Positions 1-64,000 of a DNA stretch of 64,000 nt are shown one piece after another. How positions within the stretch are numbered: the stretch's first letter is position 1; each line of letters opens with the position of its first letter. The stretch comes from Ignavibacteria bacterium (GTDB lineage: Bacteria > Bacteroidota > Ignavibacteria > Tepidaquicellales > Tepidaquicellaceae): the NCBI GenBank assembly GCA_019187405.1, contig JABAQZ010000006.1:234445-298444 (forward strand), given 5' to 3'. A program made the translations under genes and the position numbers. The notes below the pieces were generated by a model. That model worked only from the letters and a program-made list of their open reading frames with translations, searched no databases and was not told where the DNA came from.

Positions 1-1250
<1,250 letters not shown>

Positions 1251-1332
1251 TTAGTAAAACAAAGACATAAATACGGACTGTGCGACTGACTGAAAAGTGA
1301 GATGAACAAAAAGTAAAAGAATGAAAATGTAA

Positions 1333-2394
1333 TTAATCCGTTATGCCGTCTTTTGTAATTTTAACTTTACTGATTGATTTTTTATTGAACTTAATTTTTA
1401 CGTTATTTATGAAAGCAGTAAATGCTTCCGTATTGCCTGATGAAATATGAAAAAACCTTGCGGCATTGAACGTGCCGGTTTCTCCTTCATCAAAAGTAAT
1501 CTTTTCCGGATTGGAATAATTTACTGAATCAGAGGAAATATAGACCGAGCCTCTCGAAGTCGATTTTATTGTAAGTACAATTGAATCGGCGGTAAGTTTG
1601 GAAAGCTCCTGCGCTTTTTTTATAGAATCATTTATTTCTTCCGGAGTTTTTTTACCAAGTATTTTTTTCTCCTGCTCCTGCACAACTTCATCAAAATTCT
1701 GCCTGACAATTTCCGGAGAATCCGACTTTCCTTTAATAAATAAAATATTGATCAGTGCATAAAGTCCCAATAAAACAAGTAAAATAAAAATAATTCCAAA
1801 TACATTTTTTACAACGGGCGACGAAAAGAATGATGATCCGGATTTTGTATTTTGTATTTCGGAAACCGGTTTAATAGATTGTTTTGAATCATTTGGATTA
1901 ATGGAGACTCTGTTCTCATGTTTAGAGGAAATTTTTGTCTGATCGGTGATTGAATTATCCGAATCAAGATTTGAAGAATCAGGGCTTTTTTCAATTTCAT
2001 CCGCAGTCTTTTTTTCCCGAATAATCTTTTTCGGAGATTCTACAATTTCCTTGAGTTTATCTTTTAGAGTAGGTTTGCCGGATTTTTCGGCATCCTTTTC
2101 GGAGGATCCGGTCTCATCAGATTTTTCTTCTTCTTTAAAGAAAAACTTTTGTTTGTATTTTCCGCTGCGCGCAAGATCGTAATCAAATAAAACTTCTTCA
2201 ACATCAAGATCAAGAGCTGATATGTATTGCTTCAAAAAAGCTCTTATGTATGTTTGCGGCTGAAAAGAGTAATCGGCATTTTCAAGTGATTCAAGAACTG
2301 AAATGTTAAGTCTTGTTTTAATGGAAATATCTCTGAGCGAAATGTTTTTTTCTTCTCTGATATGTTTTAAGTCTCTTGCAAAAGCTTTAATCAT
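1333..2394 (-). CDS. RodZ-like helix-turn-helix membrane protein
   Basis: A 353-residue protein with an N-terminal RodZ-type helix-turn-helix domain (HTH_25, residues 1-75), a low-complexity Ser/Lys/Asp-rich cytoplasmic linker (about 85-190), one transmembrane segment (about 197-220) and a C-terminal DUF4115-like beta domain (about 265-350). This is the RodZ layout, in which the HTH contacts MreB and helps maintain rod shape, with the C-terminus in the periplasm. The linker is long compared with enterobacterial RodZ. It lies about 100 bp upstream of ligA in the same direction and could share its transcript. The architecture is clear; the MreB role is inferred from the family. Confidence 0.8.
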   Translation of the reverse strand: MIKAFARDLKHIREEKNISLRDISIKTRLNISVLESLENADYSFQPQTYIRAFLKQYISALDLDVEEVLFDYDLARSGKYKQKFFFKEEEKSDETGSSEKDAEKSGKPTLKDKLKEIVESPKKIIREKKTADEIEKSPDSSNLDSDNSITDQTKISSKHENRVSINPNDSKQSIKPVSEIQNTKSGSSFFSSPVVKNVFGIIFILLVLLGLYALINILFIKGKSDSPEIVRQNFDEVVQEQEKKILGKKTPEEINDSIKKAQELSKLTADSIVLTIKSTSRGSVYISSDSVNYSNPEKITFDEGETGTFNAARFFHISSGNTEAFTAFINNVKIKFNKKSISKVKITKDGITD

Positions 2395-2503
2395 CTTAAT
2401 CTGTTTTATTTATAAATTATTACAATTAAATAAAATTTTAAAGTTAAATTTTAGATGAATACTATTTAACGCCTGTAAACTGCTGATCGGGAATTAGACT
2501 ACA

Positions 2504-2525
2504 CTCTCAATCAGGAAATTGGGAG
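2504..2525. repeat. CTCCCAATC-type palindrome, left flank of the 56-bp array
   Basis: An imperfect copy (CTCTCAATC...ATTGGGAG) of a 22-bp palindrome seen again at 3539, 4905 and 5010. It is followed directly by GCGAGATGAAAA, which runs without a break into the first 56-bp unit. Confidence 0.75.
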
Positions 2526-3522
2526 CGAGATGAAAAATATTCCGTAGCGCAGGCTATTAGCCTGCGGAATTACAGACTAAGCAAGATGAAAAATATTCCG
2601 TAGCGCAGGCTATTTGCCTGCGGAATTAAAAACTAAGCAAGATGAAAAATATTCCGTAGCGCAGGCTATTAGCCTGCGGAATTACAGACTACGCAAGATG
2701 AAAAATATTCCGTAGCGCAGGCTATTAGCCTGCGGAATTACAGACTACGCAAGATGAAAAATATTTCGCAGCGCAGGCTATTTGCCTGCGGAATTACAGA
2801 CTAAGCAAGATGAAAAATATTCCGTAGCGCAGGCTATTTGCCTGCGGAATTACAGATTAAGCAAGATGAAAAATATTTCGCAGCGCAGGCTATTTGCCTG
2901 CGGAATTACAGACTACGCAAGATGAAAAATATTTCGCAGCGCAGGCTATTTGCCTGCGGAATTACAGACTAAGCAAGATGAAAAATATTCCGTAGCGCAG
3001 GCTATTAGCCTGCGGAATTAAAAACTAAGCAAGATGAAAAATATTCCGTAGCGCAGGCTATTAGCCTGCGGAATTAAAAACTAAGCAAGATGAAAAATAT
3101 TCCGTAGCGCAGGCTATTTGCCTGCGGAATTACAGATTAAGCAAGATGAAAAATATTTCGCAGCGCAGGCTATTTGCCTGCGGAATTACAGACTACGCAA
3201 GATGATAAATATTTCGCAGCGCAGGCTATTTGCCTGCGGAATTACAGACTAAGCAAGATGAAAAATATTCCGTAGCGCAGGCTATTAGCCTGCGGAATTA
3301 AAAACTAAGCAAGATGAAAAATATTCCGTAGCGCAGGCTATTAGCCTGCGGAATTAAAAACTAAGCAAGATGAAAAATATTCCGTAGCGCAGGCTATTAG
3401 CCTGCGGAATTACAGACTAAGCAAGATGAAAAATATTTCGCAGCGCAGGCTATTAGCCTGCGGAATTAAAAACTAAGCAAGATGAAAAATATTCCGTAGC
3501 GCAGGCTATTAGCCTGCGGAAT
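2526..3522. repeat. Tandem array of 18 palindromic 56-bp units
   Basis: Eighteen copies of a 56-bp unit in perfect register: the core GCAGGCT recurs every 56 bases from 2549 to 3501 with no indel. Each unit has a hairpin core (CGCAGGCT, loop ATT, AGCCTGCG) within CCGTAG...CGGAATTA, joined by CAGACTAAGCAAGATGAAAA linkers. Variants are confined to a few positions: TTCCGTAG or TTTCGCAG, CTATTAGC or CTATTTGC, ACAGACTA or AAAAACTA, and TAAGC or TACGC. The unit contains stops on both strands, and 56 is not a multiple of 3, so no frame stays open. It is not a CRISPR array because there are no unique spacers. Function is unknown; it may be an expanded REP-like palindrome. Confidence 0.95.
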
Positions 3523-3538
3523 TTGGATGCAGACTATA

Positions 3539-3560
3539 CTCCCAATCGGGAGATTGGGAG
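3539..3560. repeat. CTCCCAATC palindrome, right flank of the 56-bp array
   Basis: Perfect 9-bp arms (CTCCCAATC, then GATTGGGAG) around a short GGGA loop, followed by CGAGGGGAAAA. It mirrors the copy on the left side of the array, so the array sits between two copies of a different palindrome family. Confidence 0.85.
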
Positions 3561-3607
3561 CGAGGGGAAAATTCATCAGGGAGTAATTATATAATAAATT
3601 AGACTGC

Positions 3608-3826
3608 TTAAATATTTGATATCAGAGCATCACTTCCATCTATTATTTCATCACCATTCAAATCTGTTCGTAAATATCCCGTTGAGAATATTGCCGCGTC
3701 GTTATCAATAAATAAACCATCAGGACTATTAATTGCTCCATCTTGATTAACATCTCCTGAAAAAAATGCAAACCTTAAAGGTGAAGAATCTATTGTAATG
3801 TTCCATTTTTCTCTTTGAAGATAACA
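3608..3826 (-). pseudogene. Relic of a dockerin-repeat secreted protein (C-terminal fragment)
   Basis: The minus strand encodes an open C-terminal fragment of about 70 residues ending at TAA 3608-3610. It contains FSGDVNQDGAINSPD, then TDLNGDEIIDGSDA, two calcium-loop-like dockerin segments. It closely matches the tail of the intact protein at 32767-33999 (YSGDVNQDGIIDGID and PDVNGDEIVDGSDM). Two in-frame stops lie immediately upstream near 3830 and there is no start codon or export signal, so it is a truncated remnant. Directly upstream on the same strand is the AbrB/PIN pair. Confidence 0.75.
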
Positions 3827-3873
3827 CTATTAAAAATTTTATACAGTAATTCAGATTTATCATTCATAAGAAT

Positions 3874-4272
3874 TTATAACCAATGGATTTTGATCTTGTT
3901 TTCTAGCAATTTGAATTCCATATCACCGGTCACAAGTGTTGCCTTTCTTTGCTCCGTTAGTGCGGCAGCAAATGCATTTGCATATGAAATTTTATTAAAA
4001 GCTTTATACTTTGCTGCCAATAGAGTTATTTCTTTGTTAGCTTCAATTATCGAAATGGGATATTTTGAAATTACAGATCGGTAGAGTTCTGTTCTTTCTT
4101 TTCCGCCTACCCTTAATCCTATATAATACATCTCTCCCCAATTAATAACTGATAAGAAAATTTCTACCTCATAAAAGGAAGCTTTTTTTAAAAGATCTTT
4201 GACAAAAATACCTGATTTTTCTCCTTCACAATAAGCTAATAATGCATAACTATCCAATACAAATTTCTTCAT
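3874..4272 (-). CDS. PIN-domain (VapC-like) toxin
   Basis: A 132-residue PIN-domain protein of the VapC type; family members are metal-dependent endoribonucleases that cleave RNA until neutralised by the partner antitoxin. Acidic residues are visible at Asp7 (VLDSYALLAY), Glu47 (NWGEMYY) and Asp117 (TLVTGDMEF). The normally conserved Asp of the LxYADAFAAA helix is Asn99 here (ISYANAFAAA), which may weaken metal binding. Its start overlaps the end of the AbrB antitoxin gene by 4 bp, as is typical of coupled toxin-antitoxin genes. Family is secure; catalytic activity is doubtful. Confidence 0.85.
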   Translation of the reverse strand: MKKFVLDSYALLAYCEGEKSGIFVKDLLKKASFYEVEIFLSVINWGEMYYIGLRVGGKERTELYRSVISKYPISIIEANKEITLLAAKYKAFNKISYANAFAAALTEQRKATLVTGDMEFKLLENKIKIHWL

Positions 4273-4499
4273 AATTCCCTTTCATGTTTTTTTTCATTCA
4301 GTAATGCTTTTAACAATTTTCCTTTTGTCCCGAGAAAACCAAAATTAGATTCAATCATTTCAGGGGTTACCGGTATCATTTTTATTTCCTTTCCCTCATC
4401 TGTAAAATGAATTGTTGTTCCGCTTTTTATTCCATATTTCTTCCTGATTCTTGAAGGAATGACTATCTGTCCCTTTGCTGTAACTGTAGAAGTTTCCAT
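4269..4499 (-). CDS. AbrB/SpoVT-type antitoxin
   Basis: A 76-residue protein with an N-terminal swapped-hairpin AbrB domain (TVTAKGQIVIPSRIRKKYGI, residues 5-24), the DNA-binding half of many VapB and MazE-like antitoxins. The C-terminal 30 residues (from about GFLGTKGKLLKALL) are charged and would be the toxin-binding tail. It is the first gene of the pair and probably autoregulates it with the PIN toxin, whose ATG overlaps the stop by 4 bp. The function is inferred from family and arrangement. Confidence 0.85.
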   Translation of the reverse strand: METSTVTAKGQIVIPSRIRKKYGIKSGTTIHFTDEGKEIKMIPVTPEMIESNFGFLGTKGKLLKALLNEKKHEREL

Positions 4500-4636
4500 T
4501 ATTATAATTGTTATACTTTTTAGTTCAAGTTAGTATTTTATAAAAAGTAAGTCAAGAATAATTTATTCCTACTTTATATTTCGCATTGCCTCATAATTAA
4601 TGTTACCGCAGATAAAGTACAAAAACAGTAATAATT

Positions 4637-4804
4637 ATGAGTAAAAAATCAACAGTAGAATATCTTCAAAAGATTATTGAAAGATTTAATAAAGGCGGAA
4701 AAGAAGAGAAGAAAATAATATTTGATGAGTTTTATACTGATTGCAGTAATTATAGAAATTACGAGATAAAACTGTTGAATAAATCTCCATTACAGGAACT
4801 TTGA
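4637..4804 (+). pseudogene. Fragment of an IS transposase (N-terminal helix-turn-helix part)
   Basis: A 55-codon ORF starting at ATG 4637 and ending at TGA 4802-4804. Its sequence (STVEYLQKIIERFNKGGKEE, then IFDEFYTDC, then NYEIKLLNK) resembles the N-terminus of long integrase-type transposases with a YL..I..RY..A.R..K..ILDEF pattern. The DDE catalytic part is absent, and the ORF runs into palindromic repeats. Most likely it is the stub of a decayed insertion sequence; it could instead be a short intact gene of unknown role. The assignment rests on recalled family pattern only. Confidence 0.5.
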
Positions 4805-4874
4805 ACAACGTTCATAATCAGCGTTTGAAATGAGGAGAAGCGGGAGATTAGGAGCGAGATGAAGGATGTAGATG

Positions 4875-5050
4875 ATTGTTACTTATATGTAAATGCAGAC
4901 AACGCTCCCAATCGGAAGATTGGGAGCGAGGTGAAACGTCGATTGGGAGAGAGGTGAATTGCAATTAAGGGTTTGGAGGATTGTTACTTATATGTAAATG
5001 CAGACAACGCTCCCAATCGGGCGATTGGGAGCGAGATGAAATATCGACTG
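4875..5050. repeat. Duplicated module with CTCCCAATC palindromes
   Basis: A segment of about 70 bp beginning ATTGTTACTTATATGTAAAT occurs at 4875 and again at 4980, 105 bp apart. Each copy carries AATGCAGACAACG and a perfect 9-bp-arm palindrome (4905-4926 and 5010-5031) followed by GCGAG(A/G)TGAAA. Half-copies of the palindrome (GATTGGGAG or GGGAGATTAGGAG) lie at about 4849 and 4941. The segment 4805-5207 holds nothing else recognisable; the ORF that can be read through it is made of repeat sequence. Confidence 0.85.
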
Positions 5051-5207
5051 GTATTATTATTTTTTCAACGGAGCGCTAATGAGCAAGATAAAGGAGAACA
5101 TTTATCCCAAAAACAGTTGATTTTGCAGGTTTCTACAATACCATTTGCTTTGAAACTCTTATCAATAAACTGTATTTTATGAAAATTTTAAATCTAAAAA
5201 CCAATTA

Positions 5208-6257
5208 ATGACAAAGACAATCAAAAAAGGATTAGCTGTATTTTTATGCATGACAATTGTATTAATTTCCGGATGTGGTGAGAAAAATGAAAATAAGGAC
5301 GGCAAAAGCAAAAAGGAAGTATCGAGTTCGGTCAATTCGGATTTAATAAAAAAAGATGAAAAAGGTACGCGTATTTCTCTGGTAGTAAAACCGAAAAAAG
5401 GTGAAGTGTTTAAATACAAAATGAATGCAAAAACTACTTCAAAAGAAAAAGGTCCGATGACCGAAGAAAAAGAAGTAACTTCTACACAGGATATATTTTA
5501 TTATTACACAGAGGAAGTTAACGATATTAGTTCGACGGGAATAATTACATACAAAATTAAATTTGACAGCATAAGCATTATGTCAACGGTTTCGACAAGT
5601 GATTCTTCTTTGAGTCTGAAATATAATTCAAATGTCAAAGACTCGGTATATTCAAAGCCGGATTTCATACAGTATAATTCCATAATGAACGAAGAGTTTT
5701 ATGCAAGAGTATCGCAGACAGGGGAGATTTCGGAAATTTACGGCATGGAAAATATTTATGAAAATATGTTTAAATCGCTTGGCGATACGCTGACAAAAGA
5801 GCAGAAAGAGTCTCTGAAAGAATCATTCGGAAATGATGCCGTAAAAGCGGTGCTTCAGCAGCAGTTTCAGATGTTCCCCGAAAACGAAGTATATCAGGAT
5901 TCCACTTGGACAAGATCTTATGAAACGCAGATATTGATTTTCCCTGTTAAAAATATTCTTTCTTACAAAATCAAAGAAATCAAAGATGAAAATAACCAGA
6001 TTACACTTGCAATAGAAGCTGAACTTGCAGTTGAATTTATTGAAAAAGAGCTGAAGGATAAATCGATGAATTACAAGGTAGAGGATTCAAAAACCGGAGG
6101 AAAGGGTAACATCAATTTTAATATTTCAAAAGGATGCGTAACTAAAAAGGAGACTAACACAAACATTGACCTTAACATGAAGATCTCGGCAGGAGGACAG
6201 TCGGTAAAAACGTTTCAGAATGTGATGACAGAACTCAAAGTAGAGCTGCTTCAATGA
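5208..6257 (+). CDS. Putative lipoprotein (DUF6263-like)
   Basis: A 349-residue protein with a lipoprotein signal peptide (basic start, hydrophobic stretch 8-21, lipobox ISGC with Cys23), so it is probably anchored in the outer or inner membrane. The mature part begins with a Lys/Ser-rich linker, then a mainly beta domain of about 280 residues containing an LVVKPKKGEVFKYKM opening. This resembles the DUF6263 lipoproteins of Bacteroidota; no catalytic motif is visible. It lies 43 bp upstream of upp but has no clear functional link to it. Function unknown. Confidence 0.75.
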   Translation: MTKTIKKGLAVFLCMTIVLISGCGEKNENKDGKSKKEVSSSVNSDLIKKDEKGTRISLVVKPKKGEVFKYKMNAKTTSKEKGPMTEEKEVTSTQDIFYYYTEEVNDISSTGIITYKIKFDSISIMSTVSTSDSSLSLKYNSNVKDSVYSKPDFIQYNSIMNEEFYARVSQTGEISEIYGMENIYENMFKSLGDTLTKEQKESLKESFGNDAVKAVLQQQFQMFPENEVYQDSTWTRSYETQILIFPVKNILSYKIKEIKDENNQITLAIEAELAVEFIEKELKDKSMNYKVEDSKTGGKGNINFNISKGCVTKKETNTNIDLNMKISAGGQSVKTFQNVMTELKVELLQ

Positions 6258-6300
6258 TAATAACAATATGTGAAATTACACCAGAAGAAAGAATTAAATC

Positions 6301-6945
6301 ATGAGAAACTTAAGAATAATAAATCATCCTCTGCTGAAGCATTATCTTTCGATAATAAGAGATAAAAAAACGGAGCAAATCCTTTTTAAAAATTCTCTCG
6401 ACAAAATATCGTATTTGCTTGCGGCTGAAGTTTACGGAACTCTGAATACCGAATCCAAATCAGTAGATACTCCTTTTAAAAAAATAAAAGGAACAAAGAT
6501 AAAGGACAAAGTTATCATACTGCCGATACTCCGCGCGGGACTCGGATTGACTAACGGTTTCATTGAATTATATCCGGAGGTTATTACAAGCCACATAGGA
6601 ATTTTCCGAGACGAGGAATCACTGAAGCCGGTACATTATTATTTCAGATTCCCAAAGCTGAAAGACAAAAGCAATGTATGCGTTATCATACTCGATCCGA
6701 TGATTGCTACCGGAGGCAGTGCTTTATTTACGATAGAATATCTGCTTAACATGGGAATCAAAAAAATAAAATTGGTTTCAGTATTGAGCGCTCCGGAGGG
6801 AATAGAAAACATTGACAAGAGATTCAACAAGACAGAGAAAAGAAATATTGAGATATTTACATGTGCAGTTGACGAAAAACTGAATAATAAAGGATACATA
6901 GTGCCCGGACTCGGAGATGCAGGAGACAGATTGTTTGGGACCTGA
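6301..6945 (+). CDS. upp: Uracil phosphoribosyltransferase
   Basis: Converts uracil and PRPP to UMP in cytosolic pyrimidine salvage. The 214-residue length is normal. The PRPP-binding loop is visible as LDPMIATGGSA (about residues 131-141), preceded by ILPILRAG (about 73-80). The C-terminal uracil-binding segment is GYIVPGLGDAGDRLFGT. It starts at ATG 6301 without an evident ribosome binding site. The downstream (p)ppGpp enzyme gene follows after about 100 bp on the same strand, so nucleotide metabolism genes are neighbours here. Confidence 0.97.
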   Translation: MRNLRIINHPLLKHYLSIIRDKKTEQILFKNSLDKISYLLAAEVYGTLNTESKSVDTPFKKIKGTKIKDKVIILPILRAGLGLTNGFIELYPEVITSHIGIFRDEESLKPVHYYFRFPKLKDKSNVCVIILDPMIATGGSALFTIEYLLNMGIKKIKLVSVLSAPEGIENIDKRFNKTEKRNIEIFTCAVDEKLNNKGYIVPGLGDAGDRLFGT

Positions 6946-7051
6946 TTTTTAAAATATGAATGCTGTTATGATTTATGAATTTTATATAGACGAAATAGTT
7001 GGAAATACAGTAAATCAAATTATGAACAGAAGTATCAATGGGAAATAGATT

Positions 7052-9271
7052 ATGTTTAGCACATTTTACAAAAAGAAACTTGAGGAACTGCTATATCATT
7101 GTCACAGGAATCTGCCTTCAAATCTGTCCGATGACAAGATCATTTCAAAAGCATTTAAATTTGCCTATGAGGCGCACAAAAATGATAAGCGCGCTTCGGG
7201 CGAGCCGTTTATATCTCATCCGTACGACGTCGCTTTAATACTTGCGAAAGAAATTCCGCTTGATTCCGTATCAATTGCTGCTGCGCTTCTGCATGACGTC
7301 GTGGAAGACACTCCGTACACGCTTAAGGATGTGAAAGCTGAATTCGGCAATGAAGTTGCGGAGATTGTCAACGGTGTAACAAAGATTGAAGGAATGTTTG
7401 AAAATTATGAGATCAAGCAAATGGAGTCTTACAGAAAGATGCTTCTTTCTATGACTTCAGATATAAGGGTTATTCTGATTAAATTTGCCGACAGACTTCA
7501 TAACTTACGAACACTTGAATTTCTTTCTACCACAAAACAAATCCGGCTCGCGCAGGAAACTCTGGAAATATTTGCACCGCTTGCCCACAGATTCGGGCTG
7601 TCTGCGGTAAAGAGCGAGCTCGAGGATCTGTCATTTAAGTACCTTGACAGGAAAGCTTACGACGTAATTGCAAAAAACCTTAAAGAGAAAAAAAGAGAAA
7701 GAGAAAAGTTTATTAAGAATTTTATCCAGCCGATAAAAGAAAAGCTTACGGAAGCCGGATTTAAATTTGAAATATACGGAAGAGCAAAACATATTTACAG
7801 CATAAACAAAAAACTTATCAGCAGGAATAAAAAGTTTGACGAACTATATGATCTATTTGCAATAAGAATAATACTCGATACCAAAAATACAAACGACTGT
7901 TACTCCGTATTTGGAATCTGCTCGCAGAATTATTTACCCGTTCCTGAAAGATTCAAGGATTACATTTCGCTTCCAAAACAGAATAATTATCAATCTATTC
8001 ATACGACACTTTTAAGCAAAGACGGCAAAATGGTTGAAGTGCAGATAAGAACGCGCGACATGCATGAAATTGCCGAAAAAGGAATTGCAGCACATTGGAA
8101 GTATAAAGAAAACAGCCAGCATCATGACACAAATCTCGACAATTGGATGAAAAAAATTAGAGAATCTCTTGAGTCAACAGGCAGTGAAGAAACGACCTCG
8201 CAGGTTTTGGAAAATTTTAAACTGGATTTATATCAAAACGAAATATATTGTTTTACTCCAAAAGGCGAATTGAGAATACTTCCTGCAGGAGCTACGGCTG
8301 TTGATTTTGCCTTTGAGATTCATACTCAGATCGGACTTAAATGCATTGGCGCTAAGGTAAACGGCAAGATTGTTAATCTTGAAACCCCGCTAAAAAGCGG
8401 CGACCAGATTGAAATTTTCACATCAAAAAGTCAGACACCGAAACTTGACTGGGATAAATTTGTAGTTACTCGCAAAGCAAAAACCGACATAAGAAAATAT
8501 TTTAATACTGAAAGACGCAAACTCATTGCCGAAGGAAAGGAGCAAGTTGCAAAAAAACTTAAGAAGCATAAAATTAATTTGTCGGACGAAGAACTTTCAA
8601 GAATTATTCACAGACTTAAATACAAAGATACAGGACATTTTTATTATTCCGTTTCACAAGACAGTTCCAAACTGACAGCTCTGATAGATATACTTACAGA
8701 TAAAAATAAACTTCAGAATCTCGAGCAAAAACAATTGTCCGCCGAAGAATTAATGCCGGCGGGGACGGCTGATTTCAGTAAATTCGTAAAAGAAGCCAGA
8801 ACATCAAACAAAGGCATAAGCTTAGGAAACGGATTCGAAAATAACATTAACGGTCTTAAATATGATTTTGCAAAGTGCTGTAATCCGATTCCCGGCGATG
8901 ATGTGATCGGATTTATCAGCTTTGAAAAAGGTATAAGAATACACAGAAAGACATGTAAGAACATTGTGAATCTTTTTTTGAGAGAGCCGGAAAGAATTGT
9001 TCAGATAAACTGGAATGAAACCGGAGGTAGTGATTTCACGGTCGGTATTAAGATTATCGGCGAAGATAAACAAGGCATATTAACTCTTATCACAAAAACA
9101 ATTTCAAAAAATTTTAATTTAAATATTAGAAGTGTTGATATAAAAACAAAAAATTCCATGTTTGAAGGAATATTTATATTGAGTATTCAGAATTTAAACC
9201 AACTAAATCAAATAATAGAAAAAATAAACAGTATGGAAGGAGTATTCAGCGTTGAAAGGTATGAGAAATAA
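7052..9271 (+). CDS. Bifunctional (p)ppGpp synthetase/hydrolase (RelA/SpoT family)
   Basis: A 739-residue long RSH enzyme that makes and degrades the stringent-response alarmone. The HD hydrolase domain is intact (His56, HDVVED at 81-86). The synthetase domain is intact too: the GRAKHIYSINKK substrate segment, YDLFAIRII with its metal-binding Asp, and VEVQIRTRDMHEIAEKGIAAHW. A TGS domain (about 405-465), a helical and zinc-finger-like region (AKCCNPIPGD, about 608) and a C-terminal ACT domain (about 665-735) follow. With both active sites preserved it should be SpoT/Rel-like. The next gene starts inside its 3' end. Confidence 0.95.
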   Translation: MFSTFYKKKLEELLYHCHRNLPSNLSDDKIISKAFKFAYEAHKNDKRASGEPFISHPYDVALILAKEIPLDSVSIAAALLHDVVEDTPYTLKDVKAEFGNEVAEIVNGVTKIEGMFENYEIKQMESYRKMLLSMTSDIRVILIKFADRLHNLRTLEFLSTTKQIRLAQETLEIFAPLAHRFGLSAVKSELEDLSFKYLDRKAYDVIAKNLKEKKREREKFIKNFIQPIKEKLTEAGFKFEIYGRAKHIYSINKKLISRNKKFDELYDLFAIRIILDTKNTNDCYSVFGICSQNYLPVPERFKDYISLPKQNNYQSIHTTLLSKDGKMVEVQIRTRDMHEIAEKGIAAHWKYKENSQHHDTNLDNWMKKIRESLESTGSEETTSQVLENFKLDLYQNEIYCFTPKGELRILPAGATAVDFAFEIHTQIGLKCIGAKVNGKIVNLETPLKSGDQIEIFTSKSQTPKLDWDKFVVTRKAKTDIRKYFNTERRKLIAEGKEQVAKKLKKHKINLSDEELSRIIHRLKYKDTGHFYYSVSQDSSKLTALIDILTDKNKLQNLEQKQLSAEELMPAGTADFSKFVKEARTSNKGISLGNGFENNINGLKYDFAKCCNPIPGDDVIGFISFEKGIRIHRKTCKNIVNLFLREPERIVQINWNETGGSDFTVGIKIIGEDKQGILTLITKTISKNFNLNIRSVDIKTKNSMFEGIFILSIQNLNQLNQIIEKINSMEGVFSVERYEK

Positions 9272-10328
9272 ATTAATTGCGTTATTAATACTGACTGCAG
9301 GAATTTTTGTATTCACAGCCGGCAGTAATAACAGTATTTCGGTAATAAATTCAGATTCATTGATATTTGAAAATGAAATTCACTTTAAAAATCTTAGGCA
9401 GCTAACTTTCGGAGGTGAAAATGCTGAATGTTATTTTTCGTTTGACGGAAGTAAATTCGTTTTTCAATCAACACGCGGTGATTTGGAATGCGATCAGATT
9501 TTTACAATGAAAACCGACGGATCGGATCAGACGATTGTCAGCAACGGAAAAGGCAGGACAACATGCGCATATTATTTCCCTGACAACAAAACAATTCTTT
9601 ATGCATCAACTCATCTTGCAGGAGAAAATTGTCCGCCTAAACCGGATTTCTCGCGTGGGTATGTATGGGCTTTGTATGATTCGTATGACATTTTTACTTC
9701 CAATGAAGACGGCAGCGAGGTAAAACAACTAACCACCGAAAAAGGTTATGATGCTGAAGCAACAATTTCACCCGTGGGCGATAAAATTGTATTCACTTCT
9801 ACGAGAAACGGAGACATCGATATTTATACAATGAATCTCGACGGAAGCAATGTAACGCAATTGACATTTGAAACAGGATATGACGGAGGTCCGTTTTTCT
9901 CGAGTGACGGGAAAAAAATTGTATATAGGAGAACCCGGTTTGGAGACGAAAAGGAAATTGAAAATTATAAAGAGCTCCTCGCTATGGGACTCATCAAACC
10001 ATCAAAGCTCGAAATCTGGGTAATGGATTCAGACGGCAAGAATAAAATTCAGGTTACCGATAATTCGTCGGCAAATTTCGCTCCGTTTTTTTTCCCCGAT
10101 AACAAAAGAATTGTTTTCTGTTCAAACATTGACGATCCCAAAAGCAGAAATTTTGATATTTATAAAATTAACCTCGACGGAACGGGACTTGAAAGAATAA
10201 CTTACAGTGATGTCTTTGACGGATTTCCAATGTTTTCACCCGACGGAAAGAAATTTGTTTTCTGCTCAAACAGACATGGCAGTAAGACAGGCGAGACAAA
10301 TGTTTTTATCTGCGACTGGGTAGAATAA
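9261..10328 (+). CDS. Exported TolB-like PD40 beta-propeller protein
   Basis: Signal peptide (MRNKLIALLILTAGIFVFT), then at least five PD40/WD40-like blades of the form FS.DG.KIVF.S.R.G..DIYTMN.DGS (about residues 50-350). This is the TolB C-terminal propeller fold without the TolB N-terminal domain; such proteins are periplasmic or secreted and usually bind protein partners. ATG 9261 is preferred to TTG 9252 because it begins the signal peptide cleanly; it overlaps the rsh 3' end by 11 bp, suggesting co-transcription. The specific role is unknown. Confidence 0.8.
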   Translation: MRNKLIALLILTAGIFVFTAGSNNSISVINSDSLIFENEIHFKNLRQLTFGGENAECYFSFDGSKFVFQSTRGDLECDQIFTMKTDGSDQTIVSNGKGRTTCAYYFPDNKTILYASTHLAGENCPPKPDFSRGYVWALYDSYDIFTSNEDGSEVKQLTTEKGYDAEATISPVGDKIVFTSTRNGDIDIYTMNLDGSNVTQLTFETGYDGGPFFSSDGKKIVYRRTRFGDEKEIENYKELLAMGLIKPSKLEIWVMDSDGKNKIQVTDNSSANFAPFFFPDNKRIVFCSNIDDPKSRNFDIYKINLDGTGLERITYSDVFDGFPMFSPDGKKFVFCSNRHGSKTGETNVFICDWVE

Positions 10329-10340
10329 TTAAAGCATTTA

Positions 10341-10718
10341 TTAACCGGACAAATCGGATTTTTTAGAACAACTGACAACGGCGCAGGCATAATCTTCTGT
10401 ATGAGAAATGCTGATCTGATAGCTGTAATTCGAAAATTCGTTTTCTTTAAGATGCACTATGTATGGTTTTCCTTTTTCATTGTTGAGAATTTCAATGTCC
10501 TTCCAACCGAAATTCTTTCCTATACCCGTGCCAATTGCTTTTGAATATGCTTCTTTGGATGCAAACCTGCCCGCAAAATGCAGTTCGGGTTTTGAAAACT
10601 TCTTGCAGTAATTAATTTCATTTTCGGTAAGTATCCTTTGAAAAAATCTTTCTCCATAATCTTCTATCAGTTTGTTAATCCTTTTTATCTCGATAATGTC
10701 AATACCTATGCCTTCCAT
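10341..10718 (-). CDS. acpS: Holo-[acyl-carrier-protein] synthase
   Basis: Transfers the 4'-phosphopantetheine group from CoA to acyl carrier protein, activating fatty-acid synthesis. The 125-residue length is typical. Both family signatures are present: GIGIDIIEIKRI with the metal-binding Asp7, and FAGRFASKEAYSKAIGTGIG with Glu56. A late ISISHTEDYACAVV segment completes the fold. Its start touches the stop of the upstream HAD gene by one base, so it is the last gene of a long minus-strand operon. Confidence 0.96.
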   Translation of the reverse strand: MEGIGIDIIEIKRINKLIEDYGERFFQRILTENEINYCKKFSKPELHFAGRFASKEAYSKAIGTGIGKNFGWKDIEILNNEKGKPYIVHLKENEFSNYSYQISISHTEDYACAVVSCSKKSDLSG

Positions 10719-11449
10719 CAGAGATTGTTTTCTTTATTTACAATGTCTATCAATTCGGTAATAGAATTTATGTCATAATCCGAATCCGGATTTAAAGTAT
10801 TAAAAGTATCTCCGTATCTTGCAAACACCGTCTTCATGCCGACAAGCTTTGCGCCAACTATGTCGCGATCAGCCCAGTCACCAATCATAATGCATTCTTC
10901 GGGTTTTAGATTTAGTTTGCTCAAAGCCATTTTAAACGGAACAGGAGAAGGTTTTCTTTCTCTTGATTCATCGTATGTTATAACTGTATCAAAAAAATGA
11001 TGAAAGTTAATATAGCACAATCTTAACCAAGCTTCTTTTGAAGGTGCGTCGGAAACAACAGCAAGTTTAATTCCTTTTTTGGTCAACTCTATCAGAGTGT
11101 GAAAAACTCCGGGATACGGCTTCAATGCTGCTTCTCTTGCATTTCTGTAAGCTACGATACCTGCCGATAAAATTCTGTAATAATCTTCGCCTTTTGGAAT
11201 CATAAAATATTCAGAAAGCATCTGATCAAATACACTTTGATACTCAATGCCTTTTTCCGAATAAATTTCATTTATCTTGCTTTTAATTTCATCTACCGTA
11301 TAATTCAGTCCTGCATCAATCATGCCGTAAGCAGCGGCATCAATTGCCGCATTTTTCAGAAGCATGAAATCAACAAGCGTATTATCGAGATCAAATATTA
11401 TTGCTTTTATCAATTCGGTTGAAATTAATTTTTTCTGCACTCGCTGCAA
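10718..11449 (-). CDS. HAD-superfamily hydrolase
   Basis: A haloacid-dehalogenase fold phosphatase: motif I FDLDNTLVD with nucleophile Asp, motif II VVSDAPS, a Lys in motif III (RKPSPVPF) and motif IV IGDWADRDI. The insert between motifs I and II is the C1-type helical cap seen in pyrophosphatase- and phosphoglycolate-phosphatase-like members. The substrate cannot be read from sequence. The 5' end is uncertain: TTG 11449, GTG 11440 and TTG 11413 are all in frame and the first overlaps the fur stop by 25 bp. The gene abuts acpS. Confidence 0.85.
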   Translation of the reverse strand: MQRVQKKLISTELIKAIIFDLDNTLVDFMLLKNAAIDAAAYGMIDAGLNYTVDEIKSKINEIYSEKGIEYQSVFDQMLSEYFMIPKGEDYYRILSAGIVAYRNAREAALKPYPGVFHTLIELTKKGIKLAVVSDAPSKEAWLRLCYINFHHFFDTVITYDESRERKPSPVPFKMALSKLNLKPEECIMIGDWADRDIVGAKLVGMKTVFARYGDTFNTLNPDSDYDINSITELIDIVNKENNL

Positions 11450-11883
11450 ATACCAAAGAACTCAAGCGAATGCGTTATTTCTGAATAACCTTTTTCCGTA
11501 AGAAATTTTTCCAGCTCATTAAGAATGCATGTATCAACATTCTCGATTTTTCTGCACTTCCGGCAGACAATGTGGTGATGGTGGTTTCTATCATATAGCA
11601 ACTCGTACCTTTTAAACTCATCCTTAAAATCTATTTCGCAAACAATATTATTTTCGTAAAAAAGATTCACAGTCCTGTAAACAGTGGCAAGATCCATGTT
11701 TTTGTTTTTAACTTTTCCATGAATTTCTGAAATCGTCATCGGATCTCTGCTTTCTTTCAGTACTCTTAAAATCTCCAGCCTTGGTCCGGTAACTCGCTGT
11801 GATTTTGAATTCAGCAAAAATCTGAATTCTTCCGAAACATCATTTCTTTCTGCTGAAAATAATTTGTTTCTGCTTTTATTCAT
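11425..11883 (-). CDS. Fur-family transcriptional regulator
   Basis: A 152-residue metal-responsive repressor. It has a winged-helix N-terminus ([14 protein letters not shown]... and recognition helix [11 protein letters not shown]), the His-rich [10 protein letters not shown] segment that binds metal and structural zinc, and a C-terminal CSECRKN pair. Fur or PerR type cannot be separated by eye. The reading frame extends to 11988, but that extension lies inside the upstream dehydrogenase gene. ATG 11883 gives a family-typical length and an 8-bp overlap. It probably co-transcribes with its neighbours. Confidence 0.92.
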
Positions 11884-12742
11884 AATCGTAAAAACCTTTT
11901 TTTGTTTTTCTGCCAAGCAACCCTGAGTCAACCATTTTTTTCTGAATATGACTCGGTCTGTACTTGGGATCATAAAAGAAAGATTCAAATACTGATTTAG
12001 TTACCGAAAAATTTATATCGATTCCGATCAGATCCATTAATTCAAATGGTCCCATTGAAAAGTTACCGCAGTTTTTCATTACAGAATCAATTGTCCTGAC
12101 ATCAGCCGAACCTTCTGCAAGTATTTTCATTGCTTCACCGTAAAAAGGTCTTGCTATTCTGTTAACAATAAATGCCGGAGTATCAGCAGCTATTACGGGT
12201 ACCTTCTTCATTTTTAAAGCTATAGATTTAGTCAGTTCTACTGCTTCATCTTCTGTAAAAGTACCTTTCACCACTTCGACCAGCTTCATAATATTGGCAG
12301 GATTAAAGAAATGCATCCCGATAACATTTGTCTTATGCAAAGGAGCAAATGATGAAATTGACGTTACAGAAAATGATGATGTATTTGTTGCTAATACAGC
12401 TCTGGGTTTGCAGATTGCATCAAGTTTCGAAAATAATTCCTTTTTAATGAGCATATCTTCTGAGACAGCCTCAATTATAAAATCACAATCGGCAAAATCC
12501 TTCAGTTCACATGCATATTTTATTCCTTTAACAGCAAAATTTCTCTGCTCTTCAGTAATTTTTTTCTTCTCAAAAGATTTTTCGATTTCTTTTTCAATTC
12601 GAACTCTTGCTTTATCAATAATTTCCTGATTCAGATCGTAAACAACTGTTTCAAATCCGGAAAGCGCTGAAGCAATTGCAATACCACCGCCCATCGTTCC
12701 AGAACCTGCGATTCCAATTTTTCTTACTTCGTTTAAATTCAT
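11876..12742 (-). CDS. 3-hydroxyacyl-CoA (3-hydroxybutyryl-CoA) dehydrogenase
   Basis: NAD-dependent oxidation of 3-hydroxyacyl-CoA to 3-oxoacyl-CoA, or the reverse in butyrate and polyhydroxybutyrate pathways. The Rossmann motif [11 protein letters not shown] (about residues 10-20), the adenine-binding Glu/Asp segment and the catalytic histidine region [19 protein letters not shown] are all present. The C-terminal dimerisation domain ends [17 protein letters not shown] 12742 is chosen over TTG 12748. At 288 residues it is the usual single-function length. The physiological pathway is not shown by the neighbours. Confidence 0.93.
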
Positions 12743-12797
12743 GTACAAATATAAATTATTTAATCTTCTAATTACATTAATTAATATTTTCGGAAAT

Positions 12798-14114
12798 TCA
12801 TCGTAAAGATTTTTTCCTGATAACTTTAAGAAAATCGCTTACAAGAAAAAAAGAACCAATGACAAGTATCAGATCTTGTTTGTCCGACAAAGTTTTTATT
12901 TTATCAAATGAGCTGCCGACGCTTCCGCAAATTTCAAAAGTATCTTTTTTCTTTTTAACTGCTTTAAAAAGTTCCTCCGGCAGCGCAGCCCTTTTATATT
13001 CGGGTTTTGTAAGTATAATTTTAGAAGCTCCCAATTTTGTAAGTATATCTATGCCTTCAACATACTGCTTGTCTGACATCATTGCAAAAATGACAAAGAG
13101 TTTTTTAAATTCAAAGTACTCGAGATTCTTCTTTATGTTTTTCAAAGCCTGAATGTTATGTGATACGTCTATTATTATTTTCGGATCTTTTGAGATAAGT
13201 TCAAATCTACCGTGCAGATTAGAATTTTGCTTTACATTTTTTAATCCCTTGCGAAGAGCTATGGTGCTGAGGCTGATTTTTATTGATTTGGACAGAATTT
13301 CGAGAACAGTAAAAGCTGTTTTCATATTGTGCAACTGATAATCACCGATTACCGGCAGATAATAATTTTTGGAAATAAAATTGCTTTTCAAAATATTGAA
13401 ATATAATCCTGTTTCATTTTTTTTAATAATACTGAGTTTAAATTTTTTGTCGGCGCTAATGAGATCAGATCCGTTTTTCAAGGATGCCTTTCTGAAAACA
13501 TTCATGATTTCGTTTGGAATTTTTCCGATAACAACCGGAACTTCCTTTTTAATAATGCCTGCTTTTTCGGAAGCAATGTGCTTAATTTTATTTCCGAGAA
13601 ATTCTGTATGGTCAATACCGATTCCTGATATTACCGAAACAAGAGGCGTGATAATGTTTGTAGCATCGAGTCTGCCGCCGAGACCTGTTTCGATTACTGC
13701 AAAATCCACTTTCATGTAACTGAAATAACTAAATGCCATTGCAGTTGTAACTTCAAAAAAACTGGGCTTTATTTTTTCAATGCTTCTGTGCTGTGCATTT
13801 ATAAAATCAATCACATACTTTTTGTCGATGAATTTTCCGTTAACCATAATTCTTTCTCTAAAGTCAATTATGTGCGGAGACGAATACATTCCGGTTTTAA
13901 ATCCTTTTTCTATTAAGACTGAATTAATGATTGATGCTGTGGAACCTTTGCCGTTAGTTCCCGCAATATGAACGGATCTGAAATTTTTTTCTGGATTGCC
14001 GGAGAGTGAAGACAATTTACGGATATTATCGAGATTATACTTTATGCCTCTTCTTTCAAGATTATAAAGATATTCAAGACACTTTTTATAATCTTTAATA
14101 GGACGGTAACTCAA
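12798..14114 (-). CDS. folC: Bifunctional folylpolyglutamate/dihydrofolate synthase
   Basis: An ATP-dependent Mur-ligase-fold enzyme that adds glutamate to dihydropteroate or folates in the cytosol. The P-loop is AGTNGKGST (about residues 51-59), followed by [14 protein letters not shown], the folate-binding segment, and by [16 protein letters not shown] and GIDHTEFLG. The C-terminal domain begins near the HGRFELI segment. Its 438 residues are normal. The start is probably TTG 14114. It follows ribH by 16 bp, placing two vitamin pathways side by side. Confidence 0.95.
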
Positions 14115-14130
14115 ATCAAAGAAATATTTT

Positions 14131-14601
14131 TTATATTTTATTTAAAAGCCGTATCATTTCAAGAAGAGACATTGCAGCTTCATAGCCCTTATTATTCTCT
14201 GCAGTTGCCGGCGTAAGGCTTCTTTCAAAAGCCTGCTGCGGGGTATAACATGTCAGGACGCAGAATCCTACCGGCATTTCATATTCGTATGAAATTTTAT
14301 TAATGCTGTCGGTAACTGTACTGCTTATATAATCAAAATGCGCAGTTTCGCCTTTTATAACGCAGCCGATTGTAAGTATCCCGTCAAATTTTTCCTTATC
14401 AATATTTTCCCGGGACAATTTTTTCAATACTGCGGGTATTTCAAAAGCTCCGGGCACATGAAATATTTCACACTGATTTTCGTTAATTCCGTTTTCCGAT
14501 AAAGCTGTTGAAGCTCCTTCGAGAAGCTTATCCGTTACCGGCTTGTTGAATTCACTTACAATTAGACCGATTTTAAAATCTTTAATATCTTTTTGTTTCA
14601 T
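14131..14601 (-). CDS. ribH: 6,7-dimethyl-8-ribityllumazine synthase
   Basis: Catalyses the penultimate step of riboflavin synthesis, condensing the ribityl-pyrimidine with dihydroxybutanone phosphate. Family segments are clear: SEFNKPVTDKLLEGA at the N-terminus, VPGAFEIPAVLKKL, and GCVIKGETAHFDYI with the catalytic His. The 156-residue length is normal for the icosahedral enzyme. The PHP gene ends 11 bp upstream and folC begins 16 bp downstream, so it sits inside the minus-strand operon. Confidence 0.97.
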   Translation of the reverse strand: MKQKDIKDFKIGLIVSEFNKPVTDKLLEGASTALSENGINENQCEIFHVPGAFEIPAVLKKLSRENIDKEKFDGILTIGCVIKGETAHFDYISSTVTDSINKISYEYEMPVGFCVLTCYTPQQAFERSLTPATAENNKGYEAAMSLLEMIRLLNKI

Positions 14602-14612
14602 TTTAAAAAGTA

Positions 14613-15437
14613 TTAAATAAATAATCTGTGTTTCATGTTAATTAAATCATTTTCAGAAACAAAATATTTTCCGAAATTTTTTATGTCATTCTTCAATCCT
14701 CCGTGAAAGTCTGACCCGCCGCTTGTTAAAAGAAAATTTTCAGAAGCAATAGAAGTAAAATAATCCGTATCCTGTTCCGAATGTGAAGGATGTATGGTTT
14801 CGATCCCGTCAATTCCCATATTAATTATTTCCTGCAGCAATTCATCCCTGAAATTTTTACCCGGATGCGCAAGAAAGGATAATCCGCCTGTTTCTGAAAT
14901 TAACTTAATTATTTCATCCGCGGGAGGATTTGGCTTTTTAATGTATGCCGGCTTATCGTCTCCGAGATACTTATTGAAAGCATCATTATATGAATTTACA
15001 AACCCTTCTTTCACAAGTAACATGGCAATGTGAGGCCTGCCCACCGAAATACTGTTATTCAAATTTTCAAATACTGAATTTATTTTAAAATTACATCCGA
15101 GTACGTTCAGTTTTTCTAAAATCTGCTTTGACCTGTTGAGACGCTTTTTTCTAAGTACAGATAGAAATTCAATTAATTTTGAATTCTTGTAATCAATAAA
15201 GTATGCAAGGATATGTATTTCTTTTCCAAAAAAATCTGCGCTGAACTCCAAGCCCGGAATCACCTGCACTCCTATTTGCTTTCCGCGTTCGACAGCTTCA
15301 TCCAGCCCATAAACATTATCGTGGTCCGTAATGCCGAGTATTTTAATTCCAGAATTCAAAGACAGATCAACAAGTTGTGCAGGTGACAGACTTCCGTCTG
15401 AGTAATTCGAATGTGTATGTAAATCAGCTTTTATCAA
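14613..15437 (-). CDS. PHP-domain phosphoesterase
   Basis: A 274-residue PHP-domain metallophosphoesterase. The first metal-binding motif DLHTHSNYSDG begins at residue 5, followed by ITDHDNVYG, IPGLEFSA, LAHPGKN and the C-terminal SGGSDFHGG, all metal-ligand segments. The layout matches the YciV/RNase AM branch (3',5'-nucleoside bisphosphatase or 5'-3' RNase). Start is TTG 15437, which puts the first motif right at the N-terminus. It heads the operon leading to ribH and folC. Exact substrate is uncertain. Confidence 0.88.
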   Translation of the reverse strand: MIKADLHTHSNYSDGSLSPAQLVDLSLNSGIKILGITDHDNVYGLDEAVERGKQIGVQVIPGLEFSADFFGKEIHILAYFIDYKNSKLIEFLSVLRKKRLNRSKQILEKLNVLGCNFKINSVFENLNNSISVGRPHIAMLLVKEGFVNSYNDAFNKYLGDDKPAYIKKPNPPADEIIKLISETGGLSFLAHPGKNFRDELLQEIINMGIDGIETIHPSHSEQDTDYFTSIASENFLLTSGGSDFHGGLKNDIKNFGKYFVSENDLINMKHRLFI

Positions 15438-15587
15438 ATCCTTTAATTTCTATTTTTTTATATTAATGTAATTCATTGAATATATTTTAAAAAGTCACTT
15501 TTATTAAAAATTTACTTTGTGGATCTTGTTTGAGTAATATTAAATAGAATCTTTTCGATAATTTGAGTAATTTATTACAAAAACAGC

Positions 15588-16289
15588 ATGAAGTTAAATT
15601 TAATATACGAAGGGAAAGCCAAGAAACTTTATACGACGGAAGAGGAAGACATGCTTATTCAGGAATTTAAAGACGATGCTACAGCCTTCAATGGTCTTAA
15701 GAAAGACAAAATTGCTCACAAAGGAGAATTAAATAATCAGATTTCGATTGCAATTTTTGAGCACTTAAAAACAAAAGGCATACCTACTCATTTTATTAAA
15801 AAAATTTCCGATAATGAAATGCTTGTAAAAAAAGTAAGCATTTTCAAAATTGAAGTTGTATGCAGAAACATTGCTGCAGGAAGTCTGGTAAAAAAATTCG
15901 GATTTAGAGAAGGAGATAAACTTGCTTCACCGCTTGTAGAGTATTACTTAAAGTCTGACGAACTCGGTGACCCGCTTTTTTCCGAAGAACATATCTTTGC
16001 ATTAAAACTTGCCGACAAGCATGACTTATCTGTTATAAAAAAAATGACGCTTGCCGTTAATACAATACTTATAGAATTTTTTGGGAAAAGAGGAATTGAT
16101 CTTGTTGACTTTAAGCTTGAATTCGGGAAGACTCAATTCGGCAACATCATACTTGCAGATGAGATCTCTCCCGATACCTGCAGACTGTGGGATTCACAAT
16201 CCGGGAAAAAACTCGATAAGGACAGATTTAGATTTGATCTTGGCGAAGTAGAAGAGGCATATCAGGAAATAAAAAACCGGGTAGTTTGA
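15588..16289 (+). CDS. purC: SAICAR synthetase
   Basis: Phosphoribosylaminoimidazole-succinocarboxamide synthase joins aspartate to CAIR in de novo purine synthesis. Conserved blocks are visible: YEGKAKKLY at the start, NQISIAIFEHLKTKGIPTHF, EVVCRNIAAGSLVKKFG, and the signature LADEISPDTCRLWDSQSGKKLDKDRFR near the C-terminus. At 233 residues it is the short bacterial form. Its TGA stop overlaps the TTG start of psd, coupling a purine gene to phospholipid genes. Confidence 0.97.
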   Translation: MKLNLIYEGKAKKLYTTEEEDMLIQEFKDDATAFNGLKKDKIAHKGELNNQISIAIFEHLKTKGIPTHFIKKISDNEMLVKKVSIFKIEVVCRNIAAGSLVKKFGFREGDKLASPLVEYYLKSDELGDPLFSEEHIFALKLADKHDLSVIKKMTLAVNTILIEFFGKRGIDLVDFKLEFGKTQFGNIILADEISPDTCRLWDSQSGKKLDKDRFRFDLGEVEEAYQEIKNRVV

Positions 16290-16960
16290 TAAACATAACT
16301 CCTTACGGAAAAGATGTAGTACTAAAAGTATTTTTAATTTCAGTTTCTCTTGCTGTTCTTGGCGTGTTAATTGAAAACGGCATTGTCATGATTTTGCTTT
16401 TAACTGTTTCAGTTTTACTGTGGCTGTTTACTATGTATTTTTTCAGAGATCCGTTGAGAAACCTGCCGCAGAATTACAAGGAAAATCAGGTTATTTCTCC
16501 CGCAGACGGTAAAGTGGTGGTGATTGATGAAATTAAAAATGAAGATGATAATAATTTTCCAAAAGGCGAAGCATTGAAACAGATTAGTATTTTTTTATCG
16601 CCGTTAAACGTACATGTAAACAGAATACCTATATCGGGAACAGTGGATTTTTTGAAGTATGTTAAAGGTGAATACCTTGTAGCCTTTGATCATAAATCTT
16701 CTTCAAGAAATGAAAGATCGGAAATCGGGATTATTCAAAAGTTTTCGGGTAAAAAGATTTTGTTTAAGCAAATTGCCGGATTCGTTGCAAGACGTATTGT
16801 ATATGAAATTGCCAAAGGCGCCGATGTTAAAGCCGGAGAGAAATTCGGCATGATAAAATTTGGTTCAAGAATGGATATTTTAATTGACAAGAATTCAAAA
16901 ATTCTTGTTTCTTTAAATCAGAAAGTTACCGCCGGCGAAACCATTATAGCCGAATTATAA
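16286..16960 (+). CDS. psd: Phosphatidylserine decarboxylase (short proenzyme type)
   Basis: Decarboxylates phosphatidylserine to phosphatidylethanolamine at the inner membrane. The 224-residue chain has one or two N-terminal membrane segments (about 11-49), the VISPADGKVVVIDE block, LSPLNVHVNRIPISG and the FGSRMD sequence. The Gly-Ser in that sequence is where the family self-cleaves to form the pyruvoyl cofactor. The length matches the short, archaeal-like Psd class. The TTG start at 16286 overlaps the purC stop by 4 bp, and pssA follows after 1 bp, so substrate-making and substrate-using enzymes are paired. Confidence 0.94.
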   Translation: MINITPYGKDVVLKVFLISVSLAVLGVLIENGIVMILLLTVSVLLWLFTMYFFRDPLRNLPQNYKENQVISPADGKVVVIDEIKNEDDNNFPKGEALKQISIFLSPLNVHVNRIPISGTVDFLKYVKGEYLVAFDHKSSSRNERSEIGIIQKFSGKKILFKQIAGFVARRIVYEIAKGADVKAGEKFGMIKFGSRMDILIDKNSKILVSLNQKVTAGETIIAEL

Positions 16961-16961
16961 A

Positions 16962-17732
16962 ATGATAATTTCTAGAAATTTCATACCAAGCTTATTTACG
17001 GTACTAAATGCATTTTGCGGATTTCTGTCTATTATAAGTTCGTCTAACGGTGATTTTACCGGCGCATGTTATTTCATCATTTATGCTACATTATTTGATG
17101 CGGTTGACGGACTGGCAGCAAGACTTACAAACTCTTCAAGCAGATTCGGAGTCGAGCTTGATTCTCTTTCTGATGTTGTTTCATTCGGGATAGCGCCTTC
17201 ATTTCTTGCTTATAAGATATACTTGTTTGAACTTGACGAAATCGGGGTTATCCTTTCTTCGCTGATTATGGTGTTTGCGGCTTTACGTCTTGCGCGATTC
17301 AATATTCAGCTTGTTGGTTTTGACAAAGATAAATTCAACGGACTGCCGGCGCCAATGTCTGCATTAACGTTAATTAGCTATATCCTGTTTTATCATAATG
17401 AAATTTTTTCCGGGAAAACAAGCAGAATAGTTTTGATTGCATTGTCCGTCCTTCTCCCCGTACTTATGCTAAGTAAAATAAAATATGTTAGTCTTCCAAA
17501 ACCTACTTTAAGCAACATAAAAAAATATCCAATAATTTTTACGATAATTGTAATTGCCGCGATTCTCATTATTGCCACCAAAGGAGAAGGCATTTTTTCA
17601 TTTTGCCTGTTTTACATTTTCAGCGGGATTCTCAAAAGCTTTATTGGTTTATTTAAAGGAAAAAACATGCGTCAAAAAGAAATTGACGAAGATGAAGTGG
17701 ATGATCATCTTAGTCTGAAAAGATCTGATTGA
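16962..17732 (+). CDS. pssA: CDP-diacylglycerol-serine O-phosphatidyltransferase
   Basis: An integral membrane CDP-alcohol phosphotransferase making phosphatidylserine from CDP-diacylglycerol and serine. The family motif DxxDGxxAR...G...D...D is seen from Asp46 to Asp71 (DAVDGLAARL, then RFGVELDSLSD). About seven hydrophobic segments follow up to residue 230, then a charged cytoplasmic tail. Directly downstream of psd, it completes the two-step route to phosphatidylethanolamine. Confidence 0.94.
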   Translation: MIISRNFIPSLFTVLNAFCGFLSIISSSNGDFTGACYFIIYATLFDAVDGLAARLTNSSSRFGVELDSLSDVVSFGIAPSFLAYKIYLFELDEIGVILSSLIMVFAALRLARFNIQLVGFDKDKFNGLPAPMSALTLISYILFYHNEIFSGKTSRIVLIALSVLLPVLMLSKIKYVSLPKPTLSNIKKYPIIFTIIVIAAILIIATKGEGIFSFCLFYIFSGILKSFIGLFKGKNMRQKEIDEDEVDDHLSLKRSD

Positions 17733-17782
17733 TTTTATTTCATAACTTTATAAATTTTTCTTTCATAAGGTCAATATAAGAA

Positions 17783-18937
17783 TCAGGATAAACTAACAAT
17801 TTCCTTTAGACAATTTATCAGGTAATCAAGCTCCTCAATTTTATTGTTTCTTCCGAATGAAATTCTAAGTGAACCCAGCGCTGTTTTTTTGTCTCTGCCG
17901 AGCTCTGTCAATACATGTGACGGCTGATGCGTTCCGGATGTACAAGCCGATCCTCCTGATAATGCAATACCTTTTAAATCCAGTTTAATCAACATCATTT
18001 CTTCATCATATACGGCTTTATTATTATCAAATGAAATATTGATTATATTGGGGAGAGAGTTTTCAAATTGAGAATTGAAGATTACGGCATCACCAAAATT
18101 TTTTTTCAGTTTATCAAAAGTATATTGCTTTAATTCAAAATAATGTTTCCGGTCTGATTCAAACTTTTTTCGCACAAGTTCGATTGCTTTTTTAAAACCT
18201 GCAATCGAAGCAATGTTTTCTGTCCCTCCTCTCAACTCTCTCTCCTGTTTGCCTCCGTGAATCAGTTTATGAAGGAGAGTTTTATCCTTGATATACAGCG
18301 CGGCAATTCCTTTAGGTCCGTAAATCTTATGCGCAGATATTGCGGCAAAGTTAACCCCGAGATCTTTTACATTAAATTGAGTTTTTCCGATACTTTGAAC
18401 CGAATCAGTATGGCTGTAAACACCTTTAGCAGAAGATATTCCCGCAATTAATTTTACATCGTTAATTATTCCGGTTTCATTATTTGAATGCATCACAGTA
18501 ACCAGCAGTGTTTCGGGTCTTATTGCAGATTCTATATCATGAAGGTTAATGTAACCGTTTTTACCGGGTTTTATGTAAGTAATTTCAAAGTTAAATTCTG
18601 TTGAAAGATATTTTAGAGTATCGAGTACTGCAAGATGTTCGATTGAAGAAGTTATAATATGATTTTTTCCTGATTTTAAATGCCTGAAAGCAAGACCTTT
18701 AATTGCAAAATTATTAGATTCCGTACCGCTGTTCGTAAAAACAATTTCTTTCGGAGCAGCGCCGATAAATTCTGCCACAGTATCACGGGCATCTTCCAGC
18801 ATTACTTTTGCGGACCTTCCGAAGGAATGAATCGAAGAAGCATTACCGAAGTCATCTTTTAAATAAGGCATCATTGACTCCAAAACTTCCGGATCAATCC
18901 TTGTTGTTGCTGCGTTATCAAGATAAATTCTTTCCAA
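17783..18937 (-). CDS. Cysteine desulfurase (NifS/IscS type)
   Basis: A PLP enzyme that takes sulfur from cysteine for Fe-S clusters, thiolated tRNA and cofactors. The 384-residue protein has the PLP lysine at Lys204 (SAHKIYGPKG), the TESNNFAIKG block at 72-81 and the active-site cysteine at 332 (SGGSACTSG). The short loop around that cysteine is of the group I (NifS/IscS) kind. Start is TTG 18937, giving the family N-terminus YLDNAATT. It is convergent with pssA and divergent from pgsA, and no scaffold gene (iscU/nifU) lies nearby. Confidence 0.93.
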   Translation of the reverse strand: MERIYLDNAATTRIDPEVLESMMPYLKDDFGNASSIHSFGRSAKVMLEDARDTVAEFIGAAPKEIVFTNSGTESNNFAIKGLAFRHLKSGKNHIITSSIEHLAVLDTLKYLSTEFNFEITYIKPGKNGYINLHDIESAIRPETLLVTVMHSNNETGIINDVKLIAGISSAKGVYSHTDSVQSIGKTQFNVKDLGVNFAAISAHKIYGPKGIAALYIKDKTLLHKLIHGGKQERELRGGTENIASIAGFKKAIELVRKKFESDRKHYFELKQYTFDKLKKNFGDAVIFNSQFENSLPNIINISFDNNKAVYDEEMMLIKLDLKGIALSGGSACTSGTHQPSHVLTELGRDKKTALGSLRISFGRNNKIEELDYLINCLKEIVSLS

Positions 18938-18991
18938 TGATGAATTAATTTTAATTGTTACTTTTTTTTTTAATTTTGATTATTTTATTTT

Positions 18992-19546
18992 GTGAAGCAA
19001 AAAAGCGAAATCTTTTACATCTCCAATATTATTTCGATTTTAAGAATCATTCTTCTGATTCCACTTAGTTATTTTATGATTACCGATTTTTATGGTAAAA
19101 ATACGCTAATAATTTTATTAGTTCTATGTATGTATATTTCAGATTTGCTTGACGGATACTTTGCAAGAAAGCTGAATCAAGTTTCGGAATTGGGAAAAAT
19201 AATAGATCCGCTCGCCGATAAAATTTCAGTAATCGTAATATCGGTGATTTTGCTTTTGCAAAACAGAATTGCATTTTGGTTTGTTGTCGTAGTAATTCTC
19301 AGAGATTTGTTTATTCTTGCTTTCGGTACTTACTTAAATAATAAAAAAAATATCAGGCTTATGTCTAACTATCCCGGCAAAATTGCCGTATTCAGCATAG
19401 GACTGATTCTTCTGTTTGCAATTACCGATAATTCGTTTTTATTAAAACTGAATAAATATCTTTATGTTATTTCTATTTCACTGATAATTTATTCGACTGT
19501 TTTATATTTCAGAAGATTTATGGAAACGGTAAAATTACATGAGTAA
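18992..19546 (+). CDS. pgsA: CDP-diacylglycerol-glycerol-3-phosphate phosphatidyltransferase-like
   Basis: A membrane CDP-alcohol phosphotransferase for phosphatidylglycerol synthesis. The motif D51..D54G..AR...G...D72...D76 is intact (SDLLDGYFARKL, then GKIIDPLADKI). Five or six hydrophobic segments span the 184 residues. The GTG at 18992 is the only suitable start. The HU gene begins 8 bp before its stop. PgsA is the best family match; another alcohol acceptor cannot be excluded. Confidence 0.88.
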   Translation: MKQKSEIFYISNIISILRIILLIPLSYFMITDFYGKNTLIILLVLCMYISDLLDGYFARKLNQVSELGKIIDPLADKISVIVISVILLLQNRIAFWFVVVVILRDLFILAFGTYLNNKKNIRLMSNYPGKIAVFSIGLILLFAITDNSFLLKLNKYLYVISISLIIYSTVLYFRRFMETVKLHE

Positions 19547-19883
19547 TAAAAAAAATGAAAACAGGGTAAAAACATTTACCCGAAAAGACATTGAAGAAAT
19601 TCTTGTAGAAAAACTTCTCGGAAAGAGACTAACGCAGAAGCTTATTGTGGATTCATTCATTGATTCGCTGCGCGAATTAATTATGCGGGCTGATCCCTTG
19701 ATCCGGATCGAACTAAGAGATTTCGGAGTGTTTGAAGTTAAGAAGACAAAGCCAAAACCCAAAGCAAGAAACCTTCAAACGGGTGAGTTTGTTTTCGTAC
19801 CGGGCAGACGAAAGATGCATTTTAAACCGGGCAAGATTCTTAAAGAATTTTTAAAGTCGGAGATTTTAAAAACCGAAAACTGA
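19539..19883 (+). CDS. HU/IHF-family DNA-bending protein
   Basis: A 114-residue histone-like protein. The HU/IHF fold is recognisable: the amphipathic dimer helices (DIEEILVEKLLGKRLTQKLIVDSF), then IELRDFGVFEVKKTKPKPKARNLQTG, and a KMHFKPGKILKEFL tail. The usual RNP tip of the DNA-binding arm reads ARNLQTGE here, close to the canonical ARNPxTGE. It is longer than typical HU (about 90) at both ends. It is translationally coupled to pgsA (8-bp overlap) and to ruvX (1-bp overlap). Confidence 0.93.
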   Translation: MSNKKNENRVKTFTRKDIEEILVEKLLGKRLTQKLIVDSFIDSLRELIMRADPLIRIELRDFGVFEVKKTKPKPKARNLQTGEFVFVPGRRKMHFKPGKILKEFLKSEILKTEN

Positions 19884-20332
19884 TGACAGATAAATTTCTC
19901 GCAATTGATTTCGGCGAAAAACGCATTGGCATTGCCGTATCGGATGAAAATAAAAAATATTCTTTCTCAAGAGATTTTATAACCAACGACGGCAATTTAT
20001 TTAACTCGCTTATCCGGCTCATCAAAGAGGAAAACATATCGAGAATTATTATAGGTCATCCTTTAAATCTTAAATCGGAAAAGACAGTTCAGACACTCAA
20101 AACTGAAGAGTTCAGTTCGGCATTGGCAGATAATCTTGCAAAACAAAATCTTCATCCTGAAATATTATTTTATGACGAAAGGTTTTCCAGTAAAATTGCC
20201 GAGTCAGGCATAATGAATTCCGGAATTAAAAAGAAAAAGCGCAAGGAGAAAGGACTTATTGACAGTCTGTCTGCACAGATAATCCTTCAGGATTATATAG
20301 ATAAATTCAAAACTTATCAGGAACACAGTTAA
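19883..20332 (+). CDS. ruvX: Putative pre-16S rRNA nuclease (YqgF/RuvX)
   Basis: A 149-residue RNase H-fold nuclease of the YqgF family, implicated in 16S rRNA 5' end maturation and once proposed as a Holliday junction resolvase. The N-terminal strand with catalytic Asp is FLAIDFGEKRIGIAVSD; the middle IIIGHPLNLKSEK and the later ILFYDERFSSKIAE segment with its acidic residue fit the family. It lies between the HU gene and the AlbA_2 gene with no spacing at either side. Confidence 0.92.
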   Translation: MTDKFLAIDFGEKRIGIAVSDENKKYSFSRDFITNDGNLFNSLIRLIKEENISRIIIGHPLNLKSEKTVQTLKTEEFSSALADNLAKQNLHPEILFYDERFSSKIAESGIMNSGIKKKKRKEKGLIDSLSAQIILQDYIDKFKTYQEHS

Positions 20333-20974
20333 ATGTACTTAGTAGAGTTAAATGAAATTATAGAAAACGGTGAAAATGATTCCGTAGAGTTTAAAAGAAA
20401 GTTCAGCTCGCCTGAAAAAATTGCAAAGGCAATGTGTGCTTTTGCAAACACTTCGGGCGGCAAAATCATTTTCGGAATTGACGATGATAAAAGCATTGTA
20501 GGTGTGGAAAGCGAAAAAGGAGAACTTGAGCTTATCTCTACCGCTGCAAAATTTTACTGCGAACCCGAAGTAGAGTTTGATACCGAAATAATTTTATTCA
20601 GGAATAAAGATTTGGTCATTGTCGATATCCCGGAAAGCAGCAACAAGCCCCATCGGATTATTTTGGAAGATGATTCGGATGAGAACAGAGTTTATGTCCG
20701 GTTTAATGACAAGAGCATTCTGGCTTCAAAAGAGACTATAAGGATTCTTAAAAATTCAAATGTCTCTTCTCCTCCTGTGCAGATTTACATAGGAGAAATT
20801 GAAAAAGCTTTGTTTGAATTTCTAAATGAAAATAAAAAAATTACTGTGAAGGGATTTAAAAAACTGGTTAACATTTCGGAAAGAAGGGCAAGCAGGACAC
20901 TTGTAAATCTTGTAAAAGCAAAAGTAATAAGACATCACTTTCTTGATAATGAGGAATTTTATACGCTTGCTTGA
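20333..20974 (+). CDS. AlbA_2 (Schlafen-type) putative DNA/RNA-binding protein
   Basis: A 213-residue protein with an N-terminal AlbA_2 domain (ESVEFKRKFSSPEKIAKAMCAFANTSGG-type opening, here DSVEFKRKF, then GGKIIFGIDDDKSIVGV). This is the module found in Schlafen-like proteins and many putative transcriptional regulators. The last 60 residues look like a small winged-helix (VKGFKKLVNISERRASRTLV). It starts one base after ruvX stops, so it is the final gene of the pgsA-HU-ruvX operon. Nucleic-acid binding is inferred; the exact role is unknown. Confidence 0.82.
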   Translation: MYLVELNEIIENGENDSVEFKRKFSSPEKIAKAMCAFANTSGGKIIFGIDDDKSIVGVESEKGELELISTAAKFYCEPEVEFDTEIILFRNKDLVIVDIPESSNKPHRIILEDDSDENRVYVRFNDKSILASKETIRILKNSNVSSPPVQIYIGEIEKALFEFLNENKKITVKGFKKLVNISERRASRTLVNLVKAKVIRHHFLDNEEFYTLA

Positions 20975-20995
20975 AGATAAACTTACAGAATAATT

Positions 20996-22612
20996 TTATC
21001 TCGAGTTAATCACATCACAGACTTTCTTAAATTTTTCTGACGAGTTCTCGAGAATTTTCCCGGCTTCGAAAGTGATTTCTTTCTTATACTTTTCATCTGT
21101 TATTGAAGGAAGATTTATAAGTACGTTTTTATATGCGCCCCAGATTCCTGTTTCCAATGATTTTGCTCCGACTTCAAGATCGCTTTTAGAAGATATATTT
21201 CCGATTTCCGCCATTTTCACCATCCAGTCCCAGCATGAATCAGAAATTCTCATAACCGACATCGGAATATTAATCGCTTTCTTCAATCCTTCCTGCATTT
21301 TATCTGCTCTGAATTTTTTTTCGGCATCGGTGCTTTTGGGCAGTTTCATTGCTTTCATATAATCAGTAAATGCATCTGTATCAGCGTCAATAAGAGGTAT
21401 CAGCTCTTTCATTTTAAAATGCAGCGGCGCAATTAATTTTCTCATTTCTTCATCAAGATGCTCGAACTTTTTATTTCCGTATGTCATCCATCCCACCATA
21501 GCTCCGAGCGCTGCACCGAGAGATGCTATCAATGCCGAGACGCTTCCGCCGCCGGGAGCTGATGTTCTTGCACCGACAAGCTCCACAAAGTTTCTAACAC
21601 TCATAGATGCAAGCGGCTCGCCCGTTTCTTCCTTGATCATGTATTCAATAATTCTCTTTTCGGGTTTGAATTCAGATATAGAGGAAAGTCCGAGTCTGTC
21701 AATAACAAGTCTGATCTTTTGTCTTTCGTCAAGTATAAAAAGATTTTCTTTTTGAATGTAATAATCCGCAGCCATAAGCATTGCTTCAAGCGGAATTAAT
21801 CCAACGAGCTCGCTACCGCAAACTGCAAGATTCAATTTTTTTGCATCATCTGAGCATTCTTCAAAAGCAATGTGAGGCGGAGTGATTTTATAATTATCGA
21901 GATTCATTGAAACCTGCGCCATGTTGTATTCATTTACATACCAGCCGATCCCTTTAACAGCTTTCAACCTACCGGGTTCATTCTCATTCCTTCCCTGCTC
22001 TCTTACATTGAGTGCAATTCTGTGAGCTTGTTCTTTCGTTCCGAGTATATTGACATTATATGCAATTAAAAAAAACCTCGATCCCGTAACTGTTGCGCCT
22101 GATTTTGCAATAAACTCCTGCGGACCAAAATCCGGCTTCCATTCTTTTTTATAAATTTTTTCTTTTAAACCTTCATACTCACCTGCTCTTATCTGTTTAA
22201 GCATTTTTCTTTCCGGATTTTTGGAAGCTTCTTCATACAAATAAACAGGAACACCAAGTTCTTCGCCTACTCTTTTTCCATACTTCAGCGAGCATGCAAT
22301 GCAATCCTCCGTCGTTACATTTGCAACAGGAACAAAAGGCACAACATCAACGGCTCCCATTCTCGGATGTTCGCCCGAATGCTTTGTCATGTCGATCAGT
22401 TCATAAGCCCTTTTAGAAAATTGAAACGCTGCTTCAACGATTGATTCCGGATCTCCGACAAAAGTAAATACCGTTCTGTTTGTTGATGCTCCGGGATCCA
22501 CATCGAGCAGGGTTACGCCTTGTACTTTTCTCACTGCATCTGCGCAGCCTTCAATTATTGATTTATCTCTGCCTTCTGAAATATTTGGTACACACTCAAC
22601 TATTTTTTTCAT
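20996..22612 (-). CDS. ftcD: Glutamate formimidoyltransferase-cyclodeaminase fusion
   Basis: A 538-residue two-domain enzyme of histidine and folate metabolism. Residues about 1-300 are glutamate formimidoyltransferase (CVPNISEGRD start, LDVDPGASTNRTVFTFVG, HSGEHPRMGAVDVVPFVP). Residues about 340-535 are the formimidotetrahydrofolate cyclodeaminase (FVELVGARTSAPGGGSVSAL, DADTDAFTDYMKAMKLPK). Together they move the formimino group to tetrahydrofolate and release ammonia. The fused form matches the eukaryotic and Bacteroidota arrangement. No hut genes are nearby in the window. Confidence 0.95.
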   Translation of the reverse strand: MKKIVECVPNISEGRDKSIIEGCADAVRKVQGVTLLDVDPGASTNRTVFTFVGDPESIVEAAFQFSKRAYELIDMTKHSGEHPRMGAVDVVPFVPVANVTTEDCIACSLKYGKRVGEELGVPVYLYEEASKNPERKMLKQIRAGEYEGLKEKIYKKEWKPDFGPQEFIAKSGATVTGSRFFLIAYNVNILGTKEQAHRIALNVREQGRNENEPGRLKAVKGIGWYVNEYNMAQVSMNLDNYKITPPHIAFEECSDDAKKLNLAVCGSELVGLIPLEAMLMAADYYIQKENLFILDERQKIRLVIDRLGLSSISEFKPEKRIIEYMIKEETGEPLASMSVRNFVELVGARTSAPGGGSVSALIASLGAALGAMVGWMTYGNKKFEHLDEEMRKLIAPLHFKMKELIPLIDADTDAFTDYMKAMKLPKSTDAEKKFRADKMQEGLKKAINIPMSVMRISDSCWDWMVKMAEIGNISSKSDLEVGAKSLETGIWGAYKNVLINLPSITDEKYKKEITFEAGKILENSSEKFKKVCDVINSR

Positions 22613-22632
22613 TTAACTTAAAAAGATTTTAA

Positions 22633-23355
22633 TTATTTTTTTCTGCAAAAAAAGTAAACTCGTTCTGATTCCTGATTTATTCTTTTTGAATTAAGCTCAG
22701 ATATATCTAAAATCTTAAACTTTTCTGAAAGTTTATTTACGATTAAACTGATTTCGTAAGAAGTTTCCAATATATTTGTTTCATGCAGTTTATACATTCC
22801 CCTGCTTTTTTTTTCAAACAGTTTAAGATTCCAGTTGTAAATATTTCCTTTTCTCTTTTTAATATTTGCAAGTAAAATATTTTCTCCGGATTTATTGACA
22901 ATAGGAGATATTGCTGATATGAGTTCAAGCTTAAAGAGAGTATTCATATCAAAAACAAATATTCCGTTTTTACTTAAATTTCTGTGAGTATTGGAAAATA
23001 AATTTTCCCAGTCATTGTATTTCAGCAGATGATTTATGGTATCATAAAGACAAATAATAACGTCAAATTTTTTTTCTGACCGGTAATTGATGATATCCTC
23101 TTCAAAATATTCAGTATTGACGGTTTTACCTGCTGCTATTTCCAGCATTGCGGGTGAATTATCTATCCCTCTTGTGGAAAACTTTTTTTCCAAAACATAC
23201 AGATTGTTTCCTGTTCCACATCCAAGCTCAAGAATGTTTTTCGCTGAAGGGCTTAACTTCCGGATTTTTCGTTTAACGAAATTAATTTCATCGGAGGAAT
23301 TTCCAAGAACATGGTCATAAAATTCTGCAATATTTTCATAACCTCTTCCGCTCAA
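22633..23355 (-). CDS. Class I SAM-dependent methyltransferase
   Basis: A 240-residue Rossmann methyltransferase with motif I NILELGCGTGNNLY (about 40-53), an acidic end of strand 2 (TRGIDNSPAML) and motif IV FDVIICLYDTINHL. The substrate cannot be inferred. Start is TTG 23355: the nearest ATG is out of frame. The upstream Cof-type phosphatase gene stops 6 bp before this start, so the two form an operon. Confidence 0.85.
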   Translation of the reverse strand: MSGRGYENIAEFYDHVLGNSSDEINFVKRKIRKLSPSAKNILELGCGTGNNLYVLEKKFSTRGIDNSPAMLEIAAGKTVNTEYFEEDIINYRSEKKFDVIICLYDTINHLLKYNDWENLFSNTHRNLSKNGIFVFDMNTLFKLELISAISPIVNKSGENILLANIKKRKGNIYNWNLKLFEKKSRGMYKLHETNILETSYEISLIVNKLSEKFKILDISELNSKRINQESERVYFFCRKK

Positions 23356-23361
23356 TAATTC

Positions 23362-24219
23362 TTAAATATTGTCAATGAATAATTTAAGAAAATTACCCAC
23401 GCCGTCTTCTACATTTGATTTATCGGAAACGTAATCAGCCATCTCTTTAAGTTCATCCACAGCATTATCGAGAGCAATGTTCAATCCGCCAAACTGAAAC
23501 AAATCCCTGTCATTATACCAGTCCCCAAAAACCATTACCTGCTTTTTAGTAAGGTTCAAATGTTTGGATAGTATTTTCAAACCTGTCTTTTTGCTGACGC
23601 CGCTTTTTACAATTTCAAGATTATACACTCCTTGATAAGTCTGTGATCTGTAATATTTTGATTTAAGTATGAGCCCAAACGGCGGTGTCATTTTGCTTTG
23701 GATTTTTTTCACAATGTTTTTGTCATTGCCGGACATAATAATTTCCAAAACATTATCCGTATAATTATCATAAGAATCAACCTGTTCATAAGTTGTTCCC
23801 AATCTCGACATAAAATCTCTCAAAACTGAGTTGTCCTCGGTATATACTATTCTATCATTATAACAAAGTACAATCTTAATGTAATATTTATTTGCAAGCT
23901 CGATTGCTCTGTCCACATATTTTTTGTCAATCACCGATCTGTTCAGGTTTAGTTCACCGTCAGCAGTCTGAATAAGCGAGCCGTTTAAAGAAATGAACGG
24001 AATGTTTATGTCAAGTTTTTCTGCAAGGGGAATAATGGATGAATGAACACGCTGTGATGCCAAAGAAAATAATATTTCTTTTTCCTTTAATTTTTTAACC
24101 AAATCTACAGTCAGCTCACTTAACTCATTATTTTCATCAACCAGCGTTCCGTCAATATCGGAGACAATAAGCTTTATGTTCTTAAATCTTCTTATTACTT
24201 CATTAATAGATAAACTCAA
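23362..24219 (-). CDS. Cof-type HAD-IIB phosphatase
   Basis: A 285-residue HAD hydrolase with C2B cap. Motif I is VSDIDGTLVDENNELS (nucleophile Asp21), motif II FSLASQRVHSS, and motif IV MVFGDWYNDRDLFQFGG near the C-terminus, with an insertion of about 130 residues between II and III forming the cap. Members dephosphorylate sugar phosphates, FMN or cofactors; the specific substrate is not evident. The TTG at 24219 is the likely start because no ATG precedes the catalytic motif. Confidence 0.87.
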   Translation of the reverse strand: MSLSINEVIRRFKNIKLIVSDIDGTLVDENNELSELTVDLVKKLKEKEILFSLASQRVHSSIIPLAEKLDINIPFISLNGSLIQTADGELNLNRSVIDKKYVDRAIELANKYYIKIVLCYNDRIVYTEDNSVLRDFMSRLGTTYEQVDSYDNYTDNVLEIIMSGNDKNIVKKIQSKMTPPFGLILKSKYYRSQTYQGVYNLEIVKSGVSKKTGLKILSKHLNLTKKQVMVFGDWYNDRDLFQFGGLNIALDNAVDELKEMADYVSDKSNVEDGVGNFLKLFIDNI

Positions 24220-24579
24220 ATCAGTTTTATTAAATAATCAAAAACCAAATAAATTAAAATATTGGGGTATTGGACAGGTAAATAATGGGTATAAGCTGTA
24301 TTTTTTATCAAAAATAATCAGAATTTAAAATACATTCAAAGGTATTTTATCTGTATTTTGATTTGTCCGGTTAGTATTGTATTGTAAATCAGCATTTGAG
24401 TTTAATATAATTAGCGCTTATCAACTAATATAGGCAGTTTGCAGTTACTTCTTTAGCTTTATGTTAATTTGATTTTGGAGAAATTTGATTTCACTATGAT
24501 ATGCCGGCAGTTTGTTCTCAAAATGTTAAAATGAAATCTGTTTAAATTAAATTGCATTTGAATTAGATTAATATTATAA
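24220..24579. other. 360-bp AT-rich intergenic region
   Basis: Separates two divergent transcription units (the Cof-type phosphatase and the BamA-like gene) and must contain both promoters. It is AT-rich and has no convincing ORF, hairpin or repeat. No promoter could be placed with confidence. Confidence 0.6.
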
Positions 24580-26343
24580 ATGAAACTGGTTTTTTTCATA
24601 TTGATGATCGTTGAATTTGTCTATGTGAATTCTTATTCGCAAACCAGAATAAATTCGTTTGACATTGAAGGCAATGAACATTTCACTTCTTTTGATGTAA
24701 GAAACATGATGGTTTCTAAGAAGGACGGGATTTTTAAGCGTGAACAGTTTGATCTCGATCTGATGACAGTCAGGGAAAAATATAAATCGGAAGGATTTTT
24801 GTATGTTAAGTTTGATGAGGAAAAACTTGAATTCAGCGAAGATTCGGCGCTGGTTGACATTTACATTAAAATTAATGAAGGGGATAAAATTACAATCGGA
24901 GATATTGAAATAGACGGCAACAGATCTATTTCGGATGAAGAAATCCTTAATGTATTTTCGACGAAGAAAGATGAAGTCTTGGATGATGACAAATTAAATG
25001 AAGATCTTAATGAACTACTTAAATTATATGAATCCAGAGATTTGCCGTTTGTTAAAATTAAGGTAAACGATATAACAGTTTACAAAGATAACAACCTCAA
25101 TAAAATTAGAATTGAACTAAAGGTTGATGAAAATTCTAAAGTAAAAATATCACAAGTAAAGATTACGGGAAATGAATTTACAGATGATGATGTAATACTC
25201 AGGGAAATTAAATTAAATAAGAATAAATATCTGACTTCAAACACATTGAGCGAAATAGAAGACAGGCTGGATAAGCTGAATATTTTCGAAGTCATTGACG
25301 AACCAAAAATATATACATTAAAAAACAAGAATGAATCCGGGCTGCTGATAAACGTCAAAGAAGGAAATACAAATACATTCGACGGAATACTGGGATACAA
25401 TCCGCCGCAGGGACAAGAAGAAAGCGGCTATTTAACCGGACTTGTAAATGTATCTTTCCGAAATCTTTTTGGAACGGGCAGAAAGCTTGAAGCAAAGTAT
25501 CAGCAGGAAGTCAGAGAAACACAAGAGCTTGAGTTCAGATATTTTGAGCCTTATTTTTTTAATTATCCTCTTAACATCAACTTTGGATTTTTACAGAGAA
25601 TACAGGATTCTACCTATACTCGCAGAAACATTGGCATAAAAGGCGATTTCCTGTTCTCGGATTATTTTACTCTGTCGCTAATAGGCAATTACGAAAGAGT
25701 AATTCCTTCAGACATCCCCCAATCAAGTTTCGTTATTGCCGATTCGAGAATTCTTGCATCAGGATTGGAAATCAAATATGATTCAAGAGATAATATTTAC
25801 ATTCCTTTAAAAGGGATTCTATATAAGTCAGTTTATACATACGGAAGTAAATCTATCTTTAATTCTGATCAACTTCAGAATCTCGGATACGATGACAGCT
25901 ATTCTATTCAGAAATATTACGTTGATCTGGATTTCTATTTTTCGATGTTCAACAGACAATCAAATCTGATAAAGTTATTCGGCGGCGAAGTGAGATCAGA
26001 CAAACTCGAAGATTCGGATTACTTCAGAATAGGAGGAAATAAATACATACGCGGTTACAGAAACGAGCAGTTCCTTGCCTCAAAGCTTGTAAGCAGTAAT
26101 CTTGAACTTCGGTATTCTGTTTCCAGAAAAGGATTTCTTTTTACTTTTTTTGATGCCGGATATTATTTCAAACCGGCTGATGAAATAAATCATTATCCGG
26201 AACAGGAAGGTTTTCTTTACGGATACGGATTCGGAATAAGACTCGAGTCAGCGCTTGGAATAATCGGCGTCAGTTATGCTCTTGGAAAAAATGCGGATAT
26301 ACTTGACGGGATAATTAATTTCGGCCTTATTAACGAATTTTAA
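24580..26343 (+). CDS. BamA/TamA-like outer-membrane assembly protein
   Basis: A 587-residue Omp85-superfamily protein with a signal peptide (cleavage near YSQ, about residue 21). About three POTRA domains follow (residues 22-255; repeats of the type KITIGDIEIDGNRSISDEEIL and KISQVKITGNEFTDDDVIL), then a 16-strand-type barrel. The barrel contains VNVSFRNLFGTGRKLE, SRDNIYIPLKG and the conserved RGYRNEQF loop 6 motif. The chain ends in Phe, as barrel proteins do. It is shorter than canonical BamA (about 800), so TamA or an accessory Omp85 is equally likely. Confidence 0.88.
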   Translation: MKLVFFILMIVEFVYVNSYSQTRINSFDIEGNEHFTSFDVRNMMVSKKDGIFKREQFDLDLMTVREKYKSEGFLYVKFDEEKLEFSEDSALVDIYIKINEGDKITIGDIEIDGNRSISDEEILNVFSTKKDEVLDDDKLNEDLNELLKLYESRDLPFVKIKVNDITVYKDNNLNKIRIELKVDENSKVKISQVKITGNEFTDDDVILREIKLNKNKYLTSNTLSEIEDRLDKLNIFEVIDEPKIYTLKNKNESGLLINVKEGNTNTFDGILGYNPPQGQEESGYLTGLVNVSFRNLFGTGRKLEAKYQQEVRETQELEFRYFEPYFFNYPLNINFGFLQRIQDSTYTRRNIGIKGDFLFSDYFTLSLIGNYERVIPSDIPQSSFVIADSRILASGLEIKYDSRDNIYIPLKGILYKSVYTYGSKSIFNSDQLQNLGYDDSYSIQKYYVDLDFYFSMFNRQSNLIKLFGGEVRSDKLEDSDYFRIGGNKYIRGYRNEQFLASKLVSSNLELRYSVSRKGFLFTFFDAGYYFKPADEINHYPEQEGFLYGYGFGIRLESALGIIGVSYALGKNADILDGIINFGLINEF

Positions 26344-26365
26344 TCAATGATAGATTTACTGTGCA

Positions 26366-27769
26366 TCAATAAATTATTATTTTCATAGGTTCTCTTATAT
26401 TCTTCTTTTCAAAAATAATTTTTCCAATTTCACATTCACTGCACAGGCTTTCTACGCAGTAGAAATTATGAAGCTGAATTAATGCTTGTTCTTCGGAAAT
26501 TGTATTTATGGATTTCCCCGTCTGCTCTTTCATTTTTGTCACAATCTCATTTCCCCTGCTGATGATTTTTTCTTTTCTGAATAAATACATAACTCTCTCA
26601 CGAATGTTTTCTTTATTGTAAATGCGGGAATAAAGTAATACCAGCGGCAGTATTACATTTGAAATTATGTCGCCGATTCTTTCCATACCTATGGCATTGA
26701 TCTTTTTTGCGGATGATTTATTGAAATTATAATGTGAATTCCAGAAATCCGAAATCTTTAAATTTTTAAAAAGCAATTTAAGATCATTAATAACAGAAAT
26801 GCTATCTTCAAACATAATAATAATTTTCCTGAACAACTCATTGTTCAGAATTTCATTCAGCACTGCGGAAGCATAAGCAATTCTTAAGGTCGGAAAATTT
26901 GCAGGTCGAAGTCTGAAAAAATTCCATTCCGATTTGACCATAAGTTCCGGTTTTAAATAATCTCTTTGTTCGTTCCATATCGATTTTAAGTTTATTACAT
27001 ATTCATTTTTATGAATTTGCTCGTCAAGAAATCCTGAAATACCGAATAACGCCGAATCAGTATGCAATATATCCGTTTTCATTTTTTTGAGTTTTACAAT
27101 GTCCGCGGATTCAGCCATTTTAAGAAACTGATTTTTATTTTTAGAATAGCCGAGCGCTTCACAGATAAACTCAAAAAGAAGCTGTTCCCAGTCAATCCTT
27201 GAAGGGTTACTTCCGCTTTTTTTCAATAATCTTTCATTCAATCTCTCTGTCTTCATGAGGATCCTGTCCTTTGAAAGTTTTTTCAGAAAATCATTGATAA
27301 TTATTTGCGGTATATCTTTAATCTTTGGATAACAGGGAAGCAGAAATGATTCTGAAGGATTGAGAATTATTTCATTCCAGATCTCTTTTATTGGACGGCT
27401 GATGAATTCGGAAAGTATTAATGTAGGGATCGGTCTTGAATTTTTTGATACTGGTTTATCGGATTCATCGTCATAATTTTCATCTTTGTAAAATACAACA
27501 TGGAGGATAACTTCATTATACTTTCCATCAGCATCGTGTTTATGTGAATACCAGTCTTTTACAGATTTATGAATTTCCACTGCACCTTGATACAATTGAT
27601 TCCCTATTTTAATTCTTGAATTTAAAAAATCAGGACCGGCATCAAAATTTCTTTTGCCAATATCAAGAATTTCAATGCTTTCACCATTTATTGTTTTTAA
27701 ATCCGAATAAAAAGTTTCATTTTCCCAGATTCTGCAGATAAAATTTTCGTTCAGATTATGTTTTTTCAT
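26366..27769 (-). CDS. DUF2851 family protein
   Basis: A 467-residue cytoplasmic protein matching DUF2851, a family common in Bacteroidota and relatives. Recognisable features are the start (NENFICRIWENETF), GKRNFDAGPDFLNSRIKIG, YQGAVEIHKSVKDWYSHKHD and a central WEQLLFEFICEALGYSKNKN. A Cys cluster (FYCVESLCSECEIG) lies at the C-terminus. No biochemical function is established that can be read from the sequence. Convergent with the BamA-like gene and divergent from the TPR lipoprotein gene. Confidence 0.85.
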   Translation of the reverse strand: MKKHNLNENFICRIWENETFYSDLKTINGESIEILDIGKRNFDAGPDFLNSRIKIGNQLYQGAVEIHKSVKDWYSHKHDADGKYNEVILHVVFYKDENYDDESDKPVSKNSRPIPTLILSEFISRPIKEIWNEIILNPSESFLLPCYPKIKDIPQIIINDFLKKLSKDRILMKTERLNERLLKKSGSNPSRIDWEQLLFEFICEALGYSKNKNQFLKMAESADIVKLKKMKTDILHTDSALFGISGFLDEQIHKNEYVINLKSIWNEQRDYLKPELMVKSEWNFFRLRPANFPTLRIAYASAVLNEILNNELFRKIIIMFEDSISVINDLKLLFKNLKISDFWNSHYNFNKSSAKKINAIGMERIGDIISNVILPLVLLYSRIYNKENIRERVMYLFRKEKIISRGNEIVTKMKEQTGKSINTISEEQALIQLHNFYCVESLCSECEIGKIIFEKKNIREPMKIIIY

Positions 27770-27835
27770 TAAAATTTTGATATGAATTAACTACATTATG
27801 CCAATTTAATTTAAATCTAAATCAACTAATAAAAT

Positions 27836-28537
27836 ATGCGAAAAGTAAATTTAATCAGACTAACATTATTTATCCTTACATTACTGATGATTGGCTGTAC
27901 GGAGACAAAGAAAAAGACTGAATCAGAGATTCTTGATAATGCAAAAGCAAAATATGACGAAAAAAATTATGATGAATCAATTAATCTTTACAGGGAGTTT
28001 ATAAAAGATTATCCGCAATCAGATAAAGCAGTCTTTGCATACAATCAGATAGCAGGTATTCAGATTGATGCACAAAAAAATCACCTTGAAGGAATTAAAA
28101 CTTACAAGGAGCTTGCAGAGAAGTTTCCCAATTCAAAGGAAGCAAAACAGGCGTTATTTATGGTAGCCTTTATCTATGACGAAACTCTTAAGGATAAACC
28201 GAATGCCATTACCGCTTATGAAACATTTCTTAAAAAATATCCTACCGACTCAGATGCAAACGATAAAATGAGCGAATCTGCAAGGACAATGCTTGAATTA
28301 CTGAAATCCGGAAAACCTATTGAAGAAATAATTCAGCAGAATATTGAAAAAATGGGCGGACAGTCATCTGCCGATACGGGAAATGTCAAAGGTGAGGATT
28401 CAAATCCGGGTCCAAATGGCGGAACTCCCAAAAAGATCGAGACAAAAAAACCTTCACAGCCCAATGAACAGAATGTAAATCCTAATCAAAAGAAAGCTGG
28501 CGAAGATCCTGCTAATGATACAAAGACACAGAACTGA
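27836..28537 (+). CDS. TPR-repeat lipoprotein
   Basis: A 233-residue lipoprotein: signal peptide with lipobox MIGC (Cys21), three TPR or YbgF-like repeats (ILDNAKAKYDEKNYDESINL, AVFAYNQIAGIQ, TYKELAEKFPNSKEAKQALF) over residues 30-155, then a Pro/Asn/Lys-rich disordered tail. Similar BamD/CpoB-like lipoproteins sit on the periplasmic side of envelope complexes. The DUF58 gene begins 3 bp after its stop, so the two are co-transcribed. The specific role is unknown. Confidence 0.82.
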   Translation: MRKVNLIRLTLFILTLLMIGCTETKKKTESEILDNAKAKYDEKNYDESINLYREFIKDYPQSDKAVFAYNQIAGIQIDAQKNHLEGIKTYKELAEKFPNSKEAKQALFMVAFIYDETLKDKPNAITAYETFLKKYPTDSDANDKMSESARTMLELLKSGKPIEEIIQQNIEKMGGQSSADTGNVKGEDSNPGPNGGTPKKIETKKPSQPNEQNVNPNQKKAGEDPANDTKTQN

Positions 28538-28540
28538 TTT

Positions 28541-29527
28541 TTGAATCAATATTCAGAATATAAAAAATATCTTAATCCTTCTATAATCGCGCGGCTTTCA
28601 AACATGGAATTGAAAGCCCGCATGGTTGTAGAAGGATTTATTACCGGCCTTCATAAATCTCCATATCATGGATTCAGCGTTGAATTTGCCGAACACAGGC
28701 AGTATATGCCTGGTGATGATCTGAAATTTCTCGACTGGAAAATCCTTGGTAAGACAGACCGTATGTTTGTAAAAAGGTTTGAGGAAGAAACTAATCTTAA
28801 GTCATACCTGCTGCTTGATATAAGTAAATCTATGAATTTCACTTCTTCAAGATTTGAAAAGCAGGGACTGAAGGGCGAAGGGTTTTTAGGTAAATTTTTT
28901 AATAAAAGTTTGAAGCAGGAATCTCCCGCTTCAAATTTAACAAAACTTGAATATGCTTCTTATCTTGCGGCTTCACTTGCATATCTGATGCTTCTTCAAA
29001 GAGATGCGATTTCTCTGGCTACTTATGATACCAAGATCAGATCATTTATTCATCCCCATTCTACTAAAGCAAACCTTCAGCTGATTTTAAAAGAACTAAG
29101 CAGCATCAAGCCTGAAAACCGGACAGGTACTGCAGATTGTCTGAATGAAATTGCGGATAAAATTAAAAGAAGAGGATTAGTAATTATTTTCAGTGATCTT
29201 TTTGATGACCAAAAGTCAGTCTTAAATGCATTAAATCATTTTCGCTATAAGAAAAATGAAGTAATTATTTTTCAGATACTTGATCCGGTGGAGATTTCTT
29301 TTTTAGACGGTAATCCGGTTACTCTTAAAGATATGGAAACAAGCGAAGAATTATATTCACAGCCTTTTGCAATGCAGAAAGCATACAGAGAGTCCGTTAA
29401 AGAATTTATTGAAAACTATAAATCGGAATGCAGAAAAAACAACATAGATTTTATTACATTATCTACATCAACACCTTATGACACTGCACTGCTTGAATTT
29501 CTTAATAAACGGAAAAAACTTAAATAA
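28541..29527 (+). CDS. DUF58 / von Willebrand A-like protein
   Basis: A 328-residue protein of the DUF58 family, usually encoded with MoxR ATPases and VWA (Bat) proteins. The N-terminal block (LNPSIIARLSNMELKARMVV, GFSVEFAEHRQYMPGDD, LDWKILGKTDR, VKRFEEETNL) is diagnostic, followed by a VWA-like fold with the MIDAS-like YLLLDISKSM. TTG 28541 is the start, since the conserved N-terminus begins well before the first ATG. No moxR gene is in the window; the DUF4175 protein at 39203 belongs to the same kind of system. Confidence 0.9.
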   Translation: MNQYSEYKKYLNPSIIARLSNMELKARMVVEGFITGLHKSPYHGFSVEFAEHRQYMPGDDLKFLDWKILGKTDRMFVKRFEEETNLKSYLLLDISKSMNFTSSRFEKQGLKGEGFLGKFFNKSLKQESPASNLTKLEYASYLAASLAYLMLLQRDAISLATYDTKIRSFIHPHSTKANLQLILKELSSIKPENRTGTADCLNEIADKIKRRGLVIIFSDLFDDQKSVLNALNHFRYKKNEVIIFQILDPVEISFLDGNPVTLKDMETSEELYSQPFAMQKAYRESVKEFIENYKSECRKNNIDFITLSTSTPYDTALLEFLNKRKKLK

Positions 29528-30862
29528 TCAATAGCGGATCTTAGTTCTCTCCTCGTCCCAAATCGGATTTGTTAATTTATAATCTCCGAAGCCGCTTTCA
29601 TCAACAAAAACAAATTGCTTATTTAGACTATAAAAGTCCCAGATTTCATACGGTTTTGTATTTTCCGTGAACGGATATCTTTCAATGTTATTGGGCTCGC
29701 CGAAAATAATATAAACCATTCCCATATCAGTTTTCCAGCCGTCAATGTAATGAGAATATCTTTCGTTAGCCGTATTGATCCTTTTGTAGTATTCAATCAT
29801 GAGTTCGTTTCTTGAAGTTCCAGGCGAAGGATCCTTGCTTTTCCAGAATTCTATAAAACTTTTTTGTCTGGCATCTCCGGCAGATGAACTTCTGATTTTA
29901 TCCATTTCATCGCTTGTAGCAATATAAATCATCTGATCTATGAGCAAATCAAGATTTTTTAGATTTACCGGAATACCAATCATCTTGTTGAAAAATTCCT
30001 TTGAAGCAAAAATTTCCCCGTTTAGCTTGTCAGATATTTCCAGTTTATAATCTCCGTAAACTAAATTTTTTGTCTGCACTTTTTCGAAATGCTTGTTTAT
30101 CCCCGGAGTTATAGTATAAGTAAAATCACCTTTTTCAATTATTTTATTCTTATTATCGGTTACTTTATAAGAAAAGATATTCGTAAGGTTTTCGTTTTTT
30201 GAGTTGTAAATTTCAAAGAACAAAAAAAGATCTTTTAAGTTGCCAATGTTTTTATCAACTAACGGAGTGATTACTTTCTTTCCGTTTTCCTCTTTGAGTT
30301 TGCTAACAAGCATAATATCGCTGAAAGATAAATCCTTTTTCGTATAATCGATGACAGTTAAATTTCTGCTAATAACCTTATCTTTTTTTGTGTTAATGTC
30401 TGTAAGTGAAACTTCTATTATGTAATTACCCGGATTCAGGTAATATTCTTTAACAATAAACTTTGCAGATTCATCGAGATTTTTCTGCATTTCCTTGTCT
30501 GTGGTCACAAAATCGGATATCGATTCATTTACAACAACCTCATTAGTAGAATTTGTAATTTTTATTGTGTAATTAATGCTTGCATCATACATCTTAGTAT
30601 CATAATTTTTTTTGAACTGGAGGTTTTCCAATGGTATTTCGATGTAAACATCGAGTCTGGGTTTGAATTCCTGCGAACTGTAAAAAATCATGGGATCAAA
30701 ATAGAAAAACTCATTCTCGTTACCTTTAATGGTCTTATCTACCAGTTGTGAATGTAAGAATGAAGGCATCAGCACAAATCCAAGTAATAACAGGTGAAAA
30801 GCAAAATGAGTTGTTTTAAAGAAGGTATCCGGCTGCAGATTAAATTTTAAAATATTTTTCAT
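29528..30862 (-). CDS. GWxTD domain-containing protein
   Basis: A 444-residue exported protein with a hydrophobic N-terminal segment (about 18-39, LLLLGFVLMPSFLHSQ) acting as signal peptide. The C-terminal GWxTD domain is clear: YSHYIDGWKTDMGMVYIIFG, then PNNIERYPF and YEIWDFYSLNKQFVFVDESG. This domain is typical of Bacteroidota, Ignavibacteria and related groups and has no established function. The middle part is beta-rich. It is tail-to-tail with DUF58 (adjacent stops) and follows rimO by about 24 bp. Confidence 0.87.
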   Translation of the reverse strand: MKNILKFNLQPDTFFKTTHFAFHLLLLGFVLMPSFLHSQLVDKTIKGNENEFFYFDPMIFYSSQEFKPRLDVYIEIPLENLQFKKNYDTKMYDASINYTIKITNSTNEVVVNESISDFVTTDKEMQKNLDESAKFIVKEYYLNPGNYIIEVSLTDINTKKDKVISRNLTVIDYTKKDLSFSDIMLVSKLKEENGKKVITPLVDKNIGNLKDLFLFFEIYNSKNENLTNIFSYKVTDNKNKIIEKGDFTYTITPGINKHFEKVQTKNLVYGDYKLEISDKLNGEIFASKEFFNKMIGIPVNLKNLDLLIDQMIYIATSDEMDKIRSSSAGDARQKSFIEFWKSKDPSPGTSRNELMIEYYKRINTANERYSHYIDGWKTDMGMVYIIFGEPNNIERYPFTENTKPYEIWDFYSLNKQFVFVDESGFGDYKLTNPIWDEERTKIRY

Positions 30863-30886
30863 AAATAATCTCCATTAATAAAAATT

Positions 30887-32197
30887 TTATAATTTTTTTT
30901 CTAATTCACCGAATAGATCAAATTCTTCTGCATCGAATATTCTAATGTCATAAAACTCGCCAGTTTTGAGACCGCTTTCATTAATAAAAATTTCCTGATC
31001 AATTTCAGGTGCATCTTTGTAGCTTCTTCCTATAAAATAATTGTTTTCTTTTCTATCAATTAAAGTTCTAAATGTTTTGTTTATGCTCTCCTTGTTTTTT
31101 TCTATTGAAATATTTTTCTGAATTTCCAGCAGAGTTTTTTGTCTGTTTATTTTTTCCTTCAATGGAATCCTGTCAGGTAAATTTGCAGCAAAAGTATTGT
31201 CCTCATTTGAATATGTAAATACTCCCAGCCGTTCAAATTTATACTCTTCCACAAAATTAATCAACTCCTTAAAATCATTTTCGGTTTCTTCCGGATAACC
31301 TGTAATAAGAGTTGTTCTCACTGCTACTTCCGGGATTTCATTTCTAATTTTCTCCAAAAGTTTTGTCTGATTTTTCCTGGTAATTCCTCTTCTCATTGAT
31401 TTAAGAACATTATCAGAAATATGCTGAATCGGAATATCAATATAGTTGCAGATTTTCTCGTTACTTTTAATTACTTCAATAACTTCTTCCGGAAACCGTG
31501 AAGGGTATGCATACATAAGTCGTATCCAATGAATGCCATCAATCTTTGATAAATCACCAAGCAATTTACCCAGTTCTCTTTTACCATAAATATCCAGCCC
31601 CCAGCAGGTTGTATCCTGTCCGATAATGATAAGTTCTTTGACTCCTTTAGAAGCAAGGTTTCTTGCCTCAGTTAAAATTTGTTCCGGAGGTTTTGATACA
31701 TGCCGTCCCCTCATTATCGGGATTGCACAAAAAGAACAAGGATTATCACAGCCTTCGCTGATTTTTAAATACGCAAAATGAGACGGGGTTGTTAAGGTTC
31801 TTTGTCCGATTAGATTATTTTTATAGTCAATGCCGAGTTCAGATAAAATCCCGGAAATTGTGTTTGGCTTATCGGTTGAACCGAAATACTTATCAACTTC
31901 AGGAATTTCTTTTTCAAGTTCATTCTTATATCTGTCGGAAAGACAACCGGCAACATAAACATTTTTGATTTTACCTTCCGCCTTCAAACTGACAGCTTTA
32001 ACGATGGTTTCTATTGATTCTTTTTTTGCTGCTTCTATGAAACCGCAAGTATTGATTAAAATATTATCAGCTTTTAATTCATCGTCTGTCATTTCAAAAT
32101 CGTATGCCTGCAAAAGTGCATGAATATGTTCAGAATCAACTAAATTCTTCGAACAACCGAGAGTTATGATTTTTATTTTATCTTTTCTTAATTTCAT
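30887..32197 (-). CDS. rimO: Ribosomal protein S12 methylthiotransferase
   Basis: A radical-SAM enzyme adding a methylthio group to an aspartate of ribosomal protein S12. The N-terminal cluster domain has Cys15, Cys51 and Cys85 (TLGCSKNLVDSEH, NTCGFI, AGCLSDRY). The radical-SAM motif is CDNPCSFC (150-157) and a TRAM domain ends the 436 residues. The LGCSKNLVDSE opening separates RimO from MiaB. A strong hairpin lies just upstream of the ATG (32211-32247). Confidence 0.96.
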   Translation of the reverse strand: MKLRKDKIKIITLGCSKNLVDSEHIHALLQAYDFEMTDDELKADNILINTCGFIEAAKKESIETIVKAVSLKAEGKIKNVYVAGCLSDRYKNELEKEIPEVDKYFGSTDKPNTISGILSELGIDYKNNLIGQRTLTTPSHFAYLKISEGCDNPCSFCAIPIMRGRHVSKPPEQILTEARNLASKGVKELIIIGQDTTCWGLDIYGKRELGKLLGDLSKIDGIHWIRLMYAYPSRFPEEVIEVIKSNEKICNYIDIPIQHISDNVLKSMRRGITRKNQTKLLEKIRNEIPEVAVRTTLITGYPEETENDFKELINFVEEYKFERLGVFTYSNEDNTFAANLPDRIPLKEKINRQKTLLEIQKNISIEKNKESINKTFRTLIDRKENNYFIGRSYKDAPEIDQEIFINESGLKTGEFYDIRIFDAEEFDLFGELEKKL

Positions 32198-32210
32198 CTT
32201 TAAATTATTA

Positions 32211-32247
32211 AACCCTCTAATCTCAAATATTGAGATTTAAGAGGGTT
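32211..32247 (-). promoter_or_regulatory. Hairpin in the rimO 5' leader
   Basis: A long inverted repeat (AACCCTCT, AATCTCAA, loop, TTGAGATT, AGAGGGTT with a one- or two-base bulge) ends 13 bases before the rimO ATG. If transcribed with rimO it would form a stable leader stem close to the start codon. It could be an attenuator, a translation-control element, or a leftover terminator. The role is inference; only the pairing is seen. Confidence 0.4.
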
Positions 32248-32341
32248 GTACTTGTCTGAACTTATAATATTTTAAAGTAACAAAAAATATATTTTTACGG
32301 TAATGATATGCAAACAAAATTAAAATTTGCCTAATAAAAAA

Positions 32342-32373
32342 ACCCTGTTTAACGATACTTTGTTAAACAGGGT
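32342..32373. other. Perfect 12-bp-stem hairpin
   Basis: ACCCTGTTTAAC and GTTAAACAGGGT flank an 8-base loop. A run of seven A (seven T on the minus strand) sits on its left, so it looks like a minus-strand intrinsic terminator; yet no minus-strand gene lies to its right for over 1.7 kb apart from relics. It may terminate an unseen small transcript. Confidence 0.5.
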
Positions 32374-32407
32374 AAATTAAAGGAAGAACAAAATATGAAA
32401 GAACGAT

Positions 32408-32425
32408 AGTCGGCTGGCGCCGACT
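32408..32425. other. GC-rich palindrome AGTCGGC-TGGC-GCCGACT
   Basis: A 7-bp perfect stem with a 4-base loop, unusually GC-rich inside strongly AT-rich sequence. The rest of the 569-bp gap 32198-32766 holds only AT-rich sequence with no ORF that could be supported. Confidence 0.5.
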
Positions 32426-32766
32426 GATGTAAACATATAAAAATTTTTTAAAAAGCAATATGTAAAAATTTGGTATACAATTTTTTTTCTAATTTTGTAT
32501 ATAAAAAGCCTTATTTTAGCATATTTTTAAACTTTTTTACAAATAAAAAAATCCTGTATTTTTATGAAAATTTTAAAAATTGTATACCATATTAAATTTT
32601 TTTAATTTATTATAACTTTTTATTTATCGATATAAATATTTATTAATTGCATTTATTGCTGAATGTCATAACAACAGCTCAAGATGCACTTATTGAGATA
32701 CTATCTTAATACATTTCAAGGATGAATTAATTTTTTTAATTTAGCTTAATTTTAAACTTTAAAAAA

Positions 32767-33999
32767 ATGTTATTAAATTTTCTTAAAAATTCTAAGCTTT
32801 ATATTTTTTCATTAATTTTAATTAGTATTTTTATTTTTGACAAAGAGGCTTTATCTCAAACAACCGTTAATATTGTATTTGGAAATAATAATACATTGTA
32901 TGAAGATCCAACCGGATCATCAAGCAATGGCGCCGGTCAATATTTATTTACCGGAAAAACTGTTGTTAATCAAATAAGAAGAGGGTTGGTTCGTTTTGAA
33001 TTAGCCGAGTTTATTCCGCAATGCGCAATAGTAACAAATGTATCGCTTAAAATGCATATGTCAAGAACTATTTCCTCATCAACCCCTGTTCAGCTGAGAA
33101 AAGTTCTTAAAAGCTGGGGCTCTTCAAATTCTGATCCCAGCGGTGAGGAAGGTTTTGGAACGTCAGCTGATACCGGTGATGCAACATGGATTCATACTTA
33201 TTATACTTCCGAATATTGGGACCGACCCGGAGGAGATTACTCTGACAGTATCAGTGCAGTAAAAGATGTTGATGCTATCGGCTTTTATACATGGGATGCC
33301 ACTCCCAGAATGATAAGCGATGTGCAGGAATGGGTGAGCTACCCGAATTCAAATTTCGGATGGCTTCTGCTTGCAAATGAATCAACTTATCCGACTGCAA
33401 AAAGATTTGATTCCTTTAATCATGATTCTGTCAGTTATAAACCTACATTAACAGTCACTTATGTTAACAATTCATTATCTTTATATATGCAGTGCTTTTT
33501 GGAAGGATTCTGGAACGGAACTACAATGATTCAGGATACTATTAAAGTAACTTTAAGAAATCCGAACTCACCTTATTCAATTGTGGATGAAGCAAAAAGA
33601 TATGTTTCAGATTACGGCGATGAAAATTTCTGTTTTTATTCTGCAGTGTCGGGAACATATTACCTTGATGTAAATCACAGAAATACTATCGAAACATGGA
33701 GCCGCAATCCTGTAAACATCTCTGATAGTACAGGATATTATTATTTTACTGATTCTGCAACAAAAGCTTTTGGAAATAATCAGATTCTGAAATTAGGCTC
33801 TTATTGTTTTTACAGCGGAGATGTTAATCAGGACGGTATAATTGATGGAATAGATTTTTTACTTGTTGACAATTCAGCAGCAAATTTTGAAACAGGGTAT
33901 GTAGACCCTGATGTGAATGGTGATGAAATAGTTGACGGATCTGATATGTCCATTACAAGTAATAATGCTGAAAATTTCGTTACTTCGGTTACACCTTAA
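32767..33999 (+). CDS. Secreted DNRLRE/CBM96-like protein with C-terminal dockerin-type repeats
   Basis: A 410-residue exported protein. Signal peptide to about residue 31 (cleavage after LSQ). Residues about 32-235 look like a DNRLRE (CBM96-like) beta-sandwich: GLVRFELAEF, VSLKMHMSRT, VQLRKVLKSWGSS, PTLTVTYVN. A second beta domain (about 240-345) is followed by two dockerin-like calcium loops, DVNQDGIIDGID and DVNGDEIVDGSD (about 350-395). Domains of this kind are found on extracellular polysaccharide-binding proteins. There is no T9SS sorting domain. A terminator follows at 34025. A relic of a close homologue lies at 3608-3826. Confidence 0.8.
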   Translation: MLLNFLKNSKLYIFSLILISIFIFDKEALSQTTVNIVFGNNNTLYEDPTGSSSNGAGQYLFTGKTVVNQIRRGLVRFELAEFIPQCAIVTNVSLKMHMSRTISSSTPVQLRKVLKSWGSSNSDPSGEEGFGTSADTGDATWIHTYYTSEYWDRPGGDYSDSISAVKDVDAIGFYTWDATPRMISDVQEWVSYPNSNFGWLLLANESTYPTAKRFDSFNHDSVSYKPTLTVTYVNNSLSLYMQCFLEGFWNGTTMIQDTIKVTLRNPNSPYSIVDEAKRYVSDYGDENFCFYSAVSGTYYLDVNHRNTIETWSRNPVNISDSTGYYYFTDSATKAFGNNQILKLGSYCFYSGDVNQDGIIDGIDFLLVDNSAANFETGYVDPDVNGDEIVDGSDMSITSNNAENFVTSVTP

Positions 34000-34024
34000 C
34001 TTTCTTATATAGTGCAGTTTTTTG

Positions 34025-34055
34025 ACAGCCGGTACACAGCCGGCTGTTTTTATTT
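34025..34055 (+). terminator. Intrinsic terminator after the dockerin gene
   Basis: The stem ACAGCCGG / CCGGCTGT with a 7-base loop is followed directly by TTTTTATTTT, 25 bases after the stop codon. Confidence 0.85.
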
Positions 34056-34074
34056 TAATATTATTTAATTAAAA

Positions 34075-34940
34075 TCACTTTCATTACTTTTTTAAAATTT
34101 CCGGCTTCTGATTTGATAATAAGAAATACCGCTTGAAAAATTAAAACTATTAATAGGATACAACATAACTTCCAGTTTGTTTGAATTCATTTACCAATAT
34201 CAGAATTTCTTTTCCGAGTATGTCGAAAATCTTTGTTGTTACAAAATTATCTGTCGTTAAATCATATCGGATGTTCGTGCTCGGATTTAATGGATTAAGG
34301 AAGTTTAAATTTTAGTGCATATCTTATGGGAATATTAATGTTTTCTACAAATGATAAATTAATTTCTCCTGCTGTTTAGTACAATCGCAACCAGCAGGTT
34401 GCATCATATCAATTATTTTCATGAGGAAGAATTATAGAAATCGCTATGCTTGTAAAATGAAGTTCCCCTCTTGAATAAACATACCAATAGTTATTAATTG
34501 CTTAACCATTAAATGAATCCCTTAAGTTTGAGTATTGAATCCGATTGAATCTGTTTAAGAAGCTCCTCTTTCAGTTGTTCTAATGCAACTCGATTTCCAA
34601 AAGACAACTTGTTTTTTTCCATTATTAAACCATTATCCCGTAAAAACCTGACCGGAACGGGTAATGTATTACTTTAATCGGTATCCAGTTAATATCTCCA
34701 TTTGTTGTCTCTAAAATGCTGCAACAAACGGTTAAATATGTTACTAAATCATTTAAGGGATGAATCTGCTAAAACAAACTTTGAGAGGGATTTGCTTATT
34801 GTATCAATTCCGCTATTTGTGGTTTTAAATATTTTTCTTCCTCCGAATATCATCCATCCCGTGCATTTATTAATGAAGTTTAATTCACGCAAATCGATTC
34901 CTTAAATTGGTATCTACTGCACAAGCCATTGAAAATTTAT
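34075..34940 (-). pseudogene. Decayed BNR/Ycf48-like T9SS-exported protein
   Basis: The minus strand carries scattered pieces in order. An N-side piece around 34780-34940 (INKCTGWMIFGGRKIFKTTN) is the tandem motif of Ycf48/BNR-like propellers. A middle piece follows around 34560-34680 (NWIPIK, then LPVPVRFLRDNGLI). The T9SS sorting-domain piece at about 34075-34316 reads NFLNPLNPSTNIRYDLT, then IFDILGKEILILVNEF, then SSGISYYQIRS. Multiple stops and frame changes separate them, so the gene is dead. It lies between two intact exported-protein genes. 34941-35046 shows nothing further. Confidence 0.7.
34387..34402. repeat. Short palindrome GCAACC-AGCA-GGTTGC
   Basis: A single perfect 6-bp-arm palindrome inside the decayed gene. 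Its size and GCAAC opening are like the 28-bp array cores at 50006-51781, although the central bases differ. Confidence 0.4.
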
Positions 34941-35046
34941 TTCAATTGGAGATAATAGCAAAATAATCGAAATGAATATTTTAAAAAAATTTTATCAAAG
35001 TTTTCTATAAACTAAACATACCTCTTTTTGAAATACAATAGCCAGT

Positions 35047-36306
35047 TTATCTTGTCAATATCATTTTCTTTGAATTCAGAATTTTCCCATTTACTTTCAT
35101 CCGATAAAAATAAACTCCGCTGCTTAAAAACTCGCCATTGAAAACAGTCTCATATGATCCCGGATTAATTTGCTTATTAACAAGATTAGAATATACTCTA
35201 CCGGTCATGTCGGTTACGTCAATACTCACCCACGATTTTTGTTTTACCTTATATTTTATTTTTGTTACAGGATTAAAGGGATTCGGGTAATTCTGATACA
35301 GAATAAATTCATCCGGAATTTCCGAAGAATAATTATTGACTAAAACCTGATTTTGCTCAAACAAATAAAGCGCAGTTACCGGCAGATGATCAGACCCGTA
35401 ATATAATGCATCTGCTATACTGTCCGGGACGGCAAGATTTGGTCTTTGATTAATACTGTCATTAAAGTGATTTCCGTCATTGCCAAATGGTTTTAGTGAA
35501 CCGGAAATATACTTAATTCTTCCGGCTTCAGTTACAGCTTTTGAATTAAGTATCATATCAAATCTGTCATCAAGTCCTCCTGTGGCACCTCCGTCTCCAA
35601 GTGATCTTGTTCTTGTTGACTGAGTATGATAAGGAGCATAGGCCTGTTGATTCCATGTTCCGGGAAGATTGTACGGATCAAGGAAATGACCTTCAACTCC
35701 AATATCCGGCTGAAGCAGACGCTGATAACAAGATTCAGTTGAAGAATATATATTGAAATCTCCCAGCACGACAAATTCCGAATTCAAAGGCAGAGTGTTA
35801 GTGAAATTTCTTAAGATATTCACTTCGGTTAATCTCTGTTCCTGATCTGGCGCAGTATTTCCTGCTTTAAGGTGAACTGCAAAAAGCCGTATGGTGTCAA
35901 ATGTAGAATTATGAACTAACCCAAACATATTTATAGTCCGCAGTGCCGTTGGAATTTCAACATTGAACAGAAAAGTAAACTCGGTAGTTTTATAAAACAC
36001 TGCGTTATCAGAGTCAAATCCGTTATAAAAAGTACCGGATGAATATAATCCAGGTGTATAATAATTTAATACATTATTGGTAAAATTATTAACATCTGCC
36101 TGACTCAGAATTTCTTCAACTACCAGGATATCAGGATCAGAATAATTTACAACCCTTCTGAAGCTTTGATCTTTTAAAGAATTTGCTCCGTAATTAAGTA
36201 AATTATATGTCATGATTTTAACTGTATCCTGCGAATTTGCCGATGAGTAAAATGACGTTAAAAATATTATTCCGGATAGAATAAAAAGCTTATTTGAATA
36301 GTTCAT
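35047..36306 (-). CDS. T9SS-exported endonuclease/exonuclease/phosphatase-family protein
   Basis: A 419-residue protein. The signal peptide ends near NSQ (about residue 26). An EEP-fold domain follows (about 27-320): IMTYNLLNYG at the start, VVEEI with the metal-binding Glu, VLGDFNIYSS, and a GSDHLPVTA ending with Asp-His. Then comes a type IX sorting domain (about 335-419: NYPNPFNPVTKIKYKV, VSIDVTDMTGRVYSNLVNK, SGVYFYRMK). Export across the outer membrane by T9SS is inferred from that domain; nuclease or phosphodiesterase activity from the fold. ATG 36306 is preferred to TTG 36309. Confidence 0.9.
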   Translation of the reverse strand: MNYSNKLFILSGIIFLTSFYSSANSQDTVKIMTYNLLNYGANSLKDQSFRRVVNYSDPDILVVEEILSQADVNNFTNNVLNYYTPGLYSSGTFYNGFDSDNAVFYKTTEFTFLFNVEIPTALRTINMFGLVHNSTFDTIRLFAVHLKAGNTAPDQEQRLTEVNILRNFTNTLPLNSEFVVLGDFNIYSSTESCYQRLLQPDIGVEGHFLDPYNLPGTWNQQAYAPYHTQSTRTRSLGDGGATGGLDDRFDMILNSKAVTEAGRIKYISGSLKPFGNDGNHFNDSINQRPNLAVPDSIADALYYGSDHLPVTALYLFEQNQVLVNNYSSEIPDEFILYQNYPNPFNPVTKIKYKVKQKSWVSIDVTDMTGRVYSNLVNKQINPGSYETVFNGEFLSSGVYFYRMKVNGKILNSKKMILTR

Positions 36307-36416
36307 CAATTTATTTTTTTATGAAACAATATAGTTACTTAAATACTGAAATACAAATTTATTCACTCAGATATAAAGAGATTGTAATTTAATAAATAAC
36401 TATATTTGAAAAAAAT

Positions 36417-36722
36417 ATGAGTTGTGTGTTTTGTAATATAGAGCCGGAATTAATTATTTATAAAAATGATCTTGCATTTGTCATTAAAGATAAATATCCA
36501 CAAAGCAAAGGTCATTTATTGATAATTCCTTTCAGACACTTCGAAAACTATTTTCAAGCCAATGCTGATGAAATTTCAGCAATGAACGATTTACTTTTCA
36601 AAGCAAAAAATCACATTAATGATTTATATTGTCCTTCAGGCTTCAATGTAAATATAAATGTCGGAAAGACTGCCGGTCAAATTGTTCCGCACTCACATAT
36701 TCATCTTATACCAAGATATTAA
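36417..36722 (+). CDS. HIT-family hydrolase
   Basis: A 101-residue histidine-triad protein: CVFCNIEPELIIYKND opening, KGHLLIIPFRHFENYF, and the triad PHSHIHLIPRY at the C-terminus. Family members hydrolyse nucleoside phosphoramidates or diadenosine polyphosphates. The chain ends right after the triad and is slightly shorter than most (110-140). The DUF4870 gene begins 9 bp later. Confidence 0.9.
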   Translation: MSCVFCNIEPELIIYKNDLAFVIKDKYPQSKGHLLIIPFRHFENYFQANADEISAMNDLLFKAKNHINDLYCPSGFNVNINVGKTAGQIVPHSHIHLIPRY

Positions 36723-36731
36723 ATTTGATGT

Positions 36732-37184
36732 ATGAATGATTTAACAGAAACTAACATTAATTCTCCGACAAGTGATGATAAATTACTTTCATTACTTTGT
36801 CATTTGTCATCATTTTTGGGAGGCATTATTCTACCAATAATTATATGGGCTACGCAGAAGGATAAGTCTAAATTTGTAAGATTCCATTCTCTTCAGGCAA
36901 TATTTTTTCACATTTCGGTTGCAGTGATTATTATCATTCTCGTAATTGTGTTTCTGATAATTATTTTTGCCGGGATTGGATTCAGCAGCATTGATAAATT
37001 CAATTCACAAGACAATTTTCCTCCTTTTATGATTTTCATTATGATAATATTTTACGGAGGAATTTTTGTGATTGTGTTTACATTTTTTGTTTATTCAGTT
37101 TATCTGGCTGTAAAGGCATATAAAGGCGAGCTGATAAGAATTCCCTTCATTGGTAACATTATTTTTGAAAAAGTTTACAGGTAA
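36732..37184 (+). CDS. DUF4870 membrane protein
   Basis: A 150-residue integral membrane protein with a soluble N-terminus of about 18 residues and three hydrophobic segments (about 25-45, 58-85, 100-135). The opening (KLLSLLCHLSSFLGGIILPI, then KSKFVRFHSLQA) is the DUF4870 signature. The family is widespread and uncharacterised. It is probably in an operon with the HIT gene, but no functional link is evident. Confidence 0.85.
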   Translation: MNDLTETNINSPTSDDKLLSLLCHLSSFLGGIILPIIIWATQKDKSKFVRFHSLQAIFFHISVAVIIIILVIVFLIIIFAGIGFSSIDKFNSQDNFPPFMIFIMIIFYGGIFVIVFTFFVYSVYLAVKAYKGELIRIPFIGNIIFEKVYR

Positions 37185-37257
37185 ATCTGAGAATCGGAAT
37201 TTATAAGAAAATGGAGCGGTATTTTCAACCGCTCCGATATCTGTGATCTTGTGTGAA

Positions 37258-38250
37258 TTAATGCTGCCTGATCCTGTACGGCAGCCCCATGTAGGTTGAT
37301 GAAAAAAGTGAAGACGAATTATCATAAAGAGAATTGCGCGTATTTGAACTTATAAAACCGTTATGTATTCCGTGATAATGATTTGGATAAATATTGAATG
37401 TTTTTTCATAAGTTCTGTCAAAATTATTTCCGTTTGGAGTTTGCGAAGTCATAACAAACGGCTCTCTGTGAAAACCAAATGAGTTTCTTGCCCAGTGAAA
37501 TGCCACTATATCAGTATCATTTTGATTGCTTGTAAGATAAACTTTGATTCTTACCTGATCATTTCTATTCGCTGTGAATATTCCGTTTCCGCCGAAATAT
37601 TTCGAAGTGAAAATGTTTGATGTAAAATCAGGACCGTTAAGCGTAAGAACTAAATTATTGTTGACAAAAATTTCTATCATGTTCATCACGATGTTATCCT
37701 TTCCGATTTGAGGAGTTTTTGTTTCGCCGTCAACAGCCGAATATTGGTACACTCTCCAGTTGAATCTCGGATTGGGTCTTCTGTCAACTCTCTTAAAAGA
37801 GACCATTCTTTTTTGTTCCTGCGAATATGGCTTAACAGCCGAATCAAGCACTCCGTTAATGTAACCTATTACAATAAAGTTGCCCGTTATTGTTCTTGTT
37901 ACATTTGCAATCTTTAAAGTATCTCCATAAGAAGTAATATTTACATTCAAATTCGTTCCTGTAATTCTTCTCCCCCATTTCAGCAAAGAATCTATCGGAT
38001 TATCAAATCCTCCGCTGTTATTTTCTACCGGTCCTTCCGAATCGAAATCAAATACTTCATTTGAAAACAGATTGTCGTCATCATCAGAATCCGAACTAAA
38101 AGCCGTATTTATTGCAGTATTCTTTAAGTATTCATCATCAGATAAATTAGATGTATCGGTTGAATTTTCATTGCAGCCGCTTAGCCCCAATAAAGTAACA
38201 GAAGTAATAATTAATACTGCCATTGCAAAAATTTTTTTTATCGTGAGCAT
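37258..38250 (-). CDS. Hypothetical lipoprotein
   Basis: A 330-residue putative lipoprotein (lipobox LSGC, Cys26) with an acidic, Ser/Asp-rich linker (about 27-75) and a mostly beta body. Recognisable domains are absent. Stretches such as VVKPYSQEQKRMVSFKRVDR-type basic segments and a C-terminal HYHGIHNGFISS are seen but not diagnostic. It stands alone between DUF4870 and the PycTM-like gene. Function unknown. Confidence 0.65.
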   Translation of the reverse strand: MLTIKKIFAMAVLIITSVTLLGLSGCNENSTDTSNLSDDEYLKNTAINTAFSSDSDDDDNLFSNEVFDFDSEGPVENNSGGFDNPIDSLLKWGRRITGTNLNVNITSYGDTLKIANVTRTITGNFIVIGYINGVLDSAVKPYSQEQKRMVSFKRVDRRPNPRFNWRVYQYSAVDGETKTPQIGKDNIVMNMIEIFVNNNLVLTLNGPDFTSNIFTSKYFGGNGIFTANRNDQVRIKVYLTSNQNDTDIVAFHWARNSFGFHREPFVMTSQTPNGNNFDRTYEKTFNIYPNHYHGIHNGFISSNTRNSLYDNSSSLFSSTYMGLPYRIRQH

Positions 38251-38551
38251 TATTCTTTTTCCTTTCAGTTAAATTTTTATATTTAAATTTTGATATTTAG
38301 ACATTCAAAATTAAAAATGGTTTAAGTGATTCATAAATTATTTATTATGTCTTTTAATTTTTAATAATAAACTTAACTGCGGAAGCAATTACTTGCTATA
38401 TGAATTATTTTTTAATGCTTAACATTTGTAGTATTTATTGCAAATACTTTTATTTAGTCATAAAAAATATTCACCCTGACTGATAATAAAGATTTTATGT
38501 GAGGAAAAATTAATTTTAATATGTTAACTTGTCAAAAATTCTGACTATAAT

Positions 38552-39052
38552 TTGGATACATTCAGAAAAACTGACATTGCAATGAAACTGTATGAAAGCA
38601 TTCAGAATATAATCAAGTTTGCCGATACAAAAATTAATGTTCTTTCAGTAATAAACGGAATTGCGACTTCATACATACTGACAAATTTCCAACTCATTTA
38701 TTCAATAAACATCTATTCTAAATTATTGCTTGCCCTTTATTTTATAATGTTTATTGTCTTCATTTATTATTTGCTGAATACTATTTTGCCTCGAATCAAA
38801 AGTATTTCAGGAAATAAAATTTCACGGGCTGTTTACTTCGGTCATATTTCCGAAAGAAAAGAAGTCCAAGAATTTGTAAATGACTTTAAGAAATTGAATG
38901 ATGAAGAGTTTCTTGAAGATTTGTTAACACAGATTTATGAGAGTTCAAAAATCGCAACCACAAAATTCAGCTATTACAAAAAAAGTCTAATTACTCTTCA
39001 AGTACAGTTTTCACTTTTCTTTATACTTCTCGCGCTTAAATCCTTTACTTGA
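38552..39052 (+). CDS. PycTM-like (DUF5706) membrane protein, orphan
   Basis: A 166-residue protein with an N-terminal amphipathic helix containing IIKFADTKINVLSVINGIAT, the signature resembling Pycsar-effector transmembrane (PycTM/DUF5706) proteins. Two hydrophobic segments follow (about 33-49 and 53-76), then a soluble helical stretch and a final hydrophobic segment (about 146-163). In Pycsar anti-phage systems such proteins disrupt the membrane when a cyclic nucleotide is made by an adjacent cyclase. No cyclase gene is present here. Start TTG 38552 or ATG 38582. Family assignment is moderately sure; a defence role is inference. Confidence 0.6.
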   Translation: MDTFRKTDIAMKLYESIQNIIKFADTKINVLSVINGIATSYILTNFQLIYSINIYSKLLLALYFIMFIVFIYYLLNTILPRIKSISGNKISRAVYFGHISERKEVQEFVNDFKKLNDEEFLEDLLTQIYESSKIATTKFSYYKKSLITLQVQFSLFFILLALKSFT

Positions 39053-39202
39053 TTTCCTGAAATTTCATAGAATTTTAAAAATGCAATTTTATTCTTAATC
39101 CGGTTTTTTAAGTTAATATATTTCATTGACAACTTTTTCCGGGTTAGTTATGTTGATATTGGAACAAAATCAAGATTAACTACATTAAATAGTAAAAAAA
39201 TA

Positions 39203-42200
39203 ATGTTATTATCCGGATCTTCAGAGACCATTTACAAATCTTTTGAGAAAAGATTAACAACCGTAAATAAAAAAGAAATTCTTTTTCATTTTACAAAATG
39301 GATACTCATCACATCGGTGGTTTTTTTTATTACAGGTCTGTTGCTGGTATCTCTGGAATCACTTTTTAAATTTAATACACCAGTAAGAAAGATTTTCTAT
39401 TGGGGATTTCTTTCCGTTTCCGTTACCACTTTTGTTTATTTTATTTCAAATTATATACTTAAGCTAACGGGAATAATAAAACCTCCATCAACAGTATCTT
39501 ATTCAAAGAAAATCGGAGGCTATTTTGAAGAAGTTAAGGATAAAATGTCAAACTCTATTTCTCTTTATGAAAAATATTCATCTCAAAAAACAGGATCAAT
39601 ATTTTCAGAAGAGCTTATTGCTGCTGATCTTGAGGAAACGGATCTTATTACGAGGAAAGTTGATTTAAATTCCGTAATTTCATTTTCTAAGCTAAAAAAT
39701 ATTTTTATTCTTTTTATTAGCGCATTGATTCTTAATATACTTTCATTTTCAATTTTTCCATCAGAAATGACAGGTGCAGTAAAAAGAATTATCAACTATA
39801 ACCTAACTTTTCTCGAAAACGGGCTTGGTATAAGTTTCAAAATCATACCCGGCAATACTGAAGCTGCAGCAGGCACAAATCAGGAAATAAATATTACCGT
39901 AATTGCATCTGATGAAAATTTTAAAGCTGACTTCATCGAACTTTATACCAAATCGGAAAACAGCATCGATCAGCCGCAGGTAAAAAAATTATTTCCCGGA
40001 ACTGAAGGAAGTTTTACGACTACACTTGAAAACTTAAGTTCTAATATTTATTACTTTGTAAAATTCAGAGATATAAAATCTGATGAATATAAAATTACAG
40101 TTTCCGATTATCCTGTCTTGAAATCATTTACTGTGTCGGTATATCCTCCGGAATTTACAGGGCTGCCTTCAAAAACTCTTGAAGAAAATGAAGGCAATGT
40201 CTATTGTCAGGAAGGAAGCACGGTAATATTTGATATAAAATCTAATAAAGTTCTTTCTTATGCAGGAATAAAATTAAACGACAATAATATTGATTTTCAG
40301 GTAAATGGATCAGAAGCACGAGGAAACTTAATTGCAAAAGAAAGCGGTGAATATACTTTTGTTTTAAAAGACGAAACCGGAACTTCCGGAAAAATCTATG
40401 ATAAATATTCTTTGAAAGTTTTAAAAGATGAACCGCCGGGAATTATTATTATTGAACCATCTGAATCAAATTATGTATTAAAAGGTGAAAGACAGCTGCT
40501 TGTCCGTTCGAGAATTACCGATGATTTTGGATTTTCCTCACTTAAGATAGGATACAGAAAGCTGAAGTTGCTTACAGGTAATGCAACATCGCCTTCATTT
40601 ATAATTGAAAATATTCCTATTGTTAATATTAATGCTACTTCAGTAGAAGTACCTTTCGTATGGAATATATCGGCACTTAATCTGCGACAAGGTGAATCGG
40701 CGGAATATTATCTCGAAGTAACTGACAATTCCGGCAAATCAACGAAGTCAGAAATCAGGACAATAGAATTCAGATCGCTTGCCGCCGAAATGAGAAAAAA
40801 TGAGCAGTTAACAAAAGAGCTTAATACTGACATGAATTCAATTTACGAGCAGGCAGAAGAACTTCAGAAACTGATACAGGAAATGAAGAAAGAACAACAG
40901 AATAATGAAGAACTGGGTTTAAATGAGGAAAAGAAAAGACAGCTTGATAATAAAATTGATAATTTTAAAAACAGCCTGAACTCAACACAGAATAAAATCG
41001 AACAAAGCATTAATGAACTTCAGCAAAAGAACATGCTTAGCGAAAAAACTCTGGATCAATATATGGAGCTTCAGAAAATGTTTAATAAAATTAATACTCC
41101 TGAGCTTCAGAAAATGCTTGAAAAGCTTAAAGAAGCTCTTAAAAAAAATAATCCCGAAGAATTAAAAGAAGCAATGAAAAATTTTAAATTTGATGAAGAG
41201 GAATTCAGGAAATATATGGAGAAAGCTATGGAGCTACTGAAAAAAATTGAAAACATGCAGAAATTCGGCGAGCTTACACAGAAGCTGGATGAAATCACTA
41301 AAAAACAGGAAGACCTTAATAAAGAAACAAAGGAAGCTGATAAAAACAAATTGGATGATCTATCCAACAAACAAAATGAAATTAAAAATGAAACCGGAGA
41401 TTTCAGCGAAGAACTTAAAAAATTAATCGATGAAATAAATAAAATGAAAGAACAGATGAGCGCGGAAGATCTCGAGAAGCTTAAGAAAAACATGGACCAA
41501 AAAAATCTTGATTCCAAAATGCAGAAGTCTTCCGATCAGCTGAAGCAGTCACAAAAACAGAATTCCGAAAAAACACAGGAAGATATTATGAACGACCTCA
41601 ATGAACTCAATCAGCAGATGCAGGATGCATTGTCAAATATGATGGATTCTCAGGATTCGCAAAACAAACTGCTTGAAAAAATGGAAGCTATGAAAAAGCA
41701 ATTGGAAGAAATGAGTCGTAAGCAGCAAGAATTAAGAGACAAAACTGACGAACTGAACCGTTCGCAAAAAGAAGAATTTGAAAACAACCGGAAGGAGCAG
41801 GCTAAACTTCAAAGCGAACTTTCGCAAGCAATCGATGATATGATGAATATGACAACGCTTGGTATGACAATGTCTCCCGATATGGGCAAAGAACTCGGTA
41901 ATGCTTTTAATAAAATGGATAAAGCTGGAAAAGATCTCGGTCAGCAGAAAAAGGAAAATGCATCCTCAAATCAGGGTAAAGCAAAAGAATCTCTGGATAA
42001 TGCAGCTAAGATGTTAGGTGACAGGATTAACAGTATGTGTCAGAACGGAAGTAACGGGAAAGGTAAAGGTGGTATGAAACCCGGACAAGGAAACATGGGA
42101 CAGATGATGCAAAGACTTGGAGAAATTATAGCTCAGCAAATGGGATTAAACGGTAAAATGGGAAAAACAGGTCAAGATGGAAAAAAAGGCAATGACGGAA

Positions 42201-42694
42201 AAGGAAGGAGTCCGGAGAATCTTACTCAACAGCAAATTATCGAATTTCAGAAATTAAAACTTGAACAAGAGATTATTCAGAAATCTCTTGAACAACTCAA
42301 CGAAGAACTTAAAAAAGAACAGGAAAGAAGCGGGGAAAAAGTTTTGGGAGACCTGAATGAAGTTTCAAAAGAAATGAAAGAAATTATAAAAGAGCTTGAA
42401 GAGAACAGAGTCGATGACAGACTTATCGAAAAGCAAAATAGAATTTTATCCAGACTTCTCGATGCACAGCTTTCTCAAAGGGAAAAAGATTTTGAACCAA
42501 AACGCGAATCACGTCCCGGAGTTAATATAAATCGAACTTCACCTCCGGAAATTGTTTTGCAGGGTCCAAATTCATACAATGCTCTAAAAGAAGATTTTCT
42601 TAAACTTCAGCAAGAAGGGTTTACTGAGGAGTATGAAGCTATTATAGGAAAATATCTTATGGAGTTGAAAAAAAATGGTCTGAAAGTAAACTGA
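39203..42694 (+). CDS. Giant DUF4175-like membrane protein with long coiled coil
   Basis: A 1163-residue protein. Transmembrane segments lie near 31-52, 63-84 and 166-186. Then come beta-sandwich domains (about 210-530), including YPVLKSFTVSVYPPEFTGLP and RITDDFGFSSLKIGYRKL, typical of DUF4175. Next is a very long Gln/Glu/Lys-rich coiled coil (about 530-900), a Gly/Lys-rich hinge near 955-1010 and a second coiled coil to about 1085. DUF4175 proteins occur with MoxR/VWA (Bat) genes; the DUF58 gene at 28541 is the nearest relative in context. Molecular function is unknown. Confidence 0.8.
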   Translation: MLLSGSSETIYKSFEKRLTTVNKKEILFHFTKWILITSVVFFITGLLLVSLESLFKFNTPVRKIFYWGFLSVSVTTFVYFISNYILKLTGIIKPPSTVSYSKKIGGYFEEVKDKMSNSISLYEKYSSQKTGSIFSEELIAADLEETDLITRKVDLNSVISFSKLKNIFILFISALILNILSFSIFPSEMTGAVKRIINYNLTFLENGLGISFKIIPGNTEAAAGTNQEINITVIASDENFKADFIELYTKSENSIDQPQVKKLFPGTEGSFTTTLENLSSNIYYFVKFRDIKSDEYKITVSDYPVLKSFTVSVYPPEFTGLPSKTLEENEGNVYCQEGSTVIFDIKSNKVLSYAGIKLNDNNIDFQVNGSEARGNLIAKESGEYTFVLKDETGTSGKIYDKYSLKVLKDEPPGIIIIEPSESNYVLKGERQLLVRSRITDDFGFSSLKIGYRKLKLLTGNATSPSFIIENIPIVNINATSVEVPFVWNISALNLRQGESAEYYLEVTDNSGKSTKSEIRTIEFRSLAAEMRKNEQLTKELNTDMNSIYEQAEELQKLIQEMKKEQQNNEELGLNEEKKRQLDNKIDNFKNSLNSTQNKIEQSINELQQKNMLSEKTLDQYMELQKMFNKINTPELQKMLEKLKEALKKNNPEELKEAMKNFKFDEEEFRKYMEKAMELLKKIENMQKFGELTQKLDEITKKQEDLNKETKEADKNKLDDLSNKQNEIKNETGDFSEELKKLIDEINKMKEQMSAEDLEKLKKNMDQKNLDSKMQKSSDQLKQSQKQNSEKTQEDIMNDLNELNQQMQDALSNMMDSQDSQNKLLEKMEAMKKQLEEMSRKQQELRDKTDELNRSQKEEFENNRKEQAKLQSELSQAIDDMMNMTTLGMTMSPDMGKELGNAFNKMDKAGKDLGQQKKENASSNQGKAKESLDNAAKMLGDRINSMCQNGSNGKGKGGMKPGQGNMGQMMQRLGEIIAQQMGLNGKMGKTGQDGKKGNDGKGRSPENLTQQQIIEFQKLKLEQEIIQKSLEQLNEELKKEQERSGEKVLGDLNEVSKEMKEIIKELEENRVDDRLIEKQNRILSRLLDAQLSQREKDFEPKRESRPGVNINRTSPPEIVLQGPNSYNALKEDFLKLQQEGFTEEYEAIIGKYLMELKKNGLKVN

Positions 42695-42731
42695 TAAAAT
42701 TTTAGCTCCACAAATTTTTTCGCATGAATAT

Positions 42732-43499
42732 TTAAAATCCTCTCTTTAAAAATCCTCCGTCAACAGAAATACACTCGCCCGTAATATAAGAAGAAGCCGG
42801 CATTGATAAAAACGCTGCAACGGAGGCAACTTCGCTTGCATCTCCTATTCTCCTTAAAGGTGTTTGATTAAGTATATCACCCATATATTCGGGCTTTTTA
42901 AGTACCGGCTCGGTTAGAGGTGTCTTAATATACCAAGGAGCAATTGCATTTACTTTGATTCCGTCTGATGCCCATTCCACCGCAAGATATTTTGTCAAAT
43001 GTATAACAGCAGCTTTTGACATAGCATACGGCGAGCCGGTTCTGACAGATGTCAATCCGGCTACTGATGCAATATTAACTATTGAAGCATTCCCTGATTG
43101 TTTCAGCAAAGGATAAAAAAGTTTACACATTTCGAAAACTGATTTTGCATTTAAATCCATAATTTTATCATAATCTGCAGAAGTATTTTCAAGAGTACTC
43201 TTTCTTGTGTTTGTTCCGGCGTTATTGATAAGAATATCAAGACTTCCCCAGAGTTTGCTAATTTTATCAAATAGTTTTTTTCTATCTCTGTCATTTGTCA
43301 CGTCGCATTTCATACCTTCAATATTTTTATGAAGTTTTGTATAACGAACGATTTCTTTCACAACATTGTTTTCCTGTTTTGAAATTAAAAATACATCTGC
43401 ACCCAGTTCCAGAAATTCTTCAGCTATTGCTTTTCCGATGCCTTTAGTCGCTCCTGTAATGAGAGCTCTTCTGTTTTTCAATGTCCATTTATCAGGCAT
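42732..43499 (-). CDS. Short-chain dehydrogenase/reductase
   Basis: A 255-residue classical SDR. The cofactor motif is [15 protein letters not shown] (about 15-29), NNAGTN follows, then the catalytic Ser in VNIASVAGL and YAMSKAA with Tyr and Lys. The C-terminus CISVDGGF is typical of tropinone-reductase-like and FabG-like members. The substrate cannot be read. It follows the small membrane gene by 21 bp at the end of the nrf cluster, which may be only positional. Confidence 0.9.
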
Positions 43500-43520
43500 G
43501 TAGATTTTGATTATAATTTT

Positions 43521-43790
43521 TCAAAAAGATAATCTTGTAACAACAAAACTTACAAATGCAACAGCAAAAATCCCTAGAATTATAATTACTGTTTTTAAAT
43601 TCTTTTCTTTAAAAAATCTTATTAAGAAAAATCCTGCAATTATTCCAATTGTAAATCCGGCAATCATATACCAGAAAATTACTGCTCCTCCTATAAATGC
43701 ATCAGAACTGTCCAGCGCTAATCTTCCTGTAAATGCACCTACAAAAGCCATATCAAATGCAAGCAGTAATATAAATAAAAATCTGCTCAA
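43521..43790 (-). CDS. Small membrane protein in the nrf operon
   Basis: An 89-residue very hydrophobic protein with three predicted membrane segments (about 2-20, 32-59, 66-84) and a KEKN turn between the last two. No family is recognised. It begins (TTG 43790) 2 bp after the nrfA stop, so it is almost certainly translated from the nrfHA message. It could be an assembly or stability factor for the Nrf complex; this is inferred from position only. Confidence 0.7.
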   Translation of the reverse strand: MSRFLFILLLAFDMAFVGAFTGRLALDSSDAFIGGAVIFWYMIAGFTIGIIAGFFLIRFFKEKNLKTVIIILGIFAVAFVSFVVTRLSF

Positions 43791-43792
43791 TG

Positions 43793-45280
43793 CTATTTAT
43801 TATAATTCTCTTTCATTTTATCATGTCTTTCTTCTGCTTGTTTATCCCATTGAGGAACAACAGTTTCAAGGAACACTTTCTTATCTTCGGCTATTTTTTT
43901 CATGTCAAGTCCGATATACTGCTGTGCCTTTTCTTTTGTTGAAATATCAGGATATTGAACCGGCAGACTGACTTTAAGTTCGGACAGCAGAGCTGAAAGC
44001 AATACTCTCGCCTGCTCTGTTTTTTCAATCGAATTTCCAAGTACTCTCGCACACTCAAGAGGCGCATGAAAACTTCCTCCGTGACTTGCCGAAACATAAT
44101 CCCATCTCCACTGACCTTTTCTGATTAAATCAAGTATCGGTTTCATCTGATCTTCTGTTGCACCGTTTTCCCAAGCAGTCTTAGCTTCAATGTGAGCTTT
44201 TACGAGAGACTTAGATGCAATTTTTAAAAGTTCGATTACTTTATCCTGTCTGTCATATACATTCTTCAGCAGATTAGCTTCCGATTCTCTGTGACAAACC
44301 TGACATGAATTGGCAATGTTATTAAGCGGACTTTGGATATGATGGTCGGTAAATTTTACTCCTCCGGAAGTTTTATATGGCATGTGACAATCAGCACAAG
44401 AAAGTCCCCGCTCTGAATGAATTCCCGTCTTGAAGACTTCAAAATCAGGATGCTGTGCTTTGATAATCGGAGTTTTGCTTAATGAATGAACGAAATCTAT
44501 ATGCTTAATGCTGTCATAATATGTTTCCATATCTTCAACCGTAAATCCTTTGTCCCAGGGAAATGTGAGATACTTTTCTTCTTTGCCTTTAAAATAATAT
44601 TCAACATGACACTGTGCACAGACCAAAGATCTCATTTCCTGATGTGTCGATTTTGTAATGTCTTTTCCCTGCCTTTCAAATGCCTCAATTAAAGCAGGTC
44701 TGGTGATTCTCAAATTCATTGTTTGCGGATCATGACAATCCTGACAGCCGATTGCATTTGCAATTTCTCCGCCGAGTTCTTTAAATGGTTTTTTGTAAAA
44801 TTCAGCAATCCCGATTTTATTCATCACTCTTGGCACATCTGTACTTTTACATGCATAGCAGGTTCCCGGTTGTGGAACATCTGTACGAAATGTATTCCTT
44901 ATGTCCTTTATGGCATAGTAATGACCTCTTCCCTGATTGTAATCTCTTGAAAATGCATAACCCGCCCAGAGTATTACCATCTCAGGATATCTGTCAAGCA
45001 TATCCAGTTTTTTACTGCCTCCATGCTTACTGGCAAATGAAGTATCCAGTGTTGATATGTATGTTTCATACTCTCTTGGAAAATTTTCACCCCAGACTTC
45101 ATTTCTTGGTTCCCACTCTGCTATCGGTTTTACATTCTGCAGCAGCAGATTTGATTCGCTTCTTCGCTCAATAATAGAACTTCCCAGTAGCCCAATCAGA
45201 AAAACTACGACTATGGTTAAAAAATACAATAGCCATCCGATCCATGGTTTTTCCGCAACAATGTCTTTAATTTTTCTCAT
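43793..45280 (-). CDS. nrfA: Ammonia-forming cytochrome c nitrite reductase
   Basis: A pentaheme periplasmic reductase that reduces nitrite to ammonium with six electrons. All five heme sites are present: the catalytic CYACK (Cys141-Lys145, the Lys-ligated heme) and four CxxCH sites (CQDCH, CAQCH, CADCH, CQVCH). The N-terminus has a hydrophobic segment (about 12-35) acting as an uncleaved anchor or signal. The length (495) is normal. Its start is 9 bp after the nrfH stop. Together they form the NrfHA respiratory complex that takes electrons from menaquinol. Confidence 0.97.
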   Translation of the reverse strand: MRKIKDIVAEKPWIGWLLYFLTIVVVFLIGLLGSSIIERRSESNLLLQNVKPIAEWEPRNEVWGENFPREYETYISTLDTSFASKHGGSKKLDMLDRYPEMVILWAGYAFSRDYNQGRGHYYAIKDIRNTFRTDVPQPGTCYACKSTDVPRVMNKIGIAEFYKKPFKELGGEIANAIGCQDCHDPQTMNLRITRPALIEAFERQGKDITKSTHQEMRSLVCAQCHVEYYFKGKEEKYLTFPWDKGFTVEDMETYYDSIKHIDFVHSLSKTPIIKAQHPDFEVFKTGIHSERGLSCADCHMPYKTSGGVKFTDHHIQSPLNNIANSCQVCHRESEANLLKNVYDRQDKVIELLKIASKSLVKAHIEAKTAWENGATEDQMKPILDLIRKGQWRWDYVSASHGGSFHAPLECARVLGNSIEKTEQARVLLSALLSELKVSLPVQYPDISTKEKAQQYIGLDMKKIAEDKKVFLETVVPQWDKQAEERHDKMKENYNK

Positions 45281-45289
45281 TTCTGTTAT

Positions 45290-45877
45290 TTATTTTTTTT
45301 TTATCCAATCCGGAATTTTCGGAAATGGATTTGGAATGTTTGCATTTGGAAAAGAAGATAAACTCGATGTTGTTCCGTGCGGCGTTTCCTCATGACAGCT
45401 CCAGCATTTTTTCTCTTCATCAGATTCTTCTTTATAAAGATTTGTATGTCCAATAAGATTCATGTGACATCTTTTGCAGTTTTCCTGTACAACGTCAATT
45501 CCAGCTTCTTTGATTCTTATAACCTGCGGCTCCAGTCTCAGCGTAAACATTGTCGAATGTCTTAATCCGTCCGATGCTTTAAAAAACATTTTTCTGATAT
45601 AACTGTCATTGGGAACATGGCAATCGTTACATGTAGTTACTCTCGCATGAGAACTGATTCTCCATGAGGCATACTGTGTATTCATCACATGACAGTTTAT
45701 GCATGCCTCAGGTTTATCCGATAGATATGAAGTAGCATTTCCGACATACATCACAAATAAAATCAATCCGGTCAATACTCCGCTGATAATTATAACCGGG
45801 ATTTTCCAGCCGGACGGCGGTTTTGTATAATGTATAAATTCTTCTACGATTTTCATTTGTAAAATCAATTTAATCAT
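45290..45877 (-). CDS. nrfH: Cytochrome c nitrite reductase small subunit (NapC/NirT family)
   Basis: A 195-residue membrane-anchored tetraheme quinol dehydrogenase that feeds electrons to NrfA. One transmembrane helix (about 26-47) precedes four CxxCH sites (CINCH, CNDCH, CKRCH, CWSCH). NATSYLSDKPEACINCHVM is a very good NrfH signature. The start could be ATG 45856 (MKIVEEF) rather than 45877. It is the first gene of nrfH-nrfA-membrane protein. Confidence 0.95.
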   Translation of the reverse strand: MIKLILQMKIVEEFIHYTKPPSGWKIPVIIISGVLTGLILFVMYVGNATSYLSDKPEACINCHVMNTQYASWRISSHARVTTCNDCHVPNDSYIRKMFFKASDGLRHSTMFTLRLEPQVIRIKEAGIDVVQENCKRCHMNLIGHTNLYKEESDEEKKCWSCHEETPHGTTSSLSSFPNANIPNPFPKIPDWIKKK

Positions 45878-46011
45878 GGAAATGAATATAAGATATAAAA
45901 AAATTTCTCATCATTATTTTTGAATTTATGTTTAAATAATACTATAATAATATGGTCTTAAATTTTTTATATTTATCAAAACTTTTCCTTATATAATATT
46001 TTTTAATTTGT

Positions 46012-46893
46012 TTGAAAATTGATAATTATATTTTGAAGTTGCTGAATATTATTAAGTTAAATACGATATTTTTATTGATTACGGCAAATGCTATGTCCCA
46101 ATCTAAAAAAGATAAAGAAACATTGTCATTCATGGACAAAGTTCAGAATGTAGTTGAATTAAGAAAATCCTTCGAAACAGAAAACGAAACGAAGAAACCG
46201 GCATTGCTGTCTTTTAAAAAAGATGAAGGCGAAAATCCGGTATTTGTAACTGACATTGCTGCAGCGCTTAAAATTTTCAGATATGAAACATTCGGTATTA
46301 CGCCTTTTATTCAATTCGATTATTCAAGCAAATCCAAAGAAGAGACAGAAAAAATCACAGGAGGACTTAGCAGCTATTATATGATTTATCGGTATAGCGG
46401 CGGAAGCGGTAAACTCGAACCGCTGATTTCTTTTGCAAAAGATTATTATACAAAAATTGAGAACTTAATTTTCAGATTAACTTTCATTCCGCATTTCCCC
46501 GATTTTATTATTCCTATTAGAAATATAAGCGATATAAAATTTAAATATGACGGGAGTAAAAAAGATAATATCTGGATATTTGGATTTAATCCTTTTCTCG
46601 GAATGAATTTTGATAGAAAATATGGTGGAAACAACAATCTTAATCAGTCTTTATATTTCTCTGCTGTCGGAGGAAATGTTACTGTCAGGAAATATTATTT
46701 CCAGCTGGATTTATACGGCATATATGAAAATGAATTTGATGATTTTACAAATTCAAAATATAAGTATGAAGCAACCGCTACTTTTTATTTTGATGAGAAA
46801 GAAAGAGCTTCAATTAATGCAAAATACATGCAGCAGGAAAAAGATAAAGACCTTCTTAAACGAATACTATTTGGATTCGGAGTTAAATTATAA
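46012..46893 (+). CDS. Hypothetical exported beta-rich protein
   Basis: A 293-residue protein with a hydrophobic N-terminus (about 8-27) ending in NAMSQ, a likely signal peptide. The mature chain has alternating amphipathic strands (FGITPFIQFDYSSKS, FIPHFPDFIIPIRNI, YYFQLDLYGIYENEF) and ends FGFGVKL, suggesting an outer-membrane barrel. No family is recognised. The TTG 46012 start is needed to keep the signal peptide. The HEAT-cyclophilin gene follows 20 bp later, so the two are probably co-transcribed. Confidence 0.65.
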   Translation: MKIDNYILKLLNIIKLNTIFLLITANAMSQSKKDKETLSFMDKVQNVVELRKSFETENETKKPALLSFKKDEGENPVFVTDIAAALKIFRYETFGITPFIQFDYSSKSKEETEKITGGLSSYYMIYRYSGGSGKLEPLISFAKDYYTKIENLIFRLTFIPHFPDFIIPIRNISDIKFKYDGSKKDNIWIFGFNPFLGMNFDRKYGGNNNLNQSLYFSAVGGNVTVRKYYFQLDLYGIYENEFDDFTNSKYKYEATATFYFDEKERASINAKYMQQEKDKDLLKRILFGFGVKL

Positions 46894-46912
46894 ACTGATT
46901 CTAAAAATTTAT

Positions 46913-49084
46913 ATGATTAATAAATTAATTTTTATCTGCGGGTTTTTGATTTTTATTGTACCATTTGAATTGAAATCACAAGTGTATTCCGACAATGAAT
47001 GGGAAATACTCCAGTTAATGGACAGTAGAATTCTTGGACAAGACGGAAAAATTAATGAGTACCTCCATTCCATCGATCCTAAAATTCGTCAAAAAGCAAT
47101 TTACGCTCTGGCTAACATAGGTGACAGCAGTACAGTTTCATTAATTAATTTCCTTTTTGCAGGTCCGTTTAAAGATTATCCTGACAAAAATGATCTTATG
47201 GCAAGTGCTTTCTTGCTCGGTCAGATCAATTGCAACGAAAGCCGGAAACTGCTCGAAACTGTTTTTAATAATCCGGATTCATTTAAATCGGAAATGAAAG
47301 AATCAGGAGTGTATTTCATTGATGCGGCAGGAAAAATCGGAGATGAAAACCTTTTTAATATTTTTCTAAACTTAGCCGAGAATACTGATAGCTACGATCA
47401 AAATATTAATTCAGCAATAGCAATGTCTCTTGCAAAATTTGCTTTGCGAAAATTTGTAAATGAAAAATCGGTGAGTGTTTTAAAACAAATTGTTAAATAC
47501 TCACAAGATACTTCCGCTTTGAGAAATGCAGCTTATGCCTTCTGGAGAATAGGCGATAAATCTCTTTTATTAAATGCTAAACAGGAAATATATGACCTTA
47601 CCGGTTCAAATGATCCGCAGACAAGAATGTGGGCTTTTAATGCTCTGGGAAAATTTAAAGATAATCTTTTGTTGATGTATACTTTGGAATCTTTTATTGC
47701 TGAAAAAGACTGGAGAGTCAAAGTGAATATGCTGAATTCACTCGGCAATTATAATCTGGATTCCATTCCTGAACTTACTCTTCATATTTTCTCCTTGCTC
47801 GGTGATGCATTTAATGATGATAACGAGCATGTGTCGCTAACTTCCATTGCCGTTATGGGAAATATTTTTCAGAATATCAGGAAATCTAAAAACTCCGTTG
47901 CTAATTCAATGGCATCAGGAATAAAAGAAGAACTTCTTGCTGCATTGAATGAACCGAAAAAGTTTTCGGTACTTCAAAGATCCGAAATTACTAAAACACT
48001 TGCAAAAATGTATAGGGATGAAGTGAAAAAAGATTTACTGTCAGCCTTGGTTTTATCAAATGATTATTTCTTTAAAAGTAATGTAATTAAATCATTTGGA
48101 TTTTTTGATGATTATAATATTTTCAAAGAAGTCCGTGACTCTGTCAGCAGCGAAGTCAGAAAGTATAATCTGTCATATCAAATCAATAGCGGAGAAATGA
48201 TCGGAAGCACAGATCTTGCTTTACTCTATAGAGGATTTGTACAAATGCTTTCTGATTTGGATGATAAAGCAAAAGCAGACGATCTGAATTCTATAAGATT
48301 GATTTTTACAGAGTTTGCTTCTTCAAAAGATCCGGTGATCACTGATGTCTGCCTTACTGCTCTTCAGGATTCTTTGTATAAAGATTTTAAAGATGAAACT
48401 TCACAGGTTATCCTTTTTGATTTTGATGATCTGAATTATCCTCAAGATGAAACCGTAATTCTCATTTTTATTGATGCCATGAAAAAACTTTATAATGATA
48501 GTACTTATAAATCTCTGGAAAAGTATCTGAATTTTGGAAACTATGAAATAGCAAAAGCCGCAAAAGAGACTCTTGAAAATATCACATGGAAAAAGTATGG
48601 TCAAAATGTATTTCCTGAAACCGATCACGATCTCGAATATATGAAGAATTTGGATTCTAAAAAGTTTGTTGTATTGAAAACTTCTAAAGGACAAATTAAT
48701 GTCGAATTGTTTCCAGATATTGCTCCATTTACTGTTCAGAATTTTCTTAAGCTTGCAGAAAAAGATTACTATGATAATACTGTATTTCACAGGGTTGTTC
48801 CAAATTTTGTAATACAAGGAGGCGATCCGAGCGGAACAGGTTACGGAGGTCCTGGTTACTCTATCAGAAGTGAATTCTCCCCGGTAAAATTTGAAACCGG
48901 ATTTCTGGGAATGGCCTCCAGCGGGAAAGATACCGAAGGAAGCCAGTTCTTTATCACTCATTCTGCAACTCCGCATCTTGACGGGAAATATACTTTGTTT
49001 GGTAAAGTCGTAAATACTATTGATGTAGTTGATAAAATTCAGCAAGGAGATACTTTAAAAGATGTTACTATTATTAAACAATAG
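46913..49084 (+). CDS. Exported HEAT-repeat protein fused to a cyclophilin-type peptidyl-prolyl isomerase
   Basis: A 723-residue exported protein. Signal peptide (MINKLIFICGFLIFIVPFEL), about ten HEAT-like alpha repeats (residues about 35-560; e.g. KIRQKAIYALANIGDSSTV, PQTRMWAFNALGKF), and a C-terminal cyclophilin domain (about 580-723). The cyclophilin has its active-site blocks intact: VFHRVVPNFVIQGGDPSGTG, SQFFITHS and HLDGKYTLFGKVV. It would assist periplasmic folding with a protein-binding solenoid attached. The frame is open from 46610, but ATG 46913 starts after the upstream gene and begins the signal peptide. Confidence 0.87.
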   Translation: MINKLIFICGFLIFIVPFELKSQVYSDNEWEILQLMDSRILGQDGKINEYLHSIDPKIRQKAIYALANIGDSSTVSLINFLFAGPFKDYPDKNDLMASAFLLGQINCNESRKLLETVFNNPDSFKSEMKESGVYFIDAAGKIGDENLFNIFLNLAENTDSYDQNINSAIAMSLAKFALRKFVNEKSVSVLKQIVKYSQDTSALRNAAYAFWRIGDKSLLLNAKQEIYDLTGSNDPQTRMWAFNALGKFKDNLLLMYTLESFIAEKDWRVKVNMLNSLGNYNLDSIPELTLHIFSLLGDAFNDDNEHVSLTSIAVMGNIFQNIRKSKNSVANSMASGIKEELLAALNEPKKFSVLQRSEITKTLAKMYRDEVKKDLLSALVLSNDYFFKSNVIKSFGFFDDYNIFKEVRDSVSSEVRKYNLSYQINSGEMIGSTDLALLYRGFVQMLSDLDDKAKADDLNSIRLIFTEFASSKDPVITDVCLTALQDSLYKDFKDETSQVILFDFDDLNYPQDETVILIFIDAMKKLYNDSTYKSLEKYLNFGNYEIAKAAKETLENITWKKYGQNVFPETDHDLEYMKNLDSKKFVVLKTSKGQINVELFPDIAPFTVQNFLKLAEKDYYDNTVFHRVVPNFVIQGGDPSGTGYGGPGYSIRSEFSPVKFETGFLGMASSGKDTEGSQFFITHSATPHLDGKYTLFGKVVNTIDVVDKIQQGDTLKDVTIIKQ

Positions 49085-49714
49085 ATCTAATTTATTGATT
49101 ATTAACTTAACAATTTTGATTTTTACTTAACGTTTCTATTTTAAAATTACTTTGAAAAATGATTCTAGTTTTTTCCTCTGTAATTATTTCTTCTTAAAAT
49201 AGAATTTCAATATTCTCTTTACTCCCCAGTTTTCAGAATCTGGAAGTATTATTTGTCTATTAACAATTAAATTCTATTTGAATGGTAATGAGAGTTAGTA
49301 TGCTGCTGATGTATATAATATTTTAAAAGTTGGTTCTTATTCGAATATAAATTCTCTGTAAACATTTTAATCAGTTGTTGATAAGAAATCTGAAACTTTC
49401 TCTGTATTTTTTTAATATCAAATTATATAGGAATTTATGAAAAACATTCTCACTCCGGCAATCAAAACAATTGAATACTTTTAAATTTCTTTTTATCACT
49501 CATTTAGATTATTTAAAAAGATGCACCGGTATATTTTATACATTATACCCGCGCTAATGAATTTGAGGCTACTTCTAAAATTGAATATGGTTATTTCCTG
49601 CAGAATAAAAAATTTTATAGGTTATCTGAAAAAATGATTTTCAAACACAGAGAAGTTTATTAGGAAATTAAGAACTGCTACATTGATTTTGGATTCGATA
49701 GTTTAAATTCTTTC
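49085..49714. other. Degenerate non-coding stretch
   Basis: About 630 bp of AT-rich sequence with no ORF that can be supported, leading into the VOC relic. It looks like decayed coding sequence, but nothing in it could be assigned. Confidence 0.5.
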
Positions 49715-49918
49715 AGCTCCCATTTATAAAAGCAAATTGAGTATTCCCGATGATAAATACCGCGGGCTGGGGAAGATCTGATAAGTGTTTTGGATAAAAT
49801 TGAAAATGCCGAAGGTAAAATTATTCAACCGAAGACAAAAGTTACTGATGAAATAGGCTTTATACCAATATTCAAAGATACAGAAGGAAATAAAGTTGAC
49901 TTACATTCACCAAAATAG
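49715..49918 (+). pseudogene. Relic of a VOC (glyoxalase/bleomycin-resistance) protein
   Basis: The last 49 codons before TAG 49916-49918 read EDLISVLDKIENAEGKIIQP, KTKVTDEIGFIPIFKDTEGN, KVDLHSPK, the C-terminal half-domain of a VOC protein. A slightly earlier out-of-frame stretch (APIYKSKLSIPDDKY) fits the preceding strand. A stop and frameshift separate them and no N-terminus exists. Confidence 0.6.
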
Positions 49919-50189
49919 AATTATTTAACCTCTCTGTCTTGCTTAAATGATAGAGCTGATTCTAAGAGTAAGTATAAATGAATATAATTTTATGCTTTTA
50001 GTGATGCAACATTTATGTTGCGGAAGCAGTGATGCAACATTTATGTTGCTGAAGCAGTGATGCAACATTTATGTTGCCGAAGCAGTGATGCAACATTTAT
50101 GTTGCAGCAACAGTGATGCAACATTTATGTTGCAGCAACAGTGATGCAACATTTATGTTGCGACAACAGTAATGCAACATTTATGTTGC

Positions 50190-50333
50190 AACGAAATGCA
50201 GGTGCTGTTTAAAAAGTATGAATTACTTCTTTCCATATCCCATCTCAGGAAAAATTAAATTCAACTATCTATGTTTCTAAAACCGGACAGTTGTAAAGAG
50301 TAGTTCTCTCTTTGAGAACCTCGTTAAAATAAT
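50190..50333. repeat. 144-bp inter-block spacer, copy 1
   Basis: Starts AACGAAATGCAGGTGCTGTT, contains AAACCGGACAGTTGTAAAGA and the hairpin GTTCTC-TCTTT-GAGAAC, and ends TTAAAATAAT. Nearly identical to copies 2 and 3. Confidence 0.9.
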
Positions 50334-50461
50334 GCAACATTTATGTTGCGGAAAAAGTGATGCAACATTTATGTTGCAGAAGCAGTGATGCAACATTTAT
50401 GTTGCGGAAGCAGTGATGCAACATTTATGTTGCGACAACAGTGATGCAACATTTATGTTGC

Positions 50462-50605
50462 GACGAAATGCAGGTGCTGTTTAAAAAGTATGAATTACTT
50501 CTTTCCATATCCCAACTCAGGAAAAATTAAATTCAACTATCTATGTTTCTAAAACCGGACAGTTGTAAAGAGTAGTTCTCTCTTTGAGAACCTCGATAAA
50601 ATAAT
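50462..50605. repeat. 144-bp inter-block spacer, copy 2
   Basis: Same length and sequence as copy 1 apart from a few bases (CAACTCAG for CATCTCAG, CTCGATAAAA for CTCGTTAAAA). Confidence 0.9.
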
Positions 50606-50789
50606 ACAACATTTATGTTGCGACAACTGTAATGCAACATTTATGTTGTGACAACTGTAATGCAACATTTATGTTGCGACAACTGTAATGCAACATTTAT
50701 GTTGTGACAACTGTAATGCAACATTTATGTTGCGACAACTGTAATGCAACATTTATGTTGCGACAACTGTAATGCAACATTTATGTTGC

Positions 50790-50933
50790 GACGAAATGCA
50801 GGTGCTGTTTAAAAAGTATGAATTACTTCTTTCCATATCCCATCTCAGGAAAAATTAAATTCAACTATCTATGTTTCTAAAACCGGACAGTTGTAAAGAG
50901 TAGTTCTCTCTTTGAGAACCTCGATAAAATAAT
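50790..50933. repeat. 144-bp inter-block spacer, copy 3
   Basis: Same length as the others and almost identical to copies 1 and 2. The first core after it starts ACAAC, as after copy 2, so copies 2 and 3 were duplicated together with that unit. Confidence 0.9.
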
Positions 50934-51397
50934 ACAACATTTATGTTGCGACAGCAATAATGCAACATTTATGTTGCGACACCTGTGATGCAACATTTAT
51001 GTTGCGACACCTGTGATGCAACATTTATGTTGCAGCAACAGTGATGCAACATTTATGTTGCGACAACTGTAATGCAACATTTATGTTGCGACAACTGTAA
51101 TGCAACATTTATGTTGTGACAACTGTAATGCAACATTTATGTTGCGACAACTGTAATGCAACATTTATGTTGTGACAACTGTAATGCAACATTTATGTTG
51201 TGACAACTGTAATGCAACATTTATGTTGCGACAACTGTAATGCAACATTTATGTTGCGACAACTGTAATGCAACATTTATGTTGCCGAAGTAGTGATGCA
51301 ACATTTTTGTTGCGGTAAAAGTGATGCAACATTTATGTTGCGGAAAAAGTGATGCAACATTTATGTTGCGACAACTGTAATGCAACATTTATGTTGC

Positions 51398-51541
51398 GAC
51401 GAAATGCAGGTACTGTTTAAATAGTAAGAATTACTTCTTTCCAAATCCCATTTCAGGAAAAATTAAATTCAACTATCTATGTTTCCAAAACCGGACAGTT
51501 GTAAAGAGTAGTTCTCTCTTTGAGAACATCGGTAAAATAAT
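51398..51541. repeat. 144-bp inter-block spacer, copy 4 (divergent)
   Basis: Again 144 bp, but with about ten substitutions (GGTACTGTTTAAATAGTAAG, CCAAATCCCATTTCAGG, GTTTCCAAAACC, GAACATCGG). The GTTCTC-TCTTT-GAGAAC hairpin is unchanged. Confidence 0.9.
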
Positions 51542-51867
51542 GCAACATTTTTGTTGCAGCATCAGTAATGCAACATTTATGTTGCAACAACAGTAATGCA
51601 ACATTTATGTTTCGGAAGTAGTGATGCTACATTTATGTTGCAGCAACAGTGATGCAACATTTATGTTGCAGCAACAGTGATGCAACATTTATGTTGCCGA
51701 AGCAGTGATGCAACATTTATGTTGCGACAGCAGTGATGCAACATTTATGTTGCGACACCTGTGATGCAACATTTATGTTGCCCATTTTGAGTAAACTAAA
51801 ACCATTATTACAAAATATAGTATATTACAATCTACAAATTTTAATTCTAACTTCAACTCTTCTCCTC

Positions 51868-52491
51868 TTAATCGGTGTGTAAAACTTTGAATATATCTAA
51901 AAACTCATTCTGCAATGTCATTGTCCTGTCCTTTGCATACCAAACCTGTATCTGCTTAACTGCTTCATCATGATTGTAATCAGACCTACTTTTGAATTCC
52001 TTCATCATACTTTGAGCAGTTTGTGGCCTTGGTCCCCATTTATATATTACTTCAAGTGTTTCTGCCTTTATAATTAAACATACCGGTATAGATTTTGTAC
52101 CTTCAGTCAAAAACTCATCCATTATTTCTGGATACTCATCTCTGAAAATAATTCTCAACTTAATGTTTGGATTTATTTCTGTCATCTTTGCCAATGGTGG
52201 AAGATTCTGCGCTACATCTCCACACCAAGTCTCTGCTATCACCAGTAAAAAAATTGACTCACTTATTTTGCTTATCTCTGAAACCAACTCTTCCGATATT
52301 TCGGTGGTTTTTTCAATTCTCTTTAATCTTTCAAAATTTAACTTTGTAAAAAAAATTCTTTCTGAAGATTGATCTTCTCCGGATGTCTTGCCCCCTTCCG
52401 CAAATTTCCTCACAATTGCTTTGTAACTATCAAAAGTATAAGCATTGTTAATTATTTCTCTTTCTAACTTCTTCTCCATGATATTTTTCAT
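51868..52491 (-). CDS. Thioredoxin-family protein
   Basis: About 207 residues when started at ATG 52491 (an in-frame ATG at 52539 would add a 16-residue Lys/Ile-rich stretch). The fold is thioredoxin-like of the Thioredoxin_9 type: VIAETWCGDVAQNLPPLAKM carries a WCGD in which only one Cys is present, so it is not a classical CxxC oxidoreductase. The cis-Pro segment SIPVCLIIKAETL is present and contains a Cys. The C-terminus is helical. It follows the palindrome array and is alone on its strand. Confidence 0.82.
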   Translation of the reverse strand: MKNIMEKKLEREIINNAYTFDSYKAIVRKFAEGGKTSGEDQSSERIFFTKLNFERLKRIEKTTEISEELVSEISKISESIFLLVIAETWCGDVAQNLPPLAKMTEINPNIKLRIIFRDEYPEIMDEFLTEGTKSIPVCLIIKAETLEVIYKWGPRPQTAQSMMKEFKSRSDYNHDEAVKQIQVWYAKDRTMTLQNEFLDIFKVLHTD

Positions 52492-52870
52492 TTTTATTGT
52501 ATACAATTTAATCAAAATATATTTTACTTTAACTTCCATTATTTTACTCTTTGTCTGTAATTGTTAATTCTTTAGATGCCTAATTTAAGTAATTTAAAAA
52601 CTAATGCCGTATTCCATTTATTGTCCTATATACTCCTTAATTTTATGAGACATCTATGGAAATTTTAAAATATAGACAGTTTTATTTAACGTTTTTTTAA
52701 TTTAATGATGTATTAAATTTCTGGCAATTTCATTTATTCTTTTAAACTCAATTTTTATTTTATGTGCAGGTATTATTTTGAAATGAAATTTATTAAATTT
52801 ATTTGCTCTTATTGTTAAAGTGAAATGTAAATTTATATCCCTCCTGTATTTATATCTTTTTTTAAAAAAG

Positions 52871-53710
52871 ATGTTTTTACTTATCTTTGTCCTTAGCTTT
52901 ATTTTATTTTTAAATGAACAATCTTCAGCTCAAAAAAATATTCTTACTATCTCACAGTTACAGAAAACTCGTCTTTACAAATCTTTAGATGATGCACTGA
53001 AAGAACCTCATAAAGTATTTAGATTGAATCTTGAAAATTCCGGTCTAAGCGAATTGACAAGTGAAATTTATAAATTCGATAAATTGCAATCTTTGAATCT
53101 GAGTAATAATAACTTGTATGAACTTCCAAAAGAAATTGGAATGCTGAAAAATCTTCAGTTCTTAAACTTAACCGGCACTAATTTGCATGATTTACCAGAT
53201 GAATTCGCTAATCTGAAAAATCTTTTAGTCTTAAATCTTGATAATATGGCATCATTTAACTTTACAGTTTCTAAAAGAATTATTCTTTCTTTAAAAAATC
53301 TCAGAGAAATTTCCGCTAATTCCGTTTACATTCCCGTATTCCCTTCAGAATTTTATAAATTGAAAAAATTATTGAAAATAAGTATGGCTAACTGTGGTAT
53401 GGTGAATATTTCGGAGCAAATAGGTGACATTTCAAACCTGATGTATCTTGATCTTTCTTTTAATCAACTTACTGACTTGCCCGATGAAATTGGCGATTTG
53501 ATGAACTTAAGAGATTTGTATTTAGGAGGCAACAATTTAAAATCTCTCCCCGATAATATTGAAAATCTTAAAGACAATCTTGTTACTCTCGGTTTGGCTT
53601 CGGAACAAAAAGATACAGGCGAATTTTTCTCAAATCCAATTCCTAAAACTGAAGTTTTGAATCTGCAGAATCTACTCCCGTATACAAAAATTATTTATAT
53701 TTGGAATTAG
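52871..53710 (+). CDS. Exported leucine-rich-repeat protein
   Basis: A 279-residue protein from ATG 52871 (GTG 52820 would add 17 residues). Signal peptide MFLLIFVLSFILFLNEQSSA, then about eight LRR units of 23 residues with the bacterial LxxLxLxxNxLxxLPxEI pattern (KLQSLNLSNNNLYELPKEIG, LMYLDLSFNQLTDLPDEIG). There is no sorting domain or anchor after the repeats. LRR proteins of this sort bind other proteins; the partner is unknown. Convergent with the POT transporter gene. Confidence 0.8.
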   Translation: MFLLIFVLSFILFLNEQSSAQKNILTISQLQKTRLYKSLDDALKEPHKVFRLNLENSGLSELTSEIYKFDKLQSLNLSNNNLYELPKEIGMLKNLQFLNLTGTNLHDLPDEFANLKNLLVLNLDNMASFNFTVSKRIILSLKNLREISANSVYIPVFPSEFYKLKKLLKISMANCGMVNISEQIGDISNLMYLDLSFNQLTDLPDEIGDLMNLRDLYLGGNNLKSLPDNIENLKDNLVTLGLASEQKDTGEFFSNPIPKTEVLNLQNLLPYTKIIYIWN

Positions 53711-53717
53711 TATGAAT

Positions 53718-55082
53718 TTAGTTTTCCGTAAGCAACGGATCCTGTAACTTGCTTCGCGTCTGTATGTAACTTTCTGCTTTATATCTTAATGAAAAGATGA
53801 TAAATACTAGTGATGTGACTAACATCAATCCTGCAAAAAACCAAAAATATTCAGCGCTGTCCAGTTTATATGTTCCATCTGGATTTACGATTATCTTATT
53901 TACCAATGCAGTCACTCCGTTTCCAAGTGAAACCGATAAATACCATAAGCCCATTACAAATGATTTCATACTGTTTGGCGCTTGCGTATATGAAAATTCT
54001 AATCCGGTTATCGAAACCATCACTTCTCCTATCGTAAGTAATATATATGCCCAGAATTGCCATATTATATTCGGTTTTCCTCCTGATAGTATTGATATTT
54101 CTGCTATAGCAAGAATTGCAAAAGAAAATACTGCTAAAAACATTCCTATGGAAATTTTTTTTAGCGACGTCAGATTAATGTATTTTCCCGCAAATGGATA
54201 AATAATATATGTGAATAATGGAATAAATAACATTATTAATAATGGATTTATCGCTTGTATTTGTGATGATAAAAGCTCAAACCTAATTAATCCAATATCA
54301 ACAATCCTGTCCATCTTCTCGGCTTGAAGCACCCATGAAGATCCTGTCTGATCAAATAAAGACCAAAAAATGGAAATAAATATGTACATTATGCTTAAAT
54401 TAAAAAATGCTTTCTTTCCTTTTGCACTGAATACTTCACTCTTATATGTTTTCCAACCTACAGGCGGTATTGCTATAAATATATTTCTTCCCATTCTGAA
54501 AACTATTGTTGCAAAAAGCATTAAAAATCCCGGTACACCGAATGCCAAATGCGGTCCGTATTTGTCCAGTAATACAGGAGTTAATAATGTTGAAATGGCT
54601 GCGCCTAAATTTATAGAAAAGTAAAAATAACCGAAAATCTTTTCCAATAATATCTTGTTTTTTTCTTCAAACTGATCTCCAACATGCGCCGATACACATG
54701 GCTTTATCCCTCCAGCCCCCATGGCTATTAATGTCAATCCTATTGATAACCCAACCCTAGTATCATCTAATGCAAGAGCTACATGACCGAATACATAAAC
54801 TATAGATAATATAATAATTGTTTTATACTTACCCCAAAAAACATCTGATATTATTGCTCCAATTATCGGGAAAAAGTAATTTACCATGCTGAAAACATGA
54901 AACCATGTCGTCGCTTCATTCTCATTCATGGGATCTGCTTTGCCTGAACTCATTAAGTACTGTGTCATGAATATTACAAGTATTGTTTTCATCCCATAAT
55001 AGCTGAATCTCTCAGATAACTCATTCCCGATAATGTATGGAATGCCCTTGGGATATTTTATTTCAGTATTTTTATCTTCCAT
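53718..55082 (-). CDS. POT-family proton-dependent oligopeptide transporter
   Basis: A 454-residue MFS transporter with about 12-14 membrane segments taking up di- and tripeptides with protons. The POT signature is visible at the N-terminus (GNELSERFSYYGMKTILVIF, containing the ERFSYYG motif) and in FYFSINLGAAISTLLTPVLL. GSSWVLQAEKMDR is the long middle loop. Its start overlaps the end of the glycosyltransferase gene by 11 bp, linking it to an envelope operon. Confidence 0.93.
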   Translation of the reverse strand: MEDKNTEIKYPKGIPYIIGNELSERFSYYGMKTILVIFMTQYLMSSGKADPMNENEATTWFHVFSMVNYFFPIIGAIISDVFWGKYKTIIILSIVYVFGHVALALDDTRVGLSIGLTLIAMGAGGIKPCVSAHVGDQFEEKNKILLEKIFGYFYFSINLGAAISTLLTPVLLDKYGPHLAFGVPGFLMLFATIVFRMGRNIFIAIPPVGWKTYKSEVFSAKGKKAFFNLSIMYIFISIFWSLFDQTGSSWVLQAEKMDRIVDIGLIRFELLSSQIQAINPLLIMLFIPLFTYIIYPFAGKYINLTSLKKISIGMFLAVFSFAILAIAEISILSGGKPNIIWQFWAYILLTIGEVMVSITGLEFSYTQAPNSMKSFVMGLWYLSVSLGNGVTALVNKIIVNPDGTYKLDSAEYFWFFAGLMLVTSLVFIIFSLRYKAESYIQTRSKLQDPLLTEN

Positions 55083-56124
55083 TCTTTAAAGGTATGTTGA
55101 TTTTATTTAATTCTATCAGCTCTTTGAACTTTTCGATGATTTTTTCCTTTGACAATTCTGTCATACAGATGTTTCCAATTTTACATTCAAGTAAATTACA
55201 ATACAGACAGTCAATTCTATCGTTTGTTACAGATAAATTATTCTCACCAAATGGACCCTGTAGAAGCGGATTTGTCGGACCGTATATACCAAGTGTTGGT
55301 ACTCCCATTGCAACTGCTATATGTAACGGTCCCGAATCATTACCTATAACTGCATCACATCTGCTGATTATTGCGCCAAGATATCTTATCGGACTTTCCG
55401 GTATAATGAATGCATTCTTCATTTCTAAACTTCTGATTATCTCTTCGCAATTTTCCTTTTCTCTCTGAGTTCCCCAAAATAATATAAAATCAGCATTGTA
55501 TATCTTATTCATCATATTTATTAGTTCTGCATAATCCTTCGCCTTGTATCTTTTTGATTCCCATCCCCCTGTCTTTGATATCCCTATCAGTTTTCTGCCT
55601 GTTAATTTGTTCTCTCTTATAAAATTATCTGCAAATTCCTTATGCACAATGTTTATATTAAGATATAATTTCTTCGAAGTGACTGGAATATCCAATGCCC
55701 TTAGTGCATCAAGATTAAATTCGACATTATGTATTATCCCTCCCCTGCCTTCAGCCCTAATGTTATATGCATAATTTCTTCCTCTGAAATTAAAACCAAA
55801 TCTGTACTTTGCACCGCTCAAAAATGTTATCAATGCGGTTCTCGGATTTCCAAATAAATCTATTATTAGATCATACTTTTGCTTTCTGATATTTTTTATC
55901 AGACACAATGACTTATCTTCACTTGGATCATAAGTAAATGCTTTGCTAATGTATGGATTGTCAATAAGTACATCACGAGAATGTCTTAATGTAAGAACAT
56001 TAATTTCCGCATTAGAAAAATAATTCTTCAGGTTTGGCAGCAACGGTGTAGTTAATAAGATATCACCGATCCCTCCGAATTTTATTACAAGTATCTTCTC
56101 TACTTTTTCCTTTTCCAGTTTCAA
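55072..56124 (-). CDS. Glycosyltransferase family 9 (heptosyltransferase-like)
   Basis: A 350-residue GT9 (heptosyltransferase) enzyme of lipopolysaccharide core or similar glycan assembly. Segments: ILVIKFGGIGDILLTTPLL at the N-terminus, DLIIDLFGNPRTALI, and the C-terminal donor site ISRCDAVIGNDSGPLHIAVAMGVPTLGIYGPTNP. A CLYCNLLECKIGNICMT Cys cluster lies near the end. The TTG 56124 start lies 6 bp after the nth stop. The sugar donor and acceptor are not known. Confidence 0.9.
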   Translation of the reverse strand: MKLEKEKVEKILVIKFGGIGDILLTTPLLPNLKNYFSNAEINVLTLRHSRDVLIDNPYISKAFTYDPSEDKSLCLIKNIRKQKYDLIIDLFGNPRTALITFLSGAKYRFGFNFRGRNYAYNIRAEGRGGIIHNVEFNLDALRALDIPVTSKKLYLNINIVHKEFADNFIRENKLTGRKLIGISKTGGWESKRYKAKDYAELINMMNKIYNADFILFWGTQREKENCEEIIRSLEMKNAFIIPESPIRYLGAIISRCDAVIGNDSGPLHIAVAMGVPTLGIYGPTNPLLQGPFGENNLSVTNDRIDCLYCNLLECKIGNICMTELSKEKIIEKFKELIELNKINIPLKNGR

Positions 56125-56130
56125 ATCTGC

Positions 56131-56853
56131 TTAAATATTTTCCAGTATAATAAAATTTTTTGCAGCAGATGGTTTGTCCGTATGTTTGCCTCTGTATAAA
56201 TATTTTCCATCATATTTGCAGTCTCCAAATAAAAAACATTCACCGCATATCGGATTAATTGACTTACATATATTTCTACCGAATTTTATCAGATTTACAT
56301 GAAATTCATGTCTCTTTCCTTTTGGTATCTTTTCTCTTGCTTCTTTATATGTATTAACTGCATTTTTTGTACGCACAATCCCTAATCTGTTAAGTATCCT
56401 GTGAATATGCGTATCCACAGGAAATACATCCCTGCTCAATGAATAATTCATCATACATGATATAGTCTTTACGCCGATTCCTTTATATTCAAGTAATTCA
56501 GTATATATTTTTTCATCATTATACTTTCTTAAAAAAGATAAATCTAATGATCCGTATTTTTTATTCATCTTGTTTAGCATTTCCTTTATTTCAGCTGCTT
56601 TTGTATTCGATAGCCCGCAAACCTTTATGCAATCTTTTATTCTGTTTAAATCTGCTTTTCTGACTTTATCCCAGCTTCCAAATTTTTCTTTTAGCCTTGT
56701 AAATGCTTTGTATGAACTAACGTCAGTCGTATTTTGAGATAACTTGGTAGCTATAAGCATATCAAGTATGTTAGTGTTTTCTGTTTTTTGAGGAATGCCG
56801 TAATTCGCCCTTAGCTTCTTTATTATTCCATCAATTCTATTTCTGTCATTCAT
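56131..56853 (-). CDS. nth: Endonuclease III-like DNA glycosylase
   Basis: A 240-residue HhH-GPD base-excision-repair enzyme removing oxidised pyrimidines. The catalytic Lys129 is in LLEYKGIGVKTISCMM and the catalytic Asp147 in FPVDTHIHRILNRLG. The [4Fe-4S] cysteines are Cys196, 203, 206 and 212 (C-x6-C-x2-C-x5-C). The HhH LEYKGIGVKT replaces the usual LPGVGRKT. It has a C-terminal tail of about 28 residues. The stop of wecB is immediately before its ATG. Confidence 0.93.
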   Translation of the reverse strand: MNDRNRIDGIIKKLRANYGIPQKTENTNILDMLIATKLSQNTTDVSSYKAFTRLKEKFGSWDKVRKADLNRIKDCIKVCGLSNTKAAEIKEMLNKMNKKYGSLDLSFLRKYNDEKIYTELLEYKGIGVKTISCMMNYSLSRDVFPVDTHIHRILNRLGIVRTKNAVNTYKEAREKIPKGKRHEFHVNLIKFGRNICKSINPICGECFLFGDCKYDGKYLYRGKHTDKPSAAKNFIILENI

Positions 56854-57978
56854 TCAGATTTTTTTTAACAATATGTTTACAATTCTTTTCGCTGACTTTC
56901 CGTCCCAGTATTTTGGAATTCTCCCTTTCTTGAATTTACCGCTTTCTATGCTTTTTATATTTTTTAAAATTAGTTTCTCGTTTAATCCAGTTATTACATT
57001 TGTTCCAATTTCACTTGTAACAGGCCTTTCCGTGTTTTCTCTCATTGTTATGCAAGGTATTTTCAAAAAAGTAGTCTCCTCCTGTATCCCACCTGAATCT
57101 GTAATTATATACTTTGCTCCTCCCAGCAGATTAAGAAAATCAAAATATCCAAGTGGTTCCGTTATTATCAGATTTTCAATGGAATTATATATTTTGTCAA
57201 GTCTGAATTTATTTATCATCTTCAAAGTTCTCGGATGAACCGAAAATACTATGTCTGTATCAGGATTAATCCTGTTTATACTTTTAAATATTTCAGATAT
57301 AGTTTTAAGATTACTTTTACTGTCAACATTGGAAGGTCTGTGAAGCGTAATTAGCGAGTATCCTCTTTTTGTAATGCATAATTCATTTGTAATTTTTGAT
57401 TTGCTGATTTTTTTTTGATAGAATTTCAACGAATCTATCATCGTGTTCCCTGAAAAAAAAATCTTCTTTTCATCAATGCCTTCCTTTTTTAAATTCCGAA
57501 TTCCGCTCGGCTCCGTTACAAAAAGATACTCAGATAATACATCCGTTACTATTCTGTTTATCTCTTCTGGCATGCTTCTGTCAAAACTCCTTAATCCGGA
57601 TTCTACATGAGCAATTGGAATGGGTTTGCTTTTTGAATTTAAAATTTTAGACCCTACTATTGCTGCTGCAATTGTGGAATTAACATCTCCATATACAATT
57701 ATCAAATCTGGCTTTTCCTTTTGCAAAACTTTCTCAAACTCTATCATAATTCTTGCTTTTTGCTCAGCATGAGACTGTGAACCCACCCCAAGATACACAT
57801 CCGGTTTTGGTAATTCCAACTCTTTGAAAAAAACCTCGGACATCTTTCCGTCATAATGTTGCCCTGTATGTACTATTATATGCTTTACTTTTGATTTATG
57901 TTTGAGAAACTCTTTATGAATAGGAGCCATTTTCATGAAATTTGGCCTTGCTCCTACAACTGAGATGATTTTTTTCAA
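56854..57978 (-). CDS. wecB: UDP-N-acetylglucosamine 2-epimerase (non-hydrolysing)
   Basis: Interconverts UDP-GlcNAc and UDP-ManNAc for surface polysaccharide synthesis. The 374-residue protein shows IISVVGARPNFMKMAPIHKE at the start, HTGQHYDGKMSEVFF, VYGDVNSTIAAAIVG, AHVESGLRSFDRSMPEEINR, LITLHRPSNVD and the ITDSGGIQEETTFL donor site. The start is TTG 57978. It heads a run wecB-nth-GT9-POT with almost no spacing, placing a repair gene inside an envelope-sugar operon. Confidence 0.95.
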   Translation of the reverse strand: MKKIISVVGARPNFMKMAPIHKEFLKHKSKVKHIIVHTGQHYDGKMSEVFFKELELPKPDVYLGVGSQSHAEQKARIMIEFEKVLQKEKPDLIIVYGDVNSTIAAAIVGSKILNSKSKPIPIAHVESGLRSFDRSMPEEINRIVTDVLSEYLFVTEPSGIRNLKKEGIDEKKIFFSGNTMIDSLKFYQKKISKSKITNELCITKRGYSLITLHRPSNVDSKSNLKTISEIFKSINRINPDTDIVFSVHPRTLKMINKFRLDKIYNSIENLIITEPLGYFDFLNLLGGAKYIITDSGGIQEETTFLKIPCITMRENTERPVTSEIGTNVITGLNEKLILKNIKSIESGKFKKGRIPKYWDGKSAKRIVNILLKKI

Positions 57979-58207
57979 TATTTATTTGAATTTTTTTACG
58001 AATTTAATTAAAATATATCTTACTTTATATGAAATTGTTTTCTGTTTCTTTTGATTTTTACTATTTTTGTTCTGTTTGATTATACTTGAATTCTGATGAC
58101 TTTCAATTAATTTCTGTGTTTTGCGGATTTCATTTTTTTCTCTCCTTGAAACTCAAAACCGTAATCGCTATTTTATACATAATTATTAAATAAAACATTT
58201 TAAGTAA

Positions 58208-58456
58208 ATGAAAAAGGATTTTCATCCTAAATATTATAAGTGTAATGTAATTTGCAACTGTGGAGAAAACAGAGGCGTTTTATTCACTACACGCTCAACC
58301 GTTCCCGAAATTAAAGTGGAAATTTGCTCGCTTTGCCATCCGTTTTTTACCGGAACACAAAAAATTGTCGATACTGCAGGACGTGTAGAAAAATTCAATA
58401 AAAGATATGCAAAATCAAAAAAATCATCCGAAAAAGTATCCGAATCAGCATCTTAA
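58208..58456 (+). CDS. rpmE: Ribosomal protein L31
   Basis: An 82-residue large-subunit protein. It retains zinc-type cysteines (C12, C16, C18 and C40-x2-C43), so it is the C+ form used in zinc-sufficient conditions. [29 protein letters not shown] and [21 protein letters not shown] are typical. A Lys/Ser-rich tail ends the protein. A strong terminator follows at 58482. Confidence 0.97.
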
Positions 58457-58481
58457 GTTTTAATTTTTTGAATTTTTTTTC

Positions 58482-58512
58482 AGCCAATATTTAAAATATT
58501 GGCTTTTTTTTT
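58482..58512 (+). terminator. Intrinsic terminator after rpmE
   Basis: The stem AGCCAATAT / ATATTGGCT with loop TTAAA is followed by eight T. A T-rich run also lies on its left. It is 25 bases after the rpmE stop and just upstream of the next start. Confidence 0.85.
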
Positions 58513-58518
58513 CACAAT

Positions 58519-59775
58519 ATGAGAATTTCTGTTTTTGAAGACAACAGTTTTAAAAATCTTTACCCTCTTTGCTTACTGAGAGGTGTTTTTGATATTAAAA
58601 TCGGTCCTTATTCATTAATAGATAGAATAAAAACTTTTACAAATAAAAAGTTTGAACTTTCTCTAATCTGTAGAAATTATATTTCAGATTATCTAAGCGA
58701 ATTTCATAAACTTCCTGCAAATAAATTTTCAAATGATGATTACATTCTTCTTAATGGAAAAGTTGTTTTCTCAGAAAAATTGTTTGATACAGTTATTTCC
58801 AATAAAGGCAAAGACATAATTTTTTATTTTAAAGATGAAGTAATAGCTGTTTGCATTACTAAAAAAAATGCAGCTAATTTGTTTTCTCTTTTGAATAATT
58901 CTGAATTCATGGTTTTTAATTCAGAATTCCTTTCAGGTTTTAATTTTAAAAAAATCTATTTAACCGATAAAGATGATTTAAGGATTATAAATTTCCCCTG
59001 GAATGTGATTGAATTTATACTGGAAGGAAGACTGAATGAAGAATTGAATTTATATCTGAAATCAGTAAAAAAATTTCCTTCCGTTAAAAAATCTCGTAAC
59101 TTTATAAATTCAAAATTCATATTTTCAAAAACTAAACTTGATTTGCTCCAGAATATTGTTTTAGATGCTTCTTCCGGCAGCATAGTCATTTCGGAAAATG
59201 TTGAAATTGAACCATTTACTTTTTTAAAAGGACCAGTATTTATAGGAAAAAATGTAAAGATCAAATCCGGTACTAAAATTTACGGACCTTGTGTTATCGG
59301 TGAAAGCTCAAGAGTTGCCGGAGAAATCGCCGAATCTGTCTTTCATTCATTCGTAAATAAACAACATGACGGATTTACCGGACATTCTTATTTGTGCCCG
59401 TTTGTAAATTTAGGAGCTGATACTGTTACAAGCGATCTGAAAAATAATTATTCGGAAATAAGCGTTACACCTAATTCAGTCAAAATAAATTCGGGAATGA
59501 TGTTTTTGGGAAGTATTATTGGAGATCATAGTAAAACATCAATAAATACAATGCTTAACACGGGAAGCATAATAGGGATTTTTTCGAATTTGTTCGGAAG
59601 CGGTTTTCATGAAAAATCTATTTCTTCATTTTCTTGGAACGAAGCAGGAAAACCTTTTGCAAAATATGATTTGAGTAAAGCCATTCATACTGCTGAAATT
59701 GTTATGAAAAGAAGAGGAGTTGAGTTAAGCAAATCGTATGAAAAACTGATTAGTTATTATTTTAAAGAATTATAG
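58519..59775 (+). CDS. GlmU-like sugar nucleotidyltransferase-type protein
   Basis: A 418-residue protein with an N-terminal NTP_transf_4-like domain (ISVFEDNSFKNLYPLCLLRG, SLIDRIKTFTN, about 1-190) and a C-terminal left-handed beta-helix with hexapeptide repeats (VIGESSRVAGEIAESVFHSF, YLCPFVNLGADTVTSDLK, about 225-390). This is the GlmU-like putative sugar-nucleotidyltransferase family common in Bacteroidota and relatives. The GxGxR nucleotide loop of true GlmU is replaced by LLRG here, so activity on UDP-GlcNAc is unproved. Function is inferred from fold. Confidence 0.83.
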   Translation: MRISVFEDNSFKNLYPLCLLRGVFDIKIGPYSLIDRIKTFTNKKFELSLICRNYISDYLSEFHKLPANKFSNDDYILLNGKVVFSEKLFDTVISNKGKDIIFYFKDEVIAVCITKKNAANLFSLLNNSEFMVFNSEFLSGFNFKKIYLTDKDDLRIINFPWNVIEFILEGRLNEELNLYLKSVKKFPSVKKSRNFINSKFIFSKTKLDLLQNIVLDASSGSIVISENVEIEPFTFLKGPVFIGKNVKIKSGTKIYGPCVIGESSRVAGEIAESVFHSFVNKQHDGFTGHSYLCPFVNLGADTVTSDLKNNYSEISVTPNSVKINSGMMFLGSIIGDHSKTSINTMLNTGSIIGIFSNLFGSGFHEKSISSFSWNEAGKPFAKYDLSKAIHTAEIVMKRRGVELSKSYEKLISYYFKEL

Positions 59776-60165
59776 TTAATTATTAATTTAGGATTTTATT
59801 GTGTTTCCTCTGAGACTAATCCGCTTTTTAATCTTCTTAACTTAAAAGCAATTTTAAAATTTGTTCTGAAATTTATATTCAAATTAAATCAAATCTAAAT
59901 TTCAAACTCCAGATATAAATTCGTTTTTCATTTTATATGCATCCCTGCTTGTTCAGACGATAAAAATAATTTTAATGCCCTTGACTGAATCTGCTTAATC
60001 TTCTTTATAAAATCTGGACAATGTAATAGTCATTAATATCAACAATTTGATTCTCTTTTAAAGCTTATTTTCTAATTTATTGGATGACAATGGAACTTAC
60101 AATTGCTTTGATTTTCGGCACGGTTTTTCATATTTTTGCTTTTTAGAAATCAGAATTAATTTTAA
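59776..60165. other. 390-bp AT-rich intergenic region upstream of rpsT
   Basis: No ORF with family support, hairpin or repeat was seen. It must contain the rpsT promoter and the 3' end of the preceding unit, but neither could be placed. Confidence 0.5.
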
Positions 60166-60426
60166 ATGCCATTAAGACATAAATCTGCGCAAAAAAGAGC
60201 CAGACAAACAATTAAAAGAACCGAAAGAAACAAAAAGTATAAAGCGCTCATTAAAGGTTCTGTAAAAAGAGTTTTAGATATTAAGGATAAAGATAAAGCT
60301 GAGGCAGAATTAAGAAAGACTGTTACAGTGCTTGACCGCGCTGCCGTAAAGGGTATAATTCACAAGAATAAAGCTGCAAACAAAAAATCCAAACTCACTA
60401 AATACGTCAATAAATTAAATAAGTAG
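60166..60426 (+). CDS. rpsT: Ribosomal protein S20
   Basis: An 86-residue, highly basic small-subunit protein binding 16S rRNA. The start PLRHKSAQKRARQTIKRTER and the C-terminal GIIHKNKAANKKSKLTKYVN are diagnostic. It stands alone, as rpsT usually does, and ends in a clear terminator. Confidence 0.96.
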   Translation: MPLRHKSAQKRARQTIKRTERNKKYKALIKGSVKRVLDIKDKDKAEAELRKTVTVLDRAAVKGIIHKNKAANKKSKLTKYVNKLNK

Positions 60427-60440
60427 TAGTTTCAATAATA

Positions 60441-60469
60441 AAAAAAGCCTGGTTAATTCAGGCTTTTTT
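60441..60469. terminator. Bidirectional terminator between rpsT and the SRPBCC gene
   Basis: AAAAAAGCCTG and CAGGCTTTTTT flank a 7-base loop, giving a T-run on both strands. It serves convergent genes, and the SRPBCC stop codon (TTA 60468-60470) overlaps its right arm. Confidence 0.88.
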
Positions 60470-60932
60470 ATTTCAGGAATGCAATTCCGTTTTCTATATA
60501 CACCTTAAGAGCATTAAGAAATTCCGTCCAACCACTGCAGTTTGCAAATGCACTTTTTATTCCGGCTTTATTCATCTCCCAACCAGTCTCTTTTATTTTA
60601 ACTTTGATTTTATCGTTTTTCTCTTCAAAAGAAAACTCAACACGAGTTCTGTAATCCACATTCATGGCATTCCATTCAAATATAATTTTTTTACCGGCAA
60701 CTATATGAATAACATTAATCAACGCTGCCTCCTCTCCCCAAATCCATAGAACTTCACCTTCTGTATCTAAATCCCTTCTTGCATCGGTAGTAAAATACTT
60801 CTTTACGTTTTCTGCTTTACAAACAGTATTCCAGATTGTATCAATGTCTGAATTTATCAGAACTCCTGTCGTAAAATGTATATCTCCCGGACAGGATTTT
60901 TCTTTCAACTCGCTGAATATATAATTTTTCAT
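60468..60932 (-). CDS. SRPBCC/START-like domain protein
   Basis: A 154-residue protein of the AHSA1-like SRPBCC (Bet v1-like) fold. It shows FTTGVLINSDIDTIWNTVCKAENVKKYFT, then KIIFEWNAMNVDYRTRVEFSF, and ends WTEFLNALKVYIENG. Members bind hydrophobic ligands or assist Hsp90-like chaperones; the ligand is unknown. It lies 6 bp after ridA and probably shares its message. Confidence 0.85.
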   Translation of the reverse strand: MKNYIFSELKEKSCPGDIHFTTGVLINSDIDTIWNTVCKAENVKKYFTTDARRDLDTEGEVLWIWGEEAALINVIHIVAGKKIIFEWNAMNVDYRTRVEFSFEEKNDKIKVKIKETGWEMNKAGIKSAFANCSGWTEFLNALKVYIENGIAFLK

Positions 60933-60938
60933 CCGGAA

Positions 60939-61313
60939 TTAATTATAAGCTATTACTTCGATTTCTACTTTTACATCTTTTGGAAGCCGAGATACCTCAA
61001 CAGTGCTTCTTGCAGGCATGGATTTTCCAAAGTACTTATTGTAAACTTCATTCATTGAAGCAAAATCCTGCATATCTTTTAAGAAGACTGTAGTCTTAAT
61101 TACCTTCTCAAGTGATGATCCGTTGTCTTCTAAAATATTTTTAAGATTTTCAATAACTTTTTCGGTTTGTTTGAAAATGTCATCGGATACAATACTGCCG
61201 CTTGTATCAAGAGCTATTTGACCAGAAGTGAATATTAGTTTTTCAAAACCGACCGCTTGCGAATAAGGTCCTATTGGTTCGGGAGATTTTGCTGACTTTA
61301 AGAATTTCTTCAT
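60939..61313 (-). CDS. ridA: RidA-family reactive-imine deaminase
   Basis: A 124-residue enzyme hydrolysing reactive 2-aminoacrylate and related imines. Typical blocks are PEPIGPYSQAVGFEKLIFTS, GQIALDTSGSIVSDDI, VFLKDMQDFASMNEVY and the catalytic-Arg segment PARSTVEVSRLPKDVKVEIE. It follows parB by 18 bp, with no functional link known. Confidence 0.95.
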   Translation of the reverse strand: MKKFLKSAKSPEPIGPYSQAVGFEKLIFTSGQIALDTSGSIVSDDIFKQTEKVIENLKNILEDNGSSLEKVIKTTVFLKDMQDFASMNEVYNKYFGKSMPARSTVEVSRLPKDVKVEIEVIAYN

Positions 61314-61331
61314 TTAACTTTAATTAATCAT

Positions 61332-62222
61332 TTAAGAAGTGATTTTGTCTATAATTCTGTCCAGATCTTCATTGTTGTAATATTCAATAATGATTTCACC
61401 GGAAATTTTTGATTTTCTTTTCAAAGTTACTTTCGTTCCGAAAAAATTTCTCAGCTTATCTTCTATGATCTGATACTGACTATCATAAACTTCTCCGAGT
61501 ACTATTCTTTTCTTTCTAGTTTTTTTAACATTGGGCTTTGTTATCTGTTCGAGGTTTTTAACTGTAAGATTCTCGTTTAATATTCGCTTCCAAAGTATCA
61601 GCTGATCATCGAGATTATCTATCCTCAAAAGCATCCTTGCATGTGCTTCCGTAATATCATTTTTTCTTAAAGAAACTTTAATTTCAACCGGCAGCTTCTG
61701 AAGCCTGAGGTAATTTGCAACTGTACTTCTTTGCTTTGAAACTTTTTCTGCTATTTGTTCCTGCGTTAATTCAAAATCATCAGCAAGCTTCTGATAAGAA
61801 TCAGATAATTCCATTGGATTCAGATCTTCCCGCTGTATATTTTCTATTAATGCCAGCTCAAGCATAGATTCAGAACTTTCTGCAGGCTTTTCATATAAAT
61901 ATGCGGGGATTTTATCCAATCCTGCAATCTTTGAAGCACGCACCCTTCTTTCACCGGAAATTAAGACATACTGCCCATTAACTTCCTTAACTGTAACAGG
62001 CTGAATTACACCGTTAGTCCTTATTGATTCGGCAAGCTCTTTCATTTTTTCTTCATCAAAGTCTTCTCTTGGCTGAGACGGATTTACTTTTATTTTATCC
62101 AGTTCCAACTGAAAAAAAGATTTATTATCTGATGATATATTCTCAATACTGTTTATGTCAATATTCTTTTCATTGAATATCGCGGATAAACCTTTGCCCA
62201 GAACATTTGATTTGTTTTCCAT
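61332..62222 (-). CDS. parB: Chromosome partition protein ParB
   Basis: A 296-residue CTP-dependent DNA clamp that loads at parS and directs chromosome segregation. The ParB/Srx domain is visible (GVIQPVTVKEVNGQYVLISG, GERRVRASKIAGLDKIPAYL, ENIQREDLNPMELSDSYQKL), then the helix-turn-helix (LTQEQIAEKVSKQRSTVANY) and the C-terminal dimerisation region (IIDKITS end). The N-terminus contains KGLSAIFNE, the ParA-activating motif. It is 8 bp downstream of parA. Confidence 0.96.
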   Translation of the reverse strand: MENKSNVLGKGLSAIFNEKNIDINSIENISSDNKSFFQLELDKIKVNPSQPREDFDEEKMKELAESIRTNGVIQPVTVKEVNGQYVLISGERRVRASKIAGLDKIPAYLYEKPAESSESMLELALIENIQREDLNPMELSDSYQKLADDFELTQEQIAEKVSKQRSTVANYLRLQKLPVEIKVSLRKNDITEAHARMLLRIDNLDDQLILWKRILNENLTVKNLEQITKPNVKKTRKKRIVLGEVYDSQYQIIEDKLRNFFGTKVTLKRKSKISGEIIIEYYNNEDLDRIIDKITS

Positions 62223-62230
62223 ATTAAAAC

Positions 62231-63061
62231 TTAATTTGCTTTTGTTTCATTTAATGACGGGACAGGATTTTCTTCGGGAATTATGACTCCGTTTCTCTCA
62301 AGAAATTCTTTTCCCAGCTTGATATAATTTTGCGCACCGGTTGAAGCCGGATCATAAATTATTATAGGTTTCCCGTAACTCGGAGCTTCGCCGATTTTTA
62401 CATTTCTGAAAATCTTTGTTGTAAATACTTTCTCTCCGAAAAATTTTCTGAGCTCAGACTCAATCTGATTTGAAAGTCTTAACCTCGAATCAAACATTGT
62501 CAGCAGATAACCTTCTATGTTAAGCATCGGATTGAATATGTTCTTCACATTTTTAATCGTATTTAAAAGCTGCGAAAGTCCTTCCAAAGCGTAATACTCG
62601 CATTGAACGGGAATTAGCAGTGAATTCGCAGCCGTTAGAGCATTGACTGTTATCAAACCAAGAGAAGGAGGACAGTCAATAATTATATATTCATATTTGC
62701 TCGCACTGTTTGTCAAATAACTTAATATCTTCCTCTTTAATATGCTTTCACGGGATTGCAGCTCAACAAGTTCAACCTCAGCAGCTACAAGATTTATGTT
62801 TGAAGTAATTACATCAAGATTTTCTACCTGTGTTTTCTTAACGCAGTCAATGACTTCCCTGTCAGATATAAATATCTCATAAGTTGACTGCCCGTCAATT
62901 ACTGCCTCAAGTCCTATCCCTGATGTTGCATTTGCCTGTGGATCCGCATCTATTAATAAAACTTTTCTGCCAAAGGAAGCAATAGCCGTTGATAAATTAA
63001 TGGCAGTAGTGGTTTTTCCAACTCCGCCTTTTTGATTTGATATTGAAATTATTTTAGTCAA
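62231..63061 (-). CDS. parA: Chromosome partition ATPase ParA (Soj)
   Basis: A 276-residue Walker-type ATPase that works with ParB to move origins. The deviant Walker A is [15 protein letters not shown] (about residues 8-22), followed by [15 protein letters not shown] and [20 protein letters not shown]. The length is typical of chromosomal ParA. The start is TTG 63061. It is 10 bp after the UPF0173 gene. In many genomes parAB lies near the replication origin, but no origin elements were seen in the window. Confidence 0.96.
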
Positions 63062-63071
63062 TAAATTACCG

Positions 63072-63749
63072 TTAAATTTCTATTGAATCCCCTGCTTTCA
63101 TGACATGACATTTTTTACCGACAGATTCAATCTTACGTTTAAATTCATCTGCATCAGCTTTAATTACATCGAAAGTATTGTAATGAATCGGAATTACGTT
63201 TGCTGCATTTAAAAATTCTGCCGCTTTTACTGCATCATCTACTCCCATCGTAAAGTTATCTCCAATTGGAAGCAATGCATAATCAATTTTACACATTTCT
63301 CCTATTAATTTCATATCGTAAAACAAAGCCGTGTCCCCGGCGTGAAAAATATTGCAGCTTCCAGTGCTGATTAACACACCCGCCGGATCTCCTGCGTAAG
63401 CGCCGTCTGGTGTCGAAGATGAATGATGCGCAAGGGTTAGCTTAACTTTGCCAAATGGAAAATTAAAAGATCCTCCCAAATTCATCGCATGTGTCGAAAC
63501 ATCTCTTGCATCAAGATAATATGAAAGCTCAGCCGTCGCGATTACTTTGACATTATTTCTTTTTGCAATTTCAATTGTATTTCCATAATGATCAGCATGT
63601 CCGTGCGTCAAAATCAAAAAATCACATTCTGCTTCTTTCAGAGTAATATCACAAAGAGGATTTCCTTCTATAAAAGGATCAATGTAAACCGTGTGAATGG
63701 ATAATTTTAACTCCGTAAATGAATGCCCGTGATAAATTAATTTGCCCAT
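63072..63749 (-). CDS. UPF0173 metallo-beta-lactamase-fold hydrolase
   Basis: A 225-residue UPF0173 metal-dependent hydrolase. The metal-binding motif is [11 protein letters not shown] (about residues 46-56), with further ligands in [12 protein letters not shown] and VIPIHYNTF. The substrate is unknown. It starts the minus-strand run UPF0173-parA-parB-ridA-SRPBCC. Its ATG 63749 starts with [10 protein letters not shown], typical of the family. Confidence 0.92.
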
Positions 63750-63871
63750 GTATATAACTTTTGTAAGTTGAAATTACCATATAAATGAAATTAATTCAAT
63801 TTGAAATCCTTTCCCAGATTTAATCCGAATATTATAAAATATTATTAATCCGATTTTTACACAAATAAAAA

Positions 63872-63895
63872 AAGCCGGTTTATATACCGGCTTTT
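63872..63895 (-). terminator. Terminator after the right-edge T9SS gene
   Basis: The palindrome AAGCCGGT / ACCGGCTT with a 6-base loop is flanked by A-runs on the left and T-runs on the right, so it could act on either strand. It lies just past the stop of the minus-strand gene entering from the right edge. Confidence 0.8.
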
Positions 63896-63915
63896 TGATC
63901 TGCTAAATCAAGAAA

Positions 63916-64000
63916 TTATTTTACTACAAGCATTTTTCTTGTTTCTGAAAAACTCTTTGTTGAAGAGCTTGCTGTCAATTCGTAAAAATAAATTCCCGAA
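63916..64000 (-). CDS. C-terminal end of a T9SS-exported protein (partial)
   Basis: The last 27 codons of a minus-strand gene, ending TAA at 63916-63918, read SGIYFYELTASSSTKSFSET then RKMLVVK. This is the end of a type IX secretion sorting domain (SGIYFY...R.M.L.K). The rest of the protein lies beyond the right edge, so its function cannot be given. Confidence 0.8.
   Translation of the reverse strand, partial: SGIYFYELTASSSTKSFSETRKMLVVK

Follow-up and report, generated by a model that had tools for sequence, protein, structure and literature searches.

The window, a stretch of 64,000 nucleotides from an Ignavibacteria bacterium (GenBank assembly GCA_019187405.1, contig JABAQZ010000006.1, positions 234,445 to 298,444), carries at 50006-51781 an array of 45 copies of GCAACATTTATGTTGC. 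34 copies are exact and 11 have one mismatch, while shuffled sequences give an average of 0.06 matches. The units follow one another at exactly 28 bp within five blocks (7, 5, 7, 17 and 9 units) and the jump from one block to the next is 160 bp. This confirms an earlier sequence-only reading that had described 45 palindromes in a 28-bp register and five blocks, and refines it by distinguishing exact from one-mismatch cores. All 45 units have the same orientation (head-to-tail) and an inverted partner is absent. The blocks are separated by four pieces of 144 bp each that share 94-99% mutual identity. The array is composed as follows:

50001 to 50189, plus strand: block 1, seven REP units (GTGAT or GTAAT foot followed by GCAACATTTATGTTGC) in 28-bp steps
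50190 to 50333, plus strand: inter-block piece 1, 144 bp, with 94-99% identity to pieces 2-4 and homology to its counterpart in the sister array L023
50334 to 50461, plus strand: block 2, five REP units in 28-bp steps
50462 to 50605, plus strand: inter-block piece 2, 144 bp
50606 to 50789, plus strand: block 3, seven REP units in 28-bp steps
50790 to 50933, plus strand: inter-block piece 3, 144 bp
50934 to 51397, plus strand: block 4, 17 REP units in 28-bp steps
51398 to 51541, plus strand: inter-block piece 4, 144 bp, differing at 8-9 positions from the other three
51542 to 51781, plus strand: block 5, nine REP units in 28-bp steps

GCAACATTTATGTTGC is a 16-nt palindrome. As single-stranded DNA it folds into a hairpin with a stem of 6 bp and TTTA as the loop (-4.9 kcal/mol, z = -2.8), and the hairpin that had been proposed for every unit therefore stands, although not at the proposed length of 7 bp. 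Taken as a whole, the 144-bp piece is not exceptional in structure (z = -1.4). Each of these pieces contains a small hairpin, GTTCTC-TCTTT-GAGAAC, that is preceded by GTA and might represent a second REP type. The lone gene neighbour of the array encodes a Thioredoxin_9 protein. Directly upstream, at 49400-50000, broken frames resemble the tail of a decayed gene, and a Pfam search with these frames gave no match. Nearby relics and a lone thioredoxin-like gene had also been recognized in the sequence-only reading. The array was absent from the loci of all 14 thioredoxin orthologues inspected in relatives and its position is therefore not conserved. As the gene order around these orthologues is not conserved either, a clean empty site is unreadable.

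The array could be thought of as a structured or regulatory RNA, or as a set of sites that terminate transcription or serve as decoys. Eight terminator-like sites were found where 1.5 were expected, every one of them on the minus strand, and REPs of other bacteria have been proposed to act as terminators or mRNA stabilisers (PMC3733652). However, such a terminator-like score is expected of any palindrome array, the array position is not kept among relatives, Rfam gave no match in the window and promoter-like sites were at the level of shuffled sequence (16 versus 17). We therefore consider this explanation highly improbable, and the structured RNA suggested earlier finds no backing.

We found that the linkers are 12 bases long, as previously described, and that they terminate with GTGAT or GTAAT in 40 units out of 45. 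In each unit, a single spacer base thus separates a GT[A/G]N foot from the 16-nt palindrome. The foot tetranucleotides in the window are GTGA (22), GTAA (18) and ATAA (5), and the strict form GT[A/G]G occurs in none. The linkers had been described as falling into a few classes without unique information. We counted 17 types across 40 units, one of which occurs 15 times, and because the linkers carry the foot as their last five bases they are not informationless. A CT or CA dinucleotide, as present at known cleavage sites, precedes the foot in 35 of 45 window units and does not do so in the sister arrays; it was not used as evidence. REP elements are tiny DNA passengers whose copying is attributed to a partner enzyme, a RAYT transposase, and their foot is most often GTAG. 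A conserved GT-type tetranucleotide immediately 5' of a hairpin is the hallmark of REPs (PMC8266576; PMC3733652), and the strict GT[A/G]G foot is typical of them without being universal (PMC6006769). A CRISPR array would share the palindromic repeat and the near-constant step, but its unique spacers are absent here and the short linkers are repeated and foot-bearing. Together with the lack of any ORF of at least 80 aa within the array, this upholds the earlier description as a non-coding hairpin array that is not of CRISPR type.

The genome examined comprises 3.78 Mb in 38 contigs and holds 118 exact copies of the palindrome, all of them inside four arrays: 34 in the window, 27 at C6:85 kb, 17 at C6:99 kb (L023) and 40 at C15:38-41 kb. 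Dispersed single exact copies were not found in this genome. The foot lies at position -5 in 42/47, 21/21 and 58/59 units of the three sister arrays, which amounts to 161/172 when the window is included, and the GTAG form is present in L023 (4 units) and L024 (27 units). Each array has an inter-block piece of its own (144 bp in the window; 105, 142 and 196 bp in the others). Those of the window and L023 are homologous (91/145 identical positions, z = 9.9, reached by 0 of 500 shuffles), and those of the other two sister arrays bear no relation to that of the window. The three sister arrays advance in steps of 29 bp versus 28 bp in the window, indicating that the arrays do not preserve helical phase. 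This bears on the idea of a phased protein-binding lattice of partition- or iteron-like type in which a 28-bp period is selected for helical phase. Palindromic units at a strict period would suit such a lattice, and the sequence-only reading had raised it on these grounds. However, the different step of the sister arrays and the interruption of the blocks by pieces of 105-196 bp mean that phase is lost, and a search of plasmid and phage collections returned no match. We regard a lattice as extremely improbable.

A gene for a 221-aa HuH/Y1 protein (C6:98295-98957, minus strand) lies approximately 50 bp downstream of the L023 array and shares its strand. The NCBIfam model REP_Tyr_transpos (NF047646) matches the protein with E = 8e-15 and 55 bits, short of the cut-off at 80, and Pfam Y1_Tnp matches with E = 1e-4 and a score of 22.9 against a cut-off of 23. 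A profile built from 14 relatives matches the TnpA-REP structure PDB 4er8 at 1.3e-9, and the HuH pair H118/H120 as well as Y192 are invariant. The motifs NHVH and YIMNNP resemble those of subclass 2.4 or 2.7 of PMC6006769. RAYT genes are described as having inverted REPs on either side (PMC2817692); the C6 RAYT has its array on the upstream side only and downstream at best a decayed palindrome. The window itself contains no RAYT gene, so a link of its array to a RAYT would be in trans. The sequence-only reading knew of no protein family that binds the motif. We can now name a candidate, because a RAYT gene adjoins a sister array and the RAYTs studied so far bind REP DNA consisting of foot plus hairpin (PMC8266576).

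The association of RAYT genes with foot-tagged hairpins extends beyond this locus. At 21 RAYT loci from our genome and its relatives, hairpin density is 4.16/kb within 400 bp of the gene versus 0.48/kb farther out, and 61 of the 68 near hairpins carry a GT-type foot. At 56 named RAYT loci the respective densities are 3.97/kb and 0.56/kb, with a foot on 139/176 near hairpins versus 29/84 far ones, and hairpins lie on both sides of the gene in 40 of these 56 relatives. Over the 77 loci together, hairpin density near the gene is 7-9 times that far away. When named genomes were scanned, the protein closest to the C6 RAYT (45% identity) came from a Chloroflexi MAG (L092). Its gene is flanked by GTACC-GCGACATTTATGTCGC, in which a single compensatory base-pair change distinguishes the palindrome from that of the window. 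Among 48 named loci, none but L092 came within three mismatches of the window palindrome. RAYT identity and palindrome similarity show a modest correlation when loci are treated as independent (rho -0.39, P 0.007).

Within the order, foot plus palindrome was found in 2 of 44 genomes, namely this one and G004 of the same family. The exact palindrome occurs 18 times in G004, either singly or paired in the inverted REPIN arrangement, and a GTANN foot accompanies nearly every copy. These copies are dispersed, unlike those in our genome with their confinement to four arrays. A RAYT of the C6 kind was not found in G004, where other or partial Y1 genes are present and none of them lies near the palindrome. 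A palindrome match in G029 was dismissed as chance, as it lacks the foot and sits inside an apparent coding repeat. The sequence-only reading had proposed searching the genome and its relatives for the core and had taken a conserved position as a sign of function: the core does recur, in four arrays here and in G004, but the position at thioredoxin loci is not conserved.

Neighbouring linkers are more similar than shuffled ones in the window (P = 0.0002), L022 (P = 0.003) and L024 (P = 0.002), the trace expected if copying is local and proceeds in unit steps; local homogenisation was not detected in L023 (P = 0.34). Unit-step growth, the copying of blocks together with their spacers and the similarity of neighbouring linkers all fit slippage. 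These features and the lack of a conserved array position might be taken for a neutral satellite, in which slippage and unequal exchange would have sufficed to duplicate a palindrome and the neighbouring RAYT would be a coincidence. Such a satellite, however, does not account for the conserved foot, for the presence of one palindrome in four arrays, for the RAYT beside one of these arrays together with the homologous inter-block piece, or for the compensated palindrome that accompanies the closest RAYT relative, which belongs to another phylum. We hold a purely neutral satellite to be improbable, while the slippage amplifier proposed earlier is still plausible for the growth of the array.

In our view the window array is very probably the REP cluster of a RAYT (TnpA-REP) system in this Ignavibacteria-class bacterium. 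Pure satellite, RNA and protein lattice each account for fewer of the facts than REP/RAYT does. By analogy with studied systems, the foot and hairpin would be recognized and cut as single strands by a HuH/Y1 enzyme. The candidate cognate enzyme is the C6 RAYT. Its gene adjoins one of the sister arrays of contig C6, and on the window array it would act in trans. Units would have been seeded at the window site by RAYT activity or by recombination with a sister array. The array would then have been enlarged in unit steps through replication slippage or unequal exchange, and whole block-plus-spacer segments may sometimes have been copied. A host function of the array need not be assumed.

The window array is therefore ordinary in kind, as a member of the REP/RAYT class, and unusual in form owing to its strict head-to-tail order. 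With known REPtrons it shares the foot-tagged hairpin, a RAYT gene that adjoins an array of the matching palindrome, a palindrome that tracks the RAYT in the nearest named relative, and REP copies elsewhere in the genome. In contrast to them, all copies here are head-to-tail in four big arrays without dispersed exact copies, the foot is GTRA more often than GTAG, and the array at the C6 RAYT is one-sided. Marinomonas REPtron Mb (group 3; PMC8266576) likewise has a perfect palindrome that is short, has TTTA as its loop and lies 1-2 bases past the foot, and its REPs cluster close to the gene. The two differ in palindrome length (12 nt versus 10 nt) and foot, and the likeness concerns REP features. 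The REPINs or BIMEs of P. fluorescens SBW25 and E. coli follow the same logic of REP and RAYT, and the inverted pairs of the window palindrome in G004 resemble them, but their unit is made of two inverted REPs whereas the window array has no inverted partner. REPs mostly occur as singles and inverted pairs, and head-tail dimers are absent or rare in most genomes (PMC3733652). In SBW25, evenly spaced tandem REP arrays of one type were reported at two positions, along with two mixed GI/GIII arrays of 12 (PMC3116915).

Further head-to-tail arrays exist. A second RAYT of the same genome (L045, C7:149679-152909) scores 87.9 bits with the NCBIfam model, above the cut-off, and is flanked on both sides by head-to-tail REP arrays of GTAACACAGACTATCAGTCTGTG in 44-bp steps. 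The window harbors a second head-to-tail palindrome array at 2524-3523, made of 18 copies of GTAG-CGCAGGCTATTAGCCTGCG in 56-bp steps, which shares its hairpin apex with the REP arrays at the C7:151 kb RAYT and with an array at C11:144 kb. Head-to-tail palindrome arrays of short period also lie beside the RAYTs at L118 (25-26 bp), L163 (29 bp) and L079 (30 bp), demonstrating that single-direction short-period REP arrays occur beyond our genome. These three would fit a more far-reaching idea, which we put forward tentatively and consider rather unlikely: strict head-to-tail arrays might be a separate product of the C6 RAYT branch, which would cut at each foot and copy whole foot-plus-hairpin units, such that the period of 25-30 bp would reflect one cut-and-join step and not an accident of slippage.

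As a separate observation, we came across RAYT genes that are situated in one open frame within longer host genes, most of them with flanking REP-like hairpins (L044 on contig C22 of our genome; L077, L079, L080, L144, L140, L139, L165, L131, L169, L150, L155, L148, L137 and L153). The hosting genes encode Eco57I-type restriction-modification proteins, MetH, class I tRNA synthetase, CarB, GcpE, HsdR, radical SAM proteins, Sua5 and adenosine deaminase. Three or more MetH genes in records of Verrucomicrobia type have the RAYT at a similar position. No description of in-frame RAYTs within host genes was found in the literature searched, and they may merit more attention than the window array.

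For the array itself, a striking "mystery" satellite is assigned to a known class via its partner enzyme. The genome of this bacterium combines one RAYT with four arrays in two unit lengths and offers a clean natural test of how REPs multiply, to which a relative carrying the same palindrome in REPIN form (G004) adds.
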